Source: Pyrinomonadaceae bacterium
GTDB lineage: Bacteria > Acidobacteriota > Blastocatellia > Pyrinomonadales > Pyrinomonadaceae
NCBI GenBank assembly: GCA_026129865.1
Contig: JAHCHG010000011.1
Location: 1 to 64,000, forward strand
Direction of reading: 5' to 3'
DNA length: 64,000 nucleotides
This document shows positions 1 through 64,000 of the stretch, piece by piece (position 1 is the stretch's first letter; every line of letters begins with the position of its first letter). The position numbers and the translations under genes are program-made. Under the pieces are notes generated by a model. That model did not search any database. It was not told the DNA's origin and saw only the letters and a list, made by a program, of their open reading frames with translations.

Positions 1-312
1 TTTTGATTTGATTGATTTTCGAAGCGTAAAACACTGATATCATAACCGTAAGTGAATTTTGCGACAAATGCCGGTAGAGTGCGGTTTTCGTGAAGTTTAA
101 CTCTAAAAAGTTTCTTGCATAAGGAAATTTTGAAATTCAAGGCTACATAAAGTTTGACAGATCGAATGATGACTTATTAATTCTAGTTCGTTGGTGACGA
201 TCGGTGATGCGACCAAAGATTCTCAAGAACTTCCGAACTGTTGTACGCATCCGGCGACGTCCAGCGACCAGCGCGAGTTTCGTTATTTTAAGCGATGTGG
301 AAAATATCTGCG
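1..312. other. no recognisable gene
   Basis: I see no convincing coding frame, RNA or repeat here. The stretch lies downstream of the broken lipoprotein gene that ends at 313 and is probably decayed accessory DNA. The short plus-strand frame from 204 has no ribosome site and no family-like pattern. Confidence 0.4.
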
Positions 313-672
313 CTAATCACTCACCGCAACGGGGTTCAGGGCGGTTTCAGTCTGCGGATCAAATGTTATCTCCATGCGGCATTCCCAGATATAGCGTCTT
401 GAAATAGCATTGACCTTGTACGCGATCCAGTTTGCATCGCGGTAATCCGGCTCGCCCAACAGATTTTCTATTTCTTCTTTTGACTTACCCGTAAGGAGTT
501 GACGAGTTTTCAGGTCAGCGATCATGCTCCCTCGAACCCTCGCACTCGATTCCTTCCAAACATTAGAGTCGAACTGTCGGCGGCTTTCGACATCGCAGCC
601 GGCAAGGATCTATAAAAAGATTGAAATTATTAAAAGGACGGGCAGCTGCGGATTTTTCGTAAATGTGCTCAT
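313..672 (-). pseudogene. broken lipoprotein gene (SmpA/BamE-like pattern)
   Basis: Reading from an ATG at 672, with AGGGGG about 12 bases upstream, gives a lipoprotein signal peptide. A hydrophobic run PVLLIISIFL is interrupted by a TAG at 612-610 and continues as ILAGC, a good lipobox. The same frame goes on as DVESRRQFDSNVWKESSAR. Near 528 the frame must shift to continue as MIADLKTRQLLTGKSKEEIE and LLGEPD, the usual small lipoprotein pattern of a GK(S/T)xEE helix before LLGxPD. One nonsense codon plus one frameshift in an otherwise coherent protein argues for a dead gene; two sequencing errors are the alternative. A shorter product from the ATG at 525 is possible but would lack a signal peptide. 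It lies 98 bases after the small membrane gene ending at 771. Confidence 0.75.
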
Positions 673-770
673 GTGTTCTATGGACCCCCTTTGTAAAAGT
701 TGTCGGTGGTCGAACGGATTTCCCGGGCACCGCGCTCTGAGTCCGCGAATGACCTTTCAACAAAACAAAT

Positions 771-998
771 TCATCTTTCAAGTTGTCGCCGACGCAAAAG
801 TCTGATTACAAAAGAGATAAAAAAGAGCAGCGCCAACAAAAATGGTAAAACCCTAACAAACTCTGCGACTGATCCGAAGAATTCACAATTTTGAACACAT
901 ATCAACATCCGTATAAAGTCCCAGACCAGCGCGATCAAAAGGACTGCTAATGTTGCTTTTAATGAGTCCAATATGGACGCTTGAAGCACTCTGTTCAT
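771..998 (-). CDS. small two-helix membrane protein
   Basis: This 75-residue protein has two hydrophobic segments (about residues 13-33 and 49-66) joined by a short loop with two cysteines (CVQNC), and ends in a basic RLLRRRQ tail. A strong GGAGGAG ribosome site about 5 bases before the ATG supports real translation. I do not recognise the family. It resembles in layout the 88-residue protein at 1620-1886 (helix, DF, Cys pair, helix, basic end), and both lie downstream of an Rhs tip or tip remnant. An immunity or accessory role is only a guess from position. Confidence 0.6.
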   Translation of the reverse strand: MNRVLQASILDSLKATLAVLLIALVWDFIRMLICVQNCEFFGSVAEFVRVLPFLLALLFFISFVIRLLRRRQLER

Positions 999-1204
999 GT
1001 AACTCCTCCAATTTACCTACGTGATCAAACTTGCGGAGAGAGATATTTCTCGCGTTTTTTCACGTCTGCTTCTTTATAACCTATCTTTTCAACTTACGCA
1101 TAGGGTTCGAACAAGTGGCGAATAAGTTTTAAGCTGTTTTGATCGCTTCTGTACCAATGAGTTAAAAGAATTCCCGCGCCTTAAGTTATGCCGAGACTGC
1201 TTAA

Positions 1205-1378
1205 ATCCAATTTGCTCGAATCGACAAAATTCGCCGGCTGAGTTTCGACATGTGAAAAGCGGTTAAAGCTCTGCCGATTTCCGAGACTTGCCGAGCGGTT
1301 ATAAGGTTCGGGCGAAGTCCCTCTTCCGGCGCGGTTTTCGTTTTTTCGGAACCAGGTGTGGTTGAGTCCGGTCAGAGT
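1205..1378 (-). pseudogene. remnant of an Rhs tip
   Basis: On the minus strand this segment reads without stops as TGLNHTWFRKNENRAGR, then TSPEPYNRSASLGN, then QSFNRFSHVE and NFVDSS. It lines up without gaps with the intact Rhs tip at 2950-3933; by eye about 45 of 55 residues match. Key positions of the tip motif have changed: RWTSPDP became RGTSPEP and DPSG became DSSK. No start, no upstream YD core and no ribosome site are present. Similarity stops abruptly at both ends; the 240 bases upstream (1379-1619) and 200 bases downstream (999-1204) hold nothing I recognise. It is an older, decayed copy of the tip. Confidence 0.85.
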
Positions 1379-1619
1379 AGAATCCCCACTTGTGATTCAA
1401 ATCTTTTATATCTCATCCAAGAAGTAAAAGTTAGACTTCGACTCTCCGCGAAAGGACAACCGAATCTGAAGATCGCCACCTCTTGCCTCGAAAAACGACA
1501 ATGATTCAGAAACTCGAACAAAACGCATGAAGAATTTGGAAATTGCAAAAAATCAGTAATCAGGACTATCTACCTGATTAAGATTTTGCATAACTAATTT
1601 TTCGACTCTCAATCATCCT

Positions 1620-1886
1620 TTAATTGACCCGCCTGGGCGACTTTGGTGGGGCGCTACTTTGTTCGTGTCGCGATTTGACTAATCGAACTGTCCATCCAGT
1701 GAACCACCCACCAATCGCGATTACGACGTAATATAAAGGATTGGTTAAATACGTATCTATCCATGGCGTCCCCGAATAGCACCAACACTCAACCGCATTT
1801 AGAAAATCGAAGATAATTGCGATCGCTACCAAAAGAACGCAAAGGGTAATGACGCCAATTATATAAGTAGTTAAAAAGTCTTTCAT
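1620..1886 (-). CDS. small two-helix membrane protein
   Basis: An 88-residue protein with a first hydrophobic helix at about residues 7-28, a Cys-containing loop (ECWCYSGTPW), a second helix at about 50-68 and a basic tail. GAGGGAA lies 8-9 bases before the ATG. It is the last gene of a run on the same strand that starts with the Rhs tip at 3933, with only 14 bases to the gene before it. No family recognised. Candidate immunity or accessory protein of the Rhs module by position only. Confidence 0.6.
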   Translation of the reverse strand: MKDFLTTYIIGVITLCVLLVAIAIIFDFLNAVECWCYSGTPWIDTYLTNPLYYVVIAIGGWFTGWTVRLVKSRHEQSSAPPKSPRRVN

Positions 1887-1900
1887 TACAACTTATTCCC

Positions 1901-2293
1901 TCAAAAAGCAGTTAAAGAATTGTTTATGCTCGAAAATCGATTTTTCAACAGATCATTACACTTTGAGCGACTAGCCTGACGTCGCTTTAGCCAGTCTTCA
2001 CGTTTCACTGCGTTTGGGTGGTCTGCTTTAATATCCGAAAGCATATTTGCACTTTGCTGATTGTAAACATCAAGACTGATTCCAGAGGAATCTGCTGACG
2101 CTCCATATCCAATTCCTCCGCCGACGATTACTCCAATAACACATCCCGGTCCACTTCCTACGACACAGCCAAAAAGCGACCCCGTTACTGCGCCTAACGC
2201 GGTCCAATATTTTGTGGAATAGTTTTGTTTCGCAAAGCCATCTGTTGCGCTTGAACATACTAAGTCAATCGTGCACTTTTGTGCGGGATTCAA
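1901..2293 (-). CDS. glycine-zipper membrane-associated protein
   Basis: The 130-residue product carries a glycine-rich hydrophobic stretch at about residues 33-65 (ALGAVTGSLFGCVVGSG, then GVIVGGGIGYGASAD), the signature of a glycine zipper that packs in a membrane. The start is a TTG overlapping the TGA of the gene before it, with AGGAAAG just upstream, so translation is probably coupled. No clear signal peptide. The C-terminal half is polar and unrecognised. Part of the small-gene run behind the Rhs tip. Confidence 0.6.
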   Translation of the reverse strand: MNPAQKCTIDLVCSSATDGFAKQNYSTKYWTALGAVTGSLFGCVVGSGPGCVIGVIVGGGIGYGASADSSGISLDVYNQQSANMLSDIKADHPNAVKREDWLKRRQASRSKCNDLLKNRFSSINNSLTAF

Positions 2294-2703
2294 TCTGCTT
2301 TCCTAATAAATTTGTAATTATAAAGTAAGAACTCGCCACCTTCTCTCACAAACATAAACTCATCCGATTTGATATTTGGGCAATTTTGACAATCGTACGC
2401 AAGGATAAAGAGGGTGCCTTCCCTTACGTCAATTCGCGTTGTCCAGCTGGAACTAATAAAGCTATTCGACGCACCAATCTCGTCTTCAAACCCTGACAAT
2501 GCGTTTCTAAAATTTTCTTCATCCGTAGCGAGCTTGAATGCTTCACTAGCCTGATTATAAATCTGTGAATACTCCCGCTTTTGAACAAGCCCACGAATTT
2601 CGCCAACCTCCTTTTCACAAGAAATTTTATAGCTGCTCGAAGATTCGCAGGAAAACGATAGAATCCCAAAGAACAATAAAGATGCGGTTATCAATTCCTT
2701 CAT
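2290..2703 (-). CDS. putative lipoprotein of unknown function
   Basis: A 137-residue protein with a short signal peptide ending in GILSFSCES, a plausible though atypical lipobox with Cys at 19. The mature part has a helical stretch (residues 32-75) followed by strands and a Cys-rich YDCQNCP turn. The shape recalls small DUF4019-like proteins, but I cannot assign it. It overlaps the next gene by 4 bases (TTGA) and follows the 66-residue membrane protein by 12 bases, so the set is one transcript behind the Rhs tip. Confidence 0.6.
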   Translation of the reverse strand: MKELITASLLFFGILSFSCESSSSYKISCEKEVGEIRGLVQKREYSQIYNQASEAFKLATDEENFRNALSGFEDEIGASNSFISSSWTTRIDVREGTLFILAYDCQNCPNIKSDEFMFVREGGEFLLYNYKFIRKAD

Positions 2704-2715
2704 AGCGCGACCTTC

Positions 2716-2916
2716 CTAAAGAAACGGGATAATTATTCCGAATGTAACTAGTAATGCTCCGACAAGGAAAATATTTTCTCGCGCATTAAAAAAATTGTAA
2801 ACAAAGAAACGACTTTCCGAGCTAATGTTAAATAATCCGCGGCTCAACGTCCGGTTAAAAACCAGCACAGCTGAACCGCTCAAAATTAATATAATTCCTA
2901 GCGCATTTTGAAACAT
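2716..2916 (-). CDS. small membrane protein
   Basis: A 66-residue, very hydrophobic protein with helices at about residues 4-20 and 48-66 and a polar middle (RTLSRGLFNISSESR). It is the first gene after the Rhs tip, 33 bases downstream of the tip stop, which is where immunity genes of Rhs toxins normally sit. No family recognised and no strong ribosome site, so the call rests on position and composition. Confidence 0.5.
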   Translation of the reverse strand: MFQNALGIILILSGSAVLVFNRTLSRGLFNISSESRFFVYNFFNARENIFLVGALLVTFGIIIPFL

Positions 2917-2949
2917 TATCTGATTAATTCGAAAAAACTTAGTCTATAA

Positions 2950-3933
2950 TTACTGGCAATCTTTCTTGCCGCTCGGGTGATTTAGAAGTCTTGCACTTCT
3001 GATCAAGCCGACGGACGCATGAGGCGACGCAGCGCCGACGGAAGTTGTAATCTCGTTTGTGCCCGTTAGCGGAACGGAGACATTTCCACCTAAAGGGAAT
3101 ACTCCTGCACTTCCCGTAACAAATACGCCTTCACTCGGTCTCGAGTTGTTTGTCGTGATTGACCCGGATGGTAAGTTCGTGCCGCCCTGAATTCCTCCAT
3201 AAACATTAGTATAATGTTTACCAATCTGCAGTCCAAACTGGTAAGGTCCGACAGATACATTTAGATCCGTGGTATTTCCGCAACGATCTTCGCGTTTTGT
3301 CGGCGCTTTTGCTTTTGAGATCGTTGCTTCAGCCCGAACAGTGTTATTCGGTCCGCCGCCTACATCCTGAATAGTAAGAAGCGGCGTCGGATTTGATACG
3401 AACAAAGTGATGCATTCGTAGTTCCAACGCGCGGGAATATATGTAGTGATCCCGTCGTCGTCAGTATATATTACGGCAGCGTAACGAACCCATTGACAAA
3501 CAGAGGCTATTTGAAGTCCAGACGGATCGACAAAATTCGTCGGCTGATTTTCGACATACGAAAAGCGATTGAACGACTGCGGATTCCCCAAACTAGCCGA
3601 ACCGTTATACGGATCCGGCGAAGTCCATCTTCCGGCGCGGCTTTCGTTTTTGCGAAACCAGGTGTGATTGAGTCCGGTCGAATCGTCCTTTTCCGTCAGC
3701 CCGTAGCCCTGCCGCGTGCTGACGCCGCCGCCGAAACCCTGCGCTGCAGTTCGCAAACCCGTTCCGGCATTGATCTCTTCCCCAAATGCCTGATAATCCG
3801 TCCGCGATCGTACAAACCCCGAATTGCTCACCGAAGCCCTGACCGAACCCTGCCAGTCCGACAAAACATATTTCACACCGCCTACGTTCGGCGAATCTAT
3901 ACAGGCGTATTGTGGGTTCCAATTGAAATACAT
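2950..3933 (-). CDS. orphan Rhs tip (C-terminal Rhs fragment)
   Basis: The 327-residue frame starts inside what is normally the end of a large Rhs/YD-repeat protein. Residues 23-60 carry YVLSDWQGSVRAS and DYQAFGEEI; residues 87-140 carry the conserved tip GLNHTWFRKNE, RAGRWTSPDPYNG, SFNRFSYVENQP and FVDPSGL. The variable tail after DPSGL (about 141-327) is Gly/Ser/Thr-rich and matches no toxin fold I know. No YD repeats exist upstream; a lipase gene ends 15 bases before. GGTGAAAGGCG in front of the ATG suggests that the fragment is still translated. In Rhs loci, displaced tips like this arise when a new tip recombines into the core gene. It may be non-functional alone. Confidence 0.8.
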   Translation of the reverse strand: MYFNWNPQYACIDSPNVGGVKYVLSDWQGSVRASVSNSGFVRSRTDYQAFGEEINAGTGLRTAAQGFGGGVSTRQGYGLTEKDDSTGLNHTWFRKNESRAGRWTSPDPYNGSASLGNPQSFNRFSYVENQPTNFVDPSGLQIASVCQWVRYAAVIYTDDDGITTYIPARWNYECITLFVSNPTPLLTIQDVGGGPNNTVRAEATISKAKAPTKREDRCGNTTDLNVSVGPYQFGLQIGKHYTNVYGGIQGGTNLPSGSITTNNSRPSEGVFVTGSAGVFPLGGNVSVPLTGTNEITTSVGAASPHASVGLIRSARLLNHPSGKKDCQ

Positions 3934-3948
3934 CGCCTTTCACCGTGA

Positions 3949-6900
3949 CTAAAAGGGCTTTGCCATTAGCACGAAATCGTTTATGTCCTCGGAAGTTTGA
4001 AAAAGTACGGGATCAAACCTGTATTCCTTGTGCCGCGTGAATATAATGACTGACGACCCGGCTGCAATCGTATCAAATGAGAAATAGCCTAGCGGATTAG
4101 TTTCTGCCGTCTTTATTTCGTTGCTCCCGAGATCAAACACTGTAATCTGAGCCCGAGCAATTGGTAGCCCTTCACTCGTTAACACCGCGCCTCGCAGTGA
4201 AATACTTGCAACGGTTGGTGAAAGGCGCAATCCAACATCAATTGTCACATTGTTGGTTATTCCTGAGTACTCATCGAGGTATGTGTTTTCAAGAATCCCT
4301 CGAGCCCCCGGTGAGAGAGTTATTGGTCTGGTCAATACGAACTGCGAGTCAACGCCCTCACCGACGGCTCCATTATTGTCATAATCGATATTGTCATCGG
4401 GTGTGTCTGAAGCGACGGAACTTGCCGCAACAAATTGTCTTTCGAGTTTTACTATATAAGTTCCCGCGTTCAATCCTTGAAATGAATAGTTACCATTTTC
4501 GTCCGTCAGCACACCGGTTAGTTCGTCATCCGAAGTGCCCAAAATACCATCGAGACCGACAGGAATCTGATTTCCGCCTCCATCAAAGATTCTGACAGTG
4601 AAATTTGAAATTCCCTGCTCGTCCTCATCTTGGATTCCATTATCAGAATTCGATCCATTCCCGCTATCATTCCAAACGGTTCCCGATAACCCCAGCCGGT
4701 AAAACCCAAAGTCAACGGTCAAGTTTGCAAATCCATCGAATTCATTCCGATCATCAGCGGAAGTGTCGAGTTCTCCGGTCGGCTCGCTAAAATCAGGTCC
4801 GAGCTCTATCGTGCCGCTGTAAATTCCAACCGTTCGCATCGATCGATTTCCTCCCACGGAAATGATGCCGTCCTCGCCCGCACGGGTTGAATCAGAATCT
4901 ACTTCCGCCGAAACTTGTGCTGTAGAATTGCGGTATCCGGACAAGACGCTTCCGTCTTCAAAATTTGAAGGGTCGATCCGGACAACGTACGTACCCGTGC
5001 TTAGAGAATCGAAGCGATAATATCCTTCTCCATCGCTTCGCGTAGTCGCCAGCGGCTGGGAAATATCATCAGGCACCCCATCGGCATTACTATCAACAAA
5101 CAACGAGACGGACACACTTTCCGCTCCCCTTTCCTGGAGAAGAGCGTCATTATTGATCTTTCCGTCATTATTTATGTCAAACCAGACACGGTTTCCGATT
5201 GAATACGTGCGTCCCACAAGCTCGATCGGCGAAATCCCCGATCGGTTTAAATTGTTGTCCTCAGCAAATGCATAGATTACTTCTTGAGCGCTCCCAACAT
5301 GAATTGGAGCCACGTACGGGCTAAAATCTTGCCCATTGAGCGAGTAGAAGATTGCTCTCAAACCCGAACCCTTATCAATTCCATATAAAGAGACAACTTT
5401 TCCATACGCCCCATTTGAATAATCGAAACTGAGAAGAGGAGATTCGATGTCATTCGCTTGAGCTCCGTCAACGACCAACGTGGGCTCAATGTAGGTGTCC
5501 GGAAAACCATCGTTATCTGTATCAACATAGAGTCTAGGATTATCGAAAGGGGCAATAATCATTTCGCATTGGGAATTTGCAGGCAGATCTAAGTCAAGAT
5601 AAACAACTGATTTCTCAATCCGATCATAGTCAAGTCCTTTCATTACATCGATCCGAACGGGCTCGGTTTCGGATTTGAAGGACACCTTATAACTCTTATC
5701 TGCTGGCATGGCTAGCCAAGCGCTTTGATCGTTCATTGGTAGCGCTTGCATCCCATTCTCCCCTGAACCTCCAATGATCGTGGGTTGACTGTCAAAGGGA
5801 ACGGAACTAAAGGCTCCTACGTTGTTGAGCTTCACATAGAATGCCGGGGTTTCGCCACTAATCATTTCATCATTCTTAAAAGAACTCGTTAAGGTAACAG
5901 GTTGATCATTATCTTCGGGCAGACCTGAATTAGAACTTTTGCCCTTTAAAATTTGTGCAAGCGTCGAGTGCACTTGGTGGTTCGATACCAAACCGTTATG
6001 TTCCACTTTGCTATTTGTTTGACCAGTTTGAGTACGGGCATTAGCAATATACCTCTTTGCGTAAACATTATTTAGATTGTGGGATAGACTAATTCGCCTA
6101 CTGCTTAACAACGGAACCGTCCCATCACCTTCTGTAGGAACAGGCTCAAACGAGTTTTTGACAAAACAGCGATACGGCGGGAGTGCTGGACCGCAAAAAG
6201 TTCTTTCGACAACCTTTATTTGCCCCACCGTTAAATTCGCGTTTTGAAGTCCATAAATGTGGAAGTAGTTTACATCAGATGTATCAGTCCGCCAGTCGTC
6301 CTGAAGTCCCTGATAGTCAAAAGAATGAAAAGCTTGACTTGTGATTCCTGGAAAAGTCTCGTGTCTTCGATTTAGCCAGGAATTAGTTTGCGCGTACGAA
6401 TACTGTTCTTCGTTGGACCAAGAATATTTGCGAACACTAAGCGGCGATCTAAATCCGACTAAAGACCGGTGACTTTCGTTTAGATCGAAGTAACGCTCCG
6501 ACGGCAATAATTGAATCGGTCCGGGAAACGTTTTAAGTGCTGCCTTTAAATAGCTTGCCACAGCAAAATTGGCACCTTGTTCGGTGATCGTTGCCTCGAA
6601 CGCTGGGGCAATAAAGTTTCCTGTTTCGAGGGCATGAATAGCCTTTGGAGCACCTAGAAAAGGACTTCCAATTGTAATCAATTTTCCAATGCCATGATTG
6701 GATGGATTGTCCAGTACGTATCGACGGGCTACCAGTCCGCCCATACTATGCGCCACGATGTTTACACGTCCTCCGGGATGGAAAACCCGAATGCACTCCA
6801 CATACTCTCTGAGGCTTTGTGCGGTTTGAGCATTTGATTTTCTCCAGTCGTATGCAAATACGAATACTCGCGGTTTCAAATTAGGATCGTCGGAGTTTTG

Positions 6901-7899
6901 AGATCTATCGCAACCGATTTCCGTGCGTCGTTCTGGAATTCCTGCAACCTCATAAAGACGACCGATGGAGTCTGGGTTAGTCGGATCAGTTAAGAAACGC
7001 AAAATTTCCCTATAAAAATCCGCTGGAAAACGATTGTCAAAGTATATTTGATTGTGAAAAATGTCAGTTGCAATGATATTCCTATTACTTGGAAGTTTTA
7101 GGGCGTTGATGTCTACATTGGCAAGTAAAATACGTGGTGAAAGCCACCTGACGCCAGTTCCTACTTCCCGTAGTTCGCTGGCGGCGACTCCAGGAATTAG
7201 GATTACCGGTTCATTGGTGTTTGGAGGGGCAGGCGTGGGTCCGCCACCTCCACCTCCGTAAATGTCTGTAAACCTAACATTGTCAACTGCAAATGCCCAG
7301 TCCGAAGAATCAATAGCTCGTATTGAAACCTTGCGAACAGCGAGTACTTCCTTTGGGTCAAATCCCAGATCGGAAGTCATCGAAATCATCCGGTAAGGGT
7401 ATTGCGGCTCCCACTCGCTCCTTTCAGTCGCTTGATACAACCTTGATATTGAGTCATTTATTCTTATTTCGTATACTGCAGGAACTTTAGTCTGAATTCT
7501 CAAACTCTCCAAAGTGACTGCGCGTGAAAATTCGATCATGACTAATTCTGAATGCTCTGTCTGTTCACCAGGGGAGTTCCCATTCCTGTAAAATTTGCGA
7601 GACGTATAACCTGCGAGCCCAGAGCATTGATTGGTTGCAAAGACTCCGCCCAACCTCTTACCACCGTTGAAACTGACAAAGAAGTTTTCAATGCGTGTAT
7701 CTCTGATTATTAGAGTCTTGCGGAGCAAACTTCCACAACCTCCCCAACCAAATTGCCCCAGCGGGTATACCCCGCGCCAAAAACTAATTGGATCGTGAAA
7801 AACTTCCGAGTTTCTAATTATTTGAGCCGAAATTTGACCTGTAAGAAGGACTATTAAAATCCCTACACTCAGAGTGAGCGCTTCTATTCTAATCTTCAT
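3949..7899 (-). CDS. large secreted LCAT/lipase-like esterase with SdrD-type domains
   Basis: 1316 residues. Signal peptide at 1-26 ends GQISAQ. Residues 27-215 form an N-terminal beta-rich domain, followed by a GGGGGG/Pro linker. The alpha/beta hydrolase domain (about 230-640) has PVILIPGVAASEL (oxyanion region), FAYDWRKS and the nucleophile elbow AHSMGGLVARR near 384, followed by GSPFLGAP, as in LCAT-type and triacylglycerol lipases. After a spacer come two SdrD B-like repeats: one from about 898 (GNRVWFDINNDG), the second from about 1070 (GTVWNDSGNGSNSDNG). A final carboxypeptidase-regulatory-like fold lies at about 1233-1316. The product is probably exported and held at or outside the surface, hydrolysing lipid esters; substrate unknown. 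It is not clear why an Rhs tip follows 15 bases later. Confidence 0.85.
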   Translation of the reverse strand: MKIRIEALTLSVGILIVLLTGQISAQIIRNSEVFHDPISFWRGVYPLGQFGWGGCGSLLRKTLIIRDTRIENFFVSFNGGKRLGGVFATNQCSGLAGYTSRKFYRNGNSPGEQTEHSELVMIEFSRAVTLESLRIQTKVPAVYEIRINDSISRLYQATERSEWEPQYPYRMISMTSDLGFDPKEVLAVRKVSIRAIDSSDWAFAVDNVRFTDIYGGGGGGPTPAPPNTNEPVILIPGVAASELREVGTGVRWLSPRILLANVDINALKLPSNRNIIATDIFHNQIYFDNRFPADFYREILRFLTDPTNPDSIGRLYEVAGIPERRTEIGCDRSQNSDDPNLKPRVFVFAYDWRKSNAQTAQSLREYVECIRVFHPGGRVNIVAHSMGGLVARRYVLDNPSNHGIGKLITIGSPFLGAPKAIHALETGNFIAPAFEATITEQGANFAVASYLKAALKTFPGPIQLLPSERYFDLNESHRSLVGFRSPLSVRKYSWSNEEQYSYAQTNSWLNRRHETFPGITSQAFHSFDYQGLQDDWRTDTSDVNYFHIYGLQNANLTVGQIKVVERTFCGPALPPYRCFVKNSFEPVPTEGDGTVPLLSSRRISLSHNLNNVYAKRYIANARTQTGQTNSKVEHNGLVSNHQVHSTLAQILKGKSSNSGLPEDNDQPVTLTSSFKNDEMISGETPAFYVKLNNVGAFSSVPFDSQPTIIGGSGENGMQALPMNDQSAWLAMPADKSYKVSFKSETEPVRIDVMKGLDYDRIEKSVVYLDLDLPANSQCEMIIAPFDNPRLYVDTDNDGFPDTYIEPTLVVDGAQANDIESPLLSFDYSNGAYGKVVSLYGIDKGSGLRAIFYSLNGQDFSPYVAPIHVGSAQEVIYAFAEDNNLNRSGISPIELVGRTYSIGNRVWFDINNDGKINNDALLQERGAESVSVSLFVDSNADGVPDDISQPLATTRSDGEGYYRFDSLSTGTYVVRIDPSNFEDGSVLSGYRNSTAQVSAEVDSDSTRAGEDGIISVGGNRSMRTVGIYSGTIELGPDFSEPTGELDTSADDRNEFDGFANLTVDFGFYRLGLSGTVWNDSGNGSNSDNGIQDEDEQGISNFTVRIFDGGGNQIPVGLDGILGTSDDELTGVLTDENGNYSFQGLNAGTYIVKLERQFVAASSVASDTPDDNIDYDNNGAVGEGVDSQFVLTRPITLSPGARGILENTYLDEYSGITNNVTIDVGLRLSPTVASISLRGAVLTSEGLPIARAQITVFDLGSNEIKTAETNPLGYFSFDTIAAGSSVIIFTRHKEYRFDPVLFQTSEDINDFVLMAKPF

Positions 7900-8038
7900 G
7901 ACGTGAGATTCGACGATGGTTGATACAATCGTCTTTCGATTGAATTATTTTTTTCAGGTATTATAAATAAAATTACGTTTTTGTAAAGAAAAAAATGAGC
8001 CCTCTTAATTGGACTGATAAGTCTTTCAATAACAGTCG

Positions 8039-8590
8039 CTAAAACCCTATCCGGCTCGTGGGGTGACAAATAATGACTGTGTTGTGTTTTAACTCCTTTC
8101 GTGTGAATTCCGTAAAAGGCAATTGATCCAAAACACTGATTAAACCTCGATCGATTACGTGATCTGGTACGCGTGAATCAATATGATTTGAAGATTCCCC
8201 GGCATTGGAAGGATCGGTGGTACCTGATGCGGATAGGGACACTTTTGTGAATTGTTTGCCTCCAGCGCGAGTATTTTGAAATCTGAGGCTGTATTGGATA
8301 TCGCCGATTATGGTTGCGGTTGCAAGTTGTTCGGATCCGAAGTACGTGATTCGAGATTTTGAATTGGGATCATTTCTGACTTTCCTTTCAAGGTCGTCCA
8401 AATCTTGTAATTCACCTAGCCTTTCGCTACCAGGTTTAAGTCCGATGTACTTGTAAGCACATCCAAACAAAGTTAGATTGGACGACCACGAGTAATAGTA
8501 ATGATTCGTAATCAATGCAACGAAGGACACCAGCAGGACAAAAACTCCTAATCCGATACCAAGTTTTACACGAGAATATTTAACTAACAT
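8039..8590 (-). CDS. membrane-anchored protein of unknown function
   Basis: 183 residues with one N-terminal membrane helix (about residues 10-28) and a soluble part outside it. The soluble part has strands (IIGDIQYSLRFQN) and a Cys at 44 and near the C-terminus. No family recognised. It stands alone between the ATP synthase terminator and the lipase gene. Confidence 0.6.
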   Translation of the reverse strand: MLVKYSRVKLGIGLGVFVLLVSFVALITNHYYYSWSSNLTLFGCAYKYIGLKPGSERLGELQDLDDLERKVRNDPNSKSRITYFGSEQLATATIIGDIQYSLRFQNTRAGGKQFTKVSLSASGTTDPSNAGESSNHIDSRVPDHVIDRGLISVLDQLPFTEFTRKELKHNTVIICHPTSRIGF

Positions 8591-8644
8591 AGGGACGCAA
8601 ATTCCTCGTTGAAAATTTTACGACTTTTATTCGTATAAAGACAA

Positions 8645-8678
8645 CAAAAAAAGCGCGACCCGATCGGATCGCGCTTCT
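8645..8678 (-). terminator. rho-independent terminator of the atp operon
   Basis: AAGCGCGA at 8651-8658 pairs with TCGCGCTT at 8669-8676 around a CCGATCGGA-type loop. On the minus strand the stem is followed by a run of seven T. It lies 26 bases after the atpG stop. Confidence 0.9.
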
Positions 8679-8702
8679 ATAAATGTAAATTAAGTCAGAG
8701 GC

Positions 8703-9578
8703 TTACGCCGCGGCGGCACCTGATACGACTTCGATAATTTCCTTTGTGATCGCAGCCTGGCGGATGCGGTTCATGTTTAGGGTCAAACTGTCGATCAGTT
8801 CGCCTGCGTTCTTCGAAGCCGAATCCATCGCGGTCATTCGCGAACCTTGTTCGGAAGCAACGGATTCGAGCATTGCGCGGTAGATCTGCGTTTGGACCTG
8901 CATCGGAAGCAATTTTCCGAAGATCTCTTCCGCCGGCTGTTCGTAAATATATTCCGCCTGCGCGCCGGTGTCTTCGGTCGATTCAGTTTTAATCGACGGA
9001 ATCGGCAAAAGCTGTTCAACTTTTACCGTTTGCGTCAAAACAGTCTTAAATTCCGTGAAAACGAGAAAAACCTTGTCGATCGATTCGTCGTCGGTAAACG
9101 TCTTCGTTACTTTTTGCGCGATCTCCATTGCATCGGAGAGTTCGACGCGTCCCGATCCGGTCAACCCGATATATTCTTCGACGAAATCGATCGAACGACG
9201 CTTAAAGAAATCGCGTCCTTTTCGACCGACCGGAATCATTTCAGCCTGTTTATCCGAATTTTCCTTCAGAAAATTCTGCGCGGCTTTCATAATATTGGCA
9301 TTAAAACCGCCGCACAGTCCTTTGTCCGCGCTGACCAGAACGATCAAATATTTCTCATCGCCGCGCTCGTTAAGAAGCGGTGATGAAAATTCCGTTCCGA
9401 TGTTGGCGCTTAAGTTTCCAAGAACTTCGCCCATTTTTACGGCAAACGGACGCGCCGCGGTGACGTTATCCTGCGCGCGTTTCAGCTTTGCCGCGGCGAC
9501 CATCTTCATCGCTTTGGTAATCTGCTGTGTGTTTTTTACCGACTTAATACGTCGGCGCATATCTAATAAGCTTGGCAT
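8703..9578 (-). CDS. atpG: ATP synthase gamma subunit
   Basis: 291 residues, the usual length. The N-terminus MPSLLDMRRRIKSVKNTQQI and the C-terminus NRIRQAAITKEIIEVVSGA are the two conserved helices of the coiled-coil rotor shaft in the alpha3beta3 ring. SADKGLCGGFN near residue 81-91 is the central conserved motif. It couples c-ring rotation to ATP synthesis in F1. It is the last gene of the operon; the beta and epsilon genes that often follow are absent and the operon ends at a terminator. Confidence 0.97.
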   Translation of the reverse strand: MPSLLDMRRRIKSVKNTQQITKAMKMVAAAKLKRAQDNVTAARPFAVKMGEVLGNLSANIGTEFSSPLLNERGDEKYLIVLVSADKGLCGGFNANIMKAAQNFLKENSDKQAEMIPVGRKGRDFFKRRSIDFVEEYIGLTGSGRVELSDAMEIAQKVTKTFTDDESIDKVFLVFTEFKTVLTQTVKVEQLLPIPSIKTESTEDTGAQAEYIYEQPAEEIFGKLLPMQVQTQIYRAMLESVASEQGSRMTAMDSASKNAGELIDSLTLNMNRIRQAAITKEIIEVVSGAAAA

Positions 9579-9593
9579 AAAATCTAGTTAACA

Positions 9594-9632
9594 GTTGAAA
9601 GCCGATAGTGAATAAAACTATCAACTTTCAAC
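9594..9632. repeat. intergenic stem-loop between atpA and atpG
   Basis: GTTGAAAG (9594-9601) and GATAGT (9604-9609) pair with ACTATC (9617-9622) and CTTTCAAC (9625-9632), giving about 14 base pairs with a small internal loop. There is no T run, so it is not a standard terminator. It may tune the mRNA level or stability of the distal gamma gene. Confidence 0.7.
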
Positions 9633-9650
9633 TATCCGTTATCCACTGCG

Positions 9651-11189
9651 CTAGGCTTTTGCCGCGCCCGCCGTTTCTTTGTTCCAACGAGTAGATTTGA
9701 AATCTTCGATCGATGTACGAAGCGACGACTTCATATCGTCGTCGATCGATTTTTTCGTTCTTAAATTTTCCAACACCGCCGGATGAGAATTCTTTAGGAA
9801 ATCGAGCAGTTCTTCTTCAAAGCGCTTGAGATCTTCAACCGCCACATCGTCGACCAAACCGTTCGTCGCCGTCCAGATAATTACAACCTGATTTTCGACT
9901 TCCATCGGTTTGTATTGACCTTGCTTCAGGATCTCGGTCAAACGCTTGCCGCGTTCGAGCTGTGCCTGCGTCGCTTTATCAAGATCCGAACCAAACTGCG
10001 CAAACGCCGCCAACTCGCGATACTGCGCAAGGTCGATACGGAGCGTACCGGCAACCTGCTTCATCGCCTTAACCTGCGCCGCGCCGCCCACACGCGAAAC
10101 GGAGTTTCCTACGTTGATCGCGGGACGAATACCGGAGTTGAAAAGGTCTGCTTCAAGGAAGATCTGACCGTCGGTGATCGAAATTACGTTGGTCGGAATG
10201 TACGCCGAAATGTCGCCCGCCTGGGTTTCGATGATCGGAAGACTCGTCAACGAACCGCCGCCGCGAGCGTCCGACATTTTCGCGGCACGTTCGAGCAATC
10301 TTGAGTGTAGATAAAATACGTCGCCGGGATAAGCCTCGCGACCCGGGGGACGTCTCAGAAGCAATGAAATTTCACGATACGCCGCTGCCTGTTTCGAAAG
10401 ATCGTCATAGATCGTCAACGCGTGGCGACCGTTGTCGCGGAAATATTCGCCGATCGCGACGCCGGCGTACGGAGCCAAAAACTGCATCGCCGCCGGATCA
10501 GACGCCGTTGCGGAAACAACCACGGTGTAATCCATCGCGCCGTAGGTTTCAAGCTTTTTAACAACCTGCGCAACCGTCGAAGCTTTCTGACCGATCGCAA
10601 CATAAACGCAGATCACGTCTTTGCCCTTCTGGTTGATGATGGTGTCGATCGCAACCGCGGTTTTACCCGTCTGGCGGTCGCCGATGATAAGTTCGCGCTG
10701 TCCGCGACCGATCGGGACCATCGCGTCAATAGCTTTCAAACCGGTTTGAAGCGGTTCGCTAACGGGCTGGCGGTCGATAATTCCCGGCGCGATTCGTTCG
10801 ATCGGGTTAAACTCGTCGGCGATCACTTCGCCTTTTCCGTCGATCGGATTGCCGAGCGCGTCAACGACACGTCCGATCATGACATCGCCGACCGGAACGC
10901 TCATAATGCGACCCGTGCGCTTTACTTCGTCGCCTTCTTTGATCTTCTGGAAATCGCCGAAAAGTACGGCTCCGACCTTGTCTTCTTCAAGGTTTAGCGC
11001 CAAACCGCGCACGTCATAAGGAAATTCGAGCAGTTCGCCCGCCATGACCTTTTCGAGACCAAAAATTTCGGCGATACCGTCGCCGACCTTGATAACGGTT
11101 CCGACTTCGTTAACCGTCATGCTCGCATCGAAATTTTCGATCTGAGCGCGAATAATTTCATTAATTTCGTTGGCTTTGATTGCTTCCAT
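9651..11189 (-). CDS. atpA: ATP synthase alpha subunit
   Basis: 512 residues. An N-terminal beta-barrel is followed by the nucleotide-binding domain with P-loop [13 protein letters not shown] (about 170-182) and the conserved [20 protein letters not shown] stretch; the C-terminal helical domain includes [13 protein letters not shown]. The alpha subunit alternates with beta in F1 and binds non-catalytic ATP. It is preceded by atpH (68 bases) and followed by atpG (72 bases); both gaps contain palindromes. Confidence 0.98.
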
Positions 11190-11211
11190 ATTTTTTAATG
11201 GCGAATAGTGA

Positions 11212-11259
11212 ATCGTGAACCGTGAATGGTCTTTAGAAAACCATTGCCGATTTACGATT
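11212..11259. repeat. intergenic stem-loop between atpH and atpA
   Basis: AATCGT (11212-11217) pairs with ACGATT (11254-11259), and inside it AATGGT (11225-11230) pairs with ACCATT (11240-11245). It is built of short related words (GTGAATCGTGAACCGTGAATG). Like the 9594-9632 palindrome, it fills an atp intergenic gap. Confidence 0.6.
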
Positions 11260-11800
11260 AACCATTAACTAATTTATTTCTAAGTTCTTCTAATTGTGTT
11301 CTAACGGAGCCGTCATAAACGGTCGAACCGACGCGTGTAATGACTCCGCTGATGATATTTTCGTCTATATTAAAATCGAGATTGACCTGTTTTTTAGTAA
11401 GATTCGCGAGATTTGCCTGGAGTTCCGCCTTTTCCGCGTCGGACAACGGACGAGCCGATGTCACATTTGCAGAGATCAAACCGTTTCTTTCATCTAAAAC
11501 TTCGGCAAATCTTTCATTAATTGCCGAAATTTCGGTTAAACGGCTGTTTCGCAAAAGTATCTTTAAAAAATTTGCGGTCGTTTTCAAAGGTTTTGCTTTG
11601 GCGATCAATCCGCTTAAAAGTTTTTCTTTCGAAGCTTGTGCAACTGACGGATTTTTGAAAACCTTGTAAAGCTCGGTTCCCGGCGACATCATTTCGCCCC
11701 AGCTTTTTAATTCATTTTTGACAATTTCACTTTCGCCGGTTTTGAGAACAACATCGGCAAGAGCGCCGGCATAGCGCCGGGCGACGGTTTCAACACTCAT
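11258..11800 (-). CDS. atpH: ATP synthase delta subunit
   Basis: 180 residues, normal for delta/[20 protein letters not shown] at the start and the C-terminal [20 protein letters not shown] and [16 protein letters not shown] are the family signatures. It links the peripheral b/b' stalk to the top of F1. The start is one base after the atpF stop, so the two are probably translationally coupled. Confidence 0.96.
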
Positions 11801-11801
11801 T

Positions 11802-12368
11802 TTAGCTTAGACCTCCGATAGAACTGATCCCTGCTTTAACGAGCCGTTCATCAACCGATTTATCCATCGAACCTTTGATCTTTTCTTCCGCGCGGCGAAC
11901 GCTTTCTTCTGCAGAAAACCGCCGAAGTTCGCTCATAACCTGCTTGGTTTTTCGCGCGATCTCGGCATTTGCCTGATCGCGAAGGCGTTTTGCTTCAAAC
12001 TCTGCCTGCGCAATAATCCGTTCGCGCTCCGCTTCAGATTCCGAACGGGCTTTTTCAAGGATCTTTTCAGTTTCGGAATCGAGATTTGCGAGCCGTGTCT
12101 CCGCTTCCGACAGTTTCGCGAGCGCCGCCTTTCGTTCTTCCTCAGCTCTGATCAGATCCGCGCGAATCGCATCGCGTTTCGCCTTGAAAGCGCCGCTTAA
12201 CGGCTTTTTCAAGAGATAGACCATTATCGCGATGAAAATTCCCAGATTTAGAAACTTCCACGCTTCAAAACCCGGAAAATTGAAATATTTGTTCCATGTT
12301 TCCATGAAACCGCCGGCTTCACCGCCGCCTGCTGCCAGGAAAAAAAAGTTTAGTATTAAAGCAAACAT
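11802..12368 (-). CDS. atpF: ATP synthase b subunit
   Basis: 188 residues. One membrane helix sits near residues 36-54 (FLNLGIFIAIMVYLLKKP), followed by a long charged coiled coil (about 60-170) rich in Glu, Arg and Ala. This is the peripheral stalk subunit; it pairs with the b' product encoded just upstream. The extra hydrophobic N-terminus (residues 1-20) looks like a signal or second helix. Confidence 0.94.
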   Translation of the reverse strand: MFALILNFFFLAAGGGEAGGFMETWNKYFNFPGFEAWKFLNLGIFIAIMVYLLKKPLSGAFKAKRDAIRADLIRAEEERKAALAKLSEAETRLANLDSETEKILEKARSESEAERERIIAQAEFEAKRLRDQANAEIARKTKQVMSELRRFSAEESVRRAEEKIKGSMDKSVDERLVKAGISSIGGLS

Positions 12369-12422
12369 ATTATTAAATTTCGAAATCGAACTTCGAAATT
12401 TTCCGATTTAAAAATTTGCGCG

Positions 12423-12878
12423 CTAAGCAGTTTTCAAAATATTAGCACTGATCTTGTCAGCCATCTTTTCGGCTTCTTCTTCGATCGCAGCACGCGCAGC
12501 AGCGGTCTGTTTTTCAAGGTTCGCGAAATCGCTGGTGCTCTTGGCTTCGACCTCAGCCTTTACATTCGAGATCGCTTCCTCGCGCTGCTGAACCGCCGCG
12601 CGGCGTTCCTGTTCGATCAGTTCGTAGCCTTTGTTTCGAGCAGCGAGCATTTTAGCTTCGAGCTCAGCGTTTTTTCGTTCGACCTCGCTTAAAATTCTGT
12701 CCGCTTCGGAAACACCGCCGACGCCGTCCTTTTCACGAGCTTCGATGACCTTGTTGATCGGACGGAAGAACGTACGGTTCAAGACCCAGATCATGATCAG
12801 GATCATCGCAATATGGATCAGAATTGTGCCGTCCGGAAGCAGTTGAATTCCGCCTTCGGCAAATGCAAGAACTACCAT
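12423..12878 (-). CDS. ATP synthase b' subunit
   Basis: 151 residues with one membrane helix (about 16-36, ILIHIAMILIMIWVLNRTFF), the RPINKVIEAREK motif after it, and a coiled coil to the end. A second, shorter b-type gene next to atpF is the arrangement of photosynthetic bacteria and several other phyla that use a b/b' heterodimer stalk. It is the first gene of this operon; no a or c subunit gene lies upstream. Confidence 0.93.
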   Translation of the reverse strand: MVVLAFAEGGIQLLPDGTILIHIAMILIMIWVLNRTFFRPINKVIEAREKDGVGGVSEADRILSEVERKNAELEAKMLAARNKGYELIEQERRAAVQQREEAISNVKAEVEAKSTSDFANLEKQTAAARAAIEEEAEKMADKISANILKTA

Positions 12879-13080
12879 AATTCAATAAATTAACTCTTAA
12901 AGTTTTATCAAAAGAGCATGGCTGAAAATAAGCCCGCTTTTCAAAAGAGATAAGAATATCACGCGCCTTTTTGACGGTCAAGGCACGACGAAACGGCGGT
13001 TTCAGCAATCTAATGCTTGACAGGTTTTCACCAAAACCCGTAGCTTTAATGGTACCTAAACGCAATCGTTTGAGTTATTC

Positions 13081-13180
13081 GGAGGCGCATCTCGTCTGGT
13101 GGCGGGCACGGTCTTCAAAACCGTTCGTGAGAATTGCGAGAGCAAGCTCAGGTGGGTTCGATTCCCACACGCCTCCGCCA
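13081..13180 (+). tRNA. selC: tRNA-Sec (anticodon UCA)
   Basis: A 100-nt tRNA including an encoded CCA end. The acceptor GGAGGCG pairs with CGCCTCC. The D stem is six base pairs (CTCGTC with GGCGGG) around a TGGT loop, a hallmark of tRNA-Sec. The anticodon stem ACGGT/ACCGT encloses CTTCAAA, giving anticodon TCA, which reads UGA. A long variable arm and the T arm GTGGG-TTCGATT-CCCAC follow. It implies that selenocysteine is used somewhere in this genome; selA, selB and selD are not in the window. Confidence 0.95.
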
Positions 13181-13181
13181 T

Positions 13182-13224
13182 TTTGATTTTGGATTTCTGA
13201 TTTTGGATTTTGGATTTTGGATTA
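13182..13224. repeat. left word-repeat arm beside the four-helix-bundle gene
   Basis: Tandem copies of the word GATTTTGGATTT begin two bases after the tRNA-Sec CCA. An inverted, slightly diverged set lies at 13593-13629, so the two arms could pair across the gene between them. Confidence 0.7.
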
Positions 13225-13244
13225 ATCTCCTGACATTGATCCAT

Positions 13245-13634
13245 ATGAACGAGCAAGAATTTAAAGACCGCACAAAATCCATTGGTTTACGGGTTATTCG
13301 ACTCGTCGAAAATCTTCCCAATAAGATGGCTGCCCAGATAGTCGGAAAGCAGCTTCTTCGATCAGCGACTTCGATCGGTGCAAATTATCGGGCTGCATGC
13401 CGCGCTAAATCAACGGCAGATCTTATCAATAAGCTCAGAATCGTCGAAGAAGAAGCTGATGAATCCATTTACTGGATTGAAATATTAATTGAGAGCGAAA
13501 TTTTTCCTGAAAAAAAATTGGTAAAACTGCTAAGTGACCTAGATGAAATAGTAGCTATGACGGTCGCTTCTATCAAAAGACTTCACTCTAACAATCAGAA
13601 ATCTAAAATCCGAAATCTAAAATCGAAAGTATGA
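13245..13634 (+). CDS. four-helix-bundle protein (23S rRNA IVS / S23 family)
   Basis: 129 residues from the ATG at 13245 (MNEQEFKDRT); upstream in-frame codons only read through the tRNA and repeat. The helices are typical of the family: FKDRTKSIGLRVIRLVENLP, QLLRSATSIGANYRAACRA, then ADLINKLRIVEEEADESIYW. Relatives are encoded in intervening sequences of 23S rRNA and as stand-alone genes; the Avd protein of diversity-generating retroelements shares the fold. No rRNA or reverse transcriptase is nearby. The last residues (NQKSKIRNLKSKV) are translated from the right repeat arm. It overlaps dprA by 4 bases (ATGA). Confidence 0.9.
   Translation: MNEQEFKDRTKSIGLRVIRLVENLPNKMAAQIVGKQLLRSATSIGANYRAACRAKSTADLINKLRIVEEEADESIYWIEILIESEIFPEKKLVKLLSDLDEIVAMTVASIKRLHSNNQKSKIRNLKSKV
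13593..13629. repeat. right word-repeat arm, inverted relative to 13182-13224
   Basis: Words such as AATCTAAAATCCG repeat here and are the reverse complement of the GATTTTGGATTT words left of the gene. The arm overlaps the 3' end of the four-helix-bundle gene and stops just before the dprA start. Confidence 0.7.
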
Positions 13635-14758
13635 AGGAATGGATCTCACTAAACATGACTCCCGGAATCGGTCCGCGGAAGGCAACGGAGCTTCTGGAAC
13701 GTTTCGGTTCGGCTGAAAACGTTTTTCACGCGCTTCGCAGCGAACTTGAAAGTCTGCGGCTTAAACCGGAAACGATACTCAGCATCTTGAAACAAGAATT
13801 CCACGAGAAAGCCGAGATCGAACTCGAGCGGGTGAAACGATCGGGCGGCGATATTTTGATCCTTGATGATGGAAGTTATCCGAATTTGCTTCGCGAGATC
13901 GCCGATCCTCCGATAACACTTTACGTAAAAGGCGCGTGGCAGGAATGTCTGGAAGCGCCGTGTATTTCGGTTGTCGGGTCGCGACGTTGTTCGACCTACG
14001 GCAAGAACGCGGCGGAAATGCTGTCGCGCGACCTTGCTTCGCGCGGAGTAACCGTTGTGTCGGGCTTTGCACGCGGAATAGATTCAGCGTCGCATATCGG
14101 CGCAATTCGCGGGAAAGGCAGAACGGTCGCCGTTATGGGAACCGGACTGGACCGCGTTTATCCGAAGGAAAATGTTCGGCTCGCCGACGAGATCCTTGCA
14201 AACGGCGGTGCGCTTGTTTCTCAATTTCCGCTTGAAACTCCACCGCTAAAGGAAAATTTTCCATATAGGAACCGGATAATATCGGGACTTTCCTATGGAG
14301 TTTTGATCGTCGAAGCTTCGGAACGGAGCGGTTCTCTGATCACCGCGCGGCTGGCGATGGAACAAAACCGCGAAGTTTTGGCGGTTCCGGGAAACATAAC
14401 ATCCAAGAATTCGTTCGGAACGAATTACCTTATTAAATCCGGCGCCAAGCTGGTTCAGCAATGGCAGGATGCGGTCGCCGAGTTTCCATCCGAGATAGCC
14501 GCGCAGATCTTGCCGCCGCCGGTCGATGAACGAAATGTCGAGAAGGAATCTGCGGAAAGCAGATCGATACCATCGAACCTGTCGCTCTCGGAGAGAAAGG
14601 TATTCGCGCTTTTAACCCCCGACGAATCGCTGCACATCGATTTTCTACTTGAAAGATCCGAGCTATCGTTTGGCGATCTGAACAGTGCCCTCGTCAGCCT
14701 CGATCTGAAGGATCTTGTTAGAGTGCTGCCCGGAAACCATTATGCTAGAAAATTGTAA
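13631..14758 (+). CDS. dprA: DNA-processing protein DprA
   Basis: 375 residues: an N-terminal helix-hairpin-helix region (MTPGIGPRKATELLERFG), the Rossmann-like DprA core with VVGSRRCSTYG, VSGFARGIDSASHIGAI, GTGLDRVYP and FPYRNRIISGLS, and a C-terminal winged-helix domain (about 305-375). DprA protects incoming single-stranded DNA and loads RecA during natural transformation. The start overlaps the preceding gene by 4 bases. topA follows after one gene, a common order. Confidence 0.97.
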   Translation: MKEWISLNMTPGIGPRKATELLERFGSAENVFHALRSELESLRLKPETILSILKQEFHEKAEIELERVKRSGGDILILDDGSYPNLLREIADPPITLYVKGAWQECLEAPCISVVGSRRCSTYGKNAAEMLSRDLASRGVTVVSGFARGIDSASHIGAIRGKGRTVAVMGTGLDRVYPKENVRLADEILANGGALVSQFPLETPPLKENFPYRNRIISGLSYGVLIVEASERSGSLITARLAMEQNREVLAVPGNITSKNSFGTNYLIKSGAKLVQQWQDAVAEFPSEIAAQILPPPVDERNVEKESAESRSIPSNLSLSERKVFALLTPDESLHIDFLLERSELSFGDLNSALVSLDLKDLVRVLPGNHYARKL

Positions 14759-14926
14759 AACCCATATTTGGCACGAATAAACGAAAAATTTCTATCCTTC
14801 GGATAAATTCCCGGTTTCTATTTTCGATTTGGCGTTTGCGAAAGAAATAGTATAAGTTGAAATCCGTTTGACCCGAATGAACCGGGTCAGGTTGGATATT
14901 TGATTAAGCTTGCGCTGTTACGACCG

Positions 14927-15667
14927 ATGGAAGAACGCGACTTTGTTCAGATCACACGTCAAAAGACCATTCCCGAAAGTGATGTGGTTCCGATGGCAAA
15001 TTGGATGTTTGAAGAGGTCTGGAGCAAACTGCTGCCGATGCAGATCCTGACGGAGAATCTTTCGTTTTCCGTCAAAGATAATGTCATAACGCCGCCGGAT
15101 GCGCCTGTGCCCGATTGCATGTCGTGCGGTGCCTGCTGCGCGGCGTTTGTATACGTTTCGACGGCACCGGGAAATGATCTTGCTGATGCAGATTGCTGGA
15201 AGATCGTTAAAAATGGTCGAAAACGAACGATAACGGTCGACCGTTTAATTCGCAGAAGGCGATCCGACAAGTCCTGCGTCGCGCTTGAAGGCAGGCTCGG
15301 CGAACAGGTCAGCTGCCGCATTTATAACGAGCGCCCTCAAATGTGCCGCAAGTTCGAAGCGGGAAGCGACCGGTGCCACGCGGTTCGCCGGGCATATGGT
15401 TTTGAACCGTTTTTGACGCTGGAAGAAATGTCGGATGCGAAAGCGAAATTGGAACAGGCAGGCAAACAGGATCGGTCAAACACCATCAAACGCGCGATCA
15501 TTGATGAGTCGGACGAGGAAAATAAGTTTACGATAAGCGCCGAACTCCATGACGGATCGGCGTATTTGATACATAGTTTTGATCCGCGGAAAGAAACGTG
15601 GTTTCAATCTGAAATTGAAGGATTAACATTGGAAGCTGCCGCTCAAATGATCAAAAACAGATCGTAG
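14927..15667 (+). CDS. YkgJ-like cysteine-cluster protein
   Basis: About 246 residues from the ATG at 14927; a TTG at 14900 in the same frame would add nine residues and has a weak GG-rich site, so the start is unsure. The motif CMSCGACCAAF (about residues 63-73) and the later CVALEGR, CRIYNERPQMCRKFE and DRCH provide the eight-cysteine pattern of the putative Zn/Fe-binding YkgJ (UPF0153) family. No biochemical role is established. It lies 26 bases before topA and probably shares its transcript. Confidence 0.85.
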   Translation: MEERDFVQITRQKTIPESDVVPMANWMFEEVWSKLLPMQILTENLSFSVKDNVITPPDAPVPDCMSCGACCAAFVYVSTAPGNDLADADCWKIVKNGRKRTITVDRLIRRRRSDKSCVALEGRLGEQVSCRIYNERPQMCRKFEAGSDRCHAVRRAYGFEPFLTLEEMSDAKAKLEQAGKQDRSNTIKRAIIDESDEENKFTISAELHDGSAYLIHSFDPRKETWFQSEIEGLTLEAAAQMIKNRS

Positions 15668-15693
15668 TTTCCCAACATTTGAAATAGAAATTA

Positions 15694-18225
15694 ATGAGTA
15701 AAAACCTTGTAATAGTAGAGTCGCCGGCAAAGGCAAAGACGATCAACAAATATCTCGGAAGCGATTACACCGTTCTCGCTTCGATCGGTCATATTAAGGA
15801 TCTTCCGTCAAAAGAACTTGGCGTTGACATTGAGAACAATTTTGAACCGACCTACGAAGTAATTCCCGATAAGAAAAAACGAAACAACAAAAAAACGGTT
15901 TCCGAACTTAAGAAAGCAGCCAAAGCTTCGGACGCGATCTATCTCGCGGCTGACCCGGACCGCGAAGGCGAGGCGATCTGCCAGCATCTTGCCGAAGAGA
16001 TCGTCCCCAAGAAAGGCAATAAACCTGTTTTTCGCGTGATGTTCAACGAGATCACGAAAAACGCAATTAAGGACGCTTTTAAGGAACCGAAGCAGATCGA
16101 TCAGAATCTGGTCGATGCACAGCAGGCGCGAAGAATTCTCGACCGCCTTGTCGGTTACAAAGTTTCGCCGATCCTTTGGAAAACGATCGGCGGTCGGCTT
16201 TCAGCGGGTCGAGTTCAAACGGTCGCGGTTCGGCTCGTCGTCGAACGCGAACGCGAGATCGAGGCTTTTGTCCGGACGGAATACTGGTCGATCATCGCAA
16301 ATCTTTCGTCTAAACTCCCGCCAAAATTCGATTCCCGTCTTTATAAGATCGAGGAAAAAACGGTTAAAACCGGAAATTTCGATCAGGAAGTCAAAAAGAA
16401 CGAATTTCATATTGAAAATGAAAAGCAGGCGACGGACATTGTAACTGAAGCCGGAAAGTCAGATTTCATCGTTGATTCCGTTGCGACAAAAGAGCGAAAA
16501 CGCAACCCGACGCCTCCGTTCATCACGTCAAAATTGCAGCAGGAAGCGTCGCGAAAACTCGGGTTTTCGGTAAAGAAAACCATGATGGTCGCGCAAAAGC
16601 TTTATGAAGGCGTAAACATTGGAAAAGAAGGTCAGGTCGGTTTGATCACCTATATGCGTTCGGATTCGACAAGAATTTCAGACGCTGCTCTGAACGATAT
16701 CCGTTCTTTCATCGACGGCGAGTATGGAAAGAAATATCTACCGGAAAAGGCGAATTTCTACAAATCGAAAAAAGGCGCACAGGACGCGCACGAAGCGATC
16801 CGTCCGACGGATGCGAACCGGACGCCCGATAAACTGAAAGATTTTTTAAGTGTTGACGAATACAAGCTTTACAATCTGATCTGGCAGCGCACAGTTGCGT
16901 CGCAAATGACGCCGGCGATCTTTGATCAAACGACGATCGACATCAATGCCGGGCGATTTACATTCCGCGCGACGGGTTCGGTTCAGAAGTTCGACGGTTT
17001 CCTAAAACTATATCAGGAAGGTCGCGACGAACAATCGGAAGAGGACGAAGACGACGCCGAACGCACATTGCCGATGGTCGAAAAAGGCGAGACGCTGAAA
17101 CTCAATGAGATAACGCCCAACCAGCATTCGACAGAACCGCCGCCGAGATATTCTGAAGCAACTCTGGTTAAAGCTCTGGAAGAAAAGGGAATCGGGCGAC
17201 CGTCGACCTATGCGGCGATCATGACGACGATCCAGGACCGTGAATATGTCGAAAAACTCGAAGGTCGATTTCATCCCACCGCTCTCGGTACGACGGTGAA
17301 CGATCTTCTGGTCGCGAGTTTCGAACAGCTTTTCGATACGGCTTACACCGCGAAAATGGAGGAAGATCTCGACAAGATCGAGGACGGCGATCTGGATTGG
17401 CGCACGGCGATGCGCGATTTTTACGAACGTTTTGCAAAGAATTTGGCAAACGCCGAAGAATCGATCAAGGGTAAAAAGAAACAGGCGATCCCGACGGATG
17501 AAGTTTGCGAAAACTGCAATGCCGGAATGGTTATAAAATTCGGCAGATACGGACAGTTTCTTGCGTGCGAAAATTATCCTGAATGTAAGACCACCCGCGA
17601 GGTTACGAAAAAATCCGACCCGTCGAGCGAAAATGCCGACGGCGAAAAGACGGAAGAAGTTGCGCCGTGTGATCTTTGCGGCAAGGACATGGCGCTGAAA
17701 CGCGGCAGATTCGGTGCGTTTTACGGCTGCACCGGTTATCCGGAATGCAAGAACATTCGAAAGATCGATAAGAAAAGCGGCGAGACCATAAAAGCTCCGC
17801 CGCCGGTCGAGCTTGACGAAGAATGCCCGCTCGACGGTGCGAAACTCGTCCGCCGCACGGGAAGATTCGGCGAATTCGTTTCATGTTCGAACTATCCGAA
17901 ATGTAAATACGTACAGCGTGATACGACCGGCATTAAATGTCCGCGCCCGAAATGCAAGGGTGAGATCGTCATCAAGAAAACGCGCCGCGGAAAACCGTTT
18001 TACGGATGTTCCAATTACCCGAAATGCGACGAAGTTTACTGGGACAAACCGATCGAAGATCCGTGTCCGAAATGCAAGGCGCCGTTCGTTTTGGAAAAGA
18101 CGACAAAGAAAGAAGGAACCTTCCGTTATTGCAAAAATGAGGAATGTGACTATAAGATTGGCGTCAGCGATTCAGCTTCCAATTCCGAATCCGCGTCAGC
18201 CGAAGCAGTTTCAACCGAAAAATAG
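15694..18225 (+). CDS. topA: DNA topoisomerase I
   Basis: 843 residues, type IA. The TOPRIM domain has LVIVESPAKAKTINKYLG at the start and the acidic DPDREGEAI motif near 89. The catalytic tyrosine is in YMRSDSTRIS, near residue 320. ARRILDRLVGYKVSP and EKGIGRPSTYAAI are further family marks. The C-terminus carries five Cys4 zinc-ribbon units (for example CENCNAGM, CDLCGKDM, CPKCKAPF), more than the three of E. coli. The enzyme relaxes negative supercoils behind transcription. Confidence 0.98.
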   Translation: MSKNLVIVESPAKAKTINKYLGSDYTVLASIGHIKDLPSKELGVDIENNFEPTYEVIPDKKKRNNKKTVSELKKAAKASDAIYLAADPDREGEAICQHLAEEIVPKKGNKPVFRVMFNEITKNAIKDAFKEPKQIDQNLVDAQQARRILDRLVGYKVSPILWKTIGGRLSAGRVQTVAVRLVVEREREIEAFVRTEYWSIIANLSSKLPPKFDSRLYKIEEKTVKTGNFDQEVKKNEFHIENEKQATDIVTEAGKSDFIVDSVATKERKRNPTPPFITSKLQQEASRKLGFSVKKTMMVAQKLYEGVNIGKEGQVGLITYMRSDSTRISDAALNDIRSFIDGEYGKKYLPEKANFYKSKKGAQDAHEAIRPTDANRTPDKLKDFLSVDEYKLYNLIWQRTVASQMTPAIFDQTTIDINAGRFTFRATGSVQKFDGFLKLYQEGRDEQSEEDEDDAERTLPMVEKGETLKLNEITPNQHSTEPPPRYSEATLVKALEEKGIGRPSTYAAIMTTIQDREYVEKLEGRFHPTALGTTVNDLLVASFEQLFDTAYTAKMEEDLDKIEDGDLDWRTAMRDFYERFAKNLANAEESIKGKKKQAIPTDEVCENCNAGMVIKFGRYGQFLACENYPECKTTREVTKKSDPSSENADGEKTEEVAPCDLCGKDMALKRGRFGAFYGCTGYPECKNIRKIDKKSGETIKAPPPVELDEECPLDGAKLVRRTGRFGEFVSCSNYPKCKYVQRDTTGIKCPRPKCKGEIVIKKTRRGKPFYGCSNYPKCDEVYWDKPIEDPCPKCKAPFVLEKTTKKEGTFRYCKNEECDYKIGVSDSASNSESASAEAVSTEK

Positions 18226-18228
18226 GGC

Positions 18229-18810
18229 ATGAACGAAAACATACAATTTCTGCATGCATTTTTAAAAAACCCTTTGAAAGTCGGAGCGATCGCGCCGAGT
18301 TCGCCCGAACTTGCGCAAAAAATGGTCGAAGACATCTACCCGCGGCGCGATTCCATCGTTTTAGAACTCGGAGTCGGTACCGGAGCGATCACAAAGTTTA
18401 TTCAGGAAAGGATCGAAACGGACGATTCTTATCTCGGGCTCGAACTCGACAAGAATATGGTTCGAAACCTGCGCCTGAATTTTCCGGATCTAAAGATAAT
18501 CCGCGGAAACGCCTGCGAAGTTCATTCGCTTCATGCAAAGACAGGATTGGGAAAGGTCGGTTTTATCATCTCGTGCCTGCCGTTCGTTTCAATTCCGAAT
18601 GAGATCGGCGAAAAGATACTTTTAGAGATCGATAAATTTATGGAACAGGGCTGCGTATTTCGAACGTTTCAATACGCTCACGGATTTTATTTTCCGTCAG
18701 CGATCAAACTTCGCGAACATATGCGGGAAAAATATGGTAAATCAAAGAAAAGTCAGATAGTTATGAAAAACGTTCCGCCTGCCTACACGCTGACCTGGCA
18801 AACTAAATAA
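18229..18810 (+). CDS. SAM-dependent methyltransferase, PmtA-like
   Basis: 193 residues. FLKNPLKVGAIAPSSPELAQ at the N-terminus is typical of bacterial phospholipid N-methyltransferases and relatives; LELGVGTGAITKF (about 45-57) is the SAM site and GLELDK the acidic loop. The family methylates phosphatidylethanolamine towards phosphatidylcholine; rRNA dimethylases share the fold, so the substrate is inferred. It starts 3 bases after the topA stop. Confidence 0.8.
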   Translation: MNENIQFLHAFLKNPLKVGAIAPSSPELAQKMVEDIYPRRDSIVLELGVGTGAITKFIQERIETDDSYLGLELDKNMVRNLRLNFPDLKIIRGNACEVHSLHAKTGLGKVGFIISCLPFVSIPNEIGEKILLEIDKFMEQGCVFRTFQYAHGFYFPSAIKLREHMREKYGKSKKSQIVMKNVPPAYTLTWQTK

Positions 18811-18828
18811 CTAATATTTAAAAAATAA

Positions 18829-18863
18829 ATAGCGCGGCGATTGAGAGTCAAACGCCGCGCTAT
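18829..18863. terminator. bidirectional terminator
   Basis: AGCGCGGCG (18831-18839) pairs with CGCCGCGCT (18853-18861). A/T-rich tracts on both sides let it stop the convergent methyltransferase and RRM transcripts. Confidence 0.85.
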
Positions 18864-18881
18864 TCTTAATTTTGGCTGGAA

Positions 18882-19244
18882 TTACCAGCGGGAATAATTT
18901 CCGCCGCCGCCGCCGCCGCGATTTCCACCGCCGCCGCCGCCGTAGCCTCCGCGACCGCCGCCGCGTCCACCGCGTCCGCCGCCGCCGCCGCGATCTTCAC
19001 GCGGTCTGGCTTCGTTAACGACAAGGCTGCGACCTTCAAGATCTTCTCCGTTGAACTGTTCGATCGCCGCCTGAGCTTCGTCAGCCGAAGACATTTCAAC
19101 AAATCCGAATCCTCTCGAACGTCCGGTATCACGATCTTCGATCACTTTTGCTGATTCGACCGTTCCGGCTTGGGCAAAATGCTCATGTAAATCATCACTC
19201 GTCAGATGAAAAGACAAGTTGCCTACGTATAATTTTGTACTCAT
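18882..19244 (-). CDS. RRM RNA-binding protein with glycine-rich tail
   Basis: 120 residues. One RRM with RNP2 KLYVGNLSF (4-12) and RNP1 RGFGFVEM (about 44-51), then a tail of GGGRGG-type repeats ending in NYSRW. Such small bacterial RRM proteins bind RNA and are often cold-induced. The GC-rich tail is encoded by simple GGC/GGA codon repeats. A long leader upstream may hold regulation. Confidence 0.93.
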   Translation of the reverse strand: MSTKLYVGNLSFHLTSDDLHEHFAQAGTVESAKVIEDRDTGRSRGFGFVEMSSADEAQAAIEQFNGEDLEGRSLVVNEARPREDRGGGGGRGGRGGGRGGYGGGGGGNRGGGGGGNYSRW

Positions 19245-19698
19245 TATTCTCTCTATTCTCTACTTTATCTTGAATGAAGCAAAAGACAGGCTGGATGTTT
19301 ACAGGAAGGAAAACTCCGAAAGTTTGCTACCGTTTCATGCGACGCGCCCGTTCTATTAAAGATTCAAAAAAACTGCTCCAATTACTCTTAACAAACTCTC
19401 TAACCGAACTAACGTCGTCGCTTTTCTTGTATTGAACGGATGCATCTACCGAGATACTTCTGAGAGCAAAAAACGGTGTAATTATGCAATTAATTTTTTT
19501 CAAAGGCAAGTGTTTTCTTGTATTTGAAACAAAAGTTCGCCGCATTTCGAATTATTCTTTTCATTCTGGCATCGCAAAAGAAGCGGTTTGTCCGAATCGG
19601 TTTATGGGCTGAATGTATTAATGCCGTTAAAATTGGTTTGAGTTCGAGATTTTCAGACAGATAAAAGGCATGTAATTCCTAATAATCTACCTTCGACT
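19245..19698. other. intergenic region, no clear gene
   Basis: About 450 bases upstream of the RRM gene. A 72-codon minus-strand frame (19327-19545) has an ATG but no ribosome site and no family pattern. The stretch probably contains the RRM promoter and 5' leader. I see no stable hairpin or known riboswitch. Confidence 0.4.
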
Positions 19699-20670
19699 TT
19701 AGCGATAAATCGCCCTATATACCGGATCATTTCGAAATTCCTTGAGGACATCTTTTCGATAAATTTTCTTATCGGAAAATCGATAGTTTTTATCATAAAA
19801 TTCCCATGCAGCTTGTTGATTTCCCGTGTAAATGAAGGTAAGAAAGATGTTGAGAATCGAGTAACGAGTTTCCGTTTGCTCGTCGCCGGCAGGAACGTTT
19901 TCGAGCCACTCAAAGGATGGCTTTAGTTGATCTATGATGAAGTTTGAAAATTGTCTGTTCGCGATGACAAAAGAGTTTTGCGTTTGGTCATATTTGAAAA
20001 CGACCGGCGGATAAACCGAATCGGCGTGGCTCGTATGGAAAAAATCGAAGGTGTAAATAGACTGCGTAAATTCCATTTTTCCGTCTTGGTCGATATCTAT
20101 CGGAACGAGTTCGGAATTGACATGTAAAAGGTCTTTCGCGAAAACGGACGAATCGTAAAGCACCTTATATTTTCGTCCCGCATCCGCGATGATATATCGA
20201 TAAACCGGGCATGAACCGCGTGTTTTCGTATGAATAACAAGCTGTCCGGTTCCGGTTCCCAGAAAGTCGAAAAATCCGAATTTCAACTCTGTGCGATCCG
20301 GTGCTCCGGAGGAAAAAAGTATTTCGCCGGATTTTTTCAGAACCAATCGACAGCGAGTTGAGTCGTCCTCAAAATCTTCGGGACAATCGTTCGTAATTAC
20401 ATAATCGCCGAACTCGAAACGCTCTTCATCAATCCAGACAGCGTCTAACGGGTTAGCGGGTTCATCAACCCGCCGGCTTTCCACAATCACTTCAGCGATA
20501 GGACCCTCCGCGACTAGCGGTTCATTAATTTCGACAGGTAAGCTTGTGGACAAAAGCGCGTTTTTTAAGTTCCCAAGCTGCGAATTGATCATTCCAATTC
20601 CAAACAGAATCAGAGTGCTTACGGTAAAACTCGCAAGGAATGCGGCGGTTTTTGATCGGGCAATTTTCAC
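19699..20670 (-). CDS. membrane-anchored protein of unknown function
   Basis: 323 residues with one N-terminal membrane helix (about 10-29) and a periplasmic body. The middle has a calcium-site-like VPIDIDQDGKMEF, recalling FG-GAP/VCBS blades, next to other strand-rich segments. The C-terminus is helical (AWEFYDKNYRFSDK). I do not recognise a family. It starts 32 bases after the mpl stop on the same strand. Confidence 0.7.
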   Translation of the reverse strand: MKIARSKTAAFLASFTVSTLILFGIGMINSQLGNLKNALLSTSLPVEINEPLVAEGPIAEVIVESRRVDEPANPLDAVWIDEERFEFGDYVITNDCPEDFEDDSTRCRLVLKKSGEILFSSGAPDRTELKFGFFDFLGTGTGQLVIHTKTRGSCPVYRYIIADAGRKYKVLYDSSVFAKDLLHVNSELVPIDIDQDGKMEFTQSIYTFDFFHTSHADSVYPPVVFKYDQTQNSFVIANRQFSNFIIDQLKPSFEWLENVPAGDEQTETRYSILNIFLTFIYTGNQQAAWEFYDKNYRFSDKKIYRKDVLKEFRNDPVYRAIYR

Positions 20671-20702
20671 GCTCCTGATATTAGAATTTATCGGGAGTCT
20701 AA

Positions 20703-22130
20703 CTATACAGGGATCGCCACATCGTGGTCGCGTAAAATCCCGAGAATTTTGTCATGAATGCCGCCGAAACCGCCGTTTGACATGATCGCGACGACGTCGC
20801 CTTCTTTCATTTCGGGAGCGAGATGTTCGAGGATCGCATCGGCGTCAGGGAAGCTGTAGGATGGTTTTCCCTGCATTTTGATCTGTTCGACGAGTTCGTT
20901 TGTGTCCAGGACCTTCCCGAGTTCACTCGCTTTTGAGGTGTTGTAAACTCCGGCAATGATGACGTAGTCCGCGTAAGCAAACGCTTTTTCGTATTTTTCC
21001 TGAAAAACCGCGAGACGCGAAGACCAGGAACGCGGCTCAAAAACCGCGATCAAACGGTTTCCGTCATATTTTTGCTTCAGCGCTTTCAAGGTTTCCTCGA
21101 CCGCCGTCGGATGATGGGCAAAATCGTCGATTATGGTTACGCCGCGTTCAACGCCGCGGACCTCGACACGCCGTTTTACGGATTTAAATGTCGAAAATGC
21201 TTCCTGAATTTTCTCTTTTGATATTCCCCAGGCATCCGCCGCAATTATCACCGCCAGACAATTTCTGACATTAAATTCGCCGATCAAATTCGTTTCAAAT
21301 TCGCCCCATTTATGACCTTCTTTGAAAACGGTAAATTTCGTCCGCTCGCCCGTAAAGTCGATATATCGCGCCTGCCATTTCGCATCGTCCGACGTTCCGA
21401 AAGTTTCGATGTTGGTGTGAAGTTTCGAACGCATTTCGCCCAAAACCTCGCGCGCGACCGGCGAATCTATCCCGACTATCAAATGACCGTTTCCGGGAAC
21501 CAGATTCATCAGGCGCGAAAATTCAAACTTAATCGCTTCAAGATCGCGATAAATGTCCGCGTGGTCAAATTCGATATTGTTGACGATAGCCGTTTCCGGC
21601 AGGTAATGCATAAATTTCGGTTTTTTATCGAAATATGCAGTGTCATATTCGTCGCCTTCGATAACGAAAAAATCGCTGTCCGTTACGCGAAAACTCGCGC
21701 CGAAATTCTGAACGATTCCGCCGACAAGAAACGACGGATCGAGCCCGCCGCATTCCGCAACCCATGTCGCTATGCTCGTCGTCGTTGTCTTTCCGTGCGT
21801 TCCCGCGATAACCAGCGATCGACGCCCGCGGATGAACTCTTCCTTGACGATCTCCGCCTGCGAACGGTAAAGCTTCTTGCGTTTTAAAACCTCTTCAAGT
21901 TCCGGGTTTCCGCGCGAGATGGCATTGCCGACGACAACACAGTCCGCGCCGACATCGGCATTTTCGGCTTTGTAGCCGTTCAAGATCTCGATGCCGAGCG
22001 CCTCAAGCTGAGTCGACATCGGCGGATAGACATTCTGGTCCGATCCCGTGATCTTATGACCCTTTGCCTGCAGCATCCCCGCAAGCGAAGCCATCGCCGT
22101 TCCGCAAATTCCGATCAAGTGATAATGCAT
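20703..22130 (-). CDS. mpl: UDP-N-acetylmuramate:L-Ala-gamma-D-Glu-meso-DAP ligase
   Basis: 475 residues of the Mur ligase family. MHYHLIGICGTAMASLAGML is the N-terminal UDP-binding motif; GTHGKTTTTS (about 109-118) is the ATP loop; EGDEYDTAYFDKKPKF and NNIEFDHADIY are the metal and substrate motifs that distinguish Mpl from MurC. Mpl reattaches recycled tripeptide to UDP-MurNAc in the cytoplasm. FAHHPTAVEETL in the C-terminal domain is conserved. Confidence 0.95.
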   Translation of the reverse strand: MHYHLIGICGTAMASLAGMLQAKGHKITGSDQNVYPPMSTQLEALGIEILNGYKAENADVGADCVVVGNAISRGNPELEEVLKRKKLYRSQAEIVKEEFIRGRRSLVIAGTHGKTTTTSIATWVAECGGLDPSFLVGGIVQNFGASFRVTDSDFFVIEGDEYDTAYFDKKPKFMHYLPETAIVNNIEFDHADIYRDLEAIKFEFSRLMNLVPGNGHLIVGIDSPVAREVLGEMRSKLHTNIETFGTSDDAKWQARYIDFTGERTKFTVFKEGHKWGEFETNLIGEFNVRNCLAVIIAADAWGISKEKIQEAFSTFKSVKRRVEVRGVERGVTIIDDFAHHPTAVEETLKALKQKYDGNRLIAVFEPRSWSSRLAVFQEKYEKAFAYADYVIIAGVYNTSKASELGKVLDTNELVEQIKMQGKPSYSFPDADAILEHLAPEMKEGDVVAIMSNGGFGGIHDKILGILRDHDVAIPV

Positions 22131-22265
22131 AGTTTATAGAACAGAGCTACGGCTCTAGCCGTGACGCCAGAGTTACGGCTTTAGCCGTGAGAGCGCTTCT
22201 TTCCGAAGTATCTTTCAACGAAGCGAACTTTTTTCACGGCTAAAGCCGTAACTCTGTACATTTTT
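22131..22265. repeat. REP-like inverted repeats
   Basis: Two head-to-tail copies of CAGAGTTACGGCTTTAGCCG (one diverged, GAGCTACGGCTCTAGCCG, at about 22144-22166, and one at about 22170-22191) face an inverted copy CACGGCTAAAGCCGTAACTC at about 22232-22252. Each unit is itself palindromic (ACGGCTxxAGCCGT). It fits a dispersed intergenic palindrome family and could form a hairpin between the S46 and mpl transcripts. Confidence 0.85.
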
Positions 22266-24335
22266 TTATTTTCCGGTCAGTTCTTTTGCTAGGGTTCCAG
22301 CGCCGTAGAGTTTCCGCAGAGCTTCTAAAATTCCGGCGCTGTGAACGGCGACAGCGCGTGAACCTTCTTCTTCTTCGATGTACCAGTAGCGGTTCGAGAG
22401 CTTTTGATTATTGCTGTCGAAATTTATTCCGGTAAACTCGCCGTTCCGGTTGATCACGGGCGAACCCGACATTCCGCCGATGGTATCTGCCGAATAAGCG
22501 AAATTGAACGGTGTCGAAAGGTCCAGTTTGTCGCGCATTTCACGGTAACGCGGCGGCACGTTGAACGGAAATTCGTCGTTAAAACTTTCAGCGCGGTCGT
22601 ATAAGCCGAAAAATGTAGTCTTATACGGCACAAGCGTCGTGTCCTCTTCGTAACCCTTTACGTTTCCGTACGTTAAACGAAGATTCGAATTTGCGTCCGG
22701 CGGGATCGTTCTGCCGTAAACGGCAAACCGCGCTTTCGCGATCTTTTCGCCGGCACGGCTTTCGACGTTTTGAATTTTTTCCTCATTCCATTTACGCAGT
22801 TCGCGAATAACCGGTTCAACTCTTCGTGCAAGCGAGATCATCGGGTCGGTCGAATTTTTAATCGTTTCGGCACCGCCGTCTAGCAGCGCTTTTCGAGCCG
22901 CCGGATCTTTTAATTTGGTTTCGTTTACGGCACGTTTGACGACTTCCGAGACGTCGGCTTCGCCGAGCGCGGCAGTGATGAACGGATCGTTTCTGCCGAG
23001 CATTTTGACGCCTTCTTCAAGCCACGCGGTCAGCGCCGCTTCTTCCATTTCAGGATAAATAGGCGCAGGCGAAAGCAAGTTTGCCTTAAATGCTTCGAGC
23101 CGCGTGTCCGCAAATTCCGGATACCGTTCCGCGCCCGGCTTTGTTATTTCGTCGCTGTAACGAACCAGCGAGGACGCGATAGAACCGAGCCGCGAAGGCG
23201 TTAAGGTCGAAAAACTCATGCGTTTCGACATAGCCGGAAGTTTCGCATAGGCGTCCGAGATCTGTTTCCAAGCCGGCGCGTATTCTTTTGCGAGATCAGG
23301 TTTTTTCGCCAATCCTTCTTTTAGTTCCTGCTCTTCCTGAACCTTCTTGGCAAACATTCGCGGGTTCATCAAACCGTCCTGCTGACCGGTCAAACGTTTT
23401 AAGGCATTGGTCAAAGAACGGATCGTGCCGTTAGATTGACGATCCTGTTCAGCGCCGCGCTTGGCATATTCTTCGAGAGCTTTTTGCCGCGATGTCCAAA
23501 CCTGTTTCTGCAGCGGATTTCCGACATCGCGCTGATACGCAAGCTGCGCGACGGTCAAAAGGCGCGCGGTCGAGCCCGGATAACCGCTAGCGATCACGAA
23601 TTCGCCGTCTTTCGGACCCGACTCCGACCATTTTAAATAATGATCGACCTTTACCGGTTTTCCGTTTTCATAGACGCGCAGAAACGTTACGTCGAGGCAA
23701 TAGCGCGGGTAAACGAAATTGTCATAATCGCCGCCGAAAAACGCGATCTGTTCCTCCGGCGCGAAAACAACTCGGACGTCTGTGTACTTTTTATTCCGGT
23801 AAAGCCAATATTCGCCGCCGTTGTAAAACGAAATCACATCGCTTTTCAATCCGGTTTTTTCGGTCGATTCTTTTTCGATCTTTGAAATTTCCGCGCGGCG
23901 CTGCCGGCTCGCTTCGGCGTCGGTCGCACCCGGTTTTACGGCATTTTGAACTCGCTCGGTCACATTCTCATATGAAACAAGCATGTTCACTTCCATGTCC
24001 GGCGTTTTTAATTCTTCGGCTTGCGTGCGGGCGTAAAATCCGTTTTTTATCAGATCGTTTTCCTTTGTCGAAAGCTTCGCCAGCTGACCGCTTGCGACGT
24101 GGTGATTCGTTATGATCAACCCGTCCGGTGAAACAAAACTGCCCGAAGCGCCCTCGACCTTCACAGATGCGAGACGAATATGATCGAGCCATTCCTGCGA
24201 CGGCTCAAAATTATAACGCTCTTTCCACTGTTTCAGCGGCGGATTGTCATAAGTCCACATCCCTTCGTCGGCGCGGATCACGGAAACGTTTATCAGAAAA
24301 CTGAATAGGAGCAAAAAAACAGAAATTTTTCTCAT
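22266..24335 (-). CDS. S46 family dipeptidyl-peptidase
   Basis: 689 residues, close to the usual 700. A signal peptide (1-22) precedes DEGMWTYDNPP, the typical mature start. The trypsin-like catalytic set is visible: His in TNHHVASGQ (near 77), Asp in the DVTFLRV segment (near 215) and Ser in GGMSGSPVINRNGEFTG (near 623). S46 enzymes (DPP7/DPP11) remove dipeptides from peptides in the periplasm and suit an organism feeding on protein. Confidence 0.93.
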   Translation of the reverse strand: MRKISVFLLLFSFLINVSVIRADEGMWTYDNPPLKQWKERYNFEPSQEWLDHIRLASVKVEGASGSFVSPDGLIITNHHVASGQLAKLSTKENDLIKNGFYARTQAEELKTPDMEVNMLVSYENVTERVQNAVKPGATDAEASRQRRAEISKIEKESTEKTGLKSDVISFYNGGEYWLYRNKKYTDVRVVFAPEEQIAFFGGDYDNFVYPRYCLDVTFLRVYENGKPVKVDHYLKWSESGPKDGEFVIASGYPGSTARLLTVAQLAYQRDVGNPLQKQVWTSRQKALEEYAKRGAEQDRQSNGTIRSLTNALKRLTGQQDGLMNPRMFAKKVQEEQELKEGLAKKPDLAKEYAPAWKQISDAYAKLPAMSKRMSFSTLTPSRLGSIASSLVRYSDEITKPGAERYPEFADTRLEAFKANLLSPAPIYPEMEEAALTAWLEEGVKMLGRNDPFITAALGEADVSEVVKRAVNETKLKDPAARKALLDGGAETIKNSTDPMISLARRVEPVIRELRKWNEEKIQNVESRAGEKIAKARFAVYGRTIPPDANSNLRLTYGNVKGYEEDTTLVPYKTTFFGLYDRAESFNDEFPFNVPPRYREMRDKLDLSTPFNFAYSADTIGGMSGSPVINRNGEFTGINFDSNNQKLSNRYWYIEEEEGSRAVAVHSAGILEALRKLYGAGTLAKELTGK

Positions 24336-24414
24336 AGTTTTAATTGTAGCCGGAACGATCGCTTGATCTTGAAAGTTGTTTTAATTCAATAAGACGCGAA
24401 CGCAGATCATCAAA

Positions 24415-25599
24415 TTAATAATTGTTGTAATTTACGTCTTCGAAATATTTCTTAACTTTCGGCAGAGCCTTTTCTTCTTTTTTTAGAACAATGTCTTTGT
24501 CGGTCTTTTGGTTGTACTGAGTTTTTGTAATTATCTGCTTTCCGGTCAGATAATTGATGCTTTTCGATTCGGTCGCGCCCGTCGCGCGGTCAAAATTTGC
24601 GATCTCTTCGCCGATCAGACGAAATCTGCCGGTTTCGGGTTCGAGCCGGAAACGATGCGTATAGTTTACGCCCTCGCGAGAACCGTACATTTGCGATACG
24701 TCCAGAACGCCATTCTTGACCTCGATATTCGCCGAACCGCCGCCAAGCACGCCGCCGCAGAGTTTGCATCTCACTATCGTTAACGAACGCGCGGCTTCCT
24801 TAAACGTTCCGTCTTTCGCTCCAAATGCAATTAACAAAATCCTGTCGTCGTCGCCGTCGTCGCTTTCGCCTTCCTTCTCACCCTGCAGGATCAGATCTTC
24901 AATGCCGTCGCCGTTCAGATCGCCCAGATCCGACTGCAGCATCGCAAAACCTTCCGGTAGATATGTCCCGTGCGGTACATCATTTACGCCGCCGCCCTGC
25001 GGTTTCGACATTTCCGCGGGAAAAGGCAGATCGCCGACCTTTTTATAAATGTCGACATCCATATCCATAAAATCTTTCGGCTCGGCGAGCGGTTTATCGG
25101 TCATCAGGTCGCGGAAATTCTTTGTTTCCTTCAAGATCTTGCCGCTTTCGCTGAAGTAATAATTTCTTTCAACGACGATATCGCCCATAAACGTTCGAAG
25201 TTCGCGATTTACGTGAGCGACGGTTCCGCCGGGTCGAAAAATGTATTTTACATATTGCGCCCAATCGCCGGATTCCGATGAATACGTAAAATTCGCCGCG
25301 ACCGGAACACCTTTGTCATACCAGAGATATGCAATGTTGTAGAAATCTTTCTTTTCACGCGCCGCCTCGAAATCCGCTTCTGTATTGAAAACTTTCCAGA
25401 CCGGTTTATCGGTTTTGTTGTAATCCGCAGCGTCGGCGATGATCATATGCGGCGGACCTTCCGTCTCAATGTATTTCCGCACCGATGCAGTAAGACTGTC
25501 TACTTCCGCGATCGCTGAGTCATTTTGCGCCGTTTGCGCAAAAATTGAGTGAATCAAAAACAGCGTGATCGTGCACAGAAAGAAAGTTCGCTTTTTCAT
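24415..25599 (-). CDS. secreted protein with FG-GAP-like segment
   Basis: 394 residues with a signal peptide (1-21, ending IFAQ). The middle contains SDLGDLNGDGIEDLILQ, a DxNxDG calcium-binding blade, followed by LLIAFGAKDGTFKEAARSL and a CKLCGG cysteine pair. No catalytic motif. Probably a periplasmic or outer-surface protein of unknown role; a relative of FG-GAP-type hypothetical proteins. Confidence 0.75.
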   Translation of the reverse strand: MKKRTFFLCTITLFLIHSIFAQTAQNDSAIAEVDSLTASVRKYIETEGPPHMIIADAADYNKTDKPVWKVFNTEADFEAAREKKDFYNIAYLWYDKGVPVAANFTYSSESGDWAQYVKYIFRPGGTVAHVNRELRTFMGDIVVERNYYFSESGKILKETKNFRDLMTDKPLAEPKDFMDMDVDIYKKVGDLPFPAEMSKPQGGGVNDVPHGTYLPEGFAMLQSDLGDLNGDGIEDLILQGEKEGESDDGDDDRILLIAFGAKDGTFKEAARSLTIVRCKLCGGVLGGGSANIEVKNGVLDVSQMYGSREGVNYTHRFRLEPETGRFRLIGEEIANFDRATGATESKSINYLTGKQIITKTQYNQKTDKDIVLKKEEKALPKVKKYFEDVNYNNY

Positions 25600-25637
25600 A
25601 TTTTTAGATTTTTTTTTAGCTCGGGGAAAGCTTCGTT

Positions 25638-26798
25638 CTAACGAAGCACCTGCGTAATTTTTGCCAGCGCGCCTTCGAGAATATGGTCTTCACGTGCGAT
25701 GCAAATTCGCATATGCGCGTCCCAATCGTCCGAATCGGCAAACGCGCTTCCGGGCGTTGCGCCGACGCCGGCTTTTTCGATAAGCATTTCATTAAATTTT
25801 AACGCGTCGTCAAATTCTTCGGGAATTCTTGTCCAAAGGTAAAACGACGAACCGGAATCGTAGATCTTAAACCCGAGATCGGTCAGCGCGCCGGAAAAAC
25901 GATGTCGTTTGGCGTCGAAAAGCTCGCGAAGATCGTTGTAATAATTTTCTCGCGCCATCAAGACGCGCGATAACGCAGTTTGAAGCGGAGTCGCCGCGCA
26001 GACATAAATAATGTTGATGGCTTTATTGACCGGTGCGATCAGATCGGCTGCGCCGTACGCATAACCGAGACGCCAGCCGGAAATATTCCACGATTTTGAA
26101 AACGAATTAACTGTGATCGTTCGATCCCACATATCAGGCAGCGTCGCGATCGGAATATGCGGATGCTCGCCGGAAACGTAATGCTCGTAAACTTCGTCCG
26201 AGATCACCAGAAGATCGAGCTCTTTAGCAACGTCAGCGATCGCTTCGAGTTCCGTCTGCGTCATGACCTTTCCGCTCGGGTTTGCCGGTGTGCAGACAAT
26301 GATCGCCCTTAGGGGAAATTCGCTTTTTTCTTTCGCTGCGCGGCAATGCGCTAAAAGTGCGTCCTTTTCAAATGAAAGATCTTTATTAAGCGCGAAAGTG
26401 TCGGTTTTCCCGCCGAATTGTTCGATAATTATTCGGTGATAAGGATAATACGGCTCAAAAACAAGCGCCGATTTGCCCTGAAGATACGATTGAACGATTC
26501 CGACAAGCGCGCCCGTTCCGCCGGGCGATACGATGACTTCCGGTGATTTCGCCATCGGGTCGACTTCAATACCGTTGTATCTTTTCAACTTTTCGGCAAG
26601 CGCTTTTCTTAGCTGCGGCATTCCTTCCGAAGCGCCGTAATGGTTTTCGCTTGCCGCTATCACGTTATAGGCTTCTTTTGCCAACTCAGGATCGATCGGC
26701 AGGTCGGACTGTCCCTGAACCAAATTTCCTTCATGCGGTACAAGTTTTGTGATCGCCCGAATGTCGGGCTTAATTTTCTTAGCGGTTTGTTCTTTCAT
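25638..26798 (-). CDS. PLP-dependent aminotransferase, class I/II
   Basis: 386 residues, fold type I. HYGASEGMPQLRKALA near the start, VSPGGTGALVG, CTPANPSGKVM and SDEVYEHYV are typical; the Schiff-base lysine is in NSFSKSWNISGWRLGY (near 234). It belongs to the aspartate aminotransferase group; the exact amino-acid substrate cannot be told from sequence. It stands alone, divergent from the P450 gene. Confidence 0.92.
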   Translation of the reverse strand: MKEQTAKKIKPDIRAITKLVPHEGNLVQGQSDLPIDPELAKEAYNVIAASENHYGASEGMPQLRKALAEKLKRYNGIEVDPMAKSPEVIVSPGGTGALVGIVQSYLQGKSALVFEPYYPYHRIIIEQFGGKTDTFALNKDLSFEKDALLAHCRAAKEKSEFPLRAIIVCTPANPSGKVMTQTELEAIADVAKELDLLVISDEVYEHYVSGEHPHIPIATLPDMWDRTITVNSFSKSWNISGWRLGYAYGAADLIAPVNKAINIIYVCAATPLQTALSRVLMARENYYNDLRELFDAKRHRFSGALTDLGFKIYDSGSSFYLWTRIPEEFDDALKFNEMLIEKAGVGATPGSAFADSDDWDAHMRICIAREDHILEGALAKITQVLR

Positions 26799-26914
26799 AA
26801 GCAGTTTAAAATATCAGTTTTTCGGAAAGAATTCTAAGACGCCGGAAACGTTCGGCGAAAGCGTCATCGAATAGTTGCTCAAATGAATTTAATGACAGAA
26901 AATTTAGCAAATCG

Positions 26915-28261
26915 ATGTCCAATTCCAGTAAAACTTTTCCGCCGAGCTTAAAACCGGGACTACTCGGCGGGCATTTTCTGAAATTTCGCTTTCATCCGAC
27001 CGAATTCCTCACACGGGCAGCCGCACTCGGCGATGTCACTTATATGAATCTCGCCGGAAATCCCGCCTTTTTTGTAAATCATCCCGAGTTTGTCCGCGAT
27101 GTTCTGATCACAAACCATTCTAAATTTTTTAAAGGTCGTGCGCTGCAGCGTGCGAAAAAGCTTCTTGGAGAAGGACTTCTGACGGCGGAAGGCGCCGACC
27201 ATCTGCGCCGTCGGCGAATGATCCAGCCGGCGTTTCATCGAAACCGCATTGCCGATTACGCGCGGTCGATGACCGGGTACGGAGAAAAAATGTCCGCAGA
27301 GTGGAGCGACGGCGAAACGCGCGACATCGATAAGGAGATGATGCGTTTGACGCTTCAAATTGTCGGTGCGACGCTTTTCAGCGCCGATGTCGACAACGAT
27401 ACGGACGAGGTCGGACGTGCGTTGACCGACGTCATTGAGCTATTTAATTATCTATTGCTTCCCTTTTCCGAATGGCTCGAAAAGCTGCCGCTGCCGCAAA
27501 CGCGGCGTTTCAATCGCGCCCGCGATTCTTTGAACAAGATAATTTATGGAATTATCGATGAACGAAGAAGCTCGAAGATCCTCGATCGCGGCGATCTTCT
27601 GTCGATGCTTCTTCTTGCCCAGGACGAAGACGACGGAAGCGGATTGACGGATGAACAGGTCCGCGACGAGGCGTTGACGCTTTTCCTTGCCGGTCATGAA
27701 ACGACTGCAAACGCGATGACGTTTACCTGGTATTTGCTCTCGCAAAACCCTGAAAAGGAAGCGCTTCTGCATGCCGAGCTTGACGAGATCTTAAACGGAA
27801 AACCGCCTTCGTTCGAAGATTACCAGAAATTAAAATACACCGAAGCCGTGTTTGCCGAAGCAATGCGGCTTTATCCGCCGGCGTGGGCGATCGGTCGTTT
27901 GGCGGTCGAAGATCACCGTTTTGGTGAATACGAGGTTAAACAACGCTCGCTTGTGATCCTAAGCCCTTATGTCGCGCATCGCGATCCGCGGTTCTGGAAT
28001 GACCCGGAAAAATTCATTCCCGAACGCTGGTTTCATCAAAGCGTTAAAGAAGCCGGTCAAAAATTCATTTATTTTCCGTTCAGCAAAGGCGTCCGCAGCT
28101 GTATCGGCGAGAGCTTTGCATGGATGGAAGGCGTTCTGCTGATCGCTTCGATCGCACGAAAATGGAAACTTCGTCTCGATCCCGGTCAGCGGATCGGATT
28201 AAAACCGCTTATGACGCTTCGACCGAAATTCGGAATGAAAATGCGACTTCACCAAAGGTGA
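26915..28261 (+). CDS. cytochrome P450
   Basis: 448 residues without a membrane anchor, so a soluble class I-type enzyme. I-helix AGHETT (about 259-264), K-helix EAMRLYPP, and haem loop FPFSKGVRSCIGESF with the Cys ligand near 395. Likely a monooxygenase of fatty acids or a secondary compound; no redox partner gene is adjacent. The ribosome site is weak. Its stop directly abuts the stop of the convergent kinase gene. Confidence 0.95.
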   Translation: MSNSSKTFPPSLKPGLLGGHFLKFRFHPTEFLTRAAALGDVTYMNLAGNPAFFVNHPEFVRDVLITNHSKFFKGRALQRAKKLLGEGLLTAEGADHLRRRRMIQPAFHRNRIADYARSMTGYGEKMSAEWSDGETRDIDKEMMRLTLQIVGATLFSADVDNDTDEVGRALTDVIELFNYLLLPFSEWLEKLPLPQTRRFNRARDSLNKIIYGIIDERRSSKILDRGDLLSMLLLAQDEDDGSGLTDEQVRDEALTLFLAGHETTANAMTFTWYLLSQNPEKEALLHAELDEILNGKPPSFEDYQKLKYTEAVFAEAMRLYPPAWAIGRLAVEDHRFGEYEVKQRSLVILSPYVAHRDPRFWNDPEKFIPERWFHQSVKEAGQKFIYFPFSKGVRSCIGESFAWMEGVLLIASIARKWKLRLDPGQRIGLKPLMTLRPKFGMKMRLHQR

Positions 28262-31200
28262 TCACTTGTCTGTCCCGGCTTGAAATTTCCCAGTAAGACT
28301 TGCGATCACCATTACGAGTTCGTCCGGTTCGACCGGTTTCGCAACCTGGCTCTGAAATCCAGCGGCGAGTGCTCGAATCCGGTCCTGGGCGCGGGTATAC
28401 GCCGTCAACGCGATCGCCGGAAGATTTTTCTGCTTTTCATCCGGCAGCTGGCGAATTTTTTTGATCAGCGTGTAACCGTCTTCATCCGGTATTCCGATAT
28501 CGGACACCAAAAAATCGGGCGATTTATCACGGATCTCGGTCAGCGCGTCCGAAGCGTTGCTGACCGCGACCACCGTTGCGCCGTAAAACGTCAGCGCCTG
28601 AACAAGCAATTGACGGGTGTCGTCTTCATCATCAACCACTAGAATAAGCATTCCGTTCAGGCTTAGTTCGCGTGTTTCAAGGTTGGTCTGCAGTTTCGCA
28701 ACATCGGAAGTTTCCTTGTTTGCCGGATAGGTCGCGCTGACCGGGAGCTTTACTGTAAAAGTTGAGCCTTTTCCCTCACCTTCGCTTTCAACCTGAACCG
28801 TTCCGCCGTGCATTTCGGTAATGTGCCGGACGATCGCAAGTCCCAGCCCGAGACCGCCGAATTTTCGGATGCTTGACGCGTCCGCCTGGCTGAAACGATC
28901 GAAAACATGCGGCAGAAATTCCGGTTTTATTCCAACGCCTGTATCGACAACGCTGATCAGAACAGTGTTGTTCTCGCGACCGATCTTAAGCGTAACCTTG
29001 CCGTCCGGCGGCGTAAATTTGATCGCGTTAGACAAAAGATTCCAGATGATCTGCTGCAGCCTGTTCGGGTCGCCGGAGATATGGCTGACCTCCGCCGCTT
29101 CCTTTATTTCAAGAGCGATTCCCTTCGCTTCCGCCGCCGGACGAACTGTTTCAAGTGCCGATTCGACGATATTTAATGGATTAACCGTAATTACCTCAAG
29201 CCGCAGTTTTCCGGAGATGATTCTTGAAACGTCCAAAAGGTCTTCGATCAAACGTTTTTGCGATTCCGCATTTCGTACGATGGTCGTGATCGCTTTCTCG
29301 ATCGTCGCTTTGTCAAGGTTTCCTTTTTCAAGCAGTCTTCCCCAACCGAGGATAGAATTAAGCGGCGCCCGCAGTTCGTGCGACACGGTCGCCAAAAACT
29401 CGTCGCGAAGACGGTTTGCAATCTCGGCATCTTTGCGTGTCACGCGTTCGTTTTCAAGCAGACGTTCTCGCTCGGCTTCGGCTTCTTTTCTTTCTGTAAT
29501 ATCGGTAACAGTTCCATGAAGTTTCGTTCGACCGTCCGAATCGATCTGGCTTTGACCGCGCGCCCAGATCCATCTGATCTCGCCATCCGCCCGCCGAATC
29601 TGCGTTTCTATCTGCCACTCGGTTCCTTTATCTAACGCCTGACGAAACTTTTGCTCGACATCTTCACGATATTCCGGCAAAACATGATCGATAAACATCT
29701 GGAACGTCCATTTCGGTAATAGCTCGTCATAGCCGAAAATTTGATCATGGCGCAGCGAACGTTCCGCCATGCCCGTTTCAACGTCCAAACTCCAAATTCC
29801 AAGCTGTGCGACCTCGAGTACAAACTCCATCTGCGACTTTCCGCGATAAAGCGCAGCTTCGATCTTTCTTCGCTCGGTCATGTCTCGGGAAATGGCGATA
29901 AGACGCGTCGGTTTGCCGCTTCCGTCGAAAACCGGCGCGACAGATACATCCCACCATTTTAAGTTCTCTTTTTTTGTTCGACAGCTGCCCTGGAAATTTG
30001 CAACCTCGCCTTTTTTCGCTAATTCCACGGCTTGATACGCTAATTCCAGATCGTCGCCTTCCCAGAAATCAAGCCATCTTCTGCCTTTAATTCGCTCGAA
30101 ATCGTCGATCTCCATCAACGACTGTCCGCCTTCATTCATAGAAAGCAGTTCGCCGGAAAGCGAGAGAACTTTTACGCAGTCCGGCGAGTTTTCGACAATG
30201 CTTCGCGTAAATTCTTCGCTGTTCCTGAGTTCTATCTCCGCTTGCTTTCGGTCGGTAATATTGAGGTGCGAAACTACTGCGCCGCCGTCCGCGGAATGAA
30301 GAGCTGTTGCCTGAAGCAAAAACCACCGTTCTTCGTCGCGAGAATGACATGGATATTCGATCTGAAAGACGTCCAATTCCCCGCGAAGAATTGTCGAAAG
30401 CTTTTCGAAGACTTCCTTCGACTCGCGGCTCTCACCTTTTTTTGTAATTTGAAGATAATTATTTCCGACACCGGTAGCCGCGATCTCCGCCGCCGTACAG
30501 TTTTGTTCGGCGAATCGCGTCCACGCATTATTAACTGCAGCAATATCGCCGTTTTTGTCGATTACAGCGATATGTGCAGATAGCGAATTTAGAATGGTTT
30601 TGGCAAACAGTTCGCTTTTGCGCAAGGCGTTTTCCGCTTCAAGCCGCGGCGTTAGATCGACTCCCGAGGCGATCAAGTTCGTTATTTCGCCAAAATCGTC
30701 GTAGAGCGGAACCAGCATGAAATCGATCGGAATCAATTTGTCTTCGCCGACCCTGGCATCGACATCGAACCGCGCGCCTTCGCCGGCGGATGCCCGCGTG
30801 ATCGCATCCCGGAGTTTTTCCTGAACCTTTTCGGAATATTCCCACCAGTAAGTGTCGGCAAAGTTCTTGCCGATAACGTCCTCAGCCTTCAGCGGTGCCG
30901 ATTGGAGTGCCGTCCGGTTTGCTTCAAGCAGGATTCCCTCGGGCGAAAGAACACCGACAAATGCGAACAGGCTGTCGATGACGTTACGCACCAGCGTTTC
31001 ACTTCGCTTTAACGAGATCTCACGCTCTTTGCCCTCGGTAATATCACGGCAATTTCCGATGATCGATACGACCTTGCCGCTCGGGTCGAGGATCGGCTGA
31101 CCGGTACAATTTAACCATCGTTCCGATCCGTCGGGCAGCAAAATGCGAAATTCCGCATTGAGCGCACGATTTTCCCTGATCGCATCCGCGAAATCCGTTT

Positions 31201-32149
31201 CGAAAATTTCGGAATCTTCCGGATGGATCGTTTTGAAAAACCCTATCCGCGAACCGTCGAAATCTTCTTTCTTAAGACCAAATAGCGTTAATCCATGATC
31301 GTCGACCTCAGTCCGTTCGTCGTCGAGAAATGTCCGCCATGCGCCGAGCCGTCCCGAAGCGAGCGCGATCTTATGAAATTGTTCGGTTTCTTCGCGAAGA
31401 CGAATGTTCTCTTTTAACTTTTCATTGGCTGCCTGCAGTTCGGCGGTACGTTCCGCAACGTGTTTTTCCAGATCGATGTTTGCTTTGCGAAGTTCCAATT
31501 CAGCTGCTCTTCGGCGGCGAACCTCGCGAAAATTATCAACTGCGGCGATCAGCAGAAAAAAGATTCCGGCAAAACCCGCAACGTACGTCATTCTTCGCGT
31601 ATAAGTTAAACTCGAGTTCAGATCGCTGTTGCGTCGTTCAGCAGTCGCCGTTTCCTGTGTCTTTAAGCCTTCAATGATGGATCGAACCTGATCTGAAAGT
31701 TCACGTCCGCGACGCCCGTTCGATGTCGAATTTTTTACCTCGTCGAGCGTTGCACTGCGTCTTTGTTCCACACTTGTGCCGAGAAAAGCAAGCCTTTCGG
31801 TCAATGTTTTTCGGAGTTCTGCGATCTTTTGAGATTCGCCAGGATCATCGGCTGTAAGCCCGGCAAGATTGTTTAAATGTTTTTCTGCCTGTACTTGCGC
31901 TTGATTAAACGGCTTCAAAATTTCGTCATCGCCTGTGATGAGAAACCCGCGCGCACCGGTTTCGGCGTTGATCATCGTGATCAGCGTTTCGTCCAGCTCC
32001 GTTATAAATCTTTGAGTTTGTCGATTTAATTCAAGTGCGGCAGATAGAGCGCTGATGCTTCGAACCGTCATGATCGCAACCGCAACAAAAAGAACAATTG
32101 CTATCGCGAAGAAAATTTGCGGAGTTATTTTCCCTGTTTTCGATCTCAT
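28262..32149 (-). CDS. hybrid sensor histidine kinase with CHASE3 and five PAS domains
   Basis: 1295 residues. Membrane helices at about 12-32 and 186-206 enclose a CHASE3-type periplasmic domain (ITGDDEILKPFNQAQ, EQRRSATLDEV). After a coiled coil come five PAS domains (about 255-890) with PAC ends such as GNCRDITEGKE and GTVTDITERKEAE. HisKA has LATVSHELRAPLNSILGWGR (His near 924); HATPase has NLLSNAIKFTPP, DTGVGI and FGGLGLGLAIV. The C-terminal receiver has ILVVDDEDDTRQLL with the acceptor Asp in VSDIGIPDEDG (near 1215). No separate regulator gene is adjacent, so output probably passes through the receiver to an unlinked partner. Confidence 0.95.
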   Translation of the reverse strand: MRSKTGKITPQIFFAIAIVLFVAVAIMTVRSISALSAALELNRQTQRFITELDETLITMINAETGARGFLITGDDEILKPFNQAQVQAEKHLNNLAGLTADDPGESQKIAELRKTLTERLAFLGTSVEQRRSATLDEVKNSTSNGRRGRELSDQVRSIIEGLKTQETATAERRNSDLNSSLTYTRRMTYVAGFAGIFFLLIAAVDNFREVRRRRAAELELRKANIDLEKHVAERTAELQAANEKLKENIRLREETEQFHKIALASGRLGAWRTFLDDERTEVDDHGLTLFGLKKEDFDGSRIGFFKTIHPEDSEIFETDFADAIRENRALNAEFRILLPDGSERWLNCTGQPILDPSGKVVSIIGNCRDITEGKEREISLKRSETLVRNVIDSLFAFVGVLSPEGILLEANRTALQSAPLKAEDVIGKNFADTYWWEYSEKVQEKLRDAITRASAGEGARFDVDARVGEDKLIPIDFMLVPLYDDFGEITNLIASGVDLTPRLEAENALRKSELFAKTILNSLSAHIAVIDKNGDIAAVNNAWTRFAEQNCTAAEIAATGVGNNYLQITKKGESRESKEVFEKLSTILRGELDVFQIEYPCHSRDEERWFLLQATALHSADGGAVVSHLNITDRKQAEIELRNSEEFTRSIVENSPDCVKVLSLSGELLSMNEGGQSLMEIDDFERIKGRRWLDFWEGDDLELAYQAVELAKKGEVANFQGSCRTKKENLKWWDVSVAPVFDGSGKPTRLIAISRDMTERRKIEAALYRGKSQMEFVLEVAQLGIWSLDVETGMAERSLRHDQIFGYDELLPKWTFQMFIDHVLPEYREDVEQKFRQALDKGTEWQIETQIRRADGEIRWIWARGQSQIDSDGRTKLHGTVTDITERKEAEAERERLLENERVTRKDAEIANRLRDEFLATVSHELRAPLNSILGWGRLLEKGNLDKATIEKAITTIVRNAESQKRLIEDLLDVSRIISGKLRLEVITVNPLNIVESALETVRPAAEAKGIALEIKEAAEVSHISGDPNRLQQIIWNLLSNAIKFTPPDGKVTLKIGRENNTVLISVVDTGVGIKPEFLPHVFDRFSQADASSIRKFGGLGLGLAIVRHITEMHGGTVQVESEGEGKGSTFTVKLPVSATYPANKETSDVAKLQTNLETRELSLNGMLILVVDDEDDTRQLLVQALTFYGATVVAVSNASDALTEIRDKSPDFLVSDIGIPDEDGYTLIKKIRQLPDEKQKNLPAIALTAYTRAQDRIRALAAGFQSQVAKPVEPDELVMVIASLTGKFQAGTDK

Positions 32150-32494
32150 CTATAGATAATACGTCGTCTGCGTTCGCGCGCGCGCCTTGCAATTGATCAA
32201 GCAAGGCTCTTCGGGCGCGAACTAGCAAGTCATTTATGGGGGCAAACTCAGATTCGCAAAATTATTTCGATTCAAATTTTTCTCGGCTTGCAAATTATAG
32301 CACGCAACTAATCAGGATGCTGACTTTACACGTCGTCGTTCAAATCCGAGAAAAAGTTGCATCAGTTGGATCTTTCAGCGCGGTGTAAACATTCTTCCGG
32401 CAGCGCCCGGTCGCTTTTAGGGGAAATTTCGTTAGAATTTCGTTAGAATAAAGTATCTTTCGAAATAGATAATAATCGGCGCCGTCAAAATCAA
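32150..32494. other. intergenic region with a two-tier stem-loop
   Basis: Between the divergent kinase and nadV genes. GTTCGCGC (32172-32179) pairs with GCGCGAAC (32215-32222); inside it CCTTGC (32185-32190) pairs with GCAAGG (32201-32206). The structure lies just upstream of the kinase start. The rest is A/T-rich and should contain both promoters. No gene seen. Confidence 0.55.
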
Positions 32495-33889
32495 ATGACT
32501 TTTAAACTAAACCGGATCATCGACACAGACAGCTATAAGGCTAGTCATTGGCTTCAATATCCGCCGAATACAACGCGCGTTTTTTCCTATCTGGAATCGC
32601 GCGGATCGGAACGAGATTATGCTGAAACGGTTTTCTTCGGGCTGCAATATCTTCTGAAATGTTATTTTCTCGAAAAATTCACCATTGAAATGGTCGAAGA
32701 GGCGCGTGAGCTTATCACCGCACACGGCGAACCGTTCAATTTCGACGGCTGGTCATCGCTTGTTAGAAAACACCACGGGAAATTGCCTTTAAGAATCAGG
32801 GCGGTTGGGGAAGGCAGTGTCGTTCCGACGCGAAATGTTTTGATGACGGTCGAGAATACCGATCCGGAATTTTTCTGGCTGACGAGCTGGTTTGAAACCC
32901 AGCTGATGCGAATCTGGTATCCGTGTACGGTCGCAACTCAGTCTTATTACATTAAAAAAGATGTTTACGATTTTCTAAAACGAACGTCCGACGATGCGGA
33001 CGCCGAGATCGGGTTCAAGGTTCACGATTTCGGCTCGCGCGGAGTTTCAAGCCGGGAAACAGCTGCGATCGGCGGCGCAGCGCATCTTGTGAACTTTCTC
33101 GGCACCGACACAATGTCGGCACTTGTGCTTCACCGCGACTATTACGATACAAAGAACGCCGGATATTCAATTCCAGCGGCTGAACATTCGACAATAACGG
33201 CTTGGGGAAGAGAGAACGAAGCGCTTGCATATCGAAATATGCTCCAGAATTTTGCCAAACCCGGCGCGGTAGTTGCGGTCGTCTCCGATTCCTGGGACAT
33301 TTTTCACGCCGTTGAGAACATCTGGGGCGAACAGCTTCGCCGCGAGGTCATCGATTCCGGCGCAACGGTCGTTATTCGTCCGGATTCGGGCGATCCGGTC
33401 GAGGTCGTCGCAAAAGTCCTGCATATTCTTGCCGAAAAGTTTGGAACGAGTGTGAATTCAAAGGGCTATAAAGTCTTGAAATACGTTCGCGTTATTCAGG
33501 GCGACGGCGTTAACGAAACTTCCATTAGAGAGATTTTGGAAAAGATCACAAATGACGGTTTTTCGGCTTCGAATATCGCCTTTGGGATCGGCGGTTCGCT
33601 GCTTCAAAAAATTAGCCGCGACACTATGAAATTTGCTTATAAAGCCTCGGCTATCGAGATCGACGGCGAGTATCGCGACGTTTTCAAACAGCCTGTTACC
33701 GACTCCGGTAAGACAAGTAAGAAAGGAAGGCTCGACCTGATAAACGAAAACGGCGCTTACCGAACGATAAAGCTCGAAAGCGCCGGAATTATTGCCGATC
33801 CCCGTTCCGTTTTGAGAACTGTCTTTGAAAACGGCGAACTGTTGATCGATGAAGATCTGGAAACGATCAGATCACGAACCGCGAATTAG
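32495..33889 (+). CDS. nadV: nicotinamide phosphoribosyltransferase (NAMPT type)
   Basis: 464 residues. DTDSYKASHWLQYPPNTTRVF at the start is the eukaryotic-like NAMPT signature. KVHDFGSRGVSS, AAEHSTITAWGRENE, VIRPDSGDPVEV, IQGDGV and AFGIGGSLLQ line the phosphoribosyl and nicotinamide sites. The enzyme makes NMN from nicotinamide and PRPP, a one-step salvage that bypasses nicotinate. No NMN adenylyltransferase gene is next to it. The 3' end overlaps the convergent zinc-ribbon gene by 4 bases. Confidence 0.95.
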   Translation: MTFKLNRIIDTDSYKASHWLQYPPNTTRVFSYLESRGSERDYAETVFFGLQYLLKCYFLEKFTIEMVEEARELITAHGEPFNFDGWSSLVRKHHGKLPLRIRAVGEGSVVPTRNVLMTVENTDPEFFWLTSWFETQLMRIWYPCTVATQSYYIKKDVYDFLKRTSDDADAEIGFKVHDFGSRGVSSRETAAIGGAAHLVNFLGTDTMSALVLHRDYYDTKNAGYSIPAAEHSTITAWGRENEALAYRNMLQNFAKPGAVVAVVSDSWDIFHAVENIWGEQLRREVIDSGATVVIRPDSGDPVEVVAKVLHILAEKFGTSVNSKGYKVLKYVRVIQGDGVNETSIREILEKITNDGFSASNIAFGIGGSLLQKISRDTMKFAYKASAIEIDGEYRDVFKQPVTDSGKTSKKGRLDLINENGAYRTIKLESAGIIADPRSVLRTVFENGELLIDEDLETIRSRTAN

Positions 33890-34617
33890 ATAGCTCCGAC
33901 TCCTGCCGCTTTGTTGAAATAGTGATAGAGATCGTTGTAATCGCGAAGTGCGCGGCTGAGGATCATCGGCAGTTGATTGACGTCAGTCGTGTTGACGATC
34001 AGATTTAAATTTCGCAAAAACGCATCGTGAGCGTTCAGTGTCGCTCCGCCGTCCTCAAGTGAAACCAGGAAAATCCGGCGTCTTTCCGCGGGATGCATTT
34101 TGTTGATCTTTTGCTGCAGGATCGTTCCGCCGCCAAATTCTGCACCGAAATCCGGCGAATATATAACGATCTCGGTTTTTCCTTCGCGCAGCCGCTCATT
34201 TGCCTGCGCCGGAGTTTCGGCAACATAAACCTTAAATCCCGCGCCCAAAAGGACTTTTGACACCGCCGGTTCGTTCGCGCCGAGGCAGAGCAAAACCCGC
34301 CGCGGTTTTATCTCATCGTCGTCGGTAACGCTTTTAACCTGCTGTTCGGAATTTAGCGCTGTGAGCAGCGATCGCAATGCATTGTTGATCTGAAATTCAG
34401 ATTCTTTCGAGGAAAATTCCTGTGCATTGTCCGGAACCGCCGGTGCTGGAGCCGATCTTTCAAGCTGCTGGACGGTCGGCGAAATCTCGCTCTTCGCCGC
34501 GCCCGTTACGCGGATCATATTCTGACAGCGCGGGCAGCGAACCGTAAAATTTCCCGCCGGAACCTTATCTTCATCAAGCTGCAGCGAAACCGAGCAGCTG
34601 TCGCAACGTATGTTCAT
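33886..34617 (-). CDS. zinc-ribbon protein with a receiver-like C-terminal domain
   Basis: 243 residues. The N-terminus MNIRCDSCSVSLQLDEDKV with CPRCQNMIRVTG is an MJ0042-type Cys4 zinc ribbon. After a flexible linker, residues 105-225 (RRVLLCLGANEPAVSKVLLG, then TEIVIYSPDFGAEFGGG) look like a degenerate receiver fold lacking the usual acidic pair. It starts 25 bases after the pilT stop on the same strand, so a role in pilus control is likely but inferred. Confidence 0.75.
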   Translation of the reverse strand: MNIRCDSCSVSLQLDEDKVPAGNFTVRCPRCQNMIRVTGAAKSEISPTVQQLERSAPAPAVPDNAQEFSSKESEFQINNALRSLLTALNSEQQVKSVTDDDEIKPRRVLLCLGANEPAVSKVLLGAGFKVYVAETPAQANERLREGKTEIVIYSPDFGAEFGGGTILQQKINKMHPAERRRIFLVSLEDGGATLNAHDAFLRNLNLIVNTTDVNQLPMILSRALRDYNDLYHYFNKAAGVGAI

Positions 34618-34642
34618 ATTTGTTAAATTCTTTTTTAAGTAA

Positions 34643-35842
34643 CTATTCGATCATATCGAGAAATGAATTTGCCGGTTTTTGCGCAGCCATTGCGACAAGC
34701 GGATTATCATCGACAGGTTTTCCGGAATTTGCATAATCCTCGGTCGATGAAAGCCCTTTGAGCTGCAGCAGCAGATTGTTCTTGTTCGTTGCATACGACA
34801 ATCCGTCCTCGAGCGTGATCTCTTCCTGCTCGATCATCCGCCGGATCACGCTGTCGAAATCCTGCATTCCATCGAGTTCGCCGTCGATCATCGCGTCAAG
34901 AAGAGTTTTGCCGTCGCCTTCTCCCTTTTCGATATATTCGCGTGTTCGCGGATTCGATTTCAAAATTTCGATCGCCGCAACCCGTCCTTTTTGATCGGCG
35001 CGCGGAATCAGTCTTTGTGAAACGATGTACCGGAAGGTTTGAGCGAGCCGCGTCCGAATGATCTTTTCCTCGTTCTTCGGAAAAAGACCTATAATTCGAT
35101 CGACCGTTTTTGAAGCGTCGATAGTGTGAAGCGTCGAAAGAACAAGATGTCCCGTTTCTGCCGCTTCGAGCGCGATTTCCGCGGTTTCCAGATCGCGCAT
35201 TTCGCCGACGAGAATAACTTTCGGCGCCTGCCGAAGTGCAGCCCGCAATGCAGAGGCAAAGTTTTTCGTATCGGAACCGACTTCGCGCTGGTTTATCGTA
35301 GATTTTTTGTGATTGTGAAGAAATTCGATCGGATCTTCGATCGTTACAATATGATACGATTTTGTCTCATTAATCCGATCGATAACGGCAGCGAGCGTCG
35401 AACTTTTTCCCGAACCGGTCGGTCCCGTAACAAGAACAAGACCCGTTCGAATATCGCAAATATCACCGAGCGCCGCCGGAAGCTTGAGTTCTTCAAGGGT
35501 CGGAACGCCGTATGGAATGACGCGCATGACGATCGAATACGACCCGCGCTGCTGGAAAATATTGACACGAAAGCGGCAGCGTGAAGGCAAACTGTAGCTG
35601 AGATCCGCCGTGCCGTGGTTTACAAGCTGGGCTGCGGCTTCAGGATTATCGCGAACGATCGCCATTGAGATCATTTCGGTTTGAAATCCGGTTAGTTTCC
35701 CGATTCCGAGCGGCGTTGTGGAATGCAGCTTTCCGTTTATTTCAACCTGCGGCTTTTGCCCCGTTGAAAAATTAAGGTCGCTGACCTTATCGGAAACATG
35801 CAGCATTTGTTCAATTATCGGAGCAACGTCAAGAAGACTCAT
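34643..35842 (-). CDS. pilT: type IV pilus retraction ATPase PilT-like
   Basis: 399 residues. N-terminal PAS-like domain, then the secretion ATPase core: Walker A GPTGSGKSSTLAAV (near 140-150), Asp box TIEDPIEF, Walker B-like VILVGEMRDLETAEIAL and His box GHLVLSTLHT. This is the PilT/PilU family, which powers pilus retraction, twitching and DNA uptake (compare dprA in this window). The C-terminal tail beyond about 365 is variable, so PilU is not excluded. Confidence 0.93.
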   Translation of the reverse strand: MSLLDVAPIIEQMLHVSDKVSDLNFSTGQKPQVEINGKLHSTTPLGIGKLTGFQTEMISMAIVRDNPEAAAQLVNHGTADLSYSLPSRCRFRVNIFQQRGSYSIVMRVIPYGVPTLEELKLPAALGDICDIRTGLVLVTGPTGSGKSSTLAAVIDRINETKSYHIVTIEDPIEFLHNHKKSTINQREVGSDTKNFASALRAALRQAPKVILVGEMRDLETAEIALEAAETGHLVLSTLHTIDASKTVDRIIGLFPKNEEKIIRTRLAQTFRYIVSQRLIPRADQKGRVAAIEILKSNPRTREYIEKGEGDGKTLLDAMIDGELDGMQDFDSVIRRMIEQEEITLEDGLSYATNKNNLLLQLKGLSSTEDYANSGKPVDDNPLVAMAAQKPANSFLDMIE

Positions 35843-35989
35843 TGAATGAATTTAACTCCCAAGGGTTTTTTAAAAATGGCAGGGAAAAGGATTTTGAGTG
35901 TAAATCGCTTTACACAAGCGTTTGGCATTTATATTTTTACGCTAATTGAAGAGAGAATGCAAGCATTTTTTAACTTTGCACAACAAGTT

Positions 35990-36622
35990 TCAACGCTGCC
36001 GCGGCGTACTTTTGTTTATTCCGAAAAAAATTTTCAGGTTTCCGTGATCGCTGTATAACGCGCTGATCATCGCTGCAGAATCGGCACCGTGCGTAAGGAC
36101 ATCGCTATAATTTCCGAGATCTATCCCGCCGATACCCACAAGCGGCAAACCGCCGGCGACTCTTTTTACTTCGGCTAGACCTTCTAAACCGACTGTTGTT
36201 TCGGCGTCTTTTTTTGTCAACGTCGAAAAGACCGGTCCGATCGCGATGTAATCGACAGGCAAGTTTAATGCTGCCAGAGCCTGTTCTGACGAATGAGTTG
36301 AAAAGCCGATGATCGCGCGTTCGCCAAGTAATTTCCGCGCAGCTTCGGGAGGCAGATCGTCCTGCCCGAGATGAACGCCGTCCGCTCCGGCGATCTTTGC
36401 GATATCGACGCGGTCATTGATGATAATTTTCACGTTTTTCCGGTGAGCGTAATCTACTGCTTCGATCGCGTCAGCGAGGAATTGCTTCGGCGAGAGATCT
36501 TTCTCGCGAAGCTGGATGAACGCCGCTCCGTTGTCGATAAGTAGTTTCACCTGATCGAGATGCGAACGTCCCGCGATTCGAACGTCCGTTATCGGATAAA
36601 TTTTCGGAAGTTCCACGCGCAT
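35990..36622 (-). CDS. thiE: thiamine-phosphate synthase
   Basis: 210 residues. IQLREKDLS, INDRVDIAKIAGADGVHLGQ, IGFSTHSSEQA, YIAIGPVFSTLTKKD and VGIGGI are the pyrophosphate and HMP-binding motifs in order around the TIM barrel. It joins HMP-PP and thiazole phosphate. It follows rimI by 8 bases, the end of a five-gene run (PilZ, dehydrogenase, queA, rimI, thiE). No TPP riboswitch is visible here. Confidence 0.95.
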   Translation of the reverse strand: MRVELPKIYPITDVRIAGRSHLDQVKLLIDNGAAFIQLREKDLSPKQFLADAIEAVDYAHRKNVKIIINDRVDIAKIAGADGVHLGQDDLPPEAARKLLGERAIIGFSTHSSEQALAALNLPVDYIAIGPVFSTLTKKDAETTVGLEGLAEVKRVAGGLPLVGIGGIDLGNYSDVLTHGADSAAMISALYSDHGNLKIFFGINKSTPRQR

Positions 36623-36630
36623 TTATCACA

Positions 36631-37164
36631 TTAATAATCGATCGATTTGACCATCAGCAAGCCGTCTTCGCCGTTGTTGTAATATTCGCGCAGTCTCTGA
36701 ACGACCGAAAATCCCAGCGAACGATACATTTCCTGCGCCGCAGCGTTGGTGTTTCTAACCTCAAGCGTGATCATCGAAATCCCTCTGGTTTTCAACGCTT
36801 TTTCCACATGCTCCATCAGTTTAATGCCGAGCCCGCGGCGCCTGTGTTCGGGCGCAACGCCGATCGTCGTAACATGTCCGGCACCGTTACTGTTGATCAT
36901 TAAGAAAATAAATCCGACCATATTCCCTTCGGCGGAAATCAAACGATAGCTGAGCGTATTCGGTTCCGAAAGCAGATAGGAAAACGTGTACTTTGTATAA
37001 TTTTCTCCCGCCTTAAAACAGCGGACATTTAGGAGCATGACCTCATTCAAATGTTTTGCGGTCAACGGATGGATCGAATAGGTCGTCGGCGGTGCGGGAA
37101 CGACCGCCTCTTCTTCGAAGATTTGAGGCTCGAAAAACTTTCGAATTTTCTGCAGAACAGCCAT
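36631..37164 (-). CDS. rimI: ribosomal-protein alanine acetyltransferase-like GNAT
   Basis: 177 residues, GNAT fold with the acetyl-CoA loop GVAPEHRRRGLGIKLMEHVE and the RimI-like ITLEVRNTNAAAQEMYRSLG and GFSVVQRLREYY end. RimI acetylates the N-terminus of protein S18. About 25 extra residues at the N-terminus (KFFEPQIFEEEAVVPAPP) are unusual. It sits between queA and thiE in an operon. Confidence 0.85.
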   Translation of the reverse strand: MAVLQKIRKFFEPQIFEEEAVVPAPPTTYSIHPLTAKHLNEVMLLNVRCFKAGENYTKYTFSYLLSEPNTLSYRLISAEGNMVGFIFLMINSNGAGHVTTIGVAPEHRRRGLGIKLMEHVEKALKTRGISMITLEVRNTNAAAQEMYRSLGFSVVQRLREYYNNGEDGLLMVKSIDY

Positions 37165-37181
37165 AAACGAAGTAAAAAACT

Positions 37182-38210
37182 CTAAAAAATAAACATACAG
37201 TCGCCGTAACTGTAAAACCGGTAACGATTTTCGACCGCGTGCCTGTAGGCGTTCATTATAGTTTGATGACCGCCGAACGTCGACACAAGCACGAGCAATG
37301 AAGATTTAGGTAGATGAAAATTCGTGATCAACCCGCCGATGATCTTAAACCTGTAACCGGGCGTGACCGTCAGTTTTGCCTCGCGCTTTCCGGCGGCGAT
37401 GCGACCTTTTTCGACCGAAGATTCGAGCGCGCGCGTCGTCGTTGTACCGACGGCAACGATGCGGCGCTTTTCTACGATTGCACGATTTAACCGATCGGCT
37501 GTCTCATCCGTGATCTCGATCCGCTCCGGCATTACGCGATGTTCGGAAAGATCATCAACGCGAACCGGTTCGAACGTTCCGTAACCGACGTGAAGCGTTA
37601 ATTCGGCTATCTCGGCACCCGCGTTCCGGACATTATTTAAAATTTCCGGCGTAAAATGAAGTCCGGCGGTCGGTGCCGCGATAGCCCCGCGCGACTTTGC
37701 GAAAACGGTTTGATAACGTTCGCGGTCTTTGTCCAGATCGCCTTGATCCCGTTTGATATACGGCGGAAGCGGCGTTTGACCGATATCATCGAGGATCGCG
37801 TCAAATTCTCCGACGGCATCGAATTTTACAAGCACCTTTCCTTCGTCGTTCTTTTCAATTACTTCGGCTGACAATTTTTCGCTGAAAACGATCTTTTTCC
37901 CGGGTTTTAACCGCCGCGCCGGTCGGGCAAGCGTCTCCCAAATTTTCTCGCCGGTTTCTTTGACCAGAAAAACTTCGATATTTGCGCCGGTTTCGCTTTT
38001 GCCGAAAAGCCTGGCGGGAAAGACTTTTGTGTTATTTAATACAACGAGGTCGCCTTTTCGAATAAATTTCGGAAGATCATAAAATCGCGCATCGGTCCGA
38101 CCGCCGTTCGAACGATCAACGGTTAGCATTCGCGAAGCCGATCGTTCGCGCAGTGGATCCTGCGCAATAAGTTCTTCCGGCAGGTCATAATCGAAATCCG
38201 AAATGTTCAT
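37182..38210 (-). CDS. queA: tRNA preQ1(34) S-adenosylmethionine ribosyltransferase-isomerase
   Basis: 342 residues. MNISDFDYDLPEELIAQDPL at the start, SRGAIAAPTAGLHFT, HVGYGTFEPV and the end YGDCMFIF mark QueA. It converts preQ1 in tRNA to epoxyqueuosine with SAM as ribosyl donor. Seventeen bases separate it from rimI. Confidence 0.97.
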   Translation of the reverse strand: MNISDFDYDLPEELIAQDPLRERSASRMLTVDRSNGGRTDARFYDLPKFIRKGDLVVLNNTKVFPARLFGKSETGANIEVFLVKETGEKIWETLARPARRLKPGKKIVFSEKLSAEVIEKNDEGKVLVKFDAVGEFDAILDDIGQTPLPPYIKRDQGDLDKDRERYQTVFAKSRGAIAAPTAGLHFTPEILNNVRNAGAEIAELTLHVGYGTFEPVRVDDLSEHRVMPERIEITDETADRLNRAIVEKRRIVAVGTTTTRALESSVEKGRIAAGKREAKLTVTPGYRFKIIGGLITNFHLPKSSLLVLVSTFGGHQTIMNAYRHAVENRYRFYSYGDCMFIF

Positions 38211-38282
38211 AAAGAAAAATTGGACCTACGAATTTTGTTCATAATTCCAACGTTCAATCTAACATTTTTGCGGAGACCGCCG

Positions 38283-39443
38283 TCAAACGGCAGCGGTTGC
38301 CCGTTCGCTTTCCCGAATTAAAATGCTGCGGCGCGCAAGTTCCGCGACGAATTTTTCCGGGTCGATCGCCTTTTCCTGCGGCGTTGCGCCGCGCATCATT
38401 ACATCGCCTGCAGCCATCATCTGCGCAATAATTGACGCCGGAAACGAGGTCGTCCGCATCATTGCGCTCAAATTGGTTTTCTCGTCGAACGAATCGACGA
38501 TGTCGTAGCAAAGCGTCGACTCGGTTCCATTCTTCCTGCCCGTAAACTCAAGCCGGACAAGAACATGATCGGGTTCGTCCGCGGGCAGATTTCGCTGGAG
38601 CAATTCACCGAAAACCTTTCGCGGAACGACCTTTACAAAATCGGCAACGATCTCTTCGCTCGAACAAAGACCGAGATCGATCATCGTCTTAAATTTTTCG
38701 CAATGCCCGGCGTAGCGAATGGTTTTGTAATCGAGTTCCTTGATCTTTCCCAGAAATGTATCCGGCAGCGTCGATGTTCCGCCCGATGTCTGAAACGCTT
38801 CGAGAGCCGGAAATCCTTCGAACGAAAGCGATTCGAGTTCGGTCATCGATTCAACTTCGGTGATCTCGCCGTTGCGAATGACACGCGCGCTTTCGACATA
38901 TTCATTTATCAAACCTTCGACGCTGAAAACGAGTTGATAATCGAGCGGCGGTTTCGGACGCTGCGGCAGACCGCCGACGCGAATATGAATTTGGTCGACC
39001 GAATCGAATCTCTGCGCACCATGCATCGCCAAAACCGAAACCATTCCGGGCGCAAGTCCGCAGTCAGGAATAATATTTATTCCCGCCTCTTTCGCTTTTT
39101 CGTCGAGCGCAAGCTGCTCGTCAACGACATAATTATTGCCGCCGAGATCGCAGAAATTAGTTTGTGTTTCGACCGCGGCTTTTGAAAGTTCGAGATTGTA
39201 CCAGTAATTTACACAGGAAATCGCGGAATCGTGTCCGCGCATCAAATCGACGACGGATGCATGATCCGATGCATCGATCCGAACCGCTTTTACCTTGTCG
39301 GAACCAACCGCACGAACCGTTTCTTGCGAATTTTTCAGATGAAAATCTCCAACCGTGACGGATCTCACTTCGGGAGAATTATGCGCCAGATCGTAAACGG
39401 CACCGAGCCCCATTCGGCCGGCACCCAAAACAAGAACATTCAT
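38283..39443 (-). CDS. saccharopine dehydrogenase-family oxidoreductase
   Basis: 386 residues. VLVLGAGRMGLGAVYDLAHN is the NAD(P) Rossmann motif; SCVNYWYNLELSKAAVE, FCDLGGNNYVV and PDCGLAPGMVSVLA match the saccharopine/lysine dehydrogenase-like family. Likely role in lysine metabolism or a related oxidoreduction; the substrate is not proven. It lies 26 bases after the PilZ gene and before queA. Confidence 0.9.
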   Translation of the reverse strand: MNVLVLGAGRMGLGAVYDLAHNSPEVRSVTVGDFHLKNSQETVRAVGSDKVKAVRIDASDHASVVDLMRGHDSAISCVNYWYNLELSKAAVETQTNFCDLGGNNYVVDEQLALDEKAKEAGINIIPDCGLAPGMVSVLAMHGAQRFDSVDQIHIRVGGLPQRPKPPLDYQLVFSVEGLINEYVESARVIRNGEITEVESMTELESLSFEGFPALEAFQTSGGTSTLPDTFLGKIKELDYKTIRYAGHCEKFKTMIDLGLCSSEEIVADFVKVVPRKVFGELLQRNLPADEPDHVLVRLEFTGRKNGTESTLCYDIVDSFDEKTNLSAMMRTTSFPASIIAQMMAAGDVMMRGATPQEKAIDPEKFVAELARRSILIRESERATAAV

Positions 39444-39469
39444 ATTTCAATAATTTGGGAGAGCAGCGA

Positions 39470-39838
39470 TCAATTCCAATCTTCCCATTCTTCGGGTTGT
39501 TCGTTTGCGATCACCTCGCCGGCATATTCCCAGACCTTCTTTTTCCAGATCCTGATCGAATCGACCAGCTGCAGCGCGGCTTGCGGATGCGAAGGATTTC
39601 GTTCAACCCGAATTACCTGAGCGGTAACGCTTACTTCATCTTCAGCATTTTCGGTAACGGTAAGACTGACCTTTCCGCCAACCGGCGGAAGCATCCGCGG
39701 CAAAAAAACAAGTGTTCCATGCGGTCCGACATTTTCGGTCAAACCTTCCTGAACAACCTCATTGCCGTTTTCGTCCTTCCATTTCACGCGGATCGGAAAC
39801 GAGATAACATGCCGTGAACCGAGTCGTTTTTCCTGCAT
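39470..39838 (-). CDS. PilZ-domain protein
   Basis: 122 residues. An N-terminal EKRLGSRHVISFPIRVKW resembles the RxxxR half of the c-di-GMP site; TENVGPHGTLVFLP takes the place of the usual (D/N)xSxxG, with VGPHG instead, so c-di-GMP binding is uncertain. It may regulate pili or the envelope; it opens the run leading to thiE. Confidence 0.75.
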   Translation of the reverse strand: MQEKRLGSRHVISFPIRVKWKDENGNEVVQEGLTENVGPHGTLVFLPRMLPPVGGKVSLTVTENAEDEVSVTAQVIRVERNPSHPQAALQLVDSIRIWKKKVWEYAGEVIANEQPEEWEDWN

Positions 39839-40156
39839 AGTTCTACTCCTGACTTTGTTTTTTGCCGTTTGAAATATACGAAATTCGTGCAGTTAAGTCT
39901 AATTCAACCAAAAGTTTGTCCGGGGAAGGTTGCCGCTTTTGCTCAGTCCGAGACCGCCGGTGTGTTTCTTATCGCTTTACACATCATTTTTCGGATGGTA
40001 GTATCGGAAACGTTTTTTAAAAGAACATTTTTCGGCAAACGCCGATGAATGTTCAGGTTAGTCATAAAAACCTTTATAAAAAACTAATTTGATCGATCTA
40101 TTTATTTACGATTATACAAATATGACTAACTGAAAGAACGCAATTAAGGAGCATAT
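39839..40156. other. intergenic region with a long stem-loop
   Basis: About 320 bases between the divergent PilZ and 3D-domain genes. GAACATT (40023-40029) pairs with AATGTTC (40048-40054), enclosing CGGC/GCCG, a strong hairpin. It lies about 100 bases before the 3D-domain ATG and could be a regulatory leader. I cannot match it to a known riboswitch. AAGGAG at about 40147 is the ribosome site of the next gene. Confidence 0.5.
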
Positions 40157-40708
40157 TTGACAATGAAAAACATAGCTAGAGGAAGCTTGCTTTTCGGAGT
40201 ATTCGCTTTGATCATGACTTCGTTCATTTTTCAAACGACCGCAAAAGCAGCTCTCGTTATAGCGAGTGATTCGCAAAACACACAATTAAATATTCAGGAC
40301 ATTATTGAAAACGAGATTTTATTTATTGACAATTATTACACACCCGGGATCGACAAGGTATCGCTAGACGTTACGGTTAATCTCGAAAACGACAAACCGG
40401 ATGATACGGACTCTTCCAGTTCGGAAGGAAAAGCCTTTAAAGCAACCGCGTATTGTTTGAGAGGGAAAACCGCAAGCGGTTCCGGCGTCAGACGCGGGAT
40501 CGTTGCAGCAGACCCGAGAGTTTTACCGCTCGGTACCAAGATCGAGATCGAAGCCGGTTCCTATTCCGGAACATACACCGTCGCAGACACGGGCGGCGCG
40601 GTTAAAGGCAAGATCTTGGACATTTGGGTTCCAAGCTGTTCCGAAGCCAGAAAATTCGGACGCAAAAAGATAAAAGTAAGCGTTGTAAGTAAAAAGAAAC
40701 GCAAGTAA
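40157..40708 (+). CDS. 3D-domain exported protein
   Basis: 183 residues. N-terminal membrane or signal helix (about 10-33). The C-terminal 3D domain (about 90-175) has FKATAYCLRGKTASGSG, AADPRVLPLGTKIEIE and VADTGGAVKGKILDIW with the three conserved Asp residues, as in MltA, YuiC and RlpA-like murein-acting proteins. Likely a peptidoglycan-modifying or binding protein in the periplasm. It ends before a strong terminator. Confidence 0.9.
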   Translation: MTMKNIARGSLLFGVFALIMTSFIFQTTAKAALVIASDSQNTQLNIQDIIENEILFIDNYYTPGIDKVSLDVTVNLENDKPDDTDSSSSEGKAFKATAYCLRGKTASGSGVRRGIVAADPRVLPLGTKIEIEAGSYSGTYTVADTGGAVKGKILDIWVPSCSEARKFGRKKIKVSVVSKKKRK

Positions 40709-40730
40709 ACGCTTTTAATCAAAACAAAAG

Positions 40731-40764
40731 CAGCCGCAGACCTAAAACCTGCGGCTGTTTTTTT
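40731..40764. terminator. bidirectional terminator
   Basis: CAGCCGCAG (40731-40739) pairs with CTGCGGCTG (40749-40757), followed by seven T on the plus strand. It serves the 3D-domain gene and, with a T-rich far side, the convergent VIT/VWA gene. Confidence 0.92.
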
Positions 40765-43385
40765 CAGTTTTGAGTAGTTATCTTGGTTCCTTGAGGGAGC
40801 GAAATTCTGAATTCTTTCGAATTTACTTCTCCGTTTTTTACAAGATCTGTAAACAGCATGTTGTGATAATTTCCGTTCTTTAGAGTTATTCGCACTTGAA
40901 TTACAGTTCCCGTCTGATCGACCCAAAATTCGAACTTGTCGTCATTTGTCTTAGATTTGGATGTCAACTCTAAAAGCCAGACCGGCGTCTCGCCGATCTT
41001 GCCGTTTCCGATGTATTTCACATCGTAATTCCCAGCCAGCGATGCACTGTCTTCCCGCCAAAACCACTGCGGCAGCTTGTCGTTGTCGGGCAATGAAATG
41101 CGGACAGCCGTTTTTGTGGCTTCACGATATTCGATCATTTCCCGGTTAGCGTACGAGTTGATGACGGTTGCGGGATCCGTCCAATCGAATCGAACGAGCG
41201 GTCGCCGGGAATTATCAAGCGCGTAGATAATCTTCCCTTTTTTTACATATGAAGTCTTCGAATCGGCAACAAATATCGTGGATGTTACGTTGGCTCTTAC
41301 CGTTCGAAGCTGCTTATTTTGTGATTCGACACGGGCAAGTACCGCTTTAAGTACCGGCTGGTCATCTTCAAGAATTACGATCGCCGACCGCGCTTCCGTT
41401 GTCGATCCGTCCTTCGTTACCGAAACGTCTTTGCCGCCGGCGGGTGTTTTCAGTTCTAAATTCACGACATTTGCGGGTCGATTTGCCGCCATCCCATCGA
41501 TCCTTCCGGTACTCCTGTTTCCCGCCGAAATCTGAGAAACAAATCCGTGAGAACTCTGAACCGATCCGCTGCGCGAATCAGCAATTTCTACGCCCTCGGA
41601 AATTACTGTGTCGCCTTCGACTGCGACAAAAGAAGTAAATTGCGTCAGCAGGTTAAATTCTAAACCGACATTTGTTATCTGCTGCTCAAGCGCGATCTTC
41701 TCGCTCGCCGACGCCCGAAGATAGCTCATCTGCAGTTCGTCGACCTTTCGCCGCGCCCAGATCGAAGCAAGCGAAGAATTTTCCGTCGAAGCAGGAACGA
41801 TCTCAACCGTTCTTTCAAACTTTTGCCCGCTGATATTCCCTCTGATCTTCGCCTGTCCCTGAAGTATTCCGGCATAGCGCCCCGAAATTACGACGGGTTT
41901 CGCGCCGAACAGATCCGGCAGTCGTTTCGGATAAACTTCGGAAACCGGAAGATCGTTCCAATCGATCTCGATATCGGTCAAAAGCGGGCTGCGAACTCTT
42001 TCATAAAATCTCCGCGCGGCTTTTGCACCGTCGTCGTTAAGCGAAACGTATTCGACATCGCCGCGACCTTCCGATGCGATCTTGTCGAGCAAAAATCGAT
42101 TCACATTGTTGCCGATCCCGAAACTGAATACGCGGGCTTCTTTGTGATTTTGGACTTCCGCAATGATCTCGGCTTCATTTGCGACAAGCCCGTCGGTCAT
42201 AAAACAAACGATCCTGATCGAACGTTTCGAGCCGCTCGGCGCAAACGCGGCTTTTATCGCCTTCATCATTTCTGTGCCGCCGGCGCTTTTTGAAGTTAAA
42301 AGAAAGTTGTTCGCCAAAAGCATATTCGCCGGGGTCGCCGGAACAGGCTTTTCGAAAAGCACAGATGTTTGACCGGCAAACGTGATGATATTGAACGTAT
42401 CGTTGGGATTAAGACCGTCAAGCGAAAGCTTCATCGCTTCTTTAGCTTTCTCGATCGGAAAGCCGGACATCGAACCGCTTGTGTCGAGCACAAAAACGAT
42501 CTCTTTCGGCGTTAGATCTTCTGCCGATAGATCCTGCGGAGGAGCAATTATAAGGTTGAAAAAACCGCCGCGATCGTCTTGATGAAGGAGCACCGCGTCC
42601 GAGATCGATTTGCCGGTAACATCGTATCTCAGGATAAAATCTTTGTTTGGAATCGTGCTGACGTCCTTTAATTTTATACGCGCCGTCGAAGGGTTGATAT
42701 TAATGGTTTCGATCTCATGAAGCGGCGAACGGATCGATTCGATCGGAGTTCCCGCGTCGAGTTCGACTTCGATCGAGACATCGTTTCCTCTTCTCATTTC
42801 AGGAATTTTCGTCGTCGGTCCGGTTCCGGGAAATTGAGTGGTTCCAGGCGCGGGGTCGTAGCGCGGCGCAACGGTCAACGGAAAAACAAACTCGTATTCG
42901 CCGTCTTCAAATTTCAGCGTCTCGACATAGCTGATCTCCACGAAAACCGTTTCACCCGGTGCTATGTTCGCAACGGACTGCATAAAAACATTCGGTCGCA
43001 TTTGATCGAGCAGCGCTGCGGTCTTTCCCTGTATCTTTGCGGTTTCGTAAACCTCGCGCGCTTTCCCGCGTTTTAGAATGCGACCGTTGATCGTTCGTTC
43101 GCCGATCTTCATCGTCATCGAATCGACCGCGCCGTTTTGAGAAAGCGGAAAAGTGTAAACGGCTTCCGTCGGTTCGGAGAAGTTGTTAAGAAACTCCTGC
43201 CGGACATTTACACGAGCCGAAAATCCGCTGATCTTGACCTTTACGTCGGTATGCTTAAGTGTAAAGTTTCCCAATGCGCCGCCGCTTGCCGAAAATGCCT
43301 CGATCGTTCCCGGCGGAGAGGTTTGTGAGAAAACCGACAATGAACAAACTAAGACTATTGCTGCAATAAAAGAGAGCTTTTGCAT
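40764..43385 (-). CDS. secreted VIT-VWA protein with a LolA-like C-terminal domain
   Basis: 873 residues. Signal peptide to about 21 (LSVFSQ). VIT domain at about 35-165 (ARVNVRQEFLNNFSEPTEAV, YTFPLSQNGAVDSMTM). VWA domain from about 292 with the MIDAS start FVLDTSGSMSGFP (near 299) and MTDGLVANEAEI. After a spacer, residues 700-873 read like an outer-membrane lipoprotein-sorting domain: STIFVADSKTSYVKKGKIIY, then GETPVWLLELTSKS, FWVDQTGTVIQVRI and the end TDLVKNGEVNSKEFRISLPQ. VIT-VWA proteins are adhesin or inter-alpha-trypsin-inhibitor-like; adding a LolA-like domain is not an arrangement I know. Confidence 0.88.
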   Translation of the reverse strand: MQKLSFIAAIVLVCSLSVFSQTSPPGTIEAFSASGGALGNFTLKHTDVKVKISGFSARVNVRQEFLNNFSEPTEAVYTFPLSQNGAVDSMTMKIGERTINGRILKRGKAREVYETAKIQGKTAALLDQMRPNVFMQSVANIAPGETVFVEISYVETLKFEDGEYEFVFPLTVAPRYDPAPGTTQFPGTGPTTKIPEMRRGNDVSIEVELDAGTPIESIRSPLHEIETININPSTARIKLKDVSTIPNKDFILRYDVTGKSISDAVLLHQDDRGGFFNLIIAPPQDLSAEDLTPKEIVFVLDTSGSMSGFPIEKAKEAMKLSLDGLNPNDTFNIITFAGQTSVLFEKPVPATPANMLLANNFLLTSKSAGGTEMMKAIKAAFAPSGSKRSIRIVCFMTDGLVANEAEIIAEVQNHKEARVFSFGIGNNVNRFLLDKIASEGRGDVEYVSLNDDGAKAARRFYERVRSPLLTDIEIDWNDLPVSEVYPKRLPDLFGAKPVVISGRYAGILQGQAKIRGNISGQKFERTVEIVPASTENSSLASIWARRKVDELQMSYLRASASEKIALEQQITNVGLEFNLLTQFTSFVAVEGDTVISEGVEIADSRSGSVQSSHGFVSQISAGNRSTGRIDGMAANRPANVVNLELKTPAGGKDVSVTKDGSTTEARSAIVILEDDQPVLKAVLARVESQNKQLRTVRANVTSTIFVADSKTSYVKKGKIIYALDNSRRPLVRFDWTDPATVINSYANREMIEYREATKTAVRISLPDNDKLPQWFWREDSASLAGNYDVKYIGNGKIGETPVWLLELTSKSKTNDDKFEFWVDQTGTVIQVRITLKNGNYHNMLFTDLVKNGEVNSKEFRISLPQGTKITTQN

Positions 43386-43662
43386 AATTAAACTCCTGAG
43401 ATCCTGTTTTTATGCCTGTATCGAATATGTTGGTCTATAACTATAAATCAATAAACCAAAGTTTTGCGAGGATTTTTAGCGTCATGACTAAATTTCTTAA
43501 AGTTTCTAAACAGATTGTCGCGGTGAAAAATAGTGACATTTTCCATCCGGGAGAACCTGTACTGCGTGGTTTTTGAAAGTTTCAATTTCGGCTTGAACAA
43601 ACGGCGTGATTATTGTAATAATTGAAAACTTCGATTGCGCTAATGCATCGAGGTTTTCTTAC

Positions 43663-43740
43663 GGCGGCTATAGTTCAGTTGGTTAGAACGCCTGATTGTG
43701 GTTCAGGAGGTCGTGGGTTCGAGCCCCACTAGCCGCCCCA
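43663..43740 (+). tRNA. tRNA-His (anticodon GTG)
   Basis: The acceptor starts with the extra G typical of tRNA-His at 43663. The anticodon arm CTGATTGTGGTTCAG gives GTG; the T arm GTGGGTTCGAGCCCCAC is canonical; CCA is encoded and ends at 43740. Confidence 0.97.
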
Positions 43741-43880
43741 TTTATTTTTCCCGTCCGATTTTTCGCCTCAAAATTTCTATACAGCGATATCCATTTCTAA
43801 TATAATTCGCCGAAACGTATTTTTTCGCCGTTTTACGGCACTGTTAAACGGTTCTTCCAGATTTTTCGAGGTTCTAAATA

Positions 43881-46304
43881 ATGGTTCGATTAAGAAGTTC
43901 GGCGCTATTTTGCGCACTATTTACAATTTTATCGCTGACCGCGTCGGCGCAAAATTTCGTAAAGGACGAGCTGCTCGTGAAATACAAGAACGGCGTCGTC
44001 TCTTCTGCTGCATTTTCGCTGAATGCGCAGATTGGCGCTCATGTTATCGAGGAATTTCCGCTGCTTCGATGGCAGCGCATAAAGATTCCGTCGAATCTCC
44101 CGCTTGACGAAGCAAAAGCTATCTATGCCGCTTCGGCGGAGATTGAAACGGTTCAACCGAATTTCTATTATCACCTGGCAGCAACGCCAAACGACACGCG
44201 CTTTTCCGAGCTTTACGGAATGCAGAAAATTTCTGCGCCTGCGGCTTGGGACCTAACGACGGGCAGCGCGCAAACCGTCGTTGCGATCCTCGATACGGGA
44301 ATGAAATATTCTCACGAAGATCTTGCGGCAAACGTCTGGGTGAATTCCGGCGAGATCGCCGGAAACGGCATCGACGACGACGGAAACGGTTATGTCGATG
44401 ACGTTTACGGCTATGATTTCTTTTACAACGATAGCGATCCATTGGACGAACACGGGCATGGAACGCACGTCGCAGGAACGATCGGCGCGGTCGGTAATAA
44501 TTCTCTGGGCGTCGCCGGTGTGAATTGGAACGTTCGTCTGATGCCGGTAAAGATCTACAACAATACCGGATTTGGAACGACTTCTACGATGCTCATCAAT
44601 GCGTACAATTACGTGCGGATCATGAAGCTTCGCGGCGTAAACATTCGCGTAACTAACAATAGTTACAGCGGATGCGACGAAGCATGCGGTTACGATCAGG
44701 CGACGAAAGATGCGCTTGACGCGCTCGGCGATGCGGGCGTTTTGAATGTTTTTGCCGCGGGAAACGACGGGCGAAACGTGGAAACTTTACCGGCATACCC
44801 GGCAAGTTACACGAGCCCGAGTATTTTATCGGTTGCGTCGTCAACCTCGACCGACGCCCGCTCCGGATTTTCAAATTTTGGAACAACAAGCGTAGATCTC
44901 GCCGCGCCGGGATCGGGCATTTTGAGTACGATCATGGGTACGGCTAATTATGGAAATTCCAGCGGAACATCGATGGCGAGTCCGCATGCAGCCGGCGCCG
45001 CGGCACTTTTGTCTTCTCATAACCCAAGTCTTTCCGCGCAATCGTTAAAAGCGACCTTGATGAACTCGGTCGATCAATTGGCACAATGGAACGGCGTCGT
45101 TAAAACCGGCGGTCGGCTAAACGTGGCGAATGCGCTTCAAAATCAAACCGATTGCACGATTTCGCTCGACCGCACCTCGCAGCATGTTTTTCCTGCGGGC
45201 GGAGCTTTTTCGATCGCTGTAACGGTTCCGCAAAACTGCGATTATCGCGTTGCGAAAGATGAAAATGCGTTTTTTGTTACGATAACTTCCTCCGACATCG
45301 GCAGCGGAAATTCAACGGTAACCTTTACGGTCGCGGCAAACTCCGGACTTCCGAGAGGCGGAAATATCTTGATCGGCGATCAAGTTTTTTCGGTGAATCA
45401 AAATCCCGGAAAGATCTTTCCGCATCGCGGATTCCTTGATTTTGACGGAGACGGCAAAACGGACTATACGGCAATTCAAAACAGCGGCGGCGGAATGAAC
45501 TGGCACCGGATGCGAACTTTAGGCGGATATTCCGCGGTTCAGTTCGGGTTGTTCGACGAAGATGTTCCGGTTCCGGCAATGTATGATAGCGATTTCACAA
45601 ATGACATCGCCGTCTGGCGACGATCGACCGGTACATTCTACGTTTTGAAGACTGCCGACAGCACGGTTCAGATCCTTCAATTTGGACAGGACGGCGACGA
45701 TCCGACCGTCACGCAGGATTTTGACGGCGACGAACGCGCCGATCATTCCGTCGTCCGCAGGCAAAACGGAAAACTCGTTTGGTACACCGCATTATCAACC
45801 GGCGGTTATAGGATCCTGCAGTTCGGAAACGATACCGATAAACCGCTTCGCGGCGATTTTGACGGCGACGGAAAAGCGGACATCGCCGTTTATCGCCCGG
45901 CAGAAGACTCGCCGGCGAACACATTTTTTATCTTGCGCAGTTCCGACAACGGTTTGTCGGTGGTTCCGTTCGGTCTTTCAGACATCGACCGCATTGTTCC
46001 GGCTGATTATGACGGCGATGGAAAAACGGATATTGCGGTTTGGCGCTCAACGACCGGCGTTTGGTACTATCTGAAAAGTTCTGACGGCGGATATGTTGCG
46101 GTTCAATTTGGTTTGAGCGGCGATCTTCCGACTCCGGGCGATTACGACGGCGACGGACGAACCGATATTTCCGTCTGGCGACCAAATGCTTCGCCAAATG
46201 AATCTGCGGTCTTTCACGTGCTTTCGCCGCTAAGCGGTTATTCCGCATTCGGTTGGGGGACGTCGGAGATGAAGATTCCGGCGAACACGCTCGGCAGCCG
46301 GTGA
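43881..46304 (+). CDS. subtilisin-family protease with FG-GAP repeats
   Basis: 807 residues. Signal peptide to about 24 (LTASAQ). S8 catalytic triad: Asp in ILDTGMKYSHEDL (near 138), His in HGHGTHVAGTIG (near 195) and Ser in GTSMASPHAAGAA (near 364); the oxyanion Asn lies in AAGNDG. A BACON/Ig-like domain (about 425-510) follows, then several FG-GAP/VCBS blades (515-807) with DxDGDGxxD motifs such as DFDGDGKADIAVYR and DYDGDGRTDISVWR. A secreted or surface protease with a calcium-binding propeller. Confidence 0.94.
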   Translation: MVRLRSSALFCALFTILSLTASAQNFVKDELLVKYKNGVVSSAAFSLNAQIGAHVIEEFPLLRWQRIKIPSNLPLDEAKAIYAASAEIETVQPNFYYHLAATPNDTRFSELYGMQKISAPAAWDLTTGSAQTVVAILDTGMKYSHEDLAANVWVNSGEIAGNGIDDDGNGYVDDVYGYDFFYNDSDPLDEHGHGTHVAGTIGAVGNNSLGVAGVNWNVRLMPVKIYNNTGFGTTSTMLINAYNYVRIMKLRGVNIRVTNNSYSGCDEACGYDQATKDALDALGDAGVLNVFAAGNDGRNVETLPAYPASYTSPSILSVASSTSTDARSGFSNFGTTSVDLAAPGSGILSTIMGTANYGNSSGTSMASPHAAGAAALLSSHNPSLSAQSLKATLMNSVDQLAQWNGVVKTGGRLNVANALQNQTDCTISLDRTSQHVFPAGGAFSIAVTVPQNCDYRVAKDENAFFVTITSSDIGSGNSTVTFTVAANSGLPRGGNILIGDQVFSVNQNPGKIFPHRGFLDFDGDGKTDYTAIQNSGGGMNWHRMRTLGGYSAVQFGLFDEDVPVPAMYDSDFTNDIAVWRRSTGTFYVLKTADSTVQILQFGQDGDDPTVTQDFDGDERADHSVVRRQNGKLVWYTALSTGGYRILQFGNDTDKPLRGDFDGDGKADIAVYRPAEDSPANTFFILRSSDNGLSVVPFGLSDIDRIVPADYDGDGKTDIAVWRSTTGVWYYLKSSDGGYVAVQFGLSGDLPTPGDYDGDGRTDISVWRPNASPNESAVFHVLSPLSGYSAFGWGTSEMKIPANTLGSR

Positions 46305-46515
46305 AAAGATTTTTGGCGCTGTTCGAACTTTTTTCGGTTTCGCTGCGTCTAAGATGACGGAAAAATCAAGAATAAGTTAGGATTTATCGAGGTGGTTTTG
46401 CAAAATTAGTTGTTGCATCGGCTTCTACCGAAGTAGTATTATCATTATCGTATCACTCGGACGAAAGCCCGCTTCGTGAATCAAACCAGAATTTCAAATT
46501 GAGAAGGATTTAATA

Positions 46516-47466
46516 ATGAGAAACTTTTTGAACGGCAAGTTTGCCTTAATGTTTGCCTGCATTTTGATGTTGGCAGTATCGGCTTCAGCACAGCTTTCAC
46601 TGAGAAAGGCGCTTGACGTCGACATGGACGGCAAAGCAGACTATTCCGTTTTCCGACCTGCCAATAACGCCTGGTATTACCTTAAGAGCACCGGCGGTTT
46701 TACCATTCAAACATTCGGACTTGCGAACTCCGATTACCCGACGCCCGGCGATTATGACGGCGACGGCAAAGGAGATATTTCAGTTTGGCGTGATACGGAC
46801 GGTGTTTGGTACAGACTCAACAGTTCAAACAACACGTTTGTCGCGGTTGCGTTTGGAATAACCGGCGACCAGCCTGTCGGACGAGATTACGACGGCGACG
46901 GAAAAACCGATCTTGCGGTCGTAAGACGCTCGAACGGCGCGATGATCTGGTATGTTTTGCGCAGCATGGACGGAAGTTTTTCATCATACCAATTCGGCGT
47001 TTCAACTGACTTTACTGCTCCCGGCGATTATGACGGCGACGGAAAGTTCGATTACGCTGTTCAACGTCCGGGTGCGACCGCAAATTCGCAAGCGACGTTT
47101 TTCATTAATCGAAGTTCCGACAATGGATTTACCATCGCTTCGTTCGGTTTGAGCACAGATCTCGTCATTCCGGGTGATTATGACGGCGACGGCAAAACTG
47201 ATATTGCTGTAGTGCGCGAAGGTCCGACGAATCTCGTTTGGTATATTCAGGGCAGCACCGCCGGATTCAGCGCAACGACCTTTGGTCTGACCGCCTCCGA
47301 TCTGAACACGCAAAACGATTACGACGGCGACGGAAAGACGGATATTTCGATCTGGCGCGATTCGGAAGGTAAGTTTTACACGCTTAGGAGTACCGATGGC
47401 GGTTTGAGCGTAACCCAATGGGGCGGACCGTCGGACTTTCCGCTGGCGAGCTACGACACACATTGA
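46516..47466 (+). CDS. secreted FG-GAP/VCBS repeat protein
   Basis: 316 residues with a signal peptide (1-25, ASAQ). Six blades each carry a DxDGDGKxD calcium motif followed by IxVWR or LAVVR (for example DYDGDGKGDISVWR, DYDGDGKTDLAVVR). It closely resembles the C-terminal blades of the protease just upstream, so it looks like a duplicated and freed propeller. A terminator follows. Confidence 0.9.
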   Translation: MRNFLNGKFALMFACILMLAVSASAQLSLRKALDVDMDGKADYSVFRPANNAWYYLKSTGGFTIQTFGLANSDYPTPGDYDGDGKGDISVWRDTDGVWYRLNSSNNTFVAVAFGITGDQPVGRDYDGDGKTDLAVVRRSNGAMIWYVLRSMDGSFSSYQFGVSTDFTAPGDYDGDGKFDYAVQRPGATANSQATFFINRSSDNGFTIASFGLSTDLVIPGDYDGDGKTDIAVVREGPTNLVWYIQGSTAGFSATTFGLTASDLNTQNDYDGDGKTDISIWRDSEGKFYTLRSTDGGLSVTQWGGPSDFPLASYDTH

Positions 47467-47489
47467 TCTCCTAATAAAGATCAGAAATA

Positions 47490-47525
47490 AAGGTTGAAGA
47501 CTTTTGCGGTCTTCAACCTTTTTGT
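47490..47525 (+). terminator. rho-independent terminator
   Basis: AAGGTTGAAGAC (47490-47501) pairs perfectly with GTCTTCAACCTT (47509-47520), followed by a T-rich tract. It ends the FG-GAP gene and lies just before the heptose-kinase start. Confidence 0.93.
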
Positions 47526-47539
47526 TTTAATAACAAGCA

Positions 47540-48526
47540 ATGAGCAAACTTTCTGAACTGATTGAACGCGAATTTCCAAAACGGCAAATAGCCGTCATCG
47601 GCGATCTTGTTGCCGATCAATTTCTTCGCGGGACGATCAGCCGTGTTTCGCGCGAGGCGCCGGTATTTATACTTCGCCACGACGAAACCGAAACACTTTC
47701 CGGCGGAGCGGCGAATGCCGCCGCAAACACTGCCGCGCTCGGGGCGAAAACGCTTGTCGTCGGCATCGTCGGGAACGACGTGAACGGCGACTCGCTGGTT
47801 TCGGCGCTCAAAGATGCAAACGTTGAAACAAGATTTATTGCACGCTCGCCGGATTTTAAGACGACAACGAAGGTTCGCGTGCTCGCCGGACAGCATTATG
47901 CCCCGCGCCAGCAGGTAATTCGCATCGATTACGAAAATCGTATTCCGATCAGCGAAGCGATCAGGCAAGAGCTTACTTCGAACGCGGTTTCTGCGATCGA
48001 AAATGCGGACGCGGTCATATTTTCAGATTATAACTACGGCGCGGCGGAACCGTGGTTGTTCCGGATCGCAAAAAAGGAAGCGGGTAAACGCAAGATCCCG
48101 ATCGTCGTCGATTCAAGATTCCGTCTCACGGAGTATGCCGGCGCGACAAGCGCAACGCCCAATCAGGAAGAGGTCGAACAATTACTCGGCTCCGACCTTA
48201 GTCCGGAAAAATGCTCGGAACTTTGCCGGTCGCTTAAATTCACATCGCTTCTTGCGACGCTTGGAAACAAAGGAATGCTTCTGGCGGAACCGGGAAAGCC
48301 AGCCGTTCGGCTTGGCTGCATCGGTTCGTCCGATCCGATCGATGTTACAGGTGCCGGCGACACGGTCATTGCGGCGTATACGCTCGGACTGGCGTCAGGA
48401 TTGGAAGTTTCCGATGCAGCGGCAGCTGCGAACCATGCCGGCGGAATTGTGGTAATGAAAAAAGGAACGGCGACGGCTGATCTGTCAGAACTGTCCGCTT
48501 CTATAAAAGGGGCGTTCAATGAGTGA
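47540..48526 (+). CDS. D-glycero-beta-D-manno-heptose-7-phosphate kinase (HldE N-domain type)
   Basis: 328 residues, PfkB fold. [47 protein letters not shown] and the catalytic [16 protein letters not shown] are visible. In E. coli this activity is the first half of the bifunctional HldE; here it is a separate gene overlapping the second half by 8 bases. It makes the heptose bisphosphate for LPS core. Confidence 0.9.
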
Positions 48527-49007
48527 TTCGAACGACCAGTTCGCACCGATACTCGAACGCCTCAGGTTGACCGCCCGCGTCGCGATAGAGCGGCGCGACA
48601 ACAAACGGATCGTGCTCGCCAACGGCTGCTTTGACCTGTTTCACGTCGGTCACATTCGCTATCTGGCGGGCGCCAAGGCGCTCGGCGAAATTCTTATTGT
48701 TGGAATTAATTCCGACGACCAGGTGCGCGTGCAAAAGGGCGTAGGACGTCCGTTCATGCCGGAAAATGAGCGGGCGGAGATCGTTTCCGCGCTTAGATTT
48801 GTCGATTTCGTCACGATCTTTCCCGAGCCGACCGTAACGGAATTGATCCGCGCGATCAAACCCGATTTTCACGCAAAAGGAACCGATTACACAGTAGATT
48901 CGGTACCTGAACGTGAAATCGTTAAGGAATACGGCGGTCGCGTTGCTATCGTCGGCGATCCGAAGGATCATTCATCGACCGACCTTATCGGCAAATTAGG
49001 AAAATAG
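48519..49007 (+). CDS. D-glycero-beta-D-manno-heptose 1-phosphate adenylyltransferase
   Basis: 162 residues, cytidylyltransferase-like fold with [20 protein letters not shown] (HxGH) and [15 protein letters not shown], as in the C-terminal half of HldE (RfaE2). It activates the heptose to its ADP form. The start ATGAGTGA overlaps the kinase stop, so translation is coupled. Confidence 0.93.
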
Positions 49008-49031
49008 AACTTCGGAAGAAACTTTTAATAG

Positions 49032-49625
49032 ATGTGGAATTCGCGGACAAAGACCGATCTTATTATCGAAGTTTGGGAGAAACTCGATTGCGAATCCGTC
49101 GGGGCACGAGAAATTGCAGCGATCGAAACGGCTGTTGAGGCGCACTTCGGCAATTCGGCAGTCGACAGCCCGATGACCATAGCGCGGCTGCTCGCCGATG
49201 AAGGTGCCGAGCTGCGGCATTCGGAGATAATGGAGCTGCATGTTGCACGTTTCAATGATCAGCCGTATGCTGCCGAATTTAGAAATATCATTGATGTTTC
49301 CACATTTGAAAAAGCCGAATCCACAATTAAAAGATCTGAGAATCTGCGCAGAAAATTTGCGGCGGAAAATGACCGCGAAGGTTTGCGGCTGCTTCGCGAG
49401 CTGGTAATAAAGACAAAAGACGATCTGACAAAGGCGCGCGGCGATCGGATGGAAATTCCGGGCGATTCACAGATTCGCAGCGAGATCGCAGAATGGCTGA
49501 CCATCTGGCTGCAGTCGCCGGAGATCTTCGAACAATGGATACAGATCCGTCGCCGGTCGAGCGATTTTAATGAGCGTTTTGAAAAAACAGACGGAGAAGC
49601 GACAAAAGAAGAAATTGCTTTTTAA
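49032..49625 (+). CDS. conserved hypothetical protein
   Basis: 197 residues, mostly alpha-helical and charged, no signal or membrane segment. WNSRTKTDLIIEVWEKLDCESVGA opens the protein. The gene lies between the heptose gene (24 bases away) and rsmE (3 bases away) and is probably co-transcribed. No function assigned. Confidence 0.7.
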   Translation: MWNSRTKTDLIIEVWEKLDCESVGAREIAAIETAVEAHFGNSAVDSPMTIARLLADEGAELRHSEIMELHVARFNDQPYAAEFRNIIDVSTFEKAESTIKRSENLRRKFAAENDREGLRLLRELVIKTKDDLTKARGDRMEIPGDSQIRSEIAEWLTIWLQSPEIFEQWIQIRRRSSDFNERFEKTDGEATKEEIAF

Positions 49626-49628
49626 TAT

Positions 49629-50348
49629 ATGCGCCGATTTTATTGCCCCGGGATCGATAGAACGACAAAGTTCTTTTCGCTCGACCGCGAACAGTCCGAT
49701 CATGTCAGAAGCGTTCTCAGAATGCGGACGGGCGATGAATTGCAGGTTTTTGACGGAAACGGGTTTGAGCTTTTATGTGCGATCGCGAAAATCGGCGCAA
49801 AACGCGAAGCTGTCGAACTTTCGGTCGTTTCCGAAGCAGAACCGCCGTCGCGCGAATCGGAACTTGACCTGACGTTATGCGCCGCGATCTTAAAAAGCGA
49901 TAAATTCGATTTCGTAATTCAAAAAGCGGTCGAACTCGGTGTTTGCAGATTTCAACCGGTTGTTACTGCGCGCTGCGACGCTGACGCCCGTCATTTTTCA
50001 AAAAAAGCCGAACGCTATCAGAGAATAATCATCGAATCGTCTAAACAATGCGGTCGCGCGGTGTTGATGAAAATAGAGCAACCGGTCGATTTTTCCAAAG
50101 CTTTCTCAAGCGATGGAACTTCGATCCTTTTCTACGAAAGCGGCGGAAATAGATTTTCCGATATCAGCGCTTCCAAAAAAATAACCGCCTTCGTGGGACC
50201 GGAAGGCGGTTGGGATTCGTCGGAAATTGAACTCGCAGGCGTGAACAACGTTATGATCATAAATCTGGGCGGGCGAATTCTTCGTGCCGAAACTGCTGCG
50301 ATCGTCGCTGCTGCGCTTCTACAACACAGGTTCGGCGATCTAAATTAG
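49629..50348 (+). CDS. rsmE: 16S rRNA (uracil-1498-N3)-methyltransferase
   Basis: 239 residues, SPOUT fold. RRFYCPG at the start, KSDKFDFVIQKAVELGV, VGPEGGWDSSEIE and LGGRILRAETAAI are the family marks, the last forming the trefoil-knot SAM site. It starts 3 bases after the preceding gene. Its stop overlaps the convergent gene at 50345. Confidence 0.96.
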   Translation: MRRFYCPGIDRTTKFFSLDREQSDHVRSVLRMRTGDELQVFDGNGFELLCAIAKIGAKREAVELSVVSEAEPPSRESELDLTLCAAILKSDKFDFVIQKAVELGVCRFQPVVTARCDADARHFSKKAERYQRIIIESSKQCGRAVLMKIEQPVDFSKAFSSDGTSILFYESGGNRFSDISASKKITAFVGPEGGWDSSEIELAGVNNVMIINLGGRILRAETAAIVAAALLQHRFGDLN

Positions 50349-50905
50349 TTATCATCATCGTCGTCCGCCGAAGCCTTTGCGCGGTAATACGAATCGCCGC
50401 GCTTTTTCATTTCCGCCTTTTCACCGAGCGTTTTTATTACGGAATCAAGCAACGCCTGATTGTCTATCTTAAAATTCGTCAATCCTCTTATTTCTACGTC
50501 GTCATCCGAATATTGAATAACAAGATAACGGCGTTTTTCTTTAATGAACATTCCCGCCAAACCCGCACCGGGCAAAGGAATAGCGCTGACGACCGCTCCC
50601 GTTGTTGAACGAACGGATTGCGACGCGGGCGAAACGGCAAGCATCGACGCATAAGAAATAGCGAACACGTCTTTTTTATCTTTTCCCAAAAAGACTAGCC
50701 GGTTGTTGACGTCGTCAAATTTTAGCGTACCGCTCTCTTTTTTGTTATATCCGAGCATTCCGCCTTCGTACTTGGCTTCAAACGTCGCCGGAGCAGGTTC
50801 GATCACACGGTCGTCGACCGTTTTATCAACCGGACGCGGCTGCGCGAAAATAGAGATCGAAAAAAGAAAGAGAACGGCAAAGGCTGAATAAAATAGGTGT
50901 TTCAT
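50345..50905 (-). CDS. secreted protein of unknown function
   Basis: 186 residues with a signal peptide (1-21, SIFAQ). KYEGGMLGYNKKESGTLKFD and RLVFLGKDKKDVFAISY suggest a small beta domain; the C-terminus is acidic. The last gene of the NurA run by position, 38 bases after the HAS-barrel gene; no functional link is visible. Confidence 0.65.
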   Translation of the reverse strand: MKHLFYSAFAVLFLFSISIFAQPRPVDKTVDDRVIEPAPATFEAKYEGGMLGYNKKESGTLKFDDVNNRLVFLGKDKKDVFAISYASMLAVSPASQSVRSTTGAVVSAIPLPGAGLAGMFIKEKRRYLVIQYSDDDVEIRGLTNFKIDNQALLDSVIKTLGEKAEMKKRGDSYYRAKASADDDDDN

Positions 50906-50943
50906 AATTTTTCTTCAAAAATATGTTGAGGGGAATTCCACAG

Positions 50944-51534
50944 TTATAGACGCATTGATCCAAGCGCGCGTTGCCATATGAGCGACCGCTTTAAAACGTT
51001 TAGCCGTTTTATGTCTTCAGGCGTGCAATTGTTCGAAAGTTCATCGATTATCGATTCCATCAGCGGCACCGCCATTGAGCCGGTGTTTGAAACGAGCTGC
51101 GAAAAATAATGAATCTTGACGCCGCCGTTTTCGGAAGCATGAAAGCGGTCGATGCTATCTCTTTTCGCCTTTGAAACGTCCTGTCCCGGCGGGATCAGAC
51201 GCCGCGGCACGCCATGACTGCAGACGGTTTTATCTGCAATCGTACCGAGCAGAATGATCCCGACAAGAAGTCCCTGTTCGTTCAAATAATCGGGCGAAAA
51301 GATCGAATTTTCCATCACCGGCGAAAGACGCGGACCGAATGAAGAATATTCCGGATTGATCAGCATCGAATTGTAAATAATTCCGATGATCTCATCTGTC
51401 TCAACCTGAATCGAAACAAACTGTCCGAATCCGAAATCGGTTGACGACGGCGGTTTTTCCGTGTCGAGCGTGTCGAGTATTCGCGCAACGTAATCGAGAT
51501 GCGAGTTGGAGCTTACGATCTTTGCAATCTTCAT
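50944..51534 (-). CDS. HAS-barrel protein (HerA N-domain-like), no ATPase
   Basis: 196 residues. The start MKIAKIVSSNSHLDYVARI with FGFGQFVSIQVETDEIIG and MLINPEYSSFG resembles the HAS barrel that caps HerA-type translocases. No Walker A or B motif exists, so this is a free-standing barrel. It overlaps the zinc-ribbon gene by 4 bases (ATGA). With nurA in the same run, a HerA/NurA link is suggested, but the ATPase is not in the window. Confidence 0.7.
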   Translation of the reverse strand: MKIAKIVSSNSHLDYVARILDTLDTEKPPSSTDFGFGQFVSIQVETDEIIGIIYNSMLINPEYSSFGPRLSPVMENSIFSPDYLNEQGLLVGIILLGTIADKTVCSHGVPRRLIPPGQDVSKAKRDSIDRFHASENGGVKIHYFSQLVSNTGSMAVPLMESIIDELSNNCTPEDIKRLNVLKRSLIWQRALGSMRL

Positions 51535-52022
51535 ACCGTTTTGCCGAGTTCAGGAATAATGTAAAGCAGCGCCCATAAAAACACCTGAAGAACTAAAATG
51601 AGAAAACTTAGTCCCACGCTGACCATTGCGATCTGACGACCGCCGAGCCGCGGATGGCGAACCGCTGCCGCAATTCCGAGTGCCCCGAGAATCAAGGTGA
51701 TGGGAATGAACAAAATACCGAGATACGGCACCATCGAATAAACACAGCATGCCCACGCGCTTTGCGCCATGTCGTTTTGTTCGCGCTGAAAAATGTCCGC
51801 CGAATCATTAACGGAAACGGAATTTTCCCGCAGAAACGATTTTCCCTGCATTCGATATGAAGCCCGCAGAGTATCGAGCGGCTGATAACCTTCGTTGAGA
51901 AGTTTGCCGCATGTAAAGCAAAATTTTGCGCTGAGACGGCGAGATTCGGCTCCGCACGCCGAACAATGCAAATTTTCCGGCTGGAAATTATCTCTATTCA
52001 ATTTTTCCGCTCGCGCTTTCAT
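51531..52022 (-). CDS. zinc-ribbon membrane protein
   Basis: 163 residues. A Cys4 zinc ribbon (CSACGAESRRLSAKFCFTCG) leads into a linker and two membrane helices (about 90-118 and 132-156). It is in the nurA run, 30 bases after nurA and overlapping the HAS-barrel gene. Could anchor the neighbouring proteins to the membrane, but that is a guess. Confidence 0.75.
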   Translation of the reverse strand: MKARAEKLNRDNFQPENLHCSACGAESRRLSAKFCFTCGKLLNEGYQPLDTLRASYRMQGKSFLRENSVSVNDSADIFQREQNDMAQSAWACCVYSMVPYLGILFIPITLILGALGIAAAVRHPRLGGRQIAMVSVGLSFLILVLQVFLWALLYIIPELGKTV

Positions 52023-52052
52023 AAAACAAGTTCCGCGGACCGTTTCGCATAA

Positions 52053-53258
52053 TTAACGGCGTCTCCGTTTGCTTGAACTCTTACGCGAAAAGGTCATTCC
52101 AAGTTTTCCACGTTTGGAGAACTCTTGTAAAGCTTTTAGAAATATTTCGCGGTCGGTAACCGATATAACGGCGGTTGCGTCCGCGGTTTCAAGGGCGTAC
52201 GGATAGCCCAATCCGACAATGCATTCTGCGCGGACGACGTCTATCACTTCATCTGCAAATCCCGCATCAAATACCCACGACGGTATATCGAGCCTCGAAG
52301 GCAGATCTTCGCCGGTAGTTTGCAGGTAAACCATACCGACATTTGGTTTTCCGGTTTCGCGATCGACAAATTCACCCAATCCGCTTCGCTTTACGCGACA
52401 GAAAATTGTGCGGTCGCCCCATTTTTTTAAGATCGAACTTGAACTTCCGGGTTGAGCTAATCTGCTGTCAAAAATTATTCGATTCGCCGGTTTTTCGTTT
52501 GCAAAAGCCTCGAGAAAACAGATCAGATCGCGCGAATAGCTCGAATCGACATAACCGACCACCGGAACGCGGCACTCTTTTGAAACGTTAATTACCTCGA
52601 GGATCGCATTGACATAGGTCGATTGAAGCGCCGTGTCCGGTTTAGAGAACGAGACAAGCAGCGTTCCGTCAAAGAACGCAACCGGCATACGTTCGCCGCG
52701 GGCTTGCCAATCTTTTTTTGACTCGAGAAACGCCACGATCCTTCTCGCTTCCTCTTCGAAACGGATCGCAGAAACCTTCGATTCCGGATTGATCGGTTCT
52801 TCCTGATCTTGAAGCAGTTCTTTCGGAGTCAACACACGAAACGATGCTCCTTTAATATAATTTTTCAATTCGGTATGCGGATTTTCGAACCATCCGACCT
52901 GAACTGCCGCGACCGGAATACTGACGTCGCGACCTGGCTGTATCTGGCTCGCGTCGGCGGCAAAAGTGGTGCGTTCCGCAAGGACCGGCAGCGCCCATGC
53001 GCGCGCTTGACGATGATTTTGCCAGGTTTGATCAAAATTGACACAGAATCCCGAGTACCGATCAATTTCGCCGGAAGGAATTGCGCCGGGACTCGTTCGC
53101 GATTCGATCCTTTTTTCGATCTCGGCGCTGCTAAGCTTAGACGCGTTTTCAATTATTCGCTGATAGAATTCGGTTTCATCGGCACTCAACCGTTTAAAAT
53201 CATCAAAATCATCCCGGCTAACCTTGAGCGCTTCGGATAAAAGTTTTCGGTCGAGCAT
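52053..53258 (-). CDS. nurA: NurA-domain nuclease
   Basis: 401 residues. FAADASQIQPGRD (about 95-107) holds the first metal Asp of the NurA 5'-3' nuclease fold; VAFFDGTLLVSF and VGYVDSSYSRDLI supply further acidic residues, and ISVTDREIFLKAL lies near the end. NurA works with the HerA translocase to resect DNA ends in archaea; bacterial homologues exist. The N-terminal 90 residues are helical, the C-terminus very basic (SSSKRRRR). Confidence 0.85.
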   Translation of the reverse strand: MLDRKLLSEALKVSRDDFDDFKRLSADETEFYQRIIENASKLSSAEIEKRIESRTSPGAIPSGEIDRYSGFCVNFDQTWQNHRQARAWALPVLAERTTFAADASQIQPGRDVSIPVAAVQVGWFENPHTELKNYIKGASFRVLTPKELLQDQEEPINPESKVSAIRFEEEARRIVAFLESKKDWQARGERMPVAFFDGTLLVSFSKPDTALQSTYVNAILEVINVSKECRVPVVGYVDSSYSRDLICFLEAFANEKPANRIIFDSRLAQPGSSSSILKKWGDRTIFCRVKRSGLGEFVDRETGKPNVGMVYLQTTGEDLPSRLDIPSWVFDAGFADEVIDVVRAECIVGLGYPYALETADATAVISVTDREIFLKALQEFSKRGKLGMTFSRKSSSKRRRR

Positions 53259-53291
53259 AATGTTGAGATTATTAAAGATTTGCTGCGAAAC

Positions 53292-53325
53292 AAAAAAAGG
53301 AACCGGAAAATTCCCCGATCCCTTT
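53292..53325 (-). terminator. rho-independent terminator
   Basis: AAAGGAACCGG (53296-53306) pairs with CCGATCCCTTT (53315-53325) including G-T pairs; on the minus strand a T run follows. It ends the 53350-53868 gene and lies ahead of nurA. Confidence 0.8.
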
Positions 53326-53349
53326 TATTAGATAGCTGTTCTTCCTTAT

Positions 53350-53868
53350 TTAGTTTTTTACAACGTCAAGATCGGTAACAAGTTCGAAAACAGCGCCTTC
53401 TTCAAGGCGAACGTTTTTGCCGGAAAGCGAAATTACCGTGGCGTTTTTGTAAACCGGCGACGCTGAAAAGGTCAAACCGGCAGACGCCTGATCACCGGAC
53501 AAGAGTCCGGCTTTAAATCTCAGATAGTCGTCGCCGAGCTTGATCATGTCAAATGACAGGCTGATTTCAGACGTATTTTCGTCTGGTGAAATCGCCTTTG
53601 CTCTTACCACTCGTCCCAATAACTCCGTGCCCTTTGGGATCACTTCATTTACTGCCTGAACGTCTTGGGTCAATTTCAAAACAAAATCATCGCCGGTCTT
53701 TGCTTTCTCGACATCAAGCGTCTGCTGAAGCTGCGCAGACATTTTTGTGCCGGCTTTTAGAAGAACTTCTCCTTCGTCTTTATCTCCATTTGGGGGAGCA
53801 TTCTGATTAGCAAAACAGAATGCAACGAAGGTTACCAACATCAAAAAAACCATTATTGGATTTTTCAT
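53350..53868 (-). CDS. secreted protein of unknown function
   Basis: 172 residues with a signal peptide (1-20, FCFA). LLKAGTKMSAQLQQTLDVEK and VIPKGTELLGRVV look like a small beta-barrel domain seen in many acidobacterial secreted proteins, similar in pattern to VirB10/TrbI-like barrels, but without other signs. A near-perfect AGGAGGTGA precedes the start. Confidence 0.65.
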   Translation of the reverse strand: MKNPIMVFLMLVTFVAFCFANQNAPPNGDKDEGEVLLKAGTKMSAQLQQTLDVEKAKTGDDFVLKLTQDVQAVNEVIPKGTELLGRVVRAKAISPDENTSEISLSFDMIKLGDDYLRFKAGLLSGDQASAGLTFSASPVYKNATVISLSGKNVRLEEGAVFELVTDLDVVKN

Positions 53869-53999
53869 GATCTCACCTCCTGTTTGTAAATTTGCTTTAC
53901 TAGAACGATTTCTAGGTTCGAAACCATTCTATCAGAAAATTTCCCAAAACTCGCGGTAAACGCGCTTTGATCGTGTTTATCAATAAGTTACAGAACAAC

Positions 54000-54503
54000 T
54001 TACTGCGGTTGAGACGGCGGTTTCAGATCGCTGTAACCGTCAACTTGAAAACGCCATTTTCCGTCTTTTTCTTTAACGGCGACGACGACAAACTTTCCTT
54101 GTCCCGATTCGCCGACCTGCTTGCCTTCTTTATATTGCCGGATCGTATAAATTCCGACATCATACGCCAAATTTTTATCAACTTTGCGCTGAATGATCTG
54201 AAACGAGATCGTCATCGTCCGACCTTCGTTTTTTATATAATCGAAAAACGATTTAAACGTCAGGCGAATCTCCGCGCGACCTTGCAAAATAACGTTCGAC
54301 GGCGGTAGATACGCCGCGTCGTCCGTGTAGAGATTTGCCACCAGATCTACATTCAAAGTTCGATACGACTCGCTGAATGTTTTATAGATTCCGTCGATTT
54401 CATTGTGCGCCGGGACGCCCTTTTCTAAAGTTAATTCGGAATTTTGAGCGTTTGCATCGAGCGAAATAAAAAGTAGAAAAGATAAAAGTAAAAGTTGTTT
54501 CAT
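54000..54503 (-). CDS. secreted SnoaL-like (DUF4440) protein
   Basis: 167 residues. Signal peptide to about 19. IDGIYKTFSESYRTLNVDLV, NLYTDDAAYLPPSN and the C-terminal KDGKWRFQVDGYSD are the cone-shaped SnoaL/NTF2-like family pattern. Function unknown. Its ATG overlaps the stop of the small gene 54500-54664 by 4 bases, so it is the distal gene of that run. Confidence 0.82.
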   Translation of the reverse strand: MKQLLLLSFLLFISLDANAQNSELTLEKGVPAHNEIDGIYKTFSESYRTLNVDLVANLYTDDAAYLPPSNVILQGRAEIRLTFKSFFDYIKNEGRTMTISFQIIQRKVDKNLAYDVGIYTIRQYKEGKQVGESGQGKFVVVAVKEKDGKWRFQVDGYSDLKPPSQPQ

Positions 54504-54664
54504 AATTTTCTTTCCACCGTATTATTTGAGAACTTTTTTTCAAACCGCTTTGAATTTGATTTATTTTCTAAGCTACCTCGGCGAATCATCAAACACGCTT
54601 TAGTTAATTGTCCGACGAGTTTAAGCCGATCCTCGATTGCTTTTGGCGACATATCAACTTTCAT
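54500..54664 (-). CDS. small conserved protein downstream of nucleotidyltransferase
   Basis: A 54-residue gene, too short for most gene finders. It starts at the ATG at 54664 (MKVDMSPKAIEDRLKLVGQL) and ends at 54500. Its start overlaps the end of the nucleotidyltransferase frame by 11 bases and its stop overlaps the DUF4440 ATG (ATGA). The two overlaps and the basic, helical composition support it. I recall similar short genes behind this kind of nucleotidyltransferase, but cannot verify that here. Confidence 0.65.
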   Translation of the reverse strand: MKVDMSPKAIEDRLKLVGQLTKACLMIRRGSLENKSNSKRFEKKFSNNTVERKL

Positions 54665-55120
54665 CTTCGATCTCCATTAATTTTTCAATATCGGCTTTGT
54701 CCTGTGTGCGTCCGCTCAATGTTTTCAGCTTTATCAACCCTTCGCGTGAAACAACTGAAACTGAACAATTTTCCAAAGGCGTTGTCTGTCTATTTTGCCA
54801 AACATCTTTTATCTCCGGCGTTACCAAAAGCAAATCAAGCATTAGAATAAAACCTGTTTCGTCATCAATTTTAGAAATCCGGCGATTTCGATTTGCCCGT
54901 TATGAAAAGACATCGGCAAACCTTCGAGCCAGTAATCATTTGATTTAGCAATTTCAAAAACTTTATCAAGCGATTCTGCGGAAATCAGCAAATCAATATC
55001 AACCGTTGCGCGCGGAACGCCGTGAATCGCCATCGCCCAACCGCCGCAAACGGCATATTCCACATCGTTTTCATCTAAAGCATTGATAATTCGCTTCAGT
55101 TCGGCGTAGATATCAAACAT
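54654..55120 (-). pseudogene. nucleotidyltransferase-like gene with a frameshift
   Basis: The frame starting at 55120 holds YAVCGGWAMAIHGVPRATVD and IDLLI, the nucleotidyltransferase pattern of AbiEii/DUF6036-like proteins, but ends at 54842. In the next frame the expected continuation appears: RISKIDDETGFIL, then MLDLLLVTPEIKDVW and VSREGLIKLKTLSG to 54654. One missing base near 54880 would join the halves into about 155 residues. It may be dead or a sequencing error. It starts 4 bases after the remnant VWA stop at 55125. Confidence 0.82.
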
Positions 55121-55124
55121 TTCT

Positions 55125-55229
55125 CTATTTTACACGGCTCGTTCGTCGTTTCAGGAAATCCATTAAAACAAATTGCGTCAAGTTGTTAGGATTCGCAAAA
55201 TACGCTTTGCCGCGCGTCATTTCGGACAT
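55125..55229 (-). pseudogene. duplicated 3' end of the VWA gene
   Basis: 34 codons from an ATG at 55229 to a TAG at 55125 match the end of the VWA protein at 55986-57317 ([20 protein letters not shown] and then [14 protein letters not shown]), with one residue change. About 86 of 98 bases match by eye, and most differences are silent. The match begins directly after the PIN stop codon. It is a remnant left beside the toxin-antitoxin pair. Confidence 0.92.
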
Positions 55230-55232
55230 TTT

Positions 55233-55697
55233 TTACTGATAATTATTAGGATTATCAGTCACTAGACCTTCAGATTTTGCTGTCGCATTTAATTCATTAT
55301 CGGCACAAACAAACATCAATGCGTTCAAACCATCCTGCAATCGTTTACGGTTTGTTAGTAATGCCGATGCAAGTTGGACGGCATCGTATCCGCGAAGCGC
55401 GTAAATTTCGGTTAATCGGACAGCTTCGTCAATAATTGAATCCCATAAATCAATAGCAAAAAATCTTTTAGAAAACATTCTCCGAAAGCGAAATACGGAT
55501 TTTACCGTTTTTTTGGGAGTCAGAGTCAAACCTTTTTGTCGTCGGGCAAGAGCGGCACATACTTCGACTACGGTGATTTTTGCGGTATAAAGAACATTTT
55601 TTGCTGACGGGCGAAGTAAATTTATCAAGAAATTCGTGCCTTTTTCTTTTGCGTAGCGTTTGACCGCCGCACTACTGTCAAAATAATACGCGCTCAT
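55233..55697 (-). CDS. PIN-domain toxin (VapC-like)
   Basis: 154 residues with the acidic PIN residues: Asp in YYFDSSAAVKRY, Glu in VVEVCAALAR, Asp in GYDAVQLASALL and Asp in FVCADNELNATAKSEGL. Such proteins cleave RNA when free of their antitoxin. The start overlaps the upstream antitoxin-like gene by 4 bases. The pair lies between two copies of the VWA gene end, so it looks inserted. Confidence 0.88.
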   Translation of the reverse strand: MSAYYFDSSAAVKRYAKEKGTNFLINLLRPSAKNVLYTAKITVVEVCAALARRQKGLTLTPKKTVKSVFRFRRMFSKRFFAIDLWDSIIDEAVRLTEIYALRGYDAVQLASALLTNRKRLQDGLNALMFVCADNELNATAKSEGLVTDNPNNYQ

Positions 55698-55981
55698 CTG
55701 CGTTCCCGGATGATCTGTTCGGAGAGCGGTTCGCCTTCAAATTCTTTCGGCTCAAAATCGTCGTCTTCATCGGTTTCATCCCGCTCCGGAATCTTGGAAA
55801 TAAAGCCTTCGGCTAAAAGTTTTTTGGCAAATTCATCTTCTTTTGCTTCGATTTCTTCTGCTGAAAGTTCTCTGATAACTTTAATCGGCTCGACTTTTTC
55901 CGCAATTTCGACAAGTTTTTTCAAATCTTCATTTGAAATTATCACTTGATTTTCGCCGTGATTTGTCGTTTGGATATCCAT
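55694..55981 (-). CDS. putative antitoxin of the PIN pair
   Basis: 95 residues, acidic (DETDEDDDFEPKEFEGE near the end), without a recognised DNA-binding fold. It sits just before the PIN gene with an ATGA overlap, as antitoxins do. The ATG is 4 bases after the VWA stop, the same spacing as the nucleotidyltransferase start has to the remnant VWA stop. Confidence 0.75.
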   Translation of the reverse strand: MDIQTTNHGENQVIISNEDLKKLVEIAEKVEPIKVIRELSAEEIEAKEDEFAKKLLAEGFISKIPERDETDEDDDFEPKEFEGEPLSEQIIRERR

Positions 55982-55985
55982 AAAT

Positions 55986-57317
55986 TTATTTTACACGACT
56001 CGTTCGCCGTTTCATAAAATCCATCAAAACGAATTGCGTCAGATTATTCGGATTTGCGAAATACGCTTTGCCGCGCGTCATTTCGGACATCTTTTTGACG
56101 AATTCGACCAGATACCAATCGCTGGCGAGCATAAAAGTATTTATCATAATTCCGGCTTTCCGGCAGGCTTGGACTTCTTTGAAGGTTTCCGCCATGACGA
56201 ACGGATCGTTGCCCATCGAGTTTTTGTAGAGTGCGCGTTTTTTATCGCTGGTTTGCGTTTGCGAATAACGGCGATGATTAAAATACGCCGGATTTCCCGA
56301 ATCAATAAACGCAGCGGTCGGTTTTCCGTCCGTAACCATTACGATCTGCTTCATCTCTTTGCGCTGTGCGGCGAGTAATCGTCGTGCCAATTTCAATCCT
56401 TCCGCCGTGTTTGTGTGATATGGTCCGACTTGCGTTGTCGCTAATTTGGCGAGCGGTAATTCTTCCGCGTCGTCGTGAAAAAGCACGATTTTTAAACTGT
56501 CGCCGGGATATTGTGTGCGAATCAAATGCGCCAAAGCTAACGCGACTTTTTTCGCGGGCGTGAAACGGTCTTCGCCGTAAAGGATCATCGAATGCGAACA
56601 ATCGAGCATCACGACCGTCGCGCACGAAGATGTGTAATCCTGCTGATGAACATATAGATCGGAATATTCCAGATTGAGCGGAACACCCAAACCTTCGCGT
56701 GTTATCGCGCTTAAAAGCGTTGCATTCACGTCCAGATTTATCGTGTCGCCGAATTCGTATTGCTTTGAACTCAAAGCCGCTTCAACGCCCGTGTCGAGTT
56801 CCGGCGTTTCGTGTCTGCCGATTGAAGATTTGCCCATCGAACCCAAGAGTTTCTGCAAAGTCTTAAACCCCAGAAAATCCAAACCTTTTTCCGTCAATTG
56901 AAAACGCACATCGCGCGGCAAAGGTGTTCCAATTTCGCCTTTTCCTTGTCCGCTTTGCTGCTGTTGATTTTGCTGTCTTTCTACTTCCTTTAAATCCAAA
57001 TAGCCTTCTTCGACCAATCTTTCGATCAATTGATTTATCAATTGTTCCAAAAGAGAACCTTTGAATTTGCGGTCGTTATCATCGAACATTTTTTCAACAT
57101 CGAGTTCGTCCAAAATCCCCTGCTCCATCAGCGCATCAAGAAGTGCCTGACGAAGCGCGTCCAATGAATCGTCAACCTGATTTCTCTCCCGCGTCCAATA
57201 GTAATCGTCGTTAAAGCCCGAATCGAGCATCATATCCGAGAGCGACTGCATCAGATCGCCGAGATTAACGCCGAAAACGTCGAAACCTTTGAATTTTGAA
57301 TACTTTATGAACTTCAT
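55986..57317 (-). CDS. VWA-domain protein (chelatase D / CoxE-like)
   Basis: 443 residues. After a helical N-terminal half with Gln-rich [11 protein letters not shown], the VWA domain (about 225-400) carries [18 protein letters not shown], with the MIDAS DxSxS, and [11 protein letters not shown]. The C-terminal [14 protein letters not shown] is also found as a remnant at 55125-55229. VWA proteins of this type pair with MoxR/chelatase AAA+ proteins, and the matching ATPase is at 58627-60099. Confidence 0.88.
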
Positions 57318-57526
57318 AAACCAGTGAAAAGGTGAGCAAACTTGCGAAATCCACTTTCGGCAGTTATTGTTTAAACATCAACTTTCCCCGAATTTGGCTG
57401 TGTTTAACTCGAAAAATGATCGAACTATCTTCGATGTTAAACATTTTCAGTTAAATAAACTCTTCCCAAAAACTTAGCATATTTCTCTCCTCGTTTTGAA
57501 ATATTTTAAAAGGAAGGTTTGTTCAA

Positions 57527-57949
57527 ATGAAAAAATTGATCGCATTAATGACGGTATTTTTTGTGTTCGCCGTAATGGTTCCGACGTCCGTCGAAGCTTA
57601 CGGCGGCGGCAAAAAATACAAAAAGTCTTACAACAGCAAGCGTTACAAGAAAAGTAAAAAGCGGAAATATAACCGCAGTTACCGCAGCGAACGGCGCAAT
57701 TATAACAACGGTCGAAACGATCGGCGTTATGACAGACGCGGCGACCGGCGTTATCAGCGTAGAAATCAAAGCGTTTACCGTCGTCATCGCAATTTGATCA
57801 ACATTGGTATCGGCGCCGGATCAGGCGCGATCATCGGCGGCATCATCGGCGGTAAAAAAGGCGCATTGATCGGCGCCGGAGTCGGCGCGGGCGCGGGCGC
57901 TGCTTACACCTACGGAATTAAGCCGAAAAAGAAACGCCGCTATCGATAG
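57527..57949 (+). CDS. glycine-zipper protein with basic middle
   Basis: 140 residues. Signal peptide (1-24, SVEA), a very basic Tyr/Arg/Lys-rich middle (KKYKKSYNSKRYKKSKKR), then LINIGIGAGSGAIIGGIIGG and KKGALIGAGVGAGAGAAYTY. AGGAAGG precedes the start. It has a close relative at 58172-58501. Likely an exported protein that packs in or on the envelope. Confidence 0.82.
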   Translation: MKKLIALMTVFFVFAVMVPTSVEAYGGGKKYKKSYNSKRYKKSKKRKYNRSYRSERRNYNNGRNDRRYDRRGDRRYQRRNQSVYRRHRNLINIGIGAGSGAIIGGIIGGKKGALIGAGVGAGAGAAYTYGIKPKKKRRYR

Positions 57950-57970
57950 GTTTTTCAAGCGTTCACCATC

Positions 57971-57999
57971 AAAGCCCGGTTTTCCGCCGGGCTTTTTTT
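57971..57999 (+). terminator. rho-independent terminator
   Basis: AAGCCCGG (57972-57979) pairs with CCGGGCTT (57987-57994), followed by seven T. It ends the first glycine-zipper gene. Confidence 0.93.
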
Positions 58000-58171
58000 C
58001 GTTTACAAGACGATACGGGCTGTCGGCGATCCATTTCGTATAGATCGCACTCGTAATTATCGCCAGAATCTCTGCAAACCCTTATTATTTAGGGATTTTT
58101 GGACGTGGCACAGCCATTGCGACGTACACAGCCAGTCCCCCTTTGAAAAAATTAGAGGAGTAATTCTTACG

Positions 58172-58501
58172 ATGAAAAAATTTTTAGCAACATTCTTAAC
58201 AGCAGCGATGATGGCGATAATGATTCCGCTGGCGGCAAATGCACAATCGAGATCCGGCAAGCGTGCAAACCGCGATTATCGATACAGCCAGCAGCAGGAC
58301 AAAAACTTTTACCAAAGACACCGAAATCTTATTAATATCGGCATCGGCGGAGTCGCTGGCGCAGTCGTCGGCGGTTTGATCGGCGGTAAGAAAGGCGCGT
58401 TGATCGGTGCCGGAGTCGGCGCGGGTTCAGGTGCGGCTTATACTTACGGAATTAATCCGAAGGACAAGAAAAAAGAACGCAGATATTATCGTCGTCCGTA
58501 A
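58172..58501 (+). CDS. glycine-zipper protein, paralogue of the preceding gene
   Basis: 109 residues. Signal peptide (1-24, NAQ) and then LINIGIGGVAGAVVGGLIGG and KKGALIGAGVGAGSGAAYTY, nearly the same as the gene at 57527. The basic repeat region is shorter. GAGGAG precedes the start. Both genes lie on the plus strand between the minus-strand AAA+ and VWA genes. Confidence 0.85.
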   Translation: MKKFLATFLTAAMMAIMIPLAANAQSRSGKRANRDYRYSQQQDKNFYQRHRNLINIGIGGVAGAVVGGLIGGKKGALIGAGVGAGSGAAYTYGINPKDKKKERRYYRRP

Positions 58502-58626
58502 TTGAAAAATTCTGGATCGAAAATAGGGAGTCGTGAGGGTTACACCTCGCGGCTTTCTCCATTTAATGATGATCGTTTTGAACTTTTGACCTGCGTTTAG
58601 CCGCCGGCTCTGCACTTAAGATCGTG

Positions 58627-60099
58627 TTAATTAAAATTGTCCAAATCGGTCAAATCTTCGTAGATCAATCCGCGACGATCTCTTTTGGCTTTGGTTGTCG
58701 CTTCAAAACCGCCTTCTTCGTTGCGCGAGATCTTGTTTTGCGCGTAGAGACCTTCGAGAACGAATTCACACGCCGCGACGAGTTTTGCTTTGTTTTTACG
58801 TTCAAAGGCGAGCGGCACGAGCGTTGAATCAATTAATTCGGGGACGCTTTCAAGCAGCATCACGCATTCTTCCGCCGAAGCGGTTTCGGATAAAAGCAGT
58901 TTATTGCCGTTATCAAACCAATCAACTGTCGGCTGAAAATCAATTCCGAGGAAAAATCCTTCAAAAATAATTCCGGCGGCGCGTTTGATAAGTTCTTTTG
59001 CCAGACGTGTTGCCCCGAGCTGTTCGCCTTCATATTCGAGTTCCATTTTTCCCGTCATCGCCGGAAGCGCGGCGTAAATATCGGAAATACGCGGGACAAT
59101 TTCTTTTTCGTTCGTAATAAGTGCGCGTCTTTCGGCGTTTGAAACTGCGGCTTCCGTAACGCTGATCGAAAATCTCTGCGAAACGCCCGAACGCTTGTCA
59201 ATTCGCTGATCATCGCGTGCTTCAAAGGCGATCTGCTCGATTGTTTCCGCGATAAAATCAGGAATTTCAACCGCAAAATCTTCCAGATCGCCGCGTTTTA
59301 TCCACGCTTCTTGTTTTGTAATCGCCGTTCCGAGTCCGATATCTTTCGGATAATGCGTCATAATTTCCGCGCCGATCCTATCTTTCAGCGGCGTGATAAT
59401 TTTTCCGCGAGCCGTGTAATCTTCGGGATTTGCCGAGAAAACCAGCAATAGATCGAGCGGCAGACGAACCGGATAACCTTTTATCTGAACATCGCCTTCC
59501 TGCATTATGTTGAAAAGTCCGACCTGAATTTTTCCCGAAAGATCGGGCAGCTCGTTCATCGCAAAAATTCCGCGATTCGCTCTCGGCAATAAGCCGAAAT
59601 GCATCGTCAATTCGTCCGACAAAAGATGTCCGCCTTTTGCCGCTTTGATCGGATCAACATCGCCTATAATGTCCGCGATCGTCACGTCAGGCGTAGCGAG
59701 TTTTTCAACAAAGCGATTTTCCCGCGTTACCCAATCAATTTTCGTTTCGTCGCCGTGAAGTTCGATCTGAGATTTTCCGTAAGCCGAAAGCGGTTCAAAC
59801 GGATTGTCATTGACCTCCGAACCCGCGATGATCGGCATTTCTTCATCGAGAAATTGCGTCAATTGTCTGATAATCCTGCTTTTAGCCTGCCCGCGAAGTC
59901 CCAAAAGAATGAAATTATGCTTTGCCAGAATCGCATTGACGATCTGCGGAACGACCGATTCTTCAAAACCCAAAATTCCGTCAAATAGCTTTTCGCCGCG
60001 TTTCAGTTTCGCGATCAGATTTGAACGCATTTCGTCTTTAACGGAACGCGAAACATATCCGCTCGCTTTTAATTCGGCTAGGGTTTTTGGATTTTTCAT
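58627..60099 (-). CDS. magnesium-chelatase-like AAA+ ATPase
   Basis: 490 residues, MoxR/ChlI type. The P-loop is GLRGQAKSRIIRQL (about 68-81); GHLLSDELTMHFGLLPRANR, FAMNELPDLSGKIQVGLFN (Walker B-like) and VFSANPEDYTARGKIITPL follow. It should drive a partner through the VWA protein at 55986-57317; the two are now separated by two plus-strand genes. Confidence 0.9.
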   Translation of the reverse strand: MKNPKTLAELKASGYVSRSVKDEMRSNLIAKLKRGEKLFDGILGFEESVVPQIVNAILAKHNFILLGLRGQAKSRIIRQLTQFLDEEMPIIAGSEVNDNPFEPLSAYGKSQIELHGDETKIDWVTRENRFVEKLATPDVTIADIIGDVDPIKAAKGGHLLSDELTMHFGLLPRANRGIFAMNELPDLSGKIQVGLFNIMQEGDVQIKGYPVRLPLDLLLVFSANPEDYTARGKIITPLKDRIGAEIMTHYPKDIGLGTAITKQEAWIKRGDLEDFAVEIPDFIAETIEQIAFEARDDQRIDKRSGVSQRFSISVTEAAVSNAERRALITNEKEIVPRISDIYAALPAMTGKMELEYEGEQLGATRLAKELIKRAAGIIFEGFFLGIDFQPTVDWFDNGNKLLLSETASAEECVMLLESVPELIDSTLVPLAFERKNKAKLVAACEFVLEGLYAQNKISRNEEGGFEATTKAKRDRRGLIYEDLTDLDNFN

Positions 60100-60434
60100 A
60101 ACTTTTGAATATTGTTGAATAATTTCAAATCTAAAATTTCAAATTTCATAAGGTTGCAATACCTTCGCGGAAGAATTGAATTTCATATTAAATCAACGGG
60201 CATTTTGAATAATAATTTACTATTAAGTAGACGCAGAACATTGCGGACGAGGTTTCAGGATCTAAACCTTTGACCTTCATCGGAAGTGATTTAACCAAGT
60301 AAGTAACCAAAATTATTCGTGTTCCCGATAGAATTCATTGTTATTTCTGCCTAATTTGCTTTATTGTGCTGCAGGCATCGTCCTGGCAGCATTTTTTGAA
60401 ATTGAAGATTTGAAATTTGAAATTAGTGAAAAAT
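60100..60434. repeat. intergenic region flanked by inverted word repeats
   Basis: Words of the type AATTTCAAATTT at 60121-60150 are the reverse complement of TTTGAAATTGAAGATTTGAA words at 60394-60424. The roughly 240 bases between hold no gene I can recognise. The right arm abuts the end of the broken four-helix-bundle gene. Confidence 0.6.
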
Positions 60435-60958
60435 TTATTTTTGGTTCCTTTCGTTTTCTTCGCGTTTCAGTTTTTCAGAAAAATTAGACCGAAAATCTTT
60501 CATTTCCTTATCGAATTCTTGCAATTCCTTCTTCCGACGGTACGACTCTCGTTCCTTTTCCGTCAAAAACTTAAACCCTTTAATGTCCGAATTCTTTAAC
60601 GAATCTGCCCAGCCGCTTAGCTGTCGCGAAATTTTCTCAGCCCTGCTGCGCAAATCCGATATATCGGCTTTGAACTTTTTGAAATTTGGCAATCTCCCGA
60701 GAATATGTGTCATCGAGCGACATTCGCCCACCGACCCTTTTGAGATATATAAAAATTGAATCAATTCGACGGTCGTTTTCTTTCGAATCCCTCGGCGACA
60801 TTGTTTGAAATGGAGACCGCCGCACGTTCCAATTGATTTCTTAGATCACCTAAGCCCTTGAATTCCGGTACGGCATTTTTACTAAACTCGAAGACCTTTA
60901 CTGCAAATTCTATTGCGTCAATCCAAACCGGTAACTGCTCAAATCGTTTGTAATTCAT
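60435..60958 (-). pseudogene. frameshifted four-helix-bundle protein gene (S23/IVS family)
   Basis: From the ATG at 60958 the frame gives MNYKRFEQLPVWIDAIEFAV and LERAAVSISNNVAEGFERK, the family pattern, then stops at 60761. The next frame, opened by a TTG at 60764 that overlaps the stop, continues as expected: IQFLYISKGSVGECRS, then ISDLRSRAEKISRQLSGWAD to 60435. One missing base near 60765 explains the break; a coupled two-piece gene is less likely. It is a relative of the intact gene at 13245-13634 and also lies beside word repeats. Confidence 0.82.
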
Positions 60959-61040
60959 CGTGATCCATTCAACCCAACGTATATCGCGCATTCCGTAAAG
61001 CGCAAATGCACAGTCGCGAAGAACAAAGACGTAATATTTG

Positions 61041-61493
61041 CTAACTCGTATGGTCGTGCACAACTTTCCATCCGTCCTTAAATTTCCGAAATATTAAAGT
61101 AAATTTTCCGTGCGGGTTATCTTGTTTGCCGTCAACCGTCCTTTCCAGCGACCAGCCGCCCAAAACGACGGCGGCGTCTTTGCTCAAGATGGTAAATTCC
61201 AACTCGGAAAATGTTAGAACACCCATTTTTGCTTTCGAATCGTAGCTTTTCTGGTAACGGTCAAGCGCCGCCTGCCAACCGCGCGCGACGTTGTCGCCGG
61301 AAACAAATGTCATCTGCGGCGAATTCCAATAACCCTGCATAAAGCCTTCGATATCGCCCCGGTTCCAGGCGGCGGTTTGTACGTGCAAAACCTTTGTAAT
61401 TTCGTTTTCGATCTTCGCATCGCCGGTTTGGGCAAATGTCGAAACAGCGGAAAAAATGACGAAGGCTCCAAATAAAATGCTTGAGTTTTTCAT
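61041..61493 (-). CDS. secreted SnoaL-like (DUF4440) protein
   Basis: 150 residues with signal peptide (1-21, STFAQ). AAWNRGDIEGFMQGYWNSPQ and FTLIFRKFKDGWKVVHDHTS are typical of the family. Trp in AAWNRGD and the WKVVHDHTS end are well kept. Function not assigned; a second family member in this window is at 54000. Confidence 0.88.
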   Translation of the reverse strand: MKNSSILFGAFVIFSAVSTFAQTGDAKIENEITKVLHVQTAAWNRGDIEGFMQGYWNSPQMTFVSGDNVARGWQAALDRYQKSYDSKAKMGVLTFSELEFTILSKDAAVVLGGWSLERTVDGKQDNPHGKFTLIFRKFKDGWKVVHDHTS

Positions 61494-61726
61494 AATTGGT
61501 GTATTTTATGGGTCGGTAAACAAATAAAGCAAGTTTTGTTTTCCCGGGTGTTTTCGGCAAAATTAAAATCGCGAATTAAACCGGGACCCGGCAAATGAAT
61601 GAAAACGGAAAATGATGTCCAATATGTGCCGCGAGCTTAAGAATCCGCGGAAAAAATTCCTGTCTTCGTTGAAAGAAATTTGGAAGTATTAGGTAATGGC
61701 TCGGTACGATCGGAGAATCGAAAATT

Positions 61727-62416
61727 ATGAATAAAGATCTCGCCGCCAAGGTCGGAGTTTTTGGAGCGATGCTTTTCGGGTCGATTGTCATCGCTGCCGG
61801 GTTAATCGATTCGCGGAGTTCCGCGCAGAAGATCGAAAATACGCCGCCGATCGAGATCGTCGATAAATTTGACGCGGCAATTCAAAATCGCTTTTTAACC
61901 GAACCCAATTTTGGAATTCGCCGGATCCAGCCGACCTATCCGACTAATCCGCATCTTTCCGAATATTTCGAACCCAAAGAAGGCGCCGAAACGGAGAGTG
62001 TTAAAAGTTTTCAAGAGAGTAATTTTCGCGCGGGATTGTATCTCTTTGGTCGGCGGATTACTGAAATTGAAGACCCGAAAGGGAAAAAACGTCGATTTAA
62101 TATAAATTACAGACTTCACAATCCGCTCGGTGTCACCCGAAATTTTCCGCAGGAAAAACTAAAGAGCCCGCAAAAGCTTTTGGACGAGATCAAAACCGCA
62201 TTTATGGAATTTCGGACGAAAGATTCGTATGAATTTGAGAGCGGAAAATGGTCTTATATCGCCCGTCCGGTTCGCGCCCTAGAATCCTGTCTGAAATGCC
62301 ATAACGATTACGTGATCACCGAGGTGGTGGGAAAAAATGACTATAAATTTCGAAAACGCCAGGCGGGCGACGTCAACGGAATTTTAGTTTACGCTTTCCG
62401 GAAAACTTCCGACTGA
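61727..62416 (+). CDS. DUF3365-like c-type cytochrome
   Basis: 229 residues with an N-terminal membrane or signal segment (about 9-26). The C-terminal part has ESCLKCHNDY, one CxxCH haem c site, in a context (YIARPVRALESCLKCH) typical of DUF3365/Tll0287-like haem proteins. Likely periplasmic electron transfer or sensing. Ends about 90 bases before the fadR start. Confidence 0.85.
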   Translation: MNKDLAAKVGVFGAMLFGSIVIAAGLIDSRSSAQKIENTPPIEIVDKFDAAIQNRFLTEPNFGIRRIQPTYPTNPHLSEYFEPKEGAETESVKSFQESNFRAGLYLFGRRITEIEDPKGKKRRFNINYRLHNPLGVTRNFPQEKLKSPQKLLDEIKTAFMEFRTKDSYEFESGKWSYIARPVRALESCLKCHNDYVITEVVGKNDYKFRKRQAGDVNGILVYAFRKTSD

Positions 62417-62438
62417 CATCCATCCGGAAATTGAATTC

Positions 62439-62466
62439 TTGCAATTTTCAGTATCGTTAGTATAAC
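62439..62466 (+). promoter_or_regulatory. sigma-70-type promoter of fadR-fadD
   Basis: TTGCAA (62439-62444), a 16-base spacer and TATAAC (62461-62466). The predicted start of transcription, near 62473, lies just before the operator at 62478. Confidence 0.65.
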
Positions 62467-62477
62467 CTTACTAAAAC

Positions 62478-62495
62478 TGAATGACCGCTCATTCA
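62478..62495. promoter_or_regulatory. FadR-type operator
   Basis: TGAATGA-CCGC-TCATTCA is a perfect inverted repeat. Its half-sites are those I recall for the TetR-family FadR of Bacillus subtilis (TGAATGA...TCATTCA). It lies 14 bases before the fadR ATG and downstream of a promoter, so the regulator probably represses its own operon. Confidence 0.85.
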
Positions 62496-62509
62496 TTTTC
62501 AAATAAAAT

Positions 62510-63127
62510 ATGGTGCGATCTGTTCGAACGACAATACAAAACCGTCCGGCTGGCGGCGATAAGCGCGAATTGATCCTTCGATCGGCGACAAAAGTCTTTG
62601 CCGAGCGCGGATTTTTCAATTCCAAAGTTGCCGATATCGCCAAGCAAGCCGGAATCGCCGATGGGACGGTTTATCTTTATTTCAAAAGCAAGGATGAGAT
62701 TCTCCATTCGATCTTTGATAAGGCGATGGACGAATTCATTTCCGAGGGTAAACAAAAGCTGGAAGGCATCGAATCTCCAGTTGAACGGCTAAGAAAAATA
62801 GCTAACCTGCACCTCGAAAAACTGAGCGAAGACCGCGATATGGCGATCGTCTTCCAGGTCGAACTCCGCGGCTCGACAAAGTTTATGGAGGAATTTTCCG
62901 CGGCGGGATTTGCCGATTATCTTGAGATCATCAGCGACACGATAAAAAGCGGGCAAGACGCCGGTGAATTTAGAACGGATATTAAACCCATCGTCTGCGC
63001 CAAAATTCTATTTGGGGCGCTCGACGAAATGGTTACAAACTGGATCTTGTCCAAGCAGTCTTATCCGCTTAAACCGATGGCGGAAACGGTGCTGCAGATC
63101 TTTTTCGGAGGCGTGATGAAGCAATGA
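62510..63127 (+). CDS. TetR-family regulator of fatty-acid genes (FadR-like)
   Basis: 205 residues. The N-terminal helix-turn-helix reads RELILRSATKVFAERGFFNS, then VADIAKQAGIADGTVYLYFK, which is the TetR consensus; the C-terminal ligand domain resembles the acyl-CoA-sensing FadR/TetR_C group. It overlaps the acyl-CoA ligase start by 4 bases, and its operator lies just upstream. Acyl-CoA is the likely ligand by family and context. Confidence 0.9.
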   Translation: MVRSVRTTIQNRPAGGDKRELILRSATKVFAERGFFNSKVADIAKQAGIADGTVYLYFKSKDEILHSIFDKAMDEFISEGKQKLEGIESPVERLRKIANLHLEKLSEDRDMAIVFQVELRGSTKFMEEFSAAGFADYLEIISDTIKSGQDAGEFRTDIKPIVCAKILFGALDEMVTNWILSKQSYPLKPMAETVLQIFFGGVMKQ

Positions 63128-64000
63128 ACGCTGATTTCATGGTTGAACAAACAGAAACTTCATTTCGCAAAGACGCGGATCGCGTTCCTCTTTTCGAAAA
63201 CGAGCCGCAGACGGTTGCGGGAATTTTCTATTATGCAGCTGAGCATAATAAACGCTCCGACGCGCTGAATTTTAAGAAAAACGGTAAATGGCACCCGATC
63301 TCATCAAATGAAATGGTCAGCCGCGCGGAAAACATCGCGTTGGGGCTTTATTCGCTAGGACTTAGAAAGGGCGACCGTGCAGCGATGATCGCGGCAAATT
63401 CTCCGGAATGGACGTTGACCGATGCCGGCTGCCAGCTCGCGGGCGTGATCGACGCTCCTATTTACACAACGCTCGCTGCCGATTCTGTCTGTTACATTTT
63501 GAATGATTCGGGTGCGCGCGTTTTCTTTATCGAAAATAAAGCGGCGTTTGAACGTATCGGTGAGGTTTTGCCGGATTGTTCCGACGTGGAATCGCTGATC
63601 TTTTTTGATCTCGAAGGCGTTGACGAACCGAACGCGATCTCACTTGCCGAACTCGAAGAACGCGGCGCTTCTTTGCGAAGTTCGCAGCCGGAGCTGATCA
63701 GCGAACTAACCGGCGCATTAGAACCTTCGGACATTGCAACCTTGATCTACACTTCGGGAACCACGGGAGAACCGAAAGGCGTAATGCTCTCGCATCGGAA
63801 TCTCGTTTCAAACGCGATCGACGCCGGCGCTAATTTTCAATTTTCAAGCGACGACCGTCCGTTATCGGTTTTACCGCTTTCGCACGTTTTTGAACGTTCG
63901 GGAATGTATCTTTACATTCTTAACGGAATGGCAGTTCACTACGCAGAATCTATCGAAAAAGTCGCGGATAATCTTAAAGAGGTCGCGCCGACGATCTTTG
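63124..64000 (+). CDS. fadD: long-chain acyl-CoA ligase, partial (runs off window)
   Basis: The first 292 residues of an AMP-forming ligase, open to the window end. LIYTSGTTGEPKGVMLSHRN (about 209-228) is the phosphate-binding loop; LPLSHVFERSG follows. MNADFMVEQ starts at 63124, overlapping the regulator stop. It activates fatty acids to acyl-CoA; the HVFERSG context matches the FadD15-like, eukaryotic-style group. Confidence 0.92.
   Translation, partial: MNADFMVEQTETSFRKDADRVPLFENEPQTVAGIFYYAAEHNKRSDALNFKKNGKWHPISSNEMVSRAENIALGLYSLGLRKGDRAAMIAANSPEWTLTDAGCQLAGVIDAPIYTTLAADSVCYILNDSGARVFFIENKAAFERIGEVLPDCSDVESLIFFDLEGVDEPNAISLAELEERGASLRSSQPELISELTGALEPSDIATLIYTSGTTGEPKGVMLSHRNLVSNAIDAGANFQFSSDDRPLSVLPLSHVFERSGMYLYILNGMAVHYAESIEKVADNLKEVAPTIF

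Follow-up and report, generated by a model that had tools for sequence, protein, structure and literature searches.

How does the last part of an Rhs gene come to stand directly behind a lipase gene, with no Rhs core at the locus? The question arises in the stretch of DNA analysed here (the window), which comprises the first 64 kb of contig C3 in an assembly of 4.4 Mb and 21 contigs. On the minus strand, the genes upstream of this Rhs tip are, in order, the atp genes of an ATP synthase operon (8703-12878, identified from the sequence), a 183-aa ORF and a gene for a secreted LCAT-type lipase of 1316 aa, to which Pfam assigns SdrD_B and CarboxypepD_reg domains (3949-7899). The array of Rhs pieces follows downstream and, since base 1 of the window is also base 1 of the contig, may extend past it. 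Beside the operon, at 13081-13180, ARAGORN reports a tRNA-SeC gene.

Searches for relatives covered 119 genomes of the family, 162 of the class and 396 of the phylum, in sets that overlap. The genus consists of one genome, and because no congeneric genome entered the comparison, the ancestral full-length gene is not visible. Those relatives of the tip that carry names come from Blastocatellia and other Acidobacteriota bins. From this comparison and from the window itself, we consider it likely that this is the remnant of an Rhs locus that underwent serial displacement of its tips and then lost its core.

The gene at 2950-3933 (minus strand) encodes 327 aa, far short of the frames of about 1500-2165 aa found in its full-length relatives. 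Its Rhs-core part spans approximately 125 residues; residues 47-140 match the TIGR03696 model (Rhs_assc_core) with an E-value of 2.2e-12 and 47.3 bits, against a curated cut-off of 32.5, and the core end shares about 70% identity with its counterparts in Rhs genes of other genomes. The core closes with DPSGL at residues 136-140 and is followed by a tail of 187 residues, which bears out the original prediction that this gene is only the tip and tail of an Rhs protein. A remnant of core, the DPxGL motif and a variable tail are what characterize an orphan rhs-CT/rhsI module, a displaced 3' piece of an rhs gene, and 2950-3933 has all three. It is not downstream of a main rhs gene, a position that is usual for orphan modules and not required by their definition. 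The ribosome site that had been predicted is also present: the tip starts at its own ATG with CGGTGAAAGGCG in front, including an SD-like GGTGA/AAAGG. We saw no signal peptide on the tip.

Two further pieces of the same core lie downstream, again on the minus strand, giving at least three copies of the tip in the window. Fragment 2 (1217-1373) retains core residues ~85-137, with its tail gone and its DPSGL destroyed. When the window is compared with itself, its DNA aligns without gaps to 3523-3679 at 84% identity over 157 bp (E 2.8e-44); as protein (1193-1378) it is 74% identical and has no internal stop, and its frame terminates ...VDSSKLDLSSLGIT at the stop codon. Fragment 3 (233-287), also found by DNA self-comparison, retains core residues 95-112 and has lost the remainder; it is 80% identical to 3597-3651 over 55 bp (E 6.6e-8), with a protein match at 192-287 (E 1.3e-4). 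Two generations of tips had been predicted, the second being a decayed copy still in frame at 1205-1378. Both of these copies are confirmed, and the second is indeed open throughout; the count itself was too low, as the fragment at 233-287 had been missed.

The order of decay can be read from the residues that hardly vary elsewhere. Within residues 86-140, 27 positions show a constancy of 95% or more among 29 tips taken from fetched loci of other genomes. Of these 27 positions, the front tip is changed at 0, fragment 2 at 6 (W103, G111, P137 and G139 among them) and fragment 3 at 3 of the 12 that it covers, while each of the 29 outside tips, left out in turn, departs at 0-2. Judged by this decay, the tips run from young to old going downstream, an order for which the evidence comes from two short pieces, of 157 and 55 bp. 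Between fragment 2 and the front tip, pN is 0.10 and pS 0.36, which indicates that most of their divergence arose with both copies under constraint and that decay came afterwards. Fragment 2 is also nearest to the front tip (84%), with the next best fetched tip elsewhere at 80%. This closeness to its neighbour is consistent with a single local gene having left both behind in succession.

These fragments bear directly on a different account of the junction, in which transposition or illegitimate recombination placed the tip cassette immediately after the lipase gene and a full core never stood at this place. The lipase gene ends normally, its stop (3949) lies just 15 bases upstream of the tip, and no remnant of core was found upstream of tip residue 8-18, all of which would be expected of such an insertion. 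Fragments 2 and 3, however, follow the tip in the same orientation, which implies that an Rhs core was extended repeatedly at this place, and the kinship of fragment 2 with 2950-3933 also argues for a local origin; we therefore regard direct insertion as unlikely.

The intactness of the front tip raises another alternative, namely that it still works as an independent gene, translated from its own ATG and perhaps sharing a transcript with the lipase, and is kept for a function of its own or as a loaded spare. Its start codon and SD-like site, its open frame of 327 codons, the short gap to the lipase and the unchanged near-invariant core residues would all suit such a gene. Yet it has no export signal, recent displacement would explain its intactness equally well, and its dN/dS against other tips, ~0.16-0.19 where computable, mostly reflects time spent on a full gene. 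To our knowledge, moreover, a 125-residue piece of YD shell is unable to form the Rhs cage of solved relatives. We give this alternative little credence. Under serial displacement followed by core loss, the tip would be silent or a mere store of sequence: with no core at the locus, simple local recombination could not re-arm it, and its likeliest present role would be none, or that of a store of immunity genes.

As had been predicted, the full-length core is missing and a lipase gene stands in its place. The longest Rhs frame that we found in this genome is 742 aa, in a search limited by contig ends. Contigs of this assembly often end in or beside Rhs genes (C12 at both ends, C15 at its end and C2 at its start), which indicates that its Rhs content is under-assembled, and with several contigs ending in this way an intact core may yet lie elsewhere in the genome. 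The same contig ends could be taken to mean that the lipase-tip junction is itself an error of assembly caused by repeated Rhs sequence. This is very improbable, as the junction is 3.9 kb from the start of a contig of 153 kb, and nowhere else in the assembly is there a near-identical copy of either the tip or the contig start. The lipase was also considered as a part of an Rhs operon and set aside: its relatives, in six other genomes, are only ~35% identical, and none of them adjoins a tip.

A separate Rhs locus is present on contig C1 of the same genome (L016:2120-12001 and L161:481-3204). It has the one head of this genome with a signal-peptide-like start, which is 907 aa long and of another core type, and this head is broken by an IS110-like transposase gene (L016:8871-10268). 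After the head come tips at 6404-8626, 4885-5748 and 3124-3801 and a core piece at 2120-2695.

The core end of the front tip matches Rhs frames in 70 of the 119 family genomes at E <1e-10. Tip arrays are common in the family, and some lack a full core. In several genomes at least three tips follow one another in the same orientation, separated by one or two small ORFs, namely in G083:C17, G071:C3, G072:C280, G069:C23, G061:C29 and G100:C17 (given as genome and contig), and behind a nearly identical core end the tails after DPxGL vary from tip to tip. The array in G083:C17 is flanked by the gene of an ABC transporter and by a guaB-like gene, and its first member has only part of the core; that in G071:C3 is similar, a headless array beside unrelated genes. 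The window is therefore not exceptional in having lost the head. Three same-strand copies, decay that rises downstream and a matching architecture in many relatives together support the predicted serial displacement, and the tip gene was not found in related genomes as a stand-alone gene unlinked to Rhs cores, the pattern that the original prediction had named as contrary to it.

Two features of these arrays may be recorded here. The last tip copies in G083:C17 (L055:9135-9506) and G071:C3 (L056:9084-9512) stop at the same core residue, 125, and both run on into one and the same stretch unrelated to Rhs, SFNRYSKPTVGG..., apparently from an old breakpoint that the two have in common. The locus in G100:C17 (L060:1-15086) holds at least six tips, with core remnants carrying DUF4214 and a small gene behind nearly each tip.

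The tail of the front tip (residues 141-327), beyond the core, has no match among Pfam, NCBIfam or PHROGs profiles, in keeping with the earlier remark that it resembles no known toxin, and none in plasmids or viral contigs. Its first ~44 residues (VCQWVRY...) are common to a tip in G083 that has a different end (43%); beyond these, it has no relative in the 119 family, 162 class or 396 phylum genomes. An AlphaFold model from the single sequence gave a pLDDT of 30 and no usable fold. At class level there were matches with E-values of 0.005-0.04, which were inspected singly; none was an Rhs tip and none was convincing. The glycine-rich tails of the window, G100 and G007 look alike by eye, and sequence search finds no mutual match among them. 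The suggestion that the tail may be a new effector thus gained no backing from profiles, from full-length relatives in family, class or phylum, or from a predicted fold; nor did the profile and fold checks bring up a plain structural domain, the result that had been named as telling against it.

A toxin function for the tail would follow from its position only, and there is a limited possibility that residues 141-327 are a structural or degenerate extension, as the lack of profile matches beyond the core, the lack of relatives and the low pLDDT would suggest. Against this, the tail sits exactly after DPSGL, where sibling tips bear unrelated domains, and it shares its first ~44 residues with a tip that ends differently. 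Among the siblings, two carry an M23 peptidase (E 2e-20) and one carries VanY (E 7.5e-7), which is consistent with cell-wall-directed effectors on this type of core.

The small genes predicted behind the tip are there, and plausible ribosome sites precede 2703, 1886 and 998, all on the minus strand. Directly behind the tip, a small membrane protein of 66 aa (2716-2916) is a candidate immunity gene by position only. In G100 a small membrane ORF (L060:5590-5835) occupies the equivalent place, and the similarity of the two is not significant. The next gene, 2290-2703, encodes a probable lipoprotein of 137 aa that is DUF4019-like (E 5.7e-4, below the curated cut-off). A gene in G100:C17 (L060:5865-6362), two positions after a tip, is significantly similar to it (z 8.6 against shuffles), and a profile combining the two brings up one more relative, in G007:C5, where it lies two genes downstream of a full-length Rhs gene. 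The same profile matches many genes without Rhs nearby, and a strong linkage was rejected, since a tip is near only 2 of the 19 other fetched loci, in one of them at ~4 kb. The family would then be a general one, with a link to Rhs that is suggestive at best, and 2290-2703 is, weakly, the best of the window's candidate immunity genes.

The ORF that follows, 1901-2293, appears to be of another kind. It encodes a glycine-zipper protein of 130 aa from a TTG start, overlaps the end of 2290-2703 by 4 bases and carries no remnant of core. Its best non-self matches among 4739 ORFs of the fetched loci are Rhs tips from two other genomes (L056:7632-8678, E 0.001, and L067:2994-3920, E 0.015), and in both the match falls in the tail; against shuffles that keep local composition, the p-values for the two tails are 0.001 and 0.004. 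It is probably a displaced tip tail whose core remnant is gone, a grade that we do not raise because glycine-rich sequence inflates such scores.

Behind it, a membrane protein of 88 aa (1620-1886) may by its position be the immunity gene of this displaced tail, and one of 75 aa (771-998), behind fragment 2, may be a leftover immunity gene of that fragment; the latter has a good ribosome site (GGAGGAG) in the upstream sequence TTGGAGGAGTTACATG. The two share a marginal similarity (p ~0.007), and a relationship of 1620-1886 to the gene behind a tip in G071 (L056:8698) was no better than shuffles. Between fragments 2 and 3 lies a BamE-like small ORF of 70 aa (313-525; BamE E 0.0099, below the curated cut-off). 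The downstream genes had been proposed as immunity candidates, roles that we infer mainly from position. For 2290-2703 the proposal keeps a weak link to tips elsewhere, while 1901-2293 resembles a displaced tail instead. It seems rather improbable to us that the whole combination holds, in which the tail is a new family of antibacterial toxins kept in a coreless array, the orphan tip is translated from its own start, and the DUF4019-like lipoprotein guards against the toxin as a new immunity family.

The history that we propose begins with a full-length Rhs gene, which would have taken in cassettes of tip and immunity gene by recombination in its conserved core end. Every new cassette would have displaced the prior tip downstream as a headless piece, leaving a series with the oldest furthest downstream: 233-287, 1217-1373, probably 1901-2293 and then 2950-3933. 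The core would later have been deleted or moved elsewhere, in a manner that we can only infer, so that the last tip is now behind an unrelated lipase gene.

In the literature searched, we found no published description linking Blastocatellia with Rhs. Acidobacteria are among the bacteria for which a survey of polymorphic toxins records RHS carriers (Zhang et al. 2012, PMC3482391). Serial tip displacement has been worked out in enterobacteria and in vibrios; the locus would extend it to an acidobacterial family in which arrays reach up to six tips and the carrier core can be lost. The ordered leftovers in such arrays record past effector turnover, and their many unassigned tails offer candidates for new effectors.

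The orphan rhs-CT/rhsI modules of enterobacteria are described as fragments displaced from full-length rhs genes; most of them lack start signals, and their toxin is reusable after recombination onto the main gene (Poole et al. 2011, PMC3150448; Koskiniemi et al. 2014, PMC3967940). In EC93 cdi, the immunity genes are expressed while the tip is silent (PMC3150448). The window resembles them in its headless rhs end, with core up to DPxGL, a variable tail, small genes behind and several co-oriented copies. It differs in having no main rhs gene at the locus, in the start codon and SD-like site of its front tip, and in older tips decayed beyond use, with toxin and immunity roles that are putative; the related full-length genes examined, moreover, start with signal-peptide-like leaders and show, by eye, no recognisable PAAR domain. 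In Vibrio cholerae, T6SS effector-immunity modules are serially displaced and their immunity genes retained (Kirchberger et al. 2017, PMC5361080). There, too, the new arrives at the front, older effectors are lost and small downstream genes persist, but single effector genes are displaced, whereas the steps in the window are marked by pieces of Rhs core. In polymorphic toxins, a carrier gene that itself stays constant acquires toxin-immunity cassettes by recombination at its 3' end (Zhang et al. 2012, PMC3482391); the cassettes of the window would follow the same plan, with a tail that, unlike theirs, fits no Pfam or NCBIfam model. The locus behaves as these displacement models predict, and what differs here is the absent main gene and the advanced state of decay.
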